Source: an uncultured Oscillospiraceae bacterium (GTDB lineage Bacteria; Bacillota; Clostridia; Oscillospirales; Oscillospiraceae). From it: a stretch of DNA of 37,115 bases. Positions 1-37,115 of this stretch are shown here, one piece after another (position 1 is the stretch's first letter; every line of letters begins with the position of its first letter). Below the pieces are notes generated by a model that did not search any database, was not told where the DNA came from, and was given only the letters and a program-made list of their open reading frames with translations. The stretch is from NCBI GenBank assembly GCA_944387635.1, contig CALXFT010000018.1, positions 1-37,115 of the forward strand. The letters run 5' to 3'. The position numbers were made by a program, and so were the translations under genes.

Positions 1-83
1 AAAATCCAGGGTGGCTGAAGCTGGGACAAGGCCATCCCGCCTGACGGCGGGCGACATTGTCCCAGGGGACTCTCCCACGGGCT
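1..83. other. Unassigned left edge with a two-tier hairpin
   Basis: No gene is recognised in the first 83 bases. Positions 21-29 (CTGGGACAA) pair with 57-65 (TTGTCCCAG), and inside them CCCGCC at 36-41 pairs with GGCGGG at 46-51 around a TGAC loop. The structure lies just before the bidirectional terminator at 84-110, so it could be the 3' end of a structured transcript entering from the left. It matches no RNA family I can name. Confidence 0.35.
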
Positions 84-110
84 AAAAAAGTGTCCACCGG
101 ACACTTTTTT
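84..110. terminator. Bidirectional intrinsic terminator
   Basis: A perfect hairpin: AAAAAAGTGTCC (84-95), a 3-base loop, then GGACACTTTTTT (99-110). The A-run on one side and T-run on the other make it a terminator for either strand. It separates whatever lies to the left from the tRNA-Leu region. Confidence 0.7.
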
Positions 111-133
111 GCGGCGCTGCGCACCGCCGCCCT

Positions 134-209
134 TTCGAGTCCCGTCAGCGGCACCAGAAAAAGCCAGCCCGAAGGCTGGCTTTTTCTGGTGCCGCTGACG
201 GGACTCGAA
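134..209. repeat. 36-bp perfect inverted repeat containing a tRNA-Leu tail
   Basis: Arms 134-169 and 174-209 are perfectly complementary around a CGAA loop. The right arm is the 3' end of tRNA-Leu (T-loop, acceptor strand and CCA) plus its terminator stem. The left arm is a mirror copy of the same 22-base tRNA tail in the opposite orientation. The inner 30 bases are the normal terminator palindrome, but the tRNA-derived extension is not needed for termination. Confidence 0.9.
157..186 (-). terminator. Intrinsic terminator of tRNA-Leu
   Basis: A GC-rich stem (AGCCAGCC paired with GGCTGGCT) with a CGAA/TTCG tetraloop, flanked by A5 and T5 runs, directly after the CCA of the tRNA on the minus strand. 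The palindrome is symmetrical, so it should also work on the plus strand. Confidence 0.85.
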
Positions 210-271
210 CCCGTACGATGTTACTCGGGGGATTTTAAGTCCCCTGTGTCTACCGATTCCACCACAGCGGC
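187..271 (-). tRNA. tRNA-Leu (anticodon UAA)
   Basis: Read on the minus strand the 85-base gene begins GCCGCTGTGGTGG and ends with TTCGAGTCCC, the matching acceptor strand CAGCGGC, discriminator A and an encoded CCA. The anticodon arm contains ACTTAAAATC, giving anticodon TAA, which reads leucine TTA/TTG codons. A long variable arm between anticodon arm and T arm is the class II form expected of tRNA-Leu. It has its own promoter (292-320) and terminator (157-186), so it can be expressed independently of the yfbR operon upstream. Confidence 0.95.
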
Positions 272-291
272 GGATGGATGCGGTCTATGGT

Positions 292-320
292 ATTTTATCA
301 CAGTTTCCGCCCACCGTCAA
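292..320 (-). promoter_or_regulatory. SigA-type promoter of tRNA-Leu
   Basis: On the minus strand: -35 TTGACG (315-320), exactly 17 bases, -10 TAAAAT (292-297). The predicted start lies about 14 bases before the mature tRNA 5' end. Confidence 0.7.
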
Positions 321-322
321 GC

Positions 323-898
323 CTACAGCTGATCCAGGTTCAGGGTAAAGGCGGCCAGGCAGTTGTCCAGAAACCAGTCCAGCTCCGGCCGTTCCATGGC
401 CTTCATGGCCTCCCAGGTCTGACGGGCGGCAGTGTCGAACTCCGTGTTGCCCGCCTTCTGCTCCTCCAGACACTTGATGTGGGCCGAGAGCTTGTCCGCC
501 GCCTTTACGAAGGGCAGAACTTCCTCGTCGTCCTCCAGCACATGGCTTTCATAGCTGGCCCGCAGGGCAGCGGGCAGCATGTCCAGCAGCCGGTTTCCCG
601 CCACCCGCTCCACCTGCTTGTAGGCCCCCCGGATGTCCGGGTTGTAGTACTTGATGGGGGTGGGCAGATCCCCGGTCAGGATCTCCGAAGCGTCGTGGTA
701 CAGCGCCGCCGCGGCGCATTTGTCCGGGTCCGGCGCCGGCAGGCCCAAAATGTCCCGGCGGATCAGCGCCAGGGCGTGGGAGAGCACCGCCACCTGGTAG
801 CTGTGCTCGGCGATGTTCTCGGAAAAGGTGTTGCGCATCAGCCCCCAGCGGGTGATGTAGCGCATCCGGCCCAGCAGGGCGTAAAATTCATTGGCCAT
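323..898 (-). CDS. yfbR: HD-domain 5'-deoxynucleotidase (YfbR family)
   Basis: A 191-residue cytosolic HD-domain hydrolase of the YfbR family, whose members remove phosphate from deoxyribonucleoside 5'-monophosphates. The metal ligands are visible: His32 in AEHSY, the His68-Asp69 doublet in LYHDASE, and Asp135 in AADKLSA. Length and the N-terminal pattern around FSENIAEHSYQVA are typical of the family. The start ATG is preceded by GGGAGGA at good spacing. Its first 11 bases overlap the end of the HAD phosphatase gene, so the two are probably translationally coupled as the last pair of the dnaD operon. A nucleotide-pool role beside a replication operon is plausible, but the substrate is inferred from the family only. 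Confidence 0.88.
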   Translation of the reverse strand: MANEFYALLGRMRYITRWGLMRNTFSENIAEHSYQVAVLSHALALIRRDILGLPAPDPDKCAAAALYHDASEILTGDLPTPIKYYNPDIRGAYKQVERVAGNRLLDMLPAALRASYESHVLEDDEEVLPFVKAADKLSAHIKCLEEQKAGNTEFDTAARQTWEAMKAMERPELDWFLDNCLAAFTLNLDQL

Positions 899-1544
899 AG
901 GTTCCTCCCACCACTGTCTTCAGGACCTTCGGAAGGTCCGCCGGAGCGGCGCAGAATATGCTTCCCCCCGCCGCCTCCAGCTCCTCCCGGCATCGGAAGC
1001 CCCACAGGACGCTGACGCAGGGGACACCCGCGTTTTTCGCCGTGAGAATGTCCACCTCGCTGTCGCCCACATAGACGCAGCGGTCCGCGCCGATGGCCGC
1101 CATGGCCTTAAGCACCATGTCCGGGGCCGGCTTCCGGGGGCAGTCCGCCGCCTCCCCCTGGGCGTAGATCCCAGGGAAGTACGCGCCGCACAGCGCTTTC
1201 ACCGCCGGGTCGGGCTTGTTGGACACAATGGCCAGCGGATACCGGTCCTTCAGTTCTTCCAAAGCCTCCCAAATCCCGGCGTAAGGCCGGGTCCGGGTCC
1301 GGCAGTGGGCGGTGTAGTAGGGCTTGTAGTCCGCCAGCACCCTTTGAACCGCGTCCTCGGAAGCGTCCTCCGGCACAGACCGGCGGATCTGGTTCCAGGC
1401 CCCGCTGCCCACGGCCCGGCGCAGCTGCTCCAAGTCCCGCCGGGGATAGCCGTGGAGGGCCAGGGCGTAGTTGGTGGCGCTCAGCAGGTCCTCCAGGGTG
1501 TCCAGGAGGGTGCCGTCCAGGTCAAACAGAATTCCCACGGCCAT
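888..1544 (-). CDS. HAD-superfamily phosphatase (phosphoglycolate phosphatase-like)
   Basis: A 218-residue HAD hydrolase. Motif I is FDLDGTL, with the nucleophile Asp8 and Asp10. Motif II Ser is in IVSNKPDP, a Lys lies in CPRKPAPD, and motif IV is GDSEVD. The helical cap inserted after motif I (about residues 15-85) is the subclass I form seen in phosphoglycolate phosphatases and pyrophosphatase PpaX. The substrate cannot be read from sequence. The ATG lies one base after the stop of the upstream DnaI-like gene and the 3' end overlaps yfbR, so it belongs to the same operon. Confidence 0.88.
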   Translation of the reverse strand: MAVGILFDLDGTLLDTLEDLLSATNYALALHGYPRRDLEQLRRAVGSGAWNQIRRSVPEDASEDAVQRVLADYKPYYTAHCRTRTRPYAGIWEALEELKDRYPLAIVSNKPDPAVKALCGAYFPGIYAQGEAADCPRKPAPDMVLKAMAAIGADRCVYVGDSEVDILTAKNAGVPCVSVLWGFRCREELEAAGGSIFCAAPADLPKVLKTVVGGTYGQ

Positions 1545-1545
1545 A

Positions 1546-2526
1546 TCAGTACCCCCTGTTCTTCAGGACCCGGATGTCCTCGCCTACAAAGGTCAGCCTC
1601 TGGAAGCCTCCGTAGAGCCGGGAGGCGATCTGGGGCGAGTACCGGCGGCTGACCTCGTCCACGTTCAGGTTGGTGGTGATGACCATGGGCTTACCGGCCA
1701 GCAGCCGGTCGCACAGGAGGCTGTACAGGGCCGAGGTGACGAACTGGCCGGGCATCTCCGTACCCAGGTCGTCCAGGATCAGCAGGTCGCATTCCGTCAG
1801 CTTGGCGGCTTCCCGGCGGCTGTCCTCACTGGGATTGAACCGGGCCTGCTCCAGCTTGCCGAAGAGGTGGGCGGCGGTTTCATAGCACACGCTGTAGCCC
1901 CGGTCCGCCACCACCCGGGCAATGCAGGCGGCCAGGAAGGTTTTGCCCAGGCCGGTATTGCCCACAAAGAGCAGATTGCCCGCCTCGGGGGCAAAGGAAA
2001 AGGCGTACTGGCGGCAGTTTTGGAGGACCTTCTCCATGATCTGCCGGGGGCTGCGCCCGTACTTGGGGTCCACCCGGTCGGAATAGTAGTCCAGCCGGAA
2101 CTGGGAGAAGGTCTCCTTGCCGCCGGAGAGAATGGTCACTTCCTTCTTCTGCTCCTGACGGCACAGCTCCCGCAGGCACTCGCACATATTGGCGCCCACA
2201 TAGCCGCTGCCGCCGCAGTGGACGCAGATGGGGGTCTCGTCCAGGTACCCCTCCTCGAAATACTTGGCAGCCAGCCGCTCCCGCTCCCGCTGCAGAGCCA
2301 GATTCTCCTGCCTGGCCCGGTCCAGAAGCTCCTGGCCGCCCCCCTGCTGGAAGGCCGCCTGGGCCGCCTGGGCCATGGTCCGGCGCAGCTGCATATCGAT
2401 CTCCTTGATCCGGGGGACCTGGGCGTAGGCCCGCTCCAGATGCTGCCGGTTTTCCGAGGCCCGGTCCTCCTTGGCCTGAGCCAGCCGGGCTCTGGCCCGG
2501 CGCACCACTTCCGCGCTGTATGCCAT
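1546..2526 (-). CDS. dnaI: Primosomal helicase loader, DnaI/DnaC-like AAA+ ATPase
   Basis: 326 residues. The N-terminal 100 residues are helical and charged. A zinc-binding knuckle with CVHC, CEC and a further Cys follows at about 101-122. The AAA+ ATPase domain has Walker A GNTGLGKT (189-196), Walker B LLILDDLGTE (Asp252-Asp253) and a sensor region with TTNL. Zn knuckle plus ATPase is the layout of Bacillus DnaI, which loads the replicative helicase. IstB/DnaC proteins share the ATPase, but no transposase is nearby and dnaD lies directly upstream (3-base gap), which favours a chromosomal replication role. The ribosome site AGGAGGG lies inside the end of dnaD. Confidence 0.85.
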   Translation of the reverse strand: MAYSAEVVRRARARLAQAKEDRASENRQHLERAYAQVPRIKEIDMQLRRTMAQAAQAAFQQGGGQELLDRARQENLALQRERERLAAKYFEEGYLDETPICVHCGGSGYVGANMCECLRELCRQEQKKEVTILSGGKETFSQFRLDYYSDRVDPKYGRSPRQIMEKVLQNCRQYAFSFAPEAGNLLFVGNTGLGKTFLAACIARVVADRGYSVCYETAAHLFGKLEQARFNPSEDSRREAAKLTECDLLILDDLGTEMPGQFVTSALYSLLCDRLLAGKPMVITTNLNVDEVSRRYSPQIASRLYGGFQRLTFVGEDIRVLKNRGY

Positions 2527-2529
2527 GGC

Positions 2530-3411
2530 TTATCCCTCCTGAAACATCTGCGCAATGGCCTCCAGCTCCGCCTGGCCCAGCTCCCCGGAGGCGCCCTTGG
2601 GAACGGAAGGCTTCCGGTCCCCGGCGCGGACGTCCTGGGCGGTGCGCAGGCCCTGCTCATGCCACCGCTGCAAAATCTTGTTCATATAGGCCCAGTTCAG
2701 GCCCCCTGTGTTCAGACAGGTCCGTTCGTAGGCCATGGAGATCAGCTCCTCCTCCATGCCCATGTCCAGCCAGCTCTGGGCATACCGCTCCTCCGCCGCC
2801 GTCAGGTTCCGGCCCCGGATCTGCAGCAGGTTCATCAGCCGCTGAAGCCGGGAGAACCGGACGTTCTGGGCCTGAATGAAGGCCGCCGCCTCCTCCACGG
2901 AGTCAATCCCCCGCTCGGCCCAGGCGTAGGCCTCCTTCTCAATGGTCCGCAGGGAGGGGTTGCGCAGGCTTCCCCGCTGCCTGGCCCGGTCCTTGCAGTA
3001 GCTGACCAGCACGGTAATCACGTCCCCCGGCAGGCCCAGGTAGCGGACGAATCCCAGCAGGATCTTCAGCTCCTCGGTGTTCAGGGTCCGGCCCAGGAGC
3101 CGCTGGACCTCCCCGTAGAGGCCCCGGAAGGAGTTGTCGCCCTCCATGGCCTCCAGCACGTCACGCTCCGAGTAGGCCGGCCGCTCCCCCGGAGCGATCC
3201 GCACAGACTTCTCGTCCTCCAGAAGCCCCAGCTGCCGCAGGGTGGCCCCGGCGCAGTTGAGCCGGGTCCGGTTCATGCGCAGCTCCGCCTCCGCGTCCTG
3301 GACGCGGTTTCCGCATTTTATGTATAGGTACAGCAGCGCGGCGTCGGGGCTGGCGGCCCCCAGAAGCTTCCGCGCGTCGTTTTGTGTGATTTTCAAAGAA
3401 TCTGTCAGCAT
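2530..3411 (-). CDS. dnaD: DnaD-domain replication initiation protein
   Basis: 293 residues. An N-terminal winged-helix part (about 1-100, starting MLTDSLKITQ) is followed by two DnaB2/DnaD-type helical repeats. These carry the family-like LNTEELKILLGFVRYLGLPG near the middle, then a second repeat around residues 195-265. DnaD-type proteins remodel DNA at replication initiation and restart and recruit the helicase loader, which is the next gene. I chose ATG 3411 over an upstream in-frame start because a GAGGA site precedes it at proper spacing and the promoter (3477-3505) lies upstream of it. The longer reading would begin upstream of that promoter. Confidence 0.85.
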   Translation of the reverse strand: MLTDSLKITQNDARKLLGAASPDAALLYLYIKCGNRVQDAEAELRMNRTRLNCAGATLRQLGLLEDEKSVRIAPGERPAYSERDVLEAMEGDNSFRGLYGEVQRLLGRTLNTEELKILLGFVRYLGLPGDVITVLVSYCKDRARQRGSLRNPSLRTIEKEAYAWAERGIDSVEEAAAFIQAQNVRFSRLQRLMNLLQIRGRNLTAAEERYAQSWLDMGMEEELISMAYERTCLNTGGLNWAYMNKILQRWHEQGLRTAQDVRAGDRKPSVPKGASGELGQAELEAIAQMFQEG

Positions 3412-3476
3412 GGCCTGTGTTCCTCGCAATGGTCTATTTTCTCTCCGCTTCCCAAGGGGACAAGAATGCACTATAT

Positions 3477-3505
3477 AGTATAGCACACCATTTCCCCGGG
3501 GACAA
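3477..3505 (-). promoter_or_regulatory. Promoter of the dnaD-dnaI-HAD-yfbR operon
   Basis: On the minus strand: -35 TTGTCC (3500-3505), 17 bases, -10 TATACT (3477-3482). The -10 has an extended TGC immediately upstream. The start would be about 60 bases before the dnaD ATG. Confidence 0.65.
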
Positions 3506-3631
3506 CCGTCGCAGGAAGTAGATTTTTGCCATTTTTGGGGGGCCGTTTTTGACACCTGGCAGGATATTGTGTCCGCCGCCCCTCCCCAGGCCCATGGATG
3601 CCCCTGCGGATAAGCAGCTTCCTGAAAGCGC

Positions 3632-3670
3632 AAAAAAAAGAGGCGCGGACCGAATGTTCCGTCCGCGCCT
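3632..3670 (-). terminator. Intrinsic terminator of the DUF1576 gene
   Basis: On the minus strand a strong stem (AGGCGCGGAC paired with GTCCGCGCCT, 3641-3670) is followed by a run of T (A-run 3632-3639 on the plus strand), 10 bases after the stop codon. Confidence 0.85.
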
Positions 3671-3679
3671 GGGAAGTGT

Positions 3680-5014
3680 TTATTGCTTCAATGCCGCTTT
3701 CCGTTCCCGCTTTTCATGGGTGAACCGCTCCAGCTGAGGCACCAGGATCAGGCAGATCAGCGCCGCGGTGAAGCCGCCGTTGTACAGGCAGAACCCGCCG
3801 TGGAGGTTGGGTACGGAGGTGACCAGCAGATAGTGCATGGTCCCGGCCAGAATGCCGTACTGCCAGCCGTAGCGATCCGCGATGGGGCTCAGGCCGTTGG
3901 CGTAGCACAGTCCCACGCAGATGGCCTGGGCGTTGATGGCCTGGGTGAAGGTACCCCCCACCAGGCCGGACAGCCAGCCGAAGACCAGGGAGGTCAGCCA
4001 GTAGCCCACCATGATCGGCCAGACGTTGCCGGGATGGGAGCCGGAGTTGCAGGTGGACAGCATGCAGAACAGAATGCCGAAGGTGACGCCGTTGAAGGTG
4101 GCGCCGATCAGGTTGTACCACAGCAGGATGAACGCTCCGAAGATACCGGCGTTCATGAGGAACACGGCATTGCCGTAGGCGGAGATAAAGCAGCTCACCT
4201 GCTCCGGGTCCGTCAGCAGCCGCCGGTAGTCCTTGGGCCGGCAGCCCAGGACCAGGGCCAGGACCACCCAGCTGCCGAAGAGGATTCCGCAGAAGAGGTT
4301 GGCCGCGGTCTGAGAGGCCACGGTCAGGGTCCCGGTGTCGGGGGCGGCGGGCAGCGCCACGCCCAGGGTTTTATAGAGCACAGCGTTGAGGAAGAAGGCG
4401 GTCATGCCCACAGGCAGGGCCGCGCTGTACAGGTCGAAGCCCTTGTGGACCTTGGGGGAGAAGCTCAGGCCCGCGGGCAGGAAAAAGCCGATGACAAAGC
4501 CCACGGCCAGGGCCAGCAGGATTCCGGGCAGGTTGAAGCCCACCACTTCCGCGTGGGGATAGCGGATCATCAGGTCGCTGATCAGAGGCGCAATGCCTGT
4601 GGAAAAGAGCATGGCGTTGACCAGGGTGCCGGGCTTTTCCTTCTTCACCAGGGCATAGACCAGGACGCCCAGAACCGTGGGCCAGATGTTCAGAATGTGG
4701 ATGCCCCAGGAGCCGAAGCCCGTGGTCAGGATCACGGCCAGGGTGGACACGTTGTTGGGCGTACCCCGGAAGACCAGGAACAGGCCCAGGGCAATGGCGC
4801 AGACCAGGCCCATGTTCAGGAACGTGGCGGCGTAACCGCCCACGGCGAAATAGTTGGTGGAGATCTTCCCCGGAGAGCTGAGGATCTTCCAGAGGCCGGA
4901 GAACATGGTGCTCCTGTCCGGCATGCACACTGCCCCTATAAGAAAGGCCAGGCTCAGATAGGCGAAGAACAGCTTCAGGAAGCTGCCCTCCGGCAGGCTG
5001 CGGATCTTCTTCAT
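3680..5014 (-). CDS. DUF1576-family polytopic membrane protein
   Basis: 444 residues, almost entirely hydrophobic, with about ten to eleven predicted membrane segments from residue 13 onward and a short basic C-terminal tail ending KRERKAALKQ. I recognise it as DUF1576 from its overall pattern, for example GFGSWGIHILNIWPT, NSGSHPGN and the C-terminal HGGFCLYNGGFTA. The function of the family is not established; the shape suggests a transporter. Start: MKKIRS at 5014 has an AGGGGTGG ribosome site. An in-frame ATG at 5128 would run straight through the leader terminator at 5055-5087 and is unlikely to be the main start. The gene stands alone, with its own promoter, leader attenuator and 3' terminator, which suggests ligand- or condition-dependent expression. 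Confidence 0.8.
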   Translation of the reverse strand: MKKIRSLPEGSFLKLFFAYLSLAFLIGAVCMPDRSTMFSGLWKILSSPGKISTNYFAVGGYAATFLNMGLVCAIALGLFLVFRGTPNNVSTLAVILTTGFGSWGIHILNIWPTVLGVLVYALVKKEKPGTLVNAMLFSTGIAPLISDLMIRYPHAEVVGFNLPGILLALAVGFVIGFFLPAGLSFSPKVHKGFDLYSAALPVGMTAFFLNAVLYKTLGVALPAAPDTGTLTVASQTAANLFCGILFGSWVVLALVLGCRPKDYRRLLTDPEQVSCFISAYGNAVFLMNAGIFGAFILLWYNLIGATFNGVTFGILFCMLSTCNSGSHPGNVWPIMVGYWLTSLVFGWLSGLVGGTFTQAINAQAICVGLCYANGLSPIADRYGWQYGILAGTMHYLLVTSVPNLHGGFCLYNGGFTAALICLILVPQLERFTHEKRERKAALKQ

Positions 5015-5054
5015 AATACCACCCCTGTAATAAATTGGATATGGAGCTGCCGAC

Positions 5055-5087
5055 GAAAAAAGGCAATTCAGAGGAACCTGAACTGCC
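5055..5087 (-). promoter_or_regulatory. Leader terminator (candidate attenuator) of the DUF1576 gene
   Basis: On the minus strand GGCAGTTCAG (5087-5078) pairs over 10 bp, with one G-U, with CTGAATTGCC (5071-5062) around a 6-base loop. TTTTTT follows (5061-5056). It lies between the promoter at 5162-5190 and the start codon at 5014, so transcripts must read through it to express the gene. Confidence 0.7.
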
Positions 5088-5161
5088 CAGACGGTCGGCC
5101 AACCACGCCCCCACTCCACCGCGTACATCCGCGTTTATCCGTCAGTCATGGGGGTAACTGT

Positions 5162-5190
5162 ATTGTAAAAAAGTTTTCGTCCTTTGTCAA
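5162..5190 (-). promoter_or_regulatory. Promoter of the DUF1576 gene
   Basis: On the minus strand: consensus -35 TTGACA (5185-5190), 17 bases, -10 TACAAT (5162-5167). The predicted leader of about 140 bases carries the terminator at 5055-5087. Confidence 0.75.
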
Positions 5191-5265
5191 CAGGAAAAAC
5201 CGATTTTTCCAAAGGGAACCCCGTCCCGGCTCCCGAAGGAGGGGCAAATGCGCCAGTCGGTCAAA

Positions 5266-5460
5266 CCTTGGCTCGCCCCTTGGGGAGAGCTGGCAAAAAT
5301 CTTTGATTTTTGACTGAGAGGGGTCGGGGAGCACTTTCCGTCATCTCAGCATTTCAAAAGAACGCACTGCGGTAATGCCCTCTCAGCCTCCTTCGTCGCC
5401 GGCGGCAAATTGCTGCCGCGGCTGCGCTTCGCTTACCCCCAGGCAGGGAAGCCGAGGGGG
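5266..5460. repeat. Composite palindromic (MITE-like) repeat, copy 1
   Basis: Begins CCTTGGCTCGCC, then an inner hairpin (GGGGAGAGCTGGC), a TCAAAAATC palindrome and GACTGAGAGGGG. The middle GGGGAGCACTTTCC...CTCAGCATTTC is the reverse complement of the middle of the copy at 18474-18720. A CCCTCTCAG arm and GCTTCGCTTACCCC follow, ending in a degraded AGCCGAGG end. There is no coding potential. It fills the gap between the DUF1576 promoter and the antiporter gene. Confidence 0.75.
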
Positions 5461-5492
5461 CGGCAGCCGGCGCTGCCGGAACAAATGATTTA

Positions 5493-5524
5493 AGGCCGAG
5501 ACCGGCAATGCGTGGTCTCGGCCT
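5493..5524 (-). terminator. Strong hairpin downstream of the antiporter gene
   Basis: AGGCCGAGACC (5493-5503) and GGTCTCGGCCT (5514-5524) form a perfect 11-bp stem with a 10-base loop, 46 bases after the antiporter stop codon. The minus-strand side has only a weak T-run. The plus-strand side is followed by CTCTTTT. It probably ends the antiporter transcript. Confidence 0.5.
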
Positions 5525-5570
5525 CTTTTGCCAAGCGAAAGGAAAGCGCGGCCGCGCCGCGCTTTTGGGT

Positions 5571-6845
5571 TCAGGCCTTCTCGGGGTTCTCCCGGCGGGC
5601 GCTGGTGCGGCCCTCGGGGCGGATCTCGCCGGCGGCCAGCAGGGAGCGTTTGGTCAGATACGGACCCACCAGCTCATAGACCAGCACCGCGAACAGCACC
5701 ACGTTCCGGGCCAGATCCCCGTCGGGGAGGCTGGAGGCGGTGACGGCCATGCCCAGGGCCACGCCGGCCTGGGGCAGCAGGGTGATGCCCAGGTGGTCGG
5801 TGATCGCCTTGCTCTGTCCGGTCAGGCGGCAGCTGGCGTAGGCGCCGAAGTACTTACCGGCGGACCGGGCCAGAATGTAGACCACGCCCACCAGCAGGGT
5901 CACGGGGCTTGCCAGGACCTCCAGATCCAGCTCCGCGCCGGAGATCACGAAGAACAGAATGTTCAGGGGCATAACCCAGCCGTCCACACGGCTCATGAGC
6001 TCTTCCGAGGTGGGGCAGATGTTGCAGAAGACGGTGCCGGTCATCATGCACACCAGCAGCAGGGAGAAGCCGATGTGGACGCCGCCCGCCTGGAACTCCA
6101 GCATGGACAGTCCCACGGTCAGCAGCACAAAGGCCACGGAGATGGTCATACGCTTGCTCCGGGAGTGGAAGAACTGCTCCACCCAGTTCAGCAGCCAGCC
6201 CATGGCGCTGCCCAGGGCCAGAGACAGAAGGATCTCCAGAATGGGCTCCACCACCACGGCGGTCATGCTCACCTGACCGTTGGACAGTGCCGAGGCAATG
6301 CCGTAGGAGGCGGAGAAGAGCACCAGGCCCACGGCGTCGTCAATGGCCACCACCAACAGCAGCAGCCGGGTCAGGGGGCCTTCGGCCTTGTACTGCCGGA
6401 CCACCATGAGGGTGGCGGCAGGGGCGGTGGCGGCGGCGATGGCGCCCAGGGTAATGGCGCAGGGGATGGAGATGACGCTGGGGAAGCACAGATGCAGGAC
6501 GATGAGCACCACATCCACCACCACGGTGGTGATCACCGCCTGGAGGATGCCGATGGTGATGGCGGCCGCGCCGGTGGCCTTCAGCTGGCTCAGGCGGAAC
6601 TCATTGCCGATGGTAAAGGCGATGAATCCCAGGGCCGTCTGGGTCACAATGTGCAGGACCTCCACCTGCTCCAGAGAGTTGAAGCCCAGGCCGGGGATGT
6701 CCAGGGCGCCCAGGCAGAAGGGTCCCAGCAAAATGCCGGCCACCAGATAGGCGGTTACGGCGGGCAGGTTCAGCTTCTTGGTCAGCCGGGACAGCATCAG
6801 CCCCCCGATTAAGGCCGCAGCAAGACAGATCAGATAGGTTTGCAT
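5571..6845 (-). CDS. Cation:proton antiporter (CPA2 / KefB-like)
   Basis: 424 residues with roughly twelve hydrophobic segments spread over the whole length. The N-terminus MQTYLICLAAALIGGLML and the early LTKKLNLPAVTAYLVAGILLGP match the start of the Na+/H+ exchanger fold. The segment with GAIAAATAPAATLMVV and a following AIDDAVGLVLF carries the charged/aspartate pair expected in the transport core. Such membrane proteins exchange Na+ or K+ for H+. No regulatory TrkA-N/TrkA-C domain follows the transporter part, so it is the short form. The ion is not predictable. Start ATG 6845 has AAGGAA upstream. It is monocistronic, with a leader terminator at 6889-6923 between promoter and start. Confidence 0.85.
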   Translation of the reverse strand: MQTYLICLAAALIGGLMLSRLTKKLNLPAVTAYLVAGILLGPFCLGALDIPGLGFNSLEQVEVLHIVTQTALGFIAFTIGNEFRLSQLKATGAAAITIGILQAVITTVVVDVVLIVLHLCFPSVISIPCAITLGAIAAATAPAATLMVVRQYKAEGPLTRLLLLVVAIDDAVGLVLFSASYGIASALSNGQVSMTAVVVEPILEILLSLALGSAMGWLLNWVEQFFHSRSKRMTISVAFVLLTVGLSMLEFQAGGVHIGFSLLLVCMMTGTVFCNICPTSEELMSRVDGWVMPLNILFFVISGAELDLEVLASPVTLLVGVVYILARSAGKYFGAYASCRLTGQSKAITDHLGITLLPQAGVALGMAVTASSLPDGDLARNVVLFAVLVYELVGPYLTKRSLLAAGEIRPEGRTSARRENPEKA

Positions 6846-6888
6846 AACTCTTTCGCGTTCCTTTTTCCTCAATTCCGGACAGACCGGC

Positions 6889-6923
6889 AAAAAACGGCTG
6901 TTTTCACGCCCCGAAAAGAGCCG
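6889..6923 (-). promoter_or_regulatory. Leader terminator (candidate attenuator) of the antiporter gene
   Basis: On the minus strand CGGCT-C-TTTTC pairs with GAAAA-C-AGCCG (5 + 5 bp around a single C/C mismatch, 7-base loop), followed immediately by TTTTTT (A-run 6889-6894 on the plus strand). It lies about 45 bases upstream of the start codon and downstream of the promoter at 6967-6995. Confidence 0.6.
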
Positions 6924-6966
6924 CCCAATAACCGTCATGCCGTGTTTCTATATCCGTTCGCAGCAT

Positions 6967-6995
6967 ATCATACCACCGCGCCCACAGGCCCGCAA
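6967..6995 (-). promoter_or_regulatory. Promoter of the antiporter gene
   Basis: On the minus strand: -35 TTGCGG (6990-6995), 17 bases, -10 TATGAT (6967-6972), preceded by an extended TGG. The start would be near 6960. Confidence 0.55.
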
Positions 6996-6998
6996 GGG

Positions 6999-7017
6999 AA
7001 AACTTTCCCAAAGTTTT
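6999..7017. promoter_or_regulatory. Palindrome just upstream of the antiporter -35 (candidate operator)
   Basis: AAAACTTT and AAAGTTTT form a perfect 8-bp inverted repeat around CCC, three bases upstream of the -35 hexamer. Position and symmetry suit a dimeric regulator binding site. No regulator gene is adjacent. Confidence 0.4.
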
Positions 7018-7130
7018 GCCAATTGCCCAAAAAGCAATGAGCAGGGTGCACAACTATGATATTCATATGTTATGCAATTCGCCAGAATTTATTCTTTCAC
7101 CGCCCTTTCGCCCGCCTCCGGGGTAAGCGA

Positions 7131-7184
7131 AGGGGCGCGCAGGTTTCTGAGCCGGTACGTGTCCTGCGCGATTTCCGCTGTTTA
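7131..7184. repeat. 54-bp dispersed repeat, inverted copy of 15948-16001
   Basis: Its reverse complement matches 15948-16001 at 49 of 54 positions, with the last 33 bases identical (around CGTACCGGCTCAGAAACC). It is noncoding. The rest of the 6846-7247 gap shows only the antiporter leader and this repeat. Confidence 0.8.
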
Positions 7185-7213
7185 CAGTCAACATACATAA
7201 TAACGCAATTACA

Positions 7214-7239
7214 AAGCCCTGCCGGAACCGGCAGGGCTT
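7214..7239 (-). terminator. Terminator of the secA-pgeF-lipoprotein operon
   Basis: A perfect 12-bp stem, AAGCCCTGCCGG with CCGGCAGGGCTT, 8 bases after the stop of the DUF3048 gene on the minus strand. The T-tract after it is short and interrupted (TTTGTAATT). Confidence 0.65.
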
Positions 7240-7247
7240 CAGGAATA

Positions 7248-8384
7248 TCAGTCGGTGATCTCGGGAGCGGGGTCGCCCCAGGTCACGGGAGAATCCGTGG
7301 GGCAGATGGCCATGTAGGTGTTGCCCACGCCCAGATCCAGGGGCGTGCCGTCCTCGGTGAAGAAGCGCAGAGGCTCCTTGTCGCCGTCACAGGTCCAGGT
7401 GATGGGGATGATCTTGCCGCCGTTGGCAAAGTAGCCCGCGCCGCCGGCATTGAAGTCCGCGGTGTGGTAGGCGGCGGAATGGTAGGATTGGGTGGTGATG
7501 CTGGCCTCCACCACCAGCACGTTGGTGAACTGCTCCGGCTCGCCGGTGATCTGCTCCACCATAGACTCGCCGTACTGGTTCAGGGTGTACTTGTCCGCCT
7601 CGGCGTCGTAGACCATGAGGGTTTCCTTCTTGGCATTCTCATAGGTGAAGCGGATGCGGACCTGCTGGGCGTCCTCACCGGCCTGGGGGATGCCGTCCTC
7701 GGTGAAGGTAAAGCCGTAGTCCCGCTCCAGGGTGGCGGGGTACAGGGACTCGGCATAGGCCTGGATGCCCGCGCCCACGCCGAAGAGATTGCCGTCGCCG
7801 GTGCGGCCGTAGGTTTCGTCCCGGTAGGCCGTGGCCTTCATCAGGGGATCGCCCTGGCGGTACAGGGAGTCAATGTTGAAATTCTCCACGCCCCGGTTCT
7901 GGATGTCCTCCAGGCAGAAGGAGGAGCCGCCGGCGTGGGAGAGGATCAGGTCATAGTGCTGGGCAATCTGGTTGAACATGAGCCGGGTGGACCGGGTGGC
8001 GCCGATGGCCTCGGCGCTGCTGATGTCGGAGAACAGAGCCAGGCAGCGGACCACGGAGTTGTTGACGAAGCACTCTATGAGGATGTCCGCGTGGTTCACG
8101 CCTACGTGGGGGAGCATATCCTGGGTGTTGCCGATGGTGTTGGCGTAGATCCGGCCGGTGAAGGGGGCGTCCAGAATCTCACCGTTCAGGGGGTTGCGGT
8201 AAACAACAGGCGCGGGCTCCGTGGTGGCCGCGGTGGTGGCCTGGACCGTGGGCGCGGCCGTCTCCGCAGCCGGCTGGGTGGGGGCTTCGGTGGCGGGGGC
8301 TTCGGTGTTCTGGGCCGCCTGTCCGCCGCCGCAGCCGCACAGCAGCAGGGTCAGCACCAGGGTCAGCGCAAGAAGTCTTTTCAT
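7248..8384 (-). CDS. DUF3048-domain lipoprotein (YerB-like)
   Basis: 378 residues. A lipoprotein signal peptide (MKRLLALTLVLTLLLCGC, lipidation at Cys16 or Cys18) is followed by a Thr/Pro/Ala-rich linker to about residue 60. The DUF3048 domain follows: NPLNGE, a GATRSTR segment with the preceding SDISSAEAIG, then a C-terminal part with ITWTCDGDKEPLRFF and a TWGDPAPE end. Family members such as Bacillus YerB are surface lipoproteins of unknown biochemical role. The gene lies 64 bases after the extracytoplasmic binding lipoprotein and has AAGGAAAGGA upstream. The terminator follows directly, so it is the last gene of the secA operon. Confidence 0.85.
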   Translation of the reverse strand: MKRLLALTLVLTLLLCGCGGGQAAQNTEAPATEAPTQPAAETAAPTVQATTAATTEPAPVVYRNPLNGEILDAPFTGRIYANTIGNTQDMLPHVGVNHADILIECFVNNSVVRCLALFSDISSAEAIGATRSTRLMFNQIAQHYDLILSHAGGSSFCLEDIQNRGVENFNIDSLYRQGDPLMKATAYRDETYGRTGDGNLFGVGAGIQAYAESLYPATLERDYGFTFTEDGIPQAGEDAQQVRIRFTYENAKKETLMVYDAEADKYTLNQYGESMVEQITGEPEQFTNVLVVEASITTQSYHSAAYHTADFNAGGAGYFANGGKIIPITWTCDGDKEPLRFFTEDGTPLDLGVGNTYMAICPTDSPVTWGDPAPEITD

Positions 8385-8448
8385 GGTTTTCTCGTCCTTT
8401 CCTTATTTTAAAATGTTTTTATTTTGGTGGCTGATTCAGCCATCGAAA

Positions 8449-10038
8449 TCACTCGGTATACTCCGTCTCCAGGCGGATGTCGTCCATGGACTTGCCCATG
8501 GAGTAGTAGAACACGTTGTCCCTGGACGGGTTCAGGTCCTTAATCAGGCCCCGCTGGGCGTAGACCGCGTAGTAGCCGAAGAGCACCGGTATGATCCGGC
8601 CGTCCTCGGCCAGCTTCTTGTACAGGTTGTAGTAGTTGCCGCTGTTCTCCAGGGCGTTGAGGCACATGCTGTACAGGGTCTCGTGGCTCAGGCTTCCCCG
8701 GCTCATCTCGCCGTAGGGCCGGAAGAACTCCGTCAGGTCCATGTTGGGCGACAGCCGGGTCAGGCCAAGGTAGACGTCGTAGTTCTGATAGTACAGCACA
8801 TCGTTGTAGGTGGAGCCGGAGTACTCCTCGCACACGGCGGGCAGGCCCAGATCCGTCAGCTCCTGGGCCAGCTCCCGGGCAATCTGCACCCGGGCGGAGT
8901 CCGCGCTGTTGACCACAATGCGCAGCTCCTTCTGGGCTCCGGTGTCCTCGTCCGTGGGGATCTGGAAGGTCCGCATATGGTCCACGAACTGGATGGTGTC
9001 GTAGCCGAACTGGCTGGCCAGGGATTGGCTGTAGTAGCTCTCCGTGGGAGAGCAGGGCAGGGTCACAGGTTCCACCATGCCGCCGTAGATCTCCTCGGCG
9101 TACTTCTCCCGGTCCACGGCGTAGGTCAGGAAGGTCCGCAGGTCTCCGGACTCGAAGAAGTCGCTGTAGAAGACGCTGCACCCTAAATACATGAAGTAGC
9201 CGCTTTCGATCTCCCACAGCTCATAGTCGCACCGGTACTCGGCGAAGGTGGCGCTCATGGGGTTGGTGCACACCACGCTGACGTTGCCGAACTGGAAGGC
9301 GTCCCGGACATCAGCCGGGCTGGAGACCTCCACCAGGTCGATGGAGACGTCGGTAGCCGGGATCTTCAGGCTGCCGCACCACCAGTTCGCCACACGCTGG
9401 AGGCTGGCGCCTCCGGCGCCGTCGGCGAAGACATAGGGGCCGGTACCCAGGGGCAGATCCGCCTCCACGTCGGAGGCCTTGACAATGGGTATGTCCAGCA
9501 GCAGGGGCAGGTTGCCGAAGCTGGTGTCCAGGTAGAAGGTCACGCCGCCGTTCTCCGTGGCCTCCACGCTGGTCACGTGGTAGAACCGGTTCTTATAGTA
9601 GTCGTTCTGCATGGCCTGGTTGTAGGTGGCCACCACATCCTGGGCGGTGACGCTGCTCCCGTCGGAGAAGGTGGCGTTGTTCTCCAAGTAGAAGGTCCAG
9701 GTCCGGTTGTCCGCGGAGACCTGGTAGCTGCCGCAGAGGATGGGCGTGACGTTCTTCTGATTGTCCACAGCGAACAGGCCCTGGTACATCAGGGACATGA
9801 GCACCCGGTTGGTGTAGTCGCTGCCGAAGATGGGGTTCAGGGACCGGTCCGGGTAGTAGGCCAGGGTCAGCTCCTGGGTGTCCTCCTCCTCGGACAGAAT
9901 GTCCTCGGGGTTCTGTCCCTCCTTAAGAATGGCGTCGCCGGTGGGCTCGTAGCCGGTGTTGTCGGTGGACCGGCCGCAGCCGGAGAAGCACCCCAGCACC
10001 GCGGCCAGGACCAGCAGGAGCGAAATCGCGCGCTTCAT
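8449..10038 (-). CDS. ABC-transporter substrate-binding lipoprotein, family 5 (peptide/nickel type)
   Basis: 529 residues. The signal peptide MKRAISLLLVLAAVLGCFSGC has a lipobox with Cys21 (or Cys17). The mature protein shows the SBP_bac_5 pattern: LNPIFGSDYTNRVLMSLMYQ, a WTFYLENNATFSDGSSVTAQDVVATY core near residues 135-165, and a LGTGPYVF-like segment. Such proteins capture oligopeptides or related solutes at the membrane for an ABC importer. No permease or ATPase gene is adjacent, so it is an orphan binding protein. Its ATG overlaps the pgeF stop (ATGA, 10035-10038), which implies translational coupling. The start at 10038 is preferred over an upstream in-frame one because it opens the signal peptide. 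Confidence 0.85.
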   Translation of the reverse strand: MKRAISLLLVLAAVLGCFSGCGRSTDNTGYEPTGDAILKEGQNPEDILSEEEDTQELTLAYYPDRSLNPIFGSDYTNRVLMSLMYQGLFAVDNQKNVTPILCGSYQVSADNRTWTFYLENNATFSDGSSVTAQDVVATYNQAMQNDYYKNRFYHVTSVEATENGGVTFYLDTSFGNLPLLLDIPIVKASDVEADLPLGTGPYVFADGAGGASLQRVANWWCGSLKIPATDVSIDLVEVSSPADVRDAFQFGNVSVVCTNPMSATFAEYRCDYELWEIESGYFMYLGCSVFYSDFFESGDLRTFLTYAVDREKYAEEIYGGMVEPVTLPCSPTESYYSQSLASQFGYDTIQFVDHMRTFQIPTDEDTGAQKELRIVVNSADSARVQIARELAQELTDLGLPAVCEEYSGSTYNDVLYYQNYDVYLGLTRLSPNMDLTEFFRPYGEMSRGSLSHETLYSMCLNALENSGNYYNLYKKLAEDGRIIPVLFGYYAVYAQRGLIKDLNPSRDNVFYYSMGKSMDDIRLETEYTE

Positions 10039-10835
10039 TGCCCACCCCCCCGGCATACAATGACGGCTCCCTGGGAGCCCCGGCGGCCCCGGGTGACCCG
10101 GTGGGACCAGAACCGCCCGTTCTGGCAGTAGGTGCACTCGTCGCCCAGGGTGATGTCCTCCACCCCCGCCCGGCGCAGGGCCAGAGCGTTGAGGCCCTTC
10201 AGGTCCAGATGGAACTTCTCCCCCCGCCGCTGAATGTAGTCTCGCGCCTGGTCCCCGAAGGCGGCCAGCATGGCCTGGGGTACATCGTCGTCGGTCTCAA
10301 AGTGGCACTGGGCGATGTTGGGACCCACAGCCGCCCGGATGTCCCGGGGCCGGCTGCCGTAATTGCGGACCATGGCCTCCACCGCCTTGGCGGCAATGGC
10401 CTTGGCCGTACCCCGCCACCCGGCGTGGACCGCGCCTACGGCTCCGGTCACGGGGTCGTACAGCAGCACCGGGGTGCAGTCGGCGGTGAAGGCCAGCAGG
10501 GCCACCCCGGCCTCGGCGGTGACCAGGCCGTCGCACTCCGGGTAGTCCCGGTGGCACAGGCCCAGGGCGTCCGCGGAGGTCACGGGCCGAACGATGTCCG
10601 AATGGGTCTGCCGGGTCAGCACCAGCTTCGCCGGGTCAAATTCCAAGGCCCCGGCCAGAATGCGGATATTCTGCTCCACATTCTCCCGTGGGTCGGAATC
10701 GCAGCAGGCCAGGTTCAGACTGGCCTGGTCTCCCCGGCTGACCCCGCCGTACCGGGTGGTAAAGGCGTGGGGGACCGGAATGGTCCCGGCGGTCAGGTAC
10801 TCCAGGGAGCCGTGGTGAATGGTTGTCAAAGGCAT
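10035..10835 (-). CDS. pgeF: Peptidoglycan editing factor / multicopper polyphenol oxidase family (YfiH)
   Basis: 266 residues of the YfiH/PgeF (laccase-domain) family. The metal triad is intact: His78 in TRQTHSD, Cys120 in TADCTPVLLYD and His137 in VHAGWRGT. Members have been described as purine nucleoside phosphorylase/adenosine deaminase-like enzymes and, in E. coli, as a factor that prevents L-Ser misincorporation into peptidoglycan. The cellular role here is therefore open. It lies 29 bases downstream of secA with GGAG before the ATG and overlaps the next gene by 4 bases, so it belongs to the secA operon. Confidence 0.88.
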   Translation of the reverse strand: MPLTTIHHGSLEYLTAGTIPVPHAFTTRYGGVSRGDQASLNLACCDSDPRENVEQNIRILAGALEFDPAKLVLTRQTHSDIVRPVTSADALGLCHRDYPECDGLVTAEAGVALLAFTADCTPVLLYDPVTGAVGAVHAGWRGTAKAIAAKAVEAMVRNYGSRPRDIRAAVGPNIAQCHFETDDDVPQAMLAAFGDQARDYIQRRGEKFHLDLKGLNALALRRAGVEDITLGDECTYCQNGRFWSHRVTRGRRGSQGAVIVCRGGGQ

Positions 10836-10864
10836 AGCTAATCTCCGTTATGCCGGGCCGGGAA

Positions 10865-13627
<2,763 letters not shown>

Positions 13628-13666
13628 GCTATACTCCTTCATTTCACAAAACGCTCGATTTTCCGT

Positions 13667-13695
13667 ATTATAGCACACTTGCCAGAAGATTAAAA
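13667..13695 (-). promoter_or_regulatory. Extended -10 promoter of secA
   Basis: On the minus strand TATAAT (13667-13672) is preceded by TGC, an extended -10. The -35 region near 13690-13695 is weak (T-rich). The start would be about 35 bases before the secA ATG. Confidence 0.55.
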
Positions 13696-13889
13696 GTCGA
13701 ATTTATAAACAATTCGCTGGAAAGGCTTAAGATTTTCTTATGGGGAACCTGCTTAAATAGCCGCTCAGCCGCCCCCGCAAAGCGCCGGCGGCAGCTCCCC
13801 TTCCGGGACAACGCCGTCAGCGCGGGGGTGGAGGGATAAAGAGAGACGCCCCCCTGTATTTCAATACATTTTTCGAAAAAAAATACCAC

Positions 13890-13964
13890 ACCTATTCACT
13901 GTTCACGATTACCTATTCCTTAGGCTTCCGCCAGTGAAGAGTGAATAGTGAAGAGTGAATAGGT
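13890..13964. repeat. GTGAATAGTGAA-type inverted and tandem repeat
   Basis: ACCTATTCACTGTTCAC (13890-13906) is inversely repeated by GTGAAGAGTGAATAGGT (13948-13964), 15 of 17 matching. AGTGAAGAGTGAAT occurs twice in perfect tandem (13933-13946 and 13947-13960). It occupies part of the 13.7-14.0 kb gap, which otherwise shows no gene. Confidence 0.75.
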
Positions 13965-13992
13965 AAAAAAAACCCCGGGCCATGGCCCGGGG
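13965..13992 (-). terminator. Terminator of the zinc-ribbon gene
   Basis: CCCCGGGC and GCCCGGGG (13973-13992) around CATG, followed on the minus strand by eight T (A-run 13965-13972), 14 bases past the stop codon. Confidence 0.9.
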
Positions 13993-14005
13993 GACGCTGT
14001 GTCCG

Positions 14006-14422
14006 TCAGGACTTCTTCACAAATTTCTCCCCGCAGCGGGGGCAGGTGATGGAGATCTTCCCCTTCCCCCGGGGGACCCGGACCACCTGCCGGCATTTGG
14101 GGCAGTCGTAGTAGCGGTGCTCCCGGTCCGTAACCCGGGTCACCATCTGCTGGAATTTCCGGTTCTCCTGGTAGCGCTTGTAGGTGTTGCGGGAGAGGCT
14201 TCGGAAAATGGCCCAGAGCATCATGCCGTAGCTCAGCAGGAAGAACAGCAGATACCAGCCCGACTGCTGGAAGACCATGGACAGCAGGCTCGCCGCCAGT
14301 CCCACGCAGAGAATGGTCATATTCAGCCGGTCCATGCCGTAGCGTCCCGCCATAAAATGTTGAAGGCCAGCCGACAGTTTCGCGCAGAACTGCCGGAACC
14401 AGCCGCTGATTCCGTTCATCAT
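14006..14422 (-). CDS. Small membrane protein with C-terminal zinc ribbon
   Basis: 138 residues, function unknown. The N-terminal 35 residues are amphipathic. Two adjacent hydrophobic segments follow (about 34-51 and 55-72), then a basic/polar stretch. A C-terminal zinc ribbon has the CPKC and CPRC pairs 22 residues apart. Two membrane helices plus a cytosolic zinc ribbon suggest a small membrane-associated regulatory or assembly protein, but no family name can be assigned. The start is the first of two tandem ATGs after AGGTG. It is a single-gene unit with a probable promoter at 14569-14596 and a strong terminator, transcribed away from the GH25 gene. Confidence 0.75.
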   Translation of the reverse strand: MMNGISGWFRQFCAKLSAGLQHFMAGRYGMDRLNMTILCVGLAASLLSMVFQQSGWYLLFFLLSYGMMLWAIFRSLSRNTYKRYQENRKFQQMVTRVTDREHRYYDCPKCRQVVRVPRGKGKISITCPRCGEKFVKKS

Positions 14423-14568
14423 AAGCTCATCACCTGTTCACCCGCCGCCGCGGCGTGCATCCATAAAATACAGCTCTCCCCGCGGAACCGCCGCCTGCCC
14501 CGGCCGGGACAGGAACGGATTTGGGTTCAAAAGGAACAAGTTCGCGTCAAAGGGATTTGCTTGACTCT

Positions 14569-14596
14569 ATTATATTGCAAAAAGCGGCAAATGCAA
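14569..14596 (-). promoter_or_regulatory. Probable promoter of the zinc-ribbon gene
   Basis: On the minus strand: -35 TTGCAT (14591-14596), 16 bases, -10 TATAAT (14569-14574). It leaves a leader of about 140 bases, in which I see no clear regulatory structure. Confidence 0.45.
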
Positions 14597-14663
14597 CCGC
14601 CCCGCTTGAAAATTAACGGATTGTTTAAGATTTATTTAAGTACGAAAATCCGGCGGTTCCCTC

Positions 14664-14692
14664 TTGGCGAACGTCGGAAAATATGGTATACT
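14664..14692 (+). promoter_or_regulatory. Promoter of the GH25 gene
   Basis: -35 TTGGCG (14664-14669), 17 bases, -10 TATACT (14687-14692) with an extended TGG. It overlaps the ATG (14683) that a longest-ORF caller would choose, so translation must begin downstream. Confidence 0.7.
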
Positions 14693-14730
14693 ATTTAGAA
14701 ACCATTCTCCCAGGCAAAGGAGGCGGAACC

Positions 14731-15843
14731 TTGGATACCCTGACGAAGCCCAACGCGGAACCGGAAACCACACAGCCCGAATCCCAGCAGGCCCCCACGG
14801 ACGAAGCGCGGGAGCATGCCCCGGTCCCGGAAGCCGGAGACGCCCAGTCTCTGGAGGACCTGGCCGATTTTCTCCCCGCCGCCCCGGCGGAGTCCGCCTC
14901 CGTCAGCTTCGACACCGAGGAGGCCTATCCCTGGCTCCCTCCCGCGAAGCCCCGGGGGATTCGGCCCGAGGCCGTCATGGGCATCATCGCGGGGCTTGCC
15001 GCCGTTTTATTGGCGGTGACGCTGGTCCTGTGCTTTCCCTACCTGACCGCCGACGAGGACCCCGAGACCTTGAAGCACCGCTACGACTCCGTGCCCACCG
15101 ACGGCGCGGTCGAGGAGACCTTTCTGGAACCCACCATCTCCGAGACCGAGCCGGAGAACCCCACCATCCCCCCGGACCCCAATCCCTACGGCCGCAACGA
15201 CTTCCAGTACAACGACCGCAACTACCTGCTGCTGCAAAACCTGCCCAGCCGGGCCGGTGTGGACGTGTCCGCCCATCAGGGGTCCATCGACTGGAAGGCC
15301 GTGGCCGCTTCCGGCATTGAGTTCGCCATGATCCGGCTGGGCTACCGGGGCTATGAGAGCGGCCGCCTCATGGAGGACGATTACGCCCGGCAGAACCTGG
15401 CCGGAGCCGTGGACGCCGGGCTGGACGTAGGCGTCTACTTCTTCTCCCAGGCCCTGAGCATTCAGGAGGCCGACGAGGAGATCGACTTCATGCTGGACAT
15501 TTTGGGGGAGACCTATCTGAAAATGCCCGTGGTTCTGGACTGGGAGATCCCGGCCAGCTCCGCCCGGACCGCCAACATGGACGCCCGGACCCTGACGGAC
15601 ATTCAGAAGCACTTCTGCCAGGTTATGGATGAGAAGGGCTACCAGCCCATGGTCTACTTCAACTGGCACCAGTCGGAGAATCTGTACTACCTGAGCGAAC
15701 TGGAGCAGGCCCCCTTCTGGCTGGCCCTGTACCAGGACCGGATGACCTACCCCTGGAAGGTGGAGATGTGGCAGTACACCGACTCAGGCTCCGTTCCCGG
15801 CATCCAGGGCAACGTGGATCTGAACGTGTACATGCCCGGCTGA
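14731..15843 (+). CDS. Membrane-anchored GH25 family muramidase (lysozyme)
   Basis: 370 residues from a TTG start placed 7 bases after AAAGGAGG (14716-14723). The upstream ATG at 14683 lies inside the promoter. The protein has an acidic, Pro/Ala-rich cytosolic N-terminus (1-80), one membrane helix (about 81-105) and a Pro/Thr-rich stalk. A glycoside hydrolase family 25 domain (about 174-370) faces outward. Catalytic acids are visible: Asp178 in GVDVSAHQG, and Asp270 and Glu272 in VVLDWEI. GH25 enzymes cut the MurNAc-GlcNAc bond of peptidoglycan. Tethering suggests cell-wall remodelling rather than a released lysin. It is a single-gene unit with its own promoter and terminator. Confidence 0.9.
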   Translation: MDTLTKPNAEPETTQPESQQAPTDEAREHAPVPEAGDAQSLEDLADFLPAAPAESASVSFDTEEAYPWLPPAKPRGIRPEAVMGIIAGLAAVLLAVTLVLCFPYLTADEDPETLKHRYDSVPTDGAVEETFLEPTISETEPENPTIPPDPNPYGRNDFQYNDRNYLLLQNLPSRAGVDVSAHQGSIDWKAVAASGIEFAMIRLGYRGYESGRLMEDDYARQNLAGAVDAGLDVGVYFFSQALSIQEADEEIDFMLDILGETYLKMPVVLDWEIPASSARTANMDARTLTDIQKHFCQVMDEKGYQPMVYFNWHQSENLYYLSELEQAPFWLALYQDRMTYPWKVEMWQYTDSGSVPGIQGNVDLNVYMPG

Positions 15844-15889
15844 GTGTTTTCTCCGGGACCGGAGGCGAACATAACCCTGGGATCAATTT

Positions 15890-15929
15890 GAGGCAGAGGC
15901 TTTAAGCCCCTGCCTCGTTGTTTTTTATT
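15890..15929 (+). terminator. Terminator of the GH25 gene
   Basis: GAGGCAG pairs with CTGCCTC, with an inner GGCTT/AAGCC stem, followed by GTTGTTTTTTATTT. Confidence 0.85.
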
Positions 15930-15947
15930 TTACATGCTTATCGACTT

Positions 15948-16031
15948 TAAACAGCAGAAATTGCAGCGGACACGTACCGGCTCAGAAACCTGCGCGCCCC
16001 TTGGCTCTCCTTGTGAAGGGGCGAGCCAAGG
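15948..16031. repeat. Dispersed repeat (54-bp unit) joined to a CCTTGGCTC palindrome
   Basis: 15948-16001 is the inverted partner of 7131-7184. It runs directly into CCTTGGCTC (15999-16007)...GAGCCAAGG (16023-16031), a perfect 9-bp inverted repeat of the same family as the ends of the larger composite elements. The following GCGGCCC...GGCCGCGGGG is also found after the copy ending at 29975. Confidence 0.75.
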
Positions 16032-16077
16032 CGGCCCCCGGGGCCGCGGGGTGGGTTAAGGGGATAAGCGGCGTGAA

Positions 16078-16224
16078 TCATTTCTCCCGGCGGGGCGGTT
16101 TTTTCAGCCTGTAGCGGCCCCGGCCTTCTTTGATGAGCGTCCCTTCCCCGCAGAGCTTCTTCAAGACACGCTGGAGCTGCCGGCGGCTGCAATGGAGCGC
16201 CTGGAGCGCCTGTTTGCTGCGCCT
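16078..16224 (-). pseudogene. Possible remnant of a winged-helix DNA-binding domain
   Basis: An open frame of 48 codons between two stops, with no ATG, reads SRRQLQRVLKKLCGEGTL and then a GRGRYRLKK end. This resembles the recognition helix and wing of helix-turn-helix domains (pattern 'SRRTVQR.LKKL...G.I...G.GRYRL'). No upstream coding sequence continues it, so it is either a decayed fragment or chance. It sits in the repeat-filled gap before the PAS gene. Confidence 0.3.
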
Positions 16225-16290
16225 TTATCCGGTGTCACAGGAAGCTTCGGACCGGCAGGGCTCCCAGGCTCCCTGACAAGCGGGGCGGAT

Positions 16291-16319
16291 TTGACGGGGC
16301 CGGGAAAGTGTGGTATACT
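16291..16319 (+). promoter_or_regulatory. Promoter of the PAS regulator gene
   Basis: -35 TTGACG (16291-16296), 17 bases, -10 TATACT (16314-16319) with an extended TGG, about 42 bases before the ATG. Confidence 0.75.
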
Positions 16320-16360
16320 TACAAAAACATCAACCACTTTCCCATGTGTCAGGAGGGCCT

Positions 16361-18352
16361 ATGAACACCATACTTGACCGTTGCCCGGACGCGCTGCTGG
16401 AGCAGAGCATCCCCGGTTTTCATCAGTATATCCTCACCCCTCCGGCCCGGCTGGCCTATGTCAGCGGGAATCTGTGCCGGCTGCTCCAGGTCTCCCGGGA
16501 GGAGCTGATGACCGGCGGCTATGACCAGCGGGTCCACCCCAAGGACCGGGAGGAGTATCTGTCTTCCCTGGGCCGGATCACCGAACCCGGAACCCGGATT
16601 CTGACCTACCGCCTGGTCAAAGGCGACGGCACCGTGTGCCACGTGGAAGACACCCTGACCTGCCGCCTTCTGGAGGACGGGACCCTGGTGGCCGACTCCG
16701 TCCTGTGCGACATCACCCGCGTGCAGGAGCAGACCACCGACCTGCGCTTCCTCAACGACACCATCCCCTGCGGCTTTCTCAAATACACCTGCGAGCCCCA
16801 GCCCAGGGTCACCTTCCTCAACGACCGCATGCGTCAGATCCTGCGTCTGCCCACGGACCCCTCCGCCGGCCCGTCTCTGGAGCGGATGTACCGGGACAAC
16901 CTGTACCTGCTGATCCCGCCGGGGGAGCGGCAGCGCATGGCCAAGTACCTGGACCGGGTCTACCGCCGGGGCAAGCCCATTGCCGGCGAGATCTCCGTCC
17001 TGCGCTGCGACGGCACCAAGGCCCGGCTCTTCGGCTGGGTGGTCAAGAGCACGGACCCCCGGGGCGGCGAGGAATTTCAGAGCGTCTGCATCGACATGAC
17101 CGGCCGCTATCAGGAGCGTCAGGCCGCCCAGACCCAGCGGTATCTCAAAGCCCTGACCGATGTATACGACCACATCTTTGAATACGAGCTGACCGGCGGC
17201 GCCGCCAAGTGCCTCTACGCCGGGGACCATCCCACCCTGCGCTGGATCGAGAACCTGTCCATGCCCTTTGAGGAGCTCACCGAGCGATGGCTGGAGGAGA
17301 CCGTGTGTCCCGAGGACTTGGACCGGGTCCGGGAGACCTTGGGACAGTTCTTCCGCCGGTTCGACCAGGGGCAGGATGCGGACGCCCGGCCTCTGGAGCT
17401 GTCCTTCCGGGCCAGGGACACCGACGCCCAGGAGCTGTACAGCTGCCTGCTCCTGAACATGGAGGCCTCCACCTTCTGGCTGTGCTGCCGCCGGATCTCC
17501 GCCCAGGCGGAAGTGGATCAGCTGCGCAGCGAGAACACCAACCTGAAGGAGAACCTCCAGGAGCTGGTCACCCGGTTCACCGACGGCCTGGCGGCCTTCG
17601 AGGTCCGCGGCGGGTTGGTGACGCCTCTGTACGTCAGCGACAACGTGTGTCAGTTCTTCGGCTTCACCAAGGAGGAGTGGCTGCCCATGATGCGCCGTGC
17701 CACGCCTCTGCGCAGCTTCGTGGCCCGCAGCGAGGCCTCCTACGGCGACTTCCTGGAGCTGCTGGAGGACGGGGAGCGGGAATTTTCCTACTTTGACCTG
17801 TCCACCCGGCAGGAGCGGCGGATCAAGGCCATCTGCTCCCGGAAGTCCCCGGACAGCAGCTCGGTATTTTACGTCATGCTCTACAACATGGCCCCGGAGG
17901 AGACCCCGCCTCCCGCCGCCGACCATCCCCCGGTGACCATCCGGACCTTCGGCTATTTCGATGTGTTCGTGGGCCAGAAGCCCATTGCCTTCCGCAACAA
18001 GAAGTCCAAGGAGCTGCTGGCCCTGCTGGTGGACCGGCAGGGCGGCTTCGTCACCTCGGAGGAGGCCATCGCCTTTCTGTGGGAGGATGAACCGGCCAGC
18101 CCCGTAACCCTGGCCCGATACCGGAAAGTGGCCCTGCGGCTGAAAAACATTCTGGAGGAGTACGGCATTTCCGACATTCTGGAATCCGTGGACGGCAAGC
18201 GCCGGATCGACCCGGAACGGGTCCACTGCGATCTGTACGACTACCTCACCGGCAAACCCGAATACGCCCAGCTGTTCAAGGGCAGCTATCTGACCAACTA
18301 CAGCTGGGGCGAGACCACCCTGGCCGCCCTGACGGGAGACTTCCTGACCTGA
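16361..18352 (+). CDS. Multi-PAS one-component transcription regulator with C-terminal winged helix
   Basis: 663 residues with no membrane segment. Four PAS-like sensor modules can be made out by repeated pattern. They lie at about 14-120 (with YVSGNLCRLLQVSREEL and HPKDREEYL), 128-250 (VTFLNDRMRQILRLP), 258-400 (more diverged), and 425-530 (YVSDNVCQFFGFTKEEW), the last after a short coiled coil. The C-terminal 110 residues begin VTIRTFGYFDVFVG and continue with NKKSKELLALLVDRQGGFVTSEEA. This is an OmpR/BTAD-type winged helix like that of SARP activators. No receiver or kinase domain is present, so it should be a single-protein ligand-to-DNA switch. ATG 16361 has AGGAGGG. Ligand and targets are unknown. 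Confidence 0.75.
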   Translation: MNTILDRCPDALLEQSIPGFHQYILTPPARLAYVSGNLCRLLQVSREELMTGGYDQRVHPKDREEYLSSLGRITEPGTRILTYRLVKGDGTVCHVEDTLTCRLLEDGTLVADSVLCDITRVQEQTTDLRFLNDTIPCGFLKYTCEPQPRVTFLNDRMRQILRLPTDPSAGPSLERMYRDNLYLLIPPGERQRMAKYLDRVYRRGKPIAGEISVLRCDGTKARLFGWVVKSTDPRGGEEFQSVCIDMTGRYQERQAAQTQRYLKALTDVYDHIFEYELTGGAAKCLYAGDHPTLRWIENLSMPFEELTERWLEETVCPEDLDRVRETLGQFFRRFDQGQDADARPLELSFRARDTDAQELYSCLLLNMEASTFWLCCRRISAQAEVDQLRSENTNLKENLQELVTRFTDGLAAFEVRGGLVTPLYVSDNVCQFFGFTKEEWLPMMRRATPLRSFVARSEASYGDFLELLEDGEREFSYFDLSTRQERRIKAICSRKSPDSSSVFYVMLYNMAPEETPPPAADHPPVTIRTFGYFDVFVGQKPIAFRNKKSKELLALLVDRQGGFVTSEEAIAFLWEDEPASPVTLARYRKVALRLKNILEEYGISDILESVDGKRRIDPERVHCDLYDYLTGKPEYAQLFKGSYLTNYSWGETTLAALTGDFLT

Positions 18353-18406
18353 GGCCCCTTCCGGAGAAGGGCCGGGGGCGTCGGTTCTTTCCTTGCGGCG
18401 AACAAA

Positions 18407-18447
18407 GAGGCACAGACCAAATTCAGGTCTCTGCCTCAAGTTTTTTT
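18407..18447 (+). terminator. Terminator of the PAS regulator gene
   Basis: GAGGCACAGACC pairs with GGTCTCTGCCTC (one mismatch) around a 6-base loop, followed by AAG and seven T. Confidence 0.9.
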
Positions 18448-18473
18448 GCTCAGCCACCTGGCCGCCGGGGCTT

Positions 18474-18720
18474 CTTGGCTCTCCTTTTAAGGAGAGCTGG
18501 CACCGGCGACGCAGGAGCCGGTGACTGAGAGGTCCTTACCGCACTTACTTTTTCCTGAAATGCTGAGGAAAAAGTAAGTGCTCCCCGCCCCCTCTCAGTC
18601 AAAAATCAGAGATTTTTGACAGCTGCCCGCTGCGGCGGGCCCGGTCGCGGCTCTGACGCTCCACCGGAGCGTCATTCACTCCCGCGACTGCGCTTCGCTT
18701 ACCCCGTGGGGGAGCCAAGG
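18474..18720. repeat. Composite palindromic (MITE-like) repeat, copy 2 (most intact)
   Basis: The outer ends are CTTGGCTCTCC and GGGGGAGCCAAGG. Inside the left end lie GGAGAGCTGGC, a GCCGGTGACTGAGAGG arm, and a perfect 16-bp palindrome (GCACTTACTTTTTCCT, 18541-18556, with its complement at 18566-18581). A CCCTCTCAGTC arm with a TCAAAAATC palindrome follows. No ORF. It sits just past the carB stop codon. Confidence 0.85.
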
Positions 18721-18726
18721 CCGGGC

Positions 18727-21700
18727 TCAATTTCTCCTGTCGATGGGAGCCACGGTCAATGTGGTCTCCTCCAGCACGTCCAGGAGCACCCGGACCGTGT
18801 CCAGGGATGTGAGCATGGTCACGTTGTTCTCAATGGCCCAGCGGCGGATGGCCGCGCCGTCCTCATAGTGGACCCCGGAGAGGATGGCCCGGGTGCAGAT
18901 CACATAGCTGACGTATCCGGCCCGGACGGCGTCCAGGATCTCCTGGCTGCCCTCGCTGAGCTTCCGGCGCAGACGGGTCCGGATGCCGTGCTCCTTCAGG
19001 AACACCGCCGTACCCACCGTGGCCTCAATGTTGAAGCCCAGGTCGAAGAACCGGCGGATCAGAGGCAGGGCCTCGGCCTTGTCCTCGTCGGCCAGAGTTA
19101 CGATGACCGTACCGTAGTTTTGCAGCTTCATGCCCGAGGCCGCCATGGCCTTGTACATGGCCCGGTGGAGCTTCCTGTCGCAGCCGATGGCCTCGCCGGT
19201 GGACTTCATCTCCGGGGACAGAAAGGCGTCCATGCCCCGCAGCTTGGAGAAGGAGAAGGCCGGGACCTTCACATAGCAGCGCTTCTTCTCCTGGGGGTAC
19301 AGGTCCAGTATGCCCTGGTCCTTCAGGCTCACCCCCAGCATGACCCGTGTGGCGATGTCCGCCAGGGGGCAGCCTGTGGCCTTGGACAGGAAGGGTACCG
19401 TCCGGGAGGACCGGGGGTTGACCTCGATGATGTATACATTGTCCTTCTCATCCACAATGAACTGGATGTTGTAAAGGCCCACGATGCCGATGCCCAGACC
19501 CAGCTTCCGGGTGTACTCCAGAATCCTGCCCTTGACCTTCGGGCTGATGCTGTAGGAGGGGTAGACGGAGATGGAGTCGCCGGAGTGGACGCCGGTGCGC
19601 TCCACCAGCTCCATAATGCCGGGGACGAACACCTGCCGCCCGTCGCAGACCGCGTCCACCTCCACCTCCTTGCCCCGGATGTAGTGGTCCACCAGCACCG
19701 GCCGGTCCTCGTCGATTGCCGCGGCGTTCTTCAGATAGTGCTTCAGATGCTCGGGCTTGGCCACGATCCGCATGGCCCGGCCCCCCAGGACGAAGCTGGG
19801 CCGCACCAGCACCGGATAGCCGATCTCCTCCGCCGCCGCCAGGCCGTCGGGAATGTTGGTCACCGCCCGGCCCTGGGGCTGGGGAATGTTCAGGGAGGCC
19901 AGGAGCTTTTCGAAGGCGTCCCGGTTCTCTGCCCGGTCGATGGCGTTCTGGTCCGTGCCGATGATGGGCACCCCCCGCTCCGCCAGAGGCTGGGCCAGGT
20001 TGATGGCGGTCTGACCGCCCAAGGTGGCGATGACCCCCTGGGGCTTCTCCAGGGCGATGATGTTCATCACGTCCTCCACGCACAGAGGCTCAAAGTAGAG
20101 CTTGTCCGAGCAGGTGTAGTCCGTGGACACGGTCTCGGGGTTGTTGTTGACGATGATGGCCTCATAGCCCGAGGCCCGGATGGTCTGCACCGCGTGGACC
20201 GTGGAGTAGTCGAACTCCACGCCCTGTCCGATGCGGATGGGGCCGGAGCCCAGGACCAGGATCTTCTTTTTCTCCGAGACCACGGACTCGTTCTCCCGGG
20301 CGTAGGTGGAGTAGAAGTTGGGAATGTAGCTGTCAAATTCCGAGGCGCAGGTGTCGATCATCTTATACACGGGCATAATGCCCTTCTCCTCCCGGGTCCG
20401 GCAGATCTCCAGCTCCGTTTTTCCCCAGCGAAGGCCGATCTCCTTGTCGGAAAAGCCCAGCTTCTTGGCCTCCCTCAGGACCTGCTCGTCGCCGGGGTGG
20501 GCGGTCAGGCAGTTTTCCATTTCCACAATGCGGCGCAGCTTGTCCAGGAAGAAGGGGTCGATGGCCGTGGCGGCGGCAATGTCCGCCATGGGACAGCCCA
20601 GGCGCAGCAGCTGGGCAATGGCCCAGATCCGGTCGTCGGTGCCGGTGCGGACGTAGGCCAGCAGCGCCTCCCGGGACATTTCGTCAAACTTGGGGCTGCG
20701 CAGATGGTGCAGCCCGATCTCCAGGGACCGGACGCCCTTGAGCAGGCTCTCTTCAAAGGACCGGCCGATGCTCATGACCTCGCCGGTGGCCTTCATCTGG
20801 GTGCCCAGGGTGTTGCTGGCGTCGGTGAACTTGTCGAAGGGGAACCGGGGCAGCTTTGTGACCACATAGTCCAGGGTTGGCTCAAAGGCCGCCGGGGTGT
20901 TGGCAATGGGGATCTCGTCCAGGGTCATGCCCACGCCGATCTTGGCGCAGACCCGGGCGATGGGGTAGCCGCTGGCCTTGGAGGCCAGGGCCGAGGACCG
21001 GGAGACCCGGGGGTTGACCTCAATGAGATAGTATTGGAAGGACCTGGGGTCCAGGGCGAACTGAACGTTGCAGCCCCCCTGGATCTTCAGAGCCCGGATG
21101 ATCTTCAGGGCGCTGCGCCGCAGCATGTGGTACTCCTTGTTGGTCAAGGTCTGGGAGGGGCAGACCACAATGGAGTCGCCGGTGTGGATGCCCACGGGGT
21201 CCAGATTCTCCATGTTGCAGATGGTGATGGCCGTGTCGTTGGCGTCGCGCATGACCTCGTACTCGATCTCCTTGAAGCCCCGGACGCTCTTCTCGATCAG
21301 GACCTGGCGGACGGGGGACAGGGCCAGGGCGTTCTTCATCAGCGCCAGCAGCTGGGCCTCGTTGTCGGCGAAGCCGCCGCCGGTGCCGCCCAGGGTAAAG
21401 GCCGGCCGCAGAACCACGGGATAACCGATCCGCCGGGCCGCGGCGGCGCCCTCTTCCTCGGAGGTGGCAATGTCCGACGGCAGCACCGGCTCGCCCAGCT
21501 CCTGGCACAGCTCCTTGAACAGCTCCCGGTCCTCCGCCCGCCGGATGCTCTGGCTCGGGGTACCCAGAAGCTCCACCCGGCACTCGGCCAGGACGCCCTT
21601 CCGCTCCAGCTCCATGGCCAGGTTCAGTCCCGTCTGGCCGCCGATGCCGGGCAGGATGGCGTCGGGCCGCTCATAGCGGATGATCTTGGCCATGTATTCC

Positions 21701-21912
21701 AGGGTCAGAGGCTCCATATACACCTTATCGGCGATGCTGGTGTCGGTCATGATGGTGGCGGGATTGGAGTTGCACAGAATGACCTCGTACCCCTCCTCCT
21801 TCAGGGCCAGGCAGGCCTGGGTGCCTGCGTAGTCGAACTCCGCCGCCTGGCCGATGACGATGGGGCCGGAGCCGATGACCAGCACTTTCCGGATATCCGT
21901 TCTCTTAGGCAT
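18727..21912 (-). CDS. carB: Carbamoyl phosphate synthase large subunit
   Basis: 1061 residues, the usual length. Two homologous carboxyphosphate/carbamate ATP-grasp halves are seen. Each opens with a KxLxLGSGPIxIGQ-type segment ([21 protein letters not shown] at the start, [20 protein letters not shown] near 555) and carries [10 protein letters not shown]-type or [10 protein letters not shown]-type loops. The C-terminal MGS-like allosteric domain includes [11 protein letters not shown] and ends in APIDRRN. With CarA it makes carbamoyl phosphate for pyrimidines and arginine. ATG 21912 overlaps carA by 8 bases, so the subunits are translationally coupled. A longer upstream frame is just carA read out of frame. 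Confidence 0.97.
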
Positions 21913-23002
21913 GGTTCTTTCCCTCCTCCATCCACTCCAGGAACCGGTCAAACAGGTATTCGCTGTCCTCCGGCCCCGGAGCGCTTTCCGGGTGGTACTG
22001 CACGGAGAAGACCCGGTCTTTCTCACAGCGGACTCCTTCCACGGTGTTGTCCAGCAGGTTGACATGGGTGACGGTCAGGTCCGTGTCCGCCAGGCTGCGG
22101 GCGTCCACGGCGTAGGAGTGGTTCTGGGCGGTGATCTCGATCTTCCCGGTTTCCAGGTTCCGGACCGGATGGTTGCCGCCCCGGTGTCCGAACTTCAGCT
22201 TGTAGACGCTGCCGCCGTAGGCCAGGCAGATCAGCTGGTGGCCCAGGCAGATGCCGAAAATGGGGTACTTCCCCCGCAGCTGCCTGACGGCGGCAATGAC
22301 CTGGGGCACGTCCCTGGGATCTCCCGGGCCGTTGGACAGGAAGACGCCGTCGGGGGCCAGGGCCTGGATCTGACGGGCCGTCACGTCATAGGGCAGCACG
22401 GTCACGGAGCAGCCCCGTTGGTTCAGGCAGCGGACGATGTTCTCCTTCATGCCGCAGTCAATGGCCGCCACATGGAATCTGGCGTTCTCCGCCGGGGCCT
22501 CCCGCCGGGCCTTCACCGAGACCCGGGAAACCGCGTCCCTGGGCAGCCGGGCGGCCCGGAGCTTCGCCGCCCCCGCCTGGGCGGAGGTCTCCAGGCCGGT
22601 AATCAGGACCTTCCGGCTGCCCAGGTCCCGGATGGACCGGGTCAGGCACCGGGTGTCCACGCCGCTGACGCCGGGGATGCCGTACCGGGCCATGACCTGG
22701 CCCAGGGTCTGGGTGCTGCGGAAGTTGGAGGGGTGGTCGTTGTACTCCCCCACGATCATGGCCCCGATGGTGGGGACCGCCGTCTCATAGTCGTCCTCCG
22801 CCATGCCGTAGCTGCCGATCAGGGGGTAGGTCATCACCACCGCCTGGTATGTATAGGAGGGGTCGGACAGGATCTGCTGGTATCCGGCCATGGAGGTGTT
22901 GAAGACGATTTCGCAGATCCGCTCCTCCACCGCTCCGAAGGAGAAGCCCAGGTACTCCGTCCCGTCCTCAAAGATCAGCTTGCGGTCGTAGTTCTTTACC
23001 AT
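21905..23002 (-). CDS. carA: Carbamoyl phosphate synthase small (glutaminase) subunit
   Basis: 365 residues. The N-terminal CPSase_sm_chain domain ([34 protein letters not shown]) is followed by a class I glutamine amidotransferase. Its nucleophile Cys252 is in FGICLGHQL and His337 and Glu339 are in [10 protein letters not shown]. It hydrolyses glutamine and channels ammonia to CarB. ATG 23002 (MVKNYDRK) is chosen because AGGGAGA lies 7-8 bases upstream. An in-frame ATG at 23074 would add 24 residues unlike the family. It lies 78 bases downstream of pyrG. Confidence 0.96.
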
Positions 23003-23080
23003 ATCTGTCTCCCTTACGCGTTTGGTTTTGGCAGGGCCGGGGGGCAATGGCCCCGAAGACGCCGCATTCTTCATGGATGC

Positions 23081-25000
<1,920 letters not shown>

Positions 25001-25076
25001 TCATTCTCTGCGCCTTTACCGGCCACACAGAAAGAGCGAATCTGCCGCCGGTGCGTGGGCGTATCCAACTGCTCGC

Positions 25077-25113
25077 GAAAACCCCAGGGGCAGAAATTGC
25101 CTCTGGGATTTTC
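25077..25113 (-). terminator. Probable terminator of asnB
   Basis: On the minus strand GAAAATCCCAG pairs with CTGGGGTTTTC (one mismatch), with an inner GGCA/TGCC stem. A T-run is included in the 3' arm, 10 bases past the stop codon. Confidence 0.5.
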
Positions 25114-25122
25114 GGAATCCGC

Positions 25123-26703
25123 TTATTTTCCGCTGTCGCCGTAGTTGGACAGCACACGGGCGGAGGGGTCGTTGACGTCGCAGCCTTCCCAGGACTTGTT
25201 GGGCATCCAGAAGTCCGCCACCATTTCCGCCTGGCCGGGATAGTACTTCTCGAAGATCTCCCGGTAGAGCAGGGACTCCTTGGTGAAGGGCCGGGCAAAG
25301 TCGTATTTGCTCCGCAGAGCCTGGTATTCGCCGTCGGTATAGCGGCTTTCGGCGTAGGCCTTCAGGTGATCCACCATGGAGTGGCCCACGGCGTCGGAGA
25401 AGGCCGCCTTCTCCCGCCACAGGATCTCGCCGGGCAGGTAGCCCAGGCCCTCGAAGGCGTGGCGCAGCAGGTACTTGCCCTTGCCGTAGGTGTTGACCTT
25501 CAGCTTCGGATCTACGGCCATGACATAGGCGGCAAAGTCCAGATCGCCGAAGGGGACCCTGGCCTCCAGGGAGTTGACGCTGATGCACCGGTCCGCCCGG
25601 AGCACGTCGTACATGTGCAGCTCCCGGACCCGCTTCCGCGCCTCCTCCTGGAAGGCCTCGGGGCTGGGGGCGAAGTCCGTGTACTTATAGCCGAACAGCT
25701 CGTCGGAAATCTCGCCGGTGAGCAGGACCCGGATGTCCGTGGTCTCGTGGATGGCCTTGCAGACCAGGTACATGCCCACGCTGGCCCGGATGGTGGTGAT
25801 GTCGTAGGTACCCAGAAGCTCCACCACGGTCTCCAGGGAGTCCAGGACCATGTCTTTGCTGATGATGATCTCCCGGTGGTCGCTGCCGATGTAGTCCGCC
25901 GCCTGCCTGGCGTACTTTAGGTCGATGGCGTCCTCGCGCATGCCGATGGCAAAGGTCCGGATGGGAACCGGGCTCTCCTTGGCGGCGATGGCGCAGACCA
26001 GGGAGGAGTCCAGCCCGCCGGAGAGGAGGAAGCCCACCTTCACGTCGGCCACCAGCCGCTTCCGCACGCCCCGGATCAGCTTCTCCCGGATGCTGCGGCA
26101 CACGGTTTGAAGATCGTCGGGCAGGACCTTCTCCACCCGGGTCACGTCCCGGTAGGGGATGAATTTTCCGTCTCGGTAGTAATGCCCCGGCGGGAAGGGC
26201 AGAATCCTGCCCACCAGGCCCACCAGGTTCTTTGGCTCGCTGGCGAAGACAATGGCGCCGTCCTCGTCATAGCCGTAGTACAGAGGCCGGATGCCGATGG
26301 GGTCCCGGGCGGCGATGTACTGTTTTTTCTCACCGTCGTAGAGGATCAGGGCGAACTCGGCGTCCAGCATGGCAAACATATCCACGCCGTACTCCCTGTA
26401 AAGGGGCAGCAGGATTTCACAGTCCGATTCGCTGTGAAAGGCATACTTCCCGGAAAGCTCCGCCTTGATTTTCTCAAAGCCGTATATCTCGCCGTTGCAG
26501 ACCAGATAGCTGCCGTCCAGGTAAAACGGCTGCATGCCCTCCGGGTGCAGCCCCATGATGGACAGCCGGTGGAAGCCCAGCAGCCCATCCCCGGTGTCCA
26601 CGATCTTGCTGTCGTCCGGGCCACGGGACTTGGTCCTGCGGAACCCGGCCTGAAAAGCGTCAATGGCAGCGGCGCCGCTGCAGTAACCCATAATAGAACA
26701 CAT
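25123..26703 (-). CDS. asnB: Asparagine synthetase (glutamine-hydrolysing)
   Basis: 526 residues. The Ntn-type class II glutaminase domain begins with Cys2 (MCSIMGYCSG), exposed after Met removal. It shows RGPDDSK, LGFHRLSIMG, CNGEIY and the SESDCEILL loop. The C-terminal synthetase has the PP-loop SGGLDSS (228-234) for AMP formation on aspartate. It makes asparagine from aspartate, ATP and glutamine. The 526-residue length is typical of the AsnB form. A GGAGGGG ribosome site precedes the ATG. An Asn-specific T-box lies directly upstream, an independent sign of the function. glnN lies immediately upstream of the T-box on the same strand. Confidence 0.96.
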   Translation of the reverse strand: MCSIMGYCSGAAAIDAFQAGFRRTKSRGPDDSKIVDTGDGLLGFHRLSIMGLHPEGMQPFYLDGSYLVCNGEIYGFEKIKAELSGKYAFHSESDCEILLPLYREYGVDMFAMLDAEFALILYDGEKKQYIAARDPIGIRPLYYGYDEDGAIVFASEPKNLVGLVGRILPFPPGHYYRDGKFIPYRDVTRVEKVLPDDLQTVCRSIREKLIRGVRKRLVADVKVGFLLSGGLDSSLVCAIAAKESPVPIRTFAIGMREDAIDLKYARQAADYIGSDHREIIISKDMVLDSLETVVELLGTYDITTIRASVGMYLVCKAIHETTDIRVLLTGEISDELFGYKYTDFAPSPEAFQEEARKRVRELHMYDVLRADRCISVNSLEARVPFGDLDFAAYVMAVDPKLKVNTYGKGKYLLRHAFEGLGYLPGEILWREKAAFSDAVGHSMVDHLKAYAESRYTDGEYQALRSKYDFARPFTKESLLYREIFEKYYPGQAEMVADFWMPNKSWEGCDVNDPSARVLSNYGDSGK

Positions 26704-26725
26704 ACCATTCCCCTCCGGAAATTTT

Positions 26726-27043
26726 TTGATTCAGCATCCTATAGGGCGAGTGCTGTCCCCGCGGTACCACCTATATTTGTTCTCCGCTTCCGGGCGGAAG
26801 CTTTGTCAACTGACGTATGACTCCACGGCGCACCTACTGAAGGGTTGGTTCCGGCGGGACGGAGCCGAAACCGGGAAGGACAAATTCGCGGCCCCGCCCC
26901 GTGGTTCCCTTGTTCAGATTGCGGCTCGACAGGTGTTCTTCCTCCGGGGCCTCCGGGCGGCTTCCACCGTCCCGCCCTCTCTGACGGAGGCTGTTCCGGA
27001 ATACTTTTCCTGTCTCAGGCGCCTTTATGATTTATCGTCGCTC
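26726..27043 (-). promoter_or_regulatory. T-box riboswitch, asparagine-specific
   Basis: On the minus strand the hallmark T-box sequence AGGTGGTACCGCGG (26759-26772) is preceded by a stem I region. That region has AGAGAGGG and GGTGGAAG elements, and the stem III hairpin GCTTCC...GGAAGC lies between. In the specifier loop, AAG-AAC-A followed by CCTGTCGAGC (26935-26937 for AAC) gives an AAC asparagine codon with the usual following purine. Uncharged tRNA-Asn pairing should raise asnB expression. The 3' pairing partner of the antiterminator is CTCGCCCT (about 26740-26750). An ordinary U-tract terminator is not evident after it. Confidence 0.88.
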
Positions 27044-27072
27044 CCCGGGCCTTCCCATGGCAGGCCGCCGCG

Positions 27073-29169
27073 TCAGCTGACGCTGAACAGCAGCTCGCCG
27101 TAGGTGGGGAAGGGCCAGTACTTCTTGGGCGTCATGGTCTCCGCCTGGTCGGCGGCGGCGCGAAGCTCTGCCATTTTGCCCAGGACCGTGTCCCGGATGG
27201 CGGCGGACTCCGCCACCGCCCCCTGGCAGTCCTTCACAGCCCGGACCGCCGCCTCCAGGCCGTCGGCCTTCTCCGCGATCCGGTCGCACAGGCCGGACAG
27301 CTTGGTCAGCAGGCCGGTCTCATAGCCCCGGGGCACGTCGGGGGACACGGCCTTCTTGGCGGCGATGGCCTCCGCCAGTTCGGCGGTGCAGCTCTGGACC
27401 GCGGGCAGAATCTCCCTGCGGGCCATGTCCACCATGGTGTTGGCCTCGATGGTCACAGTCTTGCTGTAGTTATCCAGCATGATCTCACAGCGGGACTTCA
27501 GCTCCGCCTCGGTGAACACGCCGTGGGAGGTGAGCATCTTTACGTTCTTCTCGTCCAGCAGATGGGGCATGCAGTCGGGGGTGGTGGGGTAGTTGGACAG
27601 CCCCCGGACCTCCGTGGCCTCCCGTATCCAGGCCTCGTCGTAGCCGTTGCCGTTGAACAGAATCCGCTTGTGGTCCTTGATGGTCTTCTTGATCATCTGG
27701 TGCAGAACGGTCTCGAAGTCCTCGGCGGCCTCCAGCCGGTCGGCGTAGATCTTCAGGGACTCCGCCACGGCGGCGTTGAGCATCATGTTGGCGCAGGCGA
27801 TGGAGTTGGAGGAGCCCAGCATCCGGAACTCAAACTTGTTGCCCGTGAAGGCGAAGGGGGAGGTCCGGTTCCGGTCGGTGTTGTCCCTGGGGAACTTGGG
27901 CAGGACGCTGACGCCCAGCTTCATCAAGGTGGTGCCGGAGCCGTTGTAGGGGGTGTCGTTCTCAATGGCGTCCAGGATGGCGGTCAGCTCGTCGCCCAGG
28001 AAAATGGAGACCACGGCGGGCGGGGCCTCGTTGGCGCCCAGCCGGTGATCGTTGCCGGCGGTGGCCACGGACAGCCGCAGCAGATCCTGGTAGTCGTCCA
28101 CGGCCTTGATTACCGCGCACAGGAACAGCAGGAACTGGGCGTTCTCATAGGGGGTCTCGCCGGGGGACAGGAGGTTCACGCCGGTGTCCGTGGCGATGGA
28201 CCAGTTGTTGTGCTTGCCGGAGCCGTTGACGCCCTCGAAGGGCTTCTCATGGAGCAGGCACACCAGGCCGTGTTTGGCGGCCACCTTCTGCATGACCTCC
28301 ATGGTCAGCTGGTTGTGGTCCGTGGCGATGTTGGTGCTGGTGTAGATGGGCGCCAGCTCGTGCTGGGCCGGAGCCACCTCGTTGTGCTCGGTTTTGGCCA
28401 GGATGCCCAGCTTCCACAGCTCCTCGTTCAGGTCCGCCATGTAGGCCTCCACCCGCGGCTTGATGACGCCGAAGTAGTGGTCCTCCATCTCCTGGCCCTT
28501 GGGGGACTTGGCGCCGAAGAGGGTCCGGCCGGTGTAGACCAGGTCCCGGCGCTTGTTGTACATTTCCCGGTCAATGAGAAAGTACTCCTGCTCAGGACCC
28601 ACGGAGGTCTTGACGCACTTGACCGTGTCGTTGCCGAAGAGCCTTACGATCCGCAGAGCCTGCTTGTTCAGGGCCTCCATGGACCGCAGCAGGGGGGTCT
28701 TCTTATCCAGGGCCTCGCCGCCGTAGGCGCAGAAGGCGGTGGGGATGCAAAGGGTTTTGCCCTTCAGGAAGGCGTAGGAGGTGGGGTCCCAGGCGGTGTA
28801 GCCTCTGGCCTCGAAGGTGGCCCGCAGGCCGCCGGAGGGGAAGCTGGAGGCGTCGGGCTCGCCCTTAATCAGCTCCTTGCCGGAGAATTCCATAATCACG
28901 CCGCCGTCGGGAGAGGGGGAAATGAAGCTGTCGTGCTTCTCGGCGGTGATGCCGGTCAGAGGCTGGAACCAGTGGGTGTAGTGGGTGGCCCCGTTCTTCA
29001 CGGCCCAGTCCTTCATGGCCGCGGCCACGGCGTTGGCCACGCCCACGTCCAGATCGGTACCCTCGTCAATGGTCTTGCGCAGGGAGTTGTAGACCCGCGC
29101 CGGCAGGGTTGCCTTCATAATTCTGTCGTCGAAGACCTTGCTTCCAAACATTTCTGCTGCATTGCTCAT
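27073..29169 (-). CDS. glnN: Glutamine synthetase type III
   Basis: 698 residues, the size of GSIII and much longer than GSI. It makes glutamine from glutamate, ammonia and ATP. Features visible: the GSIII N-terminal region ([29 protein letters not shown]), the [20 protein letters not shown] signature, and the catalytic core with [10 protein letters not shown]. Nucleotide/metal segments are [30 protein letters not shown] and [14 protein letters not shown]. The start ATG 29169 follows AGGAGGA. Its promoter (29373-29401) is separated from the gene by a leader of about 200 bases carrying a terminator and ANTAR-type hairpins. The T-box/asnB unit follows within 30 bases with no terminator seen between. 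Confidence 0.96.
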
Positions 29170-29189
29170 GAAAATCCTCCTCATAAGGA

Positions 29190-29239
29190 CAACGGCGCCC
29201 CGCCTTTCCGGACACGCCGGGAAAGTCAAGACGCCGTTG
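29190..29239 (-). promoter_or_regulatory. Second glnN leader hairpin with an alternative ANTAR-type hairpin
   Basis: On the minus strand CAACGGCG (29239-29232) can pair with CGCCGTTG (29197-29190) across a 34-base loop that itself folds. Alternatively AAGGC-AACGGC-GUCUU (29243-29228) forms a 5-bp hairpin with a hexaloop having A1 and G4, destroying the first stem. No T-run follows. The SD of glnN lies about 12 bases downstream. Confidence 0.5.
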
Positions 29240-29313
29240 CCTTTGTTTTTTCACCAGTTATTCCATTTTCTCCCGTTTCCTTGGGAAACCGGTCTTTTTT
29301 CGGCCCAAGCCAT

Positions 29314-29363
29314 AAAAAAGAGGCAAAGCCGCCATTGGTTACTCCAAAGACGCCTTTGCCTTT
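29314..29363 (-). promoter_or_regulatory. glnN leader attenuator: ANTAR-type hairpins overlapping a terminator
   Basis: Immediately after the predicted transcription start, AAAGGC-AAAGGC-GUCUUU (29363-29346) folds as a 6-bp hairpin with hexaloop AAAGGC. After a 5-base linker, AACC-AAUGGC-GG-c-UU (29340-29326) gives a weaker hairpin with hexaloop AAUGGC. Both loops have A at 1 and G at 4. The competing structure is a terminator: AGGCAAAG pairs with CUUUGCCU, followed by CUUUUUU (T-run 29319-29314). Confidence 0.65.
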
Positions 29364-29372
29364 ACACGGGGC

Positions 29373-29401
29373 ATTTTACACCTCCTGGCCCGGTTTGTCA
29401 A
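29373..29401 (-). promoter_or_regulatory. Promoter of glnN
   Basis: On the minus strand: consensus -35 TTGACA (29396-29401), 17 bases, -10 TAAAAT (29373-29378). It is back to back with the plus-strand promoter at 29452-29480. Confidence 0.85.
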
Positions 29402-29451
29402 GCCCCATCTTCCAAAATTTTCTCCCGCCGAGAATTTCTGCCAATCTCGCA

Positions 29452-29480
29452 TTGACAAACGGGAATTTTTCCTGTATCAT
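29452..29480 (+). promoter_or_regulatory. Promoter facing the glutamate synthase cluster
   Basis: Consensus -35 TTGACA (29452-29457), 17 bases, -10 TATCAT (29475-29480). Only 50 bases separate its -35 from the glnN -35, so the two promoters could share operators. Confidence 0.85.
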
Positions 29481-29486
29481 TTACGC

Positions 29487-29550
29487 AAATGAGCAAAGGG
29501 GTTCATTTCGACGGAAACGCGGTTTCCATCGAAATGGACCCTTTTTTCTT
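29487..29550 (+). promoter_or_regulatory. Plus-strand leader: ANTAR-type hairpin overlapping a terminator (GOGAT attenuator or small RNA)
   Basis: From the predicted start, AAATGAGC (29487-29494) pairs over 8 bp (one G-U) with GTTCATTT (29501-29508) around hexaloop AAAGGG, with A1 and G4. The alternative is a 17-bp terminator stem (29495-29511 with 29529-29545) plus an inner GGAAAC/GTTTCC stem, ending in TTTTTTCTTTT. The two are mutually exclusive. It could attenuate the GOGAT operon that starts 490 bases downstream, or, if termination is constitutive, produce a small RNA of about 60 bases. Confidence 0.6.
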
Positions 29551-29626
29551 TTCATGCTGATCCCGCCGCGGCAAAGCGTTTCCGCAAGCGTCAGATAAAC
29601 CCAGGACATTGCGATCACCGCCAGGC

Positions 29627-29975
29627 CCTTGGCTCTCCTGGAAGGAGAGCTGGCACTGCCGACGCAGGAGGCGGTGACTGAGAGGTTTGGGCAGTACGTT
29701 TTTGTAGAATGCTGAGACAGCGGTAAGTGCTCCCCGACCCCTCCCGGCGCGCCCTTCGTTTCGTGCCGGTATTGCCCTAAGCGCCAAATTGGTGCAGTGA
29801 CCGTGTGAAGCGTAAGCATCCTGGCAGCTGCCCAGACGTGAGCTATCCAGGCAGGAACGGATACCGGAAGATTTTGGTTCAGCTGAAGGCGGTTGATTCA
29901 TGGTTTCCATAAGAACGGGGTCCTCCTATCCCCCCTCTCAGTCACGCTTCGCTTCTCCCAAGGAGCGAGCCAAGG
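29627..29975. repeat. Composite palindromic (MITE-like) repeat, copy 3, with a nested repeat
   Basis: The left end is CCTTGGCTCTCC with GGAGAGCTGGC and GGCGGTGACTGAGAGG. The middle GAATGCTGAGACAGCGGTAA and GTGCTCCCC match copy 2. The right end is CCCTCTCAGTCACGC...GAGCCAAGG (29967-29975). It carries the 131-bp repeat (29737-29867) inside. No gene. It lies between the plus-strand promoter/leader and the first GOGAT gene. Confidence 0.8.
29737..29867. repeat. 131-bp dispersed repeat, copy B
   Basis: Direct-orientation partner of 24806-24936, of equal length, with shared blocks such as CTTCGTTTCGTGCCGGTATT-like sequence and GGCAGCTGCCCAGACG. Nested within the composite repeat 29627-29975. Confidence 0.8.
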
Positions 29976-30040
29976 CGGCCCCGCGGGCCACAGGGTGAGT
30001 CAGGTCAATAAGCATATTATTTGAAAGGAATGCAGTGGCT

Positions 30041-31138
30041 ATGAGTAAGAAAGAAGGTCAGATCCGGATTCCCTCGGGCTGCGCCATCGCGGCCGTGATC
30101 TCCAGGGAAGGCCGCCGGATGTCCGGCGAAAAAATCGTTGAGGCCATGAAGCCCATGCACGCCCGGTCCAACGGCTTGGGCGGCGGCTTCGCGGCCTACG
30201 GCATCTATCCGCAGTACCGGGACTTTTACGCCTTCCACCTGTTTTTCGACAACCGGGACGCCCGGAAGGACTGCGAACGCTACCTGAAGGAGAACTTCGA
30301 GATCGTCCAGGCCGAGGTGATCCCCACCCGGAATCTCCCTCAGATCACCAACGTCCCCATGATCTGGCGCTACTTCCTGTCCCCCTTCGCCTCGGTGCTG
30401 GTCCGGGAGAATATCCGGGAAGAGGACCTGGTCTCCCGGACGGTCATGACCATCAACGAGGGCATGGACGGGGCCTACGTCTTCTCCAGCGGCAAGAACA
30501 TGGGCGCCTTCAAGGCCGTGGGCTATCCGGAGGACGTGGGGGCCTTCTATAAGCTGGAGGAATACCAGGGCTACTCCTGGACCGCCCACGGCCGCTATCC
30601 CACCAACACCCCCGGCTGGTGGGGCGGAGCCCACCCCTTCACCCTGCTGGACTACTCCATCGTCCACAACGGCGAGATCTCCTCCTATGACGCCAACCGC
30701 CGCTTCCTGGAGATGTTCGGCTACCGCTGCTCCCTGCAGACGGACACGGAGGTCATCGCCTATATGATGGACTATCTGCTCCGGGTCCAGAAGCTGTCTC
30801 TGGAGGACGCCGCCGCCGTGGCGGCCGCCCCTTTCTGGAGCACCATCGAGAACAACCCGGACCCGAAGGAGCGTCAGCGGCTGACCTACCTGCGGACCGT
30901 GTTCCCCAGCCTGCTGATCACCGGCCCCTTCTCCATTGTCCTGGGCTTCAACGGCGGCCTCATGGCCCTGAACGACCGGCTGAAGCTGCGCTCCATGGTG
31001 ACGGGAGAGAAGGACGACCTGGTATTCATCGCCAGCGAGGAGGCGGCCATCCGGGTCATGGAGCCGGAGGCGGAGAACATCCACGCCCCCGCCGGCGGCC
31101 AGGCGGTGATCGTAAAAGTAAAGGAAGGTGCTTACTGA
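30041..31138 (+). CDS. Glutamate synthase glutaminase subunit (class II amidotransferase domain)
   Basis: 365 residues. It corresponds to the N-terminal glutaminase domain of bacterial GltB as a separate protein. The expected catalytic Cys is Cys14 in IPSGCAIAAVISREGRR, so a 13-residue propeptide would need removal, as in GltB. Further class II features are AHGRYPTNTPGWWGGAHPF, VHNGEISSYDANRRFLE and TDTEVIAYMMD. It should supply ammonia from glutamine to the FMN subunit encoded two bases downstream. AAAGGA (30025-30030) could serve ATG 30041 or the GTG at 30035; I chose ATG. No promoter is visible immediately upstream. The nearest is at 29452-29480, across an attenuator and a repeat. Confidence 0.88.
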   Translation: MSKKEGQIRIPSGCAIAAVISREGRRMSGEKIVEAMKPMHARSNGLGGGFAAYGIYPQYRDFYAFHLFFDNRDARKDCERYLKENFEIVQAEVIPTRNLPQITNVPMIWRYFLSPFASVLVRENIREEDLVSRTVMTINEGMDGAYVFSSGKNMGAFKAVGYPEDVGAFYKLEEYQGYSWTAHGRYPTNTPGWWGGAHPFTLLDYSIVHNGEISSYDANRRFLEMFGYRCSLQTDTEVIAYMMDYLLRVQKLSLEDAAAVAAAPFWSTIENNPDPKERQRLTYLRTVFPSLLITGPFSIVLGFNGGLMALNDRLKLRSMVTGEKDDLVFIASEEAAIRVMEPEAENIHAPAGGQAVIVKVKEGAY

Positions 31139-31140
31139 TT

Positions 31141-32646
<1,506 letters not shown>

Positions 32647-32658
32647 GAGGTGTATGGA

Positions 32659-33087
32659 ATGAAACGGGTTTATGTAAACGAAGAATGGTGCCTGGGCTGC
32701 CGCCTGTGCGAATACAACTGCGCCTTCGCCAACTCCGGCATGACGGACATGGTCAAGGCCCTGAAGGGAAAGCCCATCTTCCCCCGGGTCCGGGTGGACG
32801 GGGACCGGGACATCCATTTCGCCGTGTCCTGCCGCCACTGCCGGGACCCCCTGTGCGTCAAAAGCTGCATCTGCGGAGCCCTGTACCGGAAGGACGGCCG
32901 GGTCCGGGTGGACCGGGACAGGTGCGTGGGCTGTCTGACCTGCGTGCTGGTGTGTCCTTACGGGGCATTGACCCTTTCGGAAAGGGGTACGGTCCAGAAG
33001 TGCGAGCTGTGTCTGGAAAACGCCTGTGGGGAGCCTGCCTGCGTCCTGGGCTGCCCCAACCGGGCCATCGTCTACGAAGAGAGGTGA
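32659..33087 (+). CDS. 4Fe-4S ferredoxin-like electron carrier (HycB/DMSO-reductase subunit type)
   Basis: 142 residues with four cysteine clusters: CLGCRLCEYNC near the start, CRHCRDPLCVKSC, CVGCLTCVLVC, and CELCLENACGEPACVLGC at the end. This is the layout of four-cluster electron-transfer subunits such as HycB. In this cluster it presumably passes electrons between the FAD oxidoreductase and the FMN subunit. ATG 32659 is chosen with GAGAGG 8 bases upstream; a GTG three codons earlier overlaps that site. It sits 12 bases after gltB and 4 bases before the next gene. Confidence 0.88.
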   Translation: MKRVYVNEEWCLGCRLCEYNCAFANSGMTDMVKALKGKPIFPRVRVDGDRDIHFAVSCRHCRDPLCVKSCICGALYRKDGRVRVDRDRCVGCLTCVLVCPYGALTLSERGTVQKCELCLENACGEPACVLGCPNRAIVYEER

Positions 33088-33091
33088 GCGC

Positions 33092-34339
33092 ATGAAACAC
33101 TATGTTATCGCGGGCAACGGCGTGGCCGCCGCCGGATGCGTGGAGGGCATCCGCAGCGTGGACTCGGAAGGCCCCATCACCCTGGTGTCCAGGGAGAACC
33201 ACCCGGTCTACTGCCGCCCTCTGATCTCCTATTACCTGGCTGGCAAGACCAAGCCGGAGCGGATGGGCTACCGGCCGGAGCGCTTCTATGAAGACAACGG
33301 CTGCACGGTCCTCTACGGAACCTCCGTGGACACACTCTCCCCGGAAGCCTCCCGCGTCACTCTCAGCGACGGCAGAGTCCTTCCCTACGACGCCCTCTGT
33401 GTAGCCGCCGGCTCGTCCCCCTTTGTGCCACCCATGGAGGGGCTGGAGAAGGTTGAGAAGAAGTTCAGCTTCATGACCCTGGACGACGCCCTGGCCCTGG
33501 AACAGGCCCTGACTCCGGACAGCCGGGTGCTCATCGTGGGGGCGGGCCTCATCGGCCTGAAATGCGCCGAGGGGATCTGCGGCCGGGCGGCGAAAATCAC
33601 GGTCTGCGACCTGGCGGACCGGGTGCTCTCCAGCATTCTGGACGCGGACACCGCCCCCATGGTCAGCGGCCTTCTGGAAAGCAAGGGCCTGGAGCTGCTT
33701 CTGGGCGACAGTGTGGCCCGGTTCGAGCCGGGCAAAGCCCATATGCGCGGCGGCAAGACCGTGGAATTCGACGTGCTGGTCACTGCCGTAGGCGTCCGGC
33801 CCAACACCGGCCTGGTCAGAGACGCCGGAGGCGCGGTGAACCGGGGCATCGTCATCGACGAAACCATGGCCACCAGCCTGCCCGGGGTCTACGCCGCCGG
33901 GGACTGCGCCGAGGGCTACGACCTGTCCCTGGGGGCCAATCGGGTCCTGGCTCTGCTGCCCAGCGCCTACATCCAGGGGTACACCGCCGGGGTGAACATG
34001 GCCGGAGGCAGGCAGGTCTTTGACCGGGGCATCCCCATGAACGCCATCGGCTTCTTCGGCATGCACATCATGACCGCCGGGACCTATGTATCGGAAGCCG
34101 GCGGCGGCCGGGTCTTCGCCTGGTCCCAGGGCGGCAAGGCCAAGAAGTTCTTCTGCAAGGACGGTCTGCTCAAGGGCTATATTCTCATAGACGCCGTGGA
34201 CCGGGGCGGGATCTACACCGCCCTGATCCGGGAGCAGACGCCTCTGGACACGGTGGATTTGCCCCTGCTGGTTCGAGAACCCACCTTTATGGCCTTCCCG
34301 GCCCAGGCCCGGAAGGAAAAATTCGCAAGCGAGGTGTGA
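33092..34339 (+). CDS. FAD-dependent NAD(P) oxidoreductase of the glutamate synthase cluster
   Basis: 415 residues of the Pyr_redox_2 fold. The N-terminal FAD-binding segment is YVIAGNGVAAAGCVEGI; this GNGVAAAG replaces the usual GxGxxG with the NAS/NirB-like form. The NAD(P) loop is VLIVGAGLIGLKCAEGI at about residues 147-163. A second FAD motif GVYAAGDCAEGYD lies near 265-277. The C-terminal 110 residues include VFAWSQGGKAKKFFC and resemble the dimerisation part of NirB/rubredoxin-reductase-like proteins. By position it takes the role of the GltD small subunit, feeding NAD(P)H electrons to the GOGAT. Start ATG with GAGGTGA upstream. Confidence 0.87.
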   Translation: MKHYVIAGNGVAAAGCVEGIRSVDSEGPITLVSRENHPVYCRPLISYYLAGKTKPERMGYRPERFYEDNGCTVLYGTSVDTLSPEASRVTLSDGRVLPYDALCVAAGSSPFVPPMEGLEKVEKKFSFMTLDDALALEQALTPDSRVLIVGAGLIGLKCAEGICGRAAKITVCDLADRVLSSILDADTAPMVSGLLESKGLELLLGDSVARFEPGKAHMRGGKTVEFDVLVTAVGVRPNTGLVRDAGGAVNRGIVIDETMATSLPGVYAAGDCAEGYDLSLGANRVLALLPSAYIQGYTAGVNMAGGRQVFDRGIPMNAIGFFGMHIMTAGTYVSEAGGGRVFAWSQGGKAKKFFCKDGLLKGYILIDAVDRGGIYTALIREQTPLDTVDLPLLVREPTFMAFPAQARKEKFASEV

Positions 34340-34342
34340 TTT

Positions 34343-35062
34343 ATGGAACTGAACGCGAAGAATCTGGAATTCCGGGAGCTGAACCGGCAGCTGCGCCAAG
34401 GCGGCAGCGTCTTTCATATTACGGGCTGCTGCGGCCAGCGGTTCATCGCCGCCGGCATGGACGGCAAGACCATCACCATTGAGGGCATCCCCGGCAACGC
34501 CCTGGGAGCCTATCTCAACGGCGCTTCCATTGAGGTCCTGGCCAACGCCCAGGACGCCGTAGGCGACACCATGAACGACGGGCAGATCCTCATCCACGGC
34601 AACATCGGCGACGCGGCGGGCTACGCCATGCGGGGCGGGCGGATTTACGTCAAGGGCAGCGCGGGCTACCGGGCCGGAATCCACATGAAGCAGTATCGGG
34701 ACAAGGTGCCTGTCATGATCATCGGCGGCGTGGCAGGCAGCTTCCTGGGCGAATACCAGGCCGGGGGCTTGATCCTGGTTCTGGGCATGAACCGGGGCGG
34801 CGCTCCCCTGGTGGGGGAGTTTCCCTGCACCGGCATGCACGGGGGCAAAATGCTCCTGCGGGGGGACGTCACCGGCATCCGGTTCCCCCGCGGCGTATGC
34901 CCGCGGCCTGCCGGGGAAGCGGACCTGGCGGAAATTCTGCCGGAGCTGGAGCGGTACTGCGGCCTGTTCGGCTATGACCGGAATCAGGTCCTGGACGCCC
35001 CCTTCACCCTGATAACTCCGGACAGCGGCAACCCCTACCGGCAGATGTATGCAGCCAACTGA
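34343..35062 (+). CDS. Glutamate synthase GXGXG-domain subunit (GltB C-terminal domain)
   Basis: 239 residues forming the right-handed beta-helix of the GltB C-terminal domain as a separate protein. The repeated GxGxxxG pattern is clear: IEGIPGNALGAYLNG, ILIHGNIGDAAGYAMRGGRIYVKGSAGYRAG, IIGGVAGSFLGEYQAGG, and LVLGMNRGG. In fused GltB this domain is structural, holding the glutaminase and synthase domains together. Here it completes the five-gene split enzyme. It begins 3 bases after the FAD oxidoreductase stop and is the last gene of the operon. No classic terminator follows, only a GC hairpin (35086-35102) and a repeat. Confidence 0.9.
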   Translation: MELNAKNLEFRELNRQLRQGGSVFHITGCCGQRFIAAGMDGKTITIEGIPGNALGAYLNGASIEVLANAQDAVGDTMNDGQILIHGNIGDAAGYAMRGGRIYVKGSAGYRAGIHMKQYRDKVPVMIIGGVAGSFLGEYQAGGLILVLGMNRGGAPLVGEFPCTGMHGGKMLLRGDVTGIRFPRGVCPRPAGEADLAEILPELERYCGLFGYDRNQVLDAPFTLITPDSGNPYRQMYAAN

Positions 35063-35085
35063 AGGGTGGGCGGAATCCACCGTCC

Positions 35086-35131
35086 GCGGCCCGCAGGGCC
35101 GCCTTGACTCGCCCATTGGGGTAAGCCAAGG
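35086..35131. repeat. GC hairpin plus CCTTG...CAAGG palindrome
   Basis: GCGGCCC-gca-GGGCCGC (35086-35102) is joined to CCTTGACTCGCCC...GGGGTAAGCCAAGG (35102-35131). It is a short, inverted-orientation member of the repeat family whose larger copies end at 16031 and 29975. It may serve as the transcript end of the GOGAT operon. Confidence 0.6.
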
Positions 35132-35167
35132 GCTGTGGCGGAAGTGAATGGCAGTGTAAGCGGGCAG

Positions 35168-35650
35168 TCAGCGCCGCGGCGGATTTTCCGCCAACGCAGA
35201 GCGTTCACAGAAAAATCCAATGCAGAAAACAATTATCATGTAAACAAGCGCTATCACTTGCAGGGCGTCCATTGCTGCCCTGCCTGCATAATTCAATTGG
35301 CTTTCAGCAAGTCTCGCAATCCCGCCAAATAAATACAGTGGTGTTGAAGCGGAAAACATTTGTGAAAAGCCCGCTAATATCAGGCTTCTTGTTTCATCTG
35401 TTTCAAGCCGGAACTGCCAAAGGTATACCAGCAGGGAACAAAAACCCACTGTATGAGCAATCAGTACTACGGGAACTGTTTTCCATCTGCGCGCGTACCG
35501 TTTGCCCAGATAAAACCAAAAAACTGTTGTGCACAGAGGAAGCAGGTAGAAAGCCGCCATGCCAATTACAGGAACCGCAATCAGCATATTAACAAAATAT
35601 CCAACTGCTACAGGAACAAAAGTCAACAGGAATAGAACACTTTTTCTCAT
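35168..35650 (-). CDS. Small polytopic membrane protein, unknown function
   Basis: 160 residues with four or five hydrophobic helices (about 4-24, 28-48, 58-77, 88-110 and 130-152). Basic residues cluster after the second helix (GKRYARRWK). I recognise no family. ATG 35650 follows GAGGAG at about 9-10 bases. The base composition is visibly lower in GC (by eye about 45%) than all neighbours (about 60% or more), and codon use is correspondingly AT-richer. It is read against the GOGAT operon and has no partner gene. Composition suggests recent acquisition. Confidence 0.6.
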   Translation of the reverse strand: MRKSVLFLLTFVPVAVGYFVNMLIAVPVIGMAAFYLLPLCTTVFWFYLGKRYARRWKTVPVVLIAHTVGFCSLLVYLWQFRLETDETRSLILAGFSQMFSASTPLYLFGGIARLAESQLNYAGRAAMDALQVIALVYMIIVFCIGFFCERSALAENPPRR

Positions 35651-35948
35651 ACAGCGCCATCTCCTCAAATTGCCGTCTATTTCACCATTACCGTTCATGT
35701 TGTATCGGAGGCTGCGGATATTCAGAAGCTGCCGCCGCCACTTCCTGAAGCGGCCCGCCGGAAAAGCTCAGATTGCCCTGACAAAAGCGGATGCCGGCAG
35801 AATTTGGCGCAGCATATCAGCACAGGTTTTCCGTTTCCTTGCGGAAAATGCAGGATGCGCAAACGAAGCGCTCCCCAGAGGAAGTTTCGCGGGATGTCCG
35901 TGAGCGGAACGTGAAGTTCATCGAAAGGAGCGCCAGGGGCAGCCTCTC
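35651..35948. other. Noncoding stretch, nothing recognised
   Basis: About 300 bases between two minus-strand reading frames. Open frames here lack ribosome sites and family-like sequence. No hairpin with a T-run or promoter pair was seen. Confidence 0.4.
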
Positions 35949-36122
35949 TCACGTCAGGAGCATTCCCGGCAGTCCATGGTCCCGGAAGGCCGGACAAGTG
36001 CAGGCCGCGTCCGGGTTGTCGCTGCTGTTCTCGATCTCCTTGGAAAACAGCTGGGCCGTTTCCAAAAAGTCCCCGGCCAGGCATTGGAAGCGGTCAAAAT
36101 ACCACGGTTTTTTCAGAATCAT
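35949..36122 (-). CDS. Small hypothetical ORF (57 aa), possible truncated gene
   Basis: Begins MILKKPWYFDRFQCLAGDF and ends GLPGMLLT. The ATG has a GAGGA site about 9 bases upstream (minus strand). The first 18 residues resemble the N-terminus of FliB-like lysine-N-methylase proteins, which start 'Y..F.C.G..C.D.CC..W'. Here, however, the Cys-rich continuation is missing, replaced by LETAQLFSKEIENSS. It could be a truncated relic or an unrelated small protein. It lies just beyond the terminator of the DivIVA-like gene. Confidence 0.35.
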   Translation of the reverse strand: MILKKPWYFDRFQCLAGDFLETAQLFSKEIENSSDNPDAACTCPAFRDHGLPGMLLT

Positions 36123-36144
36123 GGACTTTCATCCTCTTTCCTAT

Positions 36145-36168
36145 AAAAAAAGCCCCCGAAACGGGGGC
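36145..36168 (-). terminator. Terminator of the DivIVA-like gene
   Basis: GCCCCCG-aaa-CGGGGGC (36152-36168) followed on the minus strand by seven T (A-run 36145-36151), 20 bases past the stop codon. Confidence 0.9.
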
Positions 36169-36188
36169 AATTTCAGGCAAACCATGGC

Positions 36189-36755
36189 TCAGGGATTGGG
36201 CCGGATGGTCTTCATCACGGAGGCGGCGTCCTGCAGGATCTGCTTGCTGCCGCTGACGGCCATTTGCAGCTGGGTCAGCCGGTCGGACACCTGGTCCGCC
36301 AGCTCGGTCAGCTCCGAGGCGCTGCGGTCGACCTTGGCGGAGGCGTCGGCCAGAACGCCGCTGGCCCGGTAGTAGACCAGCTCCGACTGCTCCCGGGCAA
36401 GCCGCTCAATCTGCTCGGCCCGCCGGTAGACCTCCAGCTCCTCCCGGTCGGAGGTGATAGCGGGCTGCCTTTCCAGCTGGGCGCACCGGTCCTCCAGCTC
36501 ATGGCAGCGCGCCTGCAAGGCCGCCTTCTCGGCCTCGGCGCTCTCCAGCTTGGCGCTGAGGGAAGCCAGTTCCTCCCGAAGATCTTCCGGAGCTTCCGGC
36601 GCTTCCGTCTGGCAGCTCTGACGCAGCTGCTCCAGCTCCGAGGTGAGCTGATTGATCTGGGTCTGATATTTATTATGGAAATACTCCAGGTAGTGGGTCA
36701 CATCCTCCCGGCGAAACCCCCGGAAAGCGGTCCGAAAATTCTGCGGCGATGCCAT
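36189..36755 (-). CDS. DivIVA-like coiled-coil protein
   Basis: 188 residues. The N-terminus MASPQNFRTAFRGFRREDVTHYL resembles the DivIVA/GpsB membrane-targeting segment (pattern 'F...F.GYd..eVd.yl'). A long coiled coil follows from about residue 28 to 95 (heptads rich in Leu, Glu, Gln) and, after a break, a second helical part to the end. DivIVA-type proteins mark curved membrane at poles and septa and scaffold division or cell-wall factors. The match is weak, so a general coiled-coil scaffold is also possible. ATG 36755 has GGGAGGA 7 bases upstream; a TTG two codons earlier is not needed. Monocistronic, with promoter and terminator. Confidence 0.65.
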   Translation of the reverse strand: MASPQNFRTAFRGFRREDVTHYLEYFHNKYQTQINQLTSELEQLRQSCQTEAPEAPEDLREELASLSAKLESAEAEKAALQARCHELEDRCAQLERQPAITSDREELEVYRRAEQIERLAREQSELVYYRASGVLADASAKVDRSASELTELADQVSDRLTQLQMAVSGSKQILQDAASVMKTIRPNP

Positions 36756-36796
36756 GGGCAATCCTCCCGATTCACGAAAACAATCGATCTATGCTG

Positions 36797-36825
36797 ATTA
36801 TAGCACAGCGGCCCGAAGAAAACAA
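36797..36825 (-). promoter_or_regulatory. Promoter of the DivIVA-like gene
   Basis: On the minus strand: -35 TTGTTT (36820-36825), 17 bases, -10 TATAAT (36797-36802) with an extended TGC. Confidence 0.7.
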
Positions 36826-36923
36826 CACTTTTCCCCAAATCCGCCCCGGCGGGTATGTGTCAAGTAATAATTGGCAAGAATCCTTTTCACGAAACCAAGT
36901 GAAAAATCTGACTGCATCCGGTA

Positions 36924-36994
36924 GCACAGGAGCAGGTCACTGTCAAGGCTAAAGTGAACGCCGGGGCGGCCTTGACAGTGACCCGCTCCTGTGC
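36924..36994. repeat. 26-bp inverted repeat at the right edge
   Basis: GCACAGGAGCAGGTCACTGT... (36924-36949) is inversely repeated at 36969-36994, with 25 of 26 positions complementary around a 19-base spacer. The flanks to 37115 show no gene. It may be the end of an element extending beyond the window. Confidence 0.8.
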
Positions 36995-37115
36995 CGTGTA
37001 GTAATCAAGGCGGCGTAAGCCGCAATTTGTTTGTTTACCCTGAATTATTCGCGGAGGCTCAGCTTATAGTCCAATAACTGTACAGTAGCAACACAATACA
37101 GCTATTTTCTATTTG

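Follow-up and report, generated by a model that had tools for sequence, protein, structure and literature searches.

Genes and regulatory elements at the locus

The window, by which we mean the whole stretch of 37,115 nucleotides analyzed here (contig CALXFT010000018.1 of an uncultured Oscillospiraceae bacterium), carries glnN, encoding a type III glutamine synthetase (GSIII), and, running in the opposite direction, an operon for a glutamate synthase (GOGAT) with split domains. Each is preceded by what we call a module, consisting of a promoter, a hairpin with a six-nucleotide loop (hexaloop) and an intrinsic terminator that overlaps this hairpin (Table 1).

Table 1. Features of the divergent glnN and GOGAT transcription units.
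Feature	Position	Strand	Details	Evidence
glnN, type III glutamine synthetase	27073..29169	-	ORF listed 27073-29229; likely ATG 29169	Pfam GSIII_N, Gln-synt_C, Gln-synt_C-ter
Stable hairpin overlapping second glnN hexaloop	29185..29243	-		MFE -36.2 kcal/mol, z -4.9
Second glnN hexaloop hairpin	29228..29243	-	AAGGC-[AACGGC]-GUCUU, 119 nt downstream of the first	Window scan; relatives' glnN leaders
Intrinsic terminator 1 of glnN	29314..29361	-	Hairpin about 29361-29321, U-tract 29319-29314	Folding
P1, ANTAR-type hexaloop hairpin, proposed antiterminator	29345..29364	-	UAAAGGC-[AAAGGC]-GUCUUUG, loop 29357-29352	Covariation and conservation
glnN promoter	29373..29401	-	-35 TTGACA 29401-29396, 17-nt spacer, -10 TAAAAT 29378-29373	Sequence; promoters also precede relatives' modules
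GOGAT operon promoter	29452..29480	+	TTGACA 29452-29457, 17 nt, TATCAT 29475-29480; divergent	Sequence
Single hexaloop hairpin of GOGAT leader	29487..29508	+	AAAUGAGC-[AAAGGG]-GUUCAUUU, loop 29495-29500	Window scan
Intrinsic terminator overlapping GOGAT hexaloop	29495..29552	+	U-rich tract 29542-29552	Folding
Glutamate synthase operon, split domains	30041..35062	+	GATase, synthase, Fe-S, FAD reductase, GXGXG subunits	Pfam

In line with what the initial annotation had read from the DNA, glnN has a consensus promoter on the minus strand, from which transcription probably starts near 29366, and a hairpin with hexaloop AAAGGC a few bases further on, here called P1, which begins after an 8-nt gap from the -10 element and is conserved in relatives. 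The claimed overlap of this hairpin with the 5' arm of a terminator was also borne out: apart from its first three bases, P1 lies within the 5' arm of terminator 1, and the overlap is conserved. This terminator has a minimum free energy (MFE) of -24.6 kcal/mol, while shuffled sequences average -13.8 (z -4.0) and none of 200 was as good. Forcing P1 in the same leader RNA gave -10.2 kcal/mol (P1 alone, -3.5), and P1 and terminator 1 are therefore mutually exclusive, with the terminator prevailing unless P1 is held.

The GOGAT module (29452-29552, plus strand) was absent from the initial annotation. Its terminator has an MFE of -34.2 for 29488-29562 (z -6.4), a value that none of 200 shuffles equaled. 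The stretch from this attenuator to the start of GOGAT is approximately 480 nt long (29560-30020); in ten relatives, the hexaloop is found 88-189 nt from the start of the match. An interspersed repeat occupies part of this leader (core about 29730-29863, with a further copy at 24797-24932), and, counting itself, is matched 57 times in this genome, in several cases close to the end of a contig.

Rfam covariance models gave no match at the gathering score on the glnN leader, either to ANTAR or to any other leader family, and two weak matches below the gathering score were rejected as implausible. On five relatives' loci, four of which have modules, only a tRNA reached the gathering score. A repeat scan of the glnN/GOGAT intergenic region returned nothing, and neither did a plasmid search with the glnN leader as query. 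Elsewhere in the window, the Rfam models identified a ZMP/ZTP riboswitch aptamer at 5078-5159 (minus strand, 45.8 bits).

Conservation and candidate targets across Clostridia

For the comparison with relatives, 80 Clostridia loci (the best 80 of 589) were fetched with an alignment of ANTAR proteins (A3), which means that they were picked by their ANTAR gene; Neglectibacter timonensis, Merdimmobilis hominis, Agathobaculum desmolans and Mediterraneibacter agrestimuris are among them. Our module finder requires a promoter, a hexaloop with A at position 1 and G at position 4 (A1/G4), and an overlapping terminator. It identified 77 modules, all of distinct sequence, in 48 of these best 80 loci, and 0 modules in each of five sets of shuffled loci. 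The gene that follows is GOGAT in 30 cases, glnN in 28, glnA in 5, asnB-like in 2 and purC in 1, with 11 unassigned. Under this strict rule, 32 of the 80 loci are without a module, eight of which have matches to a model trained on such modules, R1.

The inner stem of the hairpin differs by target, being AGGC/GUCU before all 28 glnN genes, and GAGC (28) or GGGC (2) paired with GUUC before the 30 GOGAT genes. In two congeners (L031 and L037), the hexaloop of the glnN leader is GAAGGC and begins with G, while the rest of the module is normal. A1 is therefore not absolute, and these two leaders constitute a natural test of the A1 requirement. Among GOGAT loci from the same taxonomic order, 12 of the 20 examined have an upstream module, one of which (L295) is doubtful as a coding-region match, and two more (L286 and L287) end early but have modules that were seen in other loci; this count leaves out L303-L305.

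Across these best 80 of 589 loci (1.01 Mb in all), model R1 had 126 matches at E <= 0.05; as to training overlap, 2 of the 39 training modules checked (both from L030) occur verbatim in L160, which is outside the 48 module loci. On the genome of this bacterium itself, 21 matches were found at E <= 5, with the window's three hexaloops, which were part of the training alignment, among the best and the third tied with one on contig C3. None of the 17 other loci matched in this genome (L105-L121; one weaker match has no locus) combines a promoter with a terminator. Considering that this search scored 150 of 1002 first-look candidates, and that the draft genome is 90% complete, further targets in this genome are possible.

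Single-hexaloop modules were also observed before purC, asnA, asnB-like genes or glnA in L133, L231, L006, L124, L228, L229, L013, L017, L188, L193, L207 and L210, with the targets in L006, L013, L017, L124 and L133 identified by Pfam. The set of targets suggests a regulon whose members make or use glutamine and whose composition differs between species.

A candidate ANTAR regulator next to glnA

The initial annotation had placed the gene for the ANTAR protein outside the window, and a single such protein was indeed detected elsewhere in the 90% complete draft (G000:C59:8999-9154, E 2.7e-14), encoded directly after glnA and in the same direction. This linkage is common among relatives, as the ANTAR gene lies directly downstream of a neighboring glnA in 29 of 30 loci (the exception being L082). 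In the glnA-ANTAR stretch of this genome, the sole hexaloop with a C-G closing pair and at least 5 bp has no terminator. A EutA homolog is encoded in this genome as well (G000:C12:33237-34562), though the only ANTAR protein detected is the glnA-linked one.

Solved structures matched by sequence to the ANTAR protein are Rv1626, AmiR and EutV. In an alignment of 28 ANTAR proteins, which leaves out L082 and L095, the phospho-acceptor position of the receiver is Asn in 22 proteins as well as in the protein of this genome, and Asp in 2. The Asp of EutV-type, phosphorylation-gated regulators is thus missing here and lost in most of these receivers. The equivalent of EutV Met172 is Met in 28/28, while EutV Tyr164 aligns with His in 28/28, in a residue mapping that allows a two-residue offset between chain and published numbering. 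Because the protein combines a pseudo-receiver with a glnA neighbor, it may be gated by a protein partner, as AmiR is by AmiC.

We then compared the presence of modules with that of ANTAR genes in 60 genomes, of which 53 encode GSIII and 30 encode ANTAR proteins, both counts including the genome studied here. A promoter-anchored A1/G4 hexaloop precedes GSIII in 20 of 30 ANTAR-bearing genomes versus 0 of 23 ANTAR-less ones (Fisher p 2e-7, which is indicative only, as the genomes are related). This is based on 75 of the 78 regions upstream of GSIII, with each of the 53 genomes represented (those at G050:C18, G004:C90 and G027:C101 were left out). Of the ten remaining ANTAR-bearing genomes, two are the GAAGGC cases, four (G001, G017, G018 and G043) have modules at a greater distance, ahead of a different gene or behind a weaker promoter, and in four (G030, G037, G044 and G055) no module was found. 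The type of GSIII also matters: modules are found in 0 of 31 leaders of FGSDVFN-type GSIII, ANTAR-bearing genomes included, and in 20 of 44 leaders of other types overall, with 0 of 7 for ANTAR-less genomes that have such types. Since the ANTAR-less congeners have only FGSDVFN-type GSIII, the contrast between genomes with and without ANTAR genes is partly one between gene types. GOGAT of the type found here occurs in 20 of the 60 genomes, 19 of the 30 with ANTAR proteins and 1 of the 30 without.

Alternative readings of the leaders

Strong terminators close to a promoter, such as those found here, could be plain intrinsic attenuators or constitutive, in which case the hexaloop would simply result from the symmetry of the terminator and would not be acted on by an ANTAR protein. 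We consider this highly improbable. When the loop was left free, requiring only a promoter, a hexaloop on at least 5 bp with a G-C closing pair and an overlapping terminator, 77 modules were found and all 77 have both A1 and G4; the same search with loops of 4, 5, 7 and 8 nt gave only 15, 1, 1 and 3. Hexaloop cores found without the terminator filter overlap a terminator in 115 of 147 cases. The stems covary as well: in 40 hairpins with a seven-pair stem, aligned ungapped (alignment A1), 65 cells were changed on both sides, compared to 26.2 in shuffles, none of which (out of 500) reached this number, and no more than 20 when the stem was slid, and the covariation score was 0.652 versus 0.284. 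Two of the five covariation measures were no better than shuffles (pairs with a change on both sides, 5 vs 4.8; pair types, 18 vs 16.0), and given that the finder that picked the rows required pairing, the covariation is supportive rather than independent. Alignment A1 does not include L003+ 2291 (judged coding despite being flagged positive for promoter and terminator), L005- 1168 and L008+ 2375 (both without a promoter), both L005 glnN modules, the L017 glnN module, the second L069 module, the loci fetched later, and the L031 and L037 glnN leaders, whose loops start with G and fail its filter for A at position 1. Finally, the presence of modules tracks that of the ANTAR gene, with the caveat on gene type given above.

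Another reading is the canonical dual-hexaloop motif, with P1 (AAAGGC) and a weak second hairpin, P2 (AAUGGC), bound as in EutV/NasR; PMC3369931 describes ANTAR RNA as such a dual hairpin with P2 overlapping the terminator, and lists glutamate and glutamine synthases among the genes behind such motifs. An AAUGGC loop does exist in the glnN leader, closed by two C-G pairs after a short linker, and the initial annotation had taken it for a weaker hairpin after a 5-base linker. This could not be upheld, as the loop (29336-29331, minus strand) is part of the 3' arm of terminator 1, has only 2 contiguous pairs and lacks conservation. Downstream of 40 relative modules, P2-like hairpins are about as frequent as expected (at least 2 bp, 8 vs 8.7; at least 3 bp, 4 vs 3.7; at least 4 bp, 0 vs 1.7). 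Across the 77 modules they are slightly over-represented, a small excess in favor of the dual motif (at least 2 bp, 26 vs 17.9 in shuffles; at least 3 bp, 14 vs 8.0, with 3 of 200 shuffle sets attaining the count in each case; at least 4 bp, 4 vs 2.9 expected), but the 14 sites with at least 3 bp are scattered, starting 0-26 nt after P1 with loops unlike one another. The distance between the -10 element and P1 in the 77 modules is only 4-13 nt, and therefore leaves no room for a hairpin upstream. As a positive control, a scan with rules similar, though not identical, to those of the module finder, run without a shuffle baseline on 15 Clostridia loci from 14 genomes, did find hexaloop pairs no more than 140 nt from eutA in 4 of the 15 loci, with gaps of 3, 4, 6 and 10 nt. 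One of these four good pairs has no recognized U-tract, and the scan also returned one extra overlapping pair and two implausible far-upstream matches that appear chance-like. Loci with PF10662 were tried for the same purpose and found unsuitable, with one implausible dual match. Compared to the dual hexaloop ANTAR motif (Ramesh et al. 2012), the glnN leader thus shares the A1/G4 hexaloop (the window's loops being AAAGGC, AACGGC and AAAGGG) and its overlap with a terminator, but not the tandem hairpins. We conclude that the glnN leader consists of a promoter, one A1/G4 hexaloop and a terminator, and is not the dual-hexaloop ANTAR motif, a reading that we regard as improbable.

A second hexaloop in the glnN leader

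Further down the glnN leader lies a second hexaloop hairpin, absent from the initial annotation, with the same inner stem as P1. Among the 77 modules of the best 80 of 589 loci, a second hexaloop 62-140 nt downstream is present in 20 of 28 glnN and 8 of 11 unassigned leaders, as opposed to 0 of 30 GOGAT leaders, and control windows further downstream contain such a hexaloop in 3 of 333 cases. In this genome, the hexaloop is overlapped by a very stable hairpin, which is without a U-tract and ends 2 nt before the Shine-Dalgarno sequence (29182-29176). The corresponding hairpin of one congener (L021) is followed by a run of four T only.

The missing U-tract and the position next to the Shine-Dalgarno sequence raise the possibility that this second element acts on translation or mRNA stability rather than on termination, and PMC3369931 mentions ANTAR motifs near ribosome-binding sites. 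We find this doubtful, though less so than the readings weighed above: 21 of 28 second hexaloops in relatives overlap a terminator of their own, and pairing of the Shine-Dalgarno sequence is predicted to change hardly at all when the second hexaloop is forced. Occlusion of the Shine-Dalgarno sequence by the second hairpin was rejected on the basis of this folding prediction.

Proposed mechanism and relation to known systems

Taken together, we believe that the glnN leader is very probably a transcription attenuator on which a NitR-like ANTAR protein acts by way of single A1/G4 hexaloops. This retains the ANTAR-type control that the initial annotation had inferred for glnN, to which the A1/G4 loops, the overlap of P1 with the terminator and the co-occurrence with ANTAR genes all point, and abandons the dual-hairpin architecture of EutV/NasR. 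Polymerase would start a few bases before the hexaloop hairpin, and P1 would form first. Without the protein, a downstream complement would capture the 3' strand of P1, yielding the far more stable terminator, and transcription would stop. When nitrogen is limiting, our prediction is that the ANTAR protein binds the hexaloop and keeps P1 closed, allowing read-through into glnN, where the second hexaloop would act in series. As the divergent GOGAT operon has a single-hexaloop attenuator of its own, both enzymes of the ammonium-assimilation cycle, GS and GOGAT, would be switched together. The signal would reach the protein through GlnA or a metabolite and not through a kinase.

NitR of Clostridium saccharobutylicum, reportedly described by Stutz and colleagues in 2007 as an ANTAR antiterminator of GS/GOGAT genes, is encoded by a gene that we presume to be linked to glnA in that species. 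According to PMC6316151, this protein induces the GS/GOGAT genes by antitermination upon nitrogen limitation, and PMC4676874 suggests that an ANTAR protein may act in a comparable way in C. thermocellum. With NitR defined largely from PMC6316151, the system described here has the same combination of an ANTAR gene, GS and GOGAT as candidate targets, and a glnA neighborhood, and like NitR ties an ANTAR protein to ammonium assimilation. Unlike for NitR, the targets here include a type III GS. The leaders described here have a single hexaloop for each terminator, and glnN is frequently preceded by two modules, one after the other.

The resemblance to EutV/EutW of the Enterococcus faecalis eut genes lies in the A1/G4 hexaloop hairpin overlapping an intrinsic terminator, and in an ANTAR domain with the Met172 equivalent. 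According to PMC3369931 and PMC8934654, the two hexaloops of eut leaders are separated by 5-12 nt and EutV undergoes phosphorylation, whereas we find one hexaloop per terminator, a receiver Asp that is mostly lost, and His at the position of Tyr164. The pseudo-receiver is shared with AmiR of Pseudomonas aeruginosa, which is controlled by its partner AmiC and not by phosphorylation (PMC8934654), but the targets here are ammonium-assimilation genes and the neighbor is GlnA, in 29 of 30 loci. Because EutV is reported to require both hairpins of the dual motif for antitermination (PMC3369931, PMC8934654), the sufficiency of one hexaloop is a prediction. PMC8934654 also redefines the minimal ANTAR site as one hexaloop, explains the need for two by a model only, and calls for work on how widely single-hexaloop sites are used; the leaders described here answer this call at the level of sequence only.

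A literature search that covered few subscription papers, and not Stutz et al. 2007, found no description of single-hexaloop or glnN ANTAR leaders. We tentatively suggest, as a broader scheme that may well not hold in full, that these leaders belong to a widespread class of ANTAR attenuators in Clostridia, in which one hexaloop per terminator would be sufficient. In glnN, with two in series, a dimer could possibly be handed from the first hexaloop to the second. The pseudo-receiver protein would be gated by the neighboring glutamine synthetase I rather than by a kinase, with GS activity or glutamine binding setting the read-through into GS-III and GOGAT and, depending on the species, also into glnA, asnA/asnB and purC.

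In 48 of the 80 Clostridia loci (the best 80 of 589), these leaders look like natural single-hexaloop attenuators, placed before central genes of ammonium assimilation. They make the question of one versus two hexaloops directly testable, and may provide a regulatory logic for GS-III and GOGAT.
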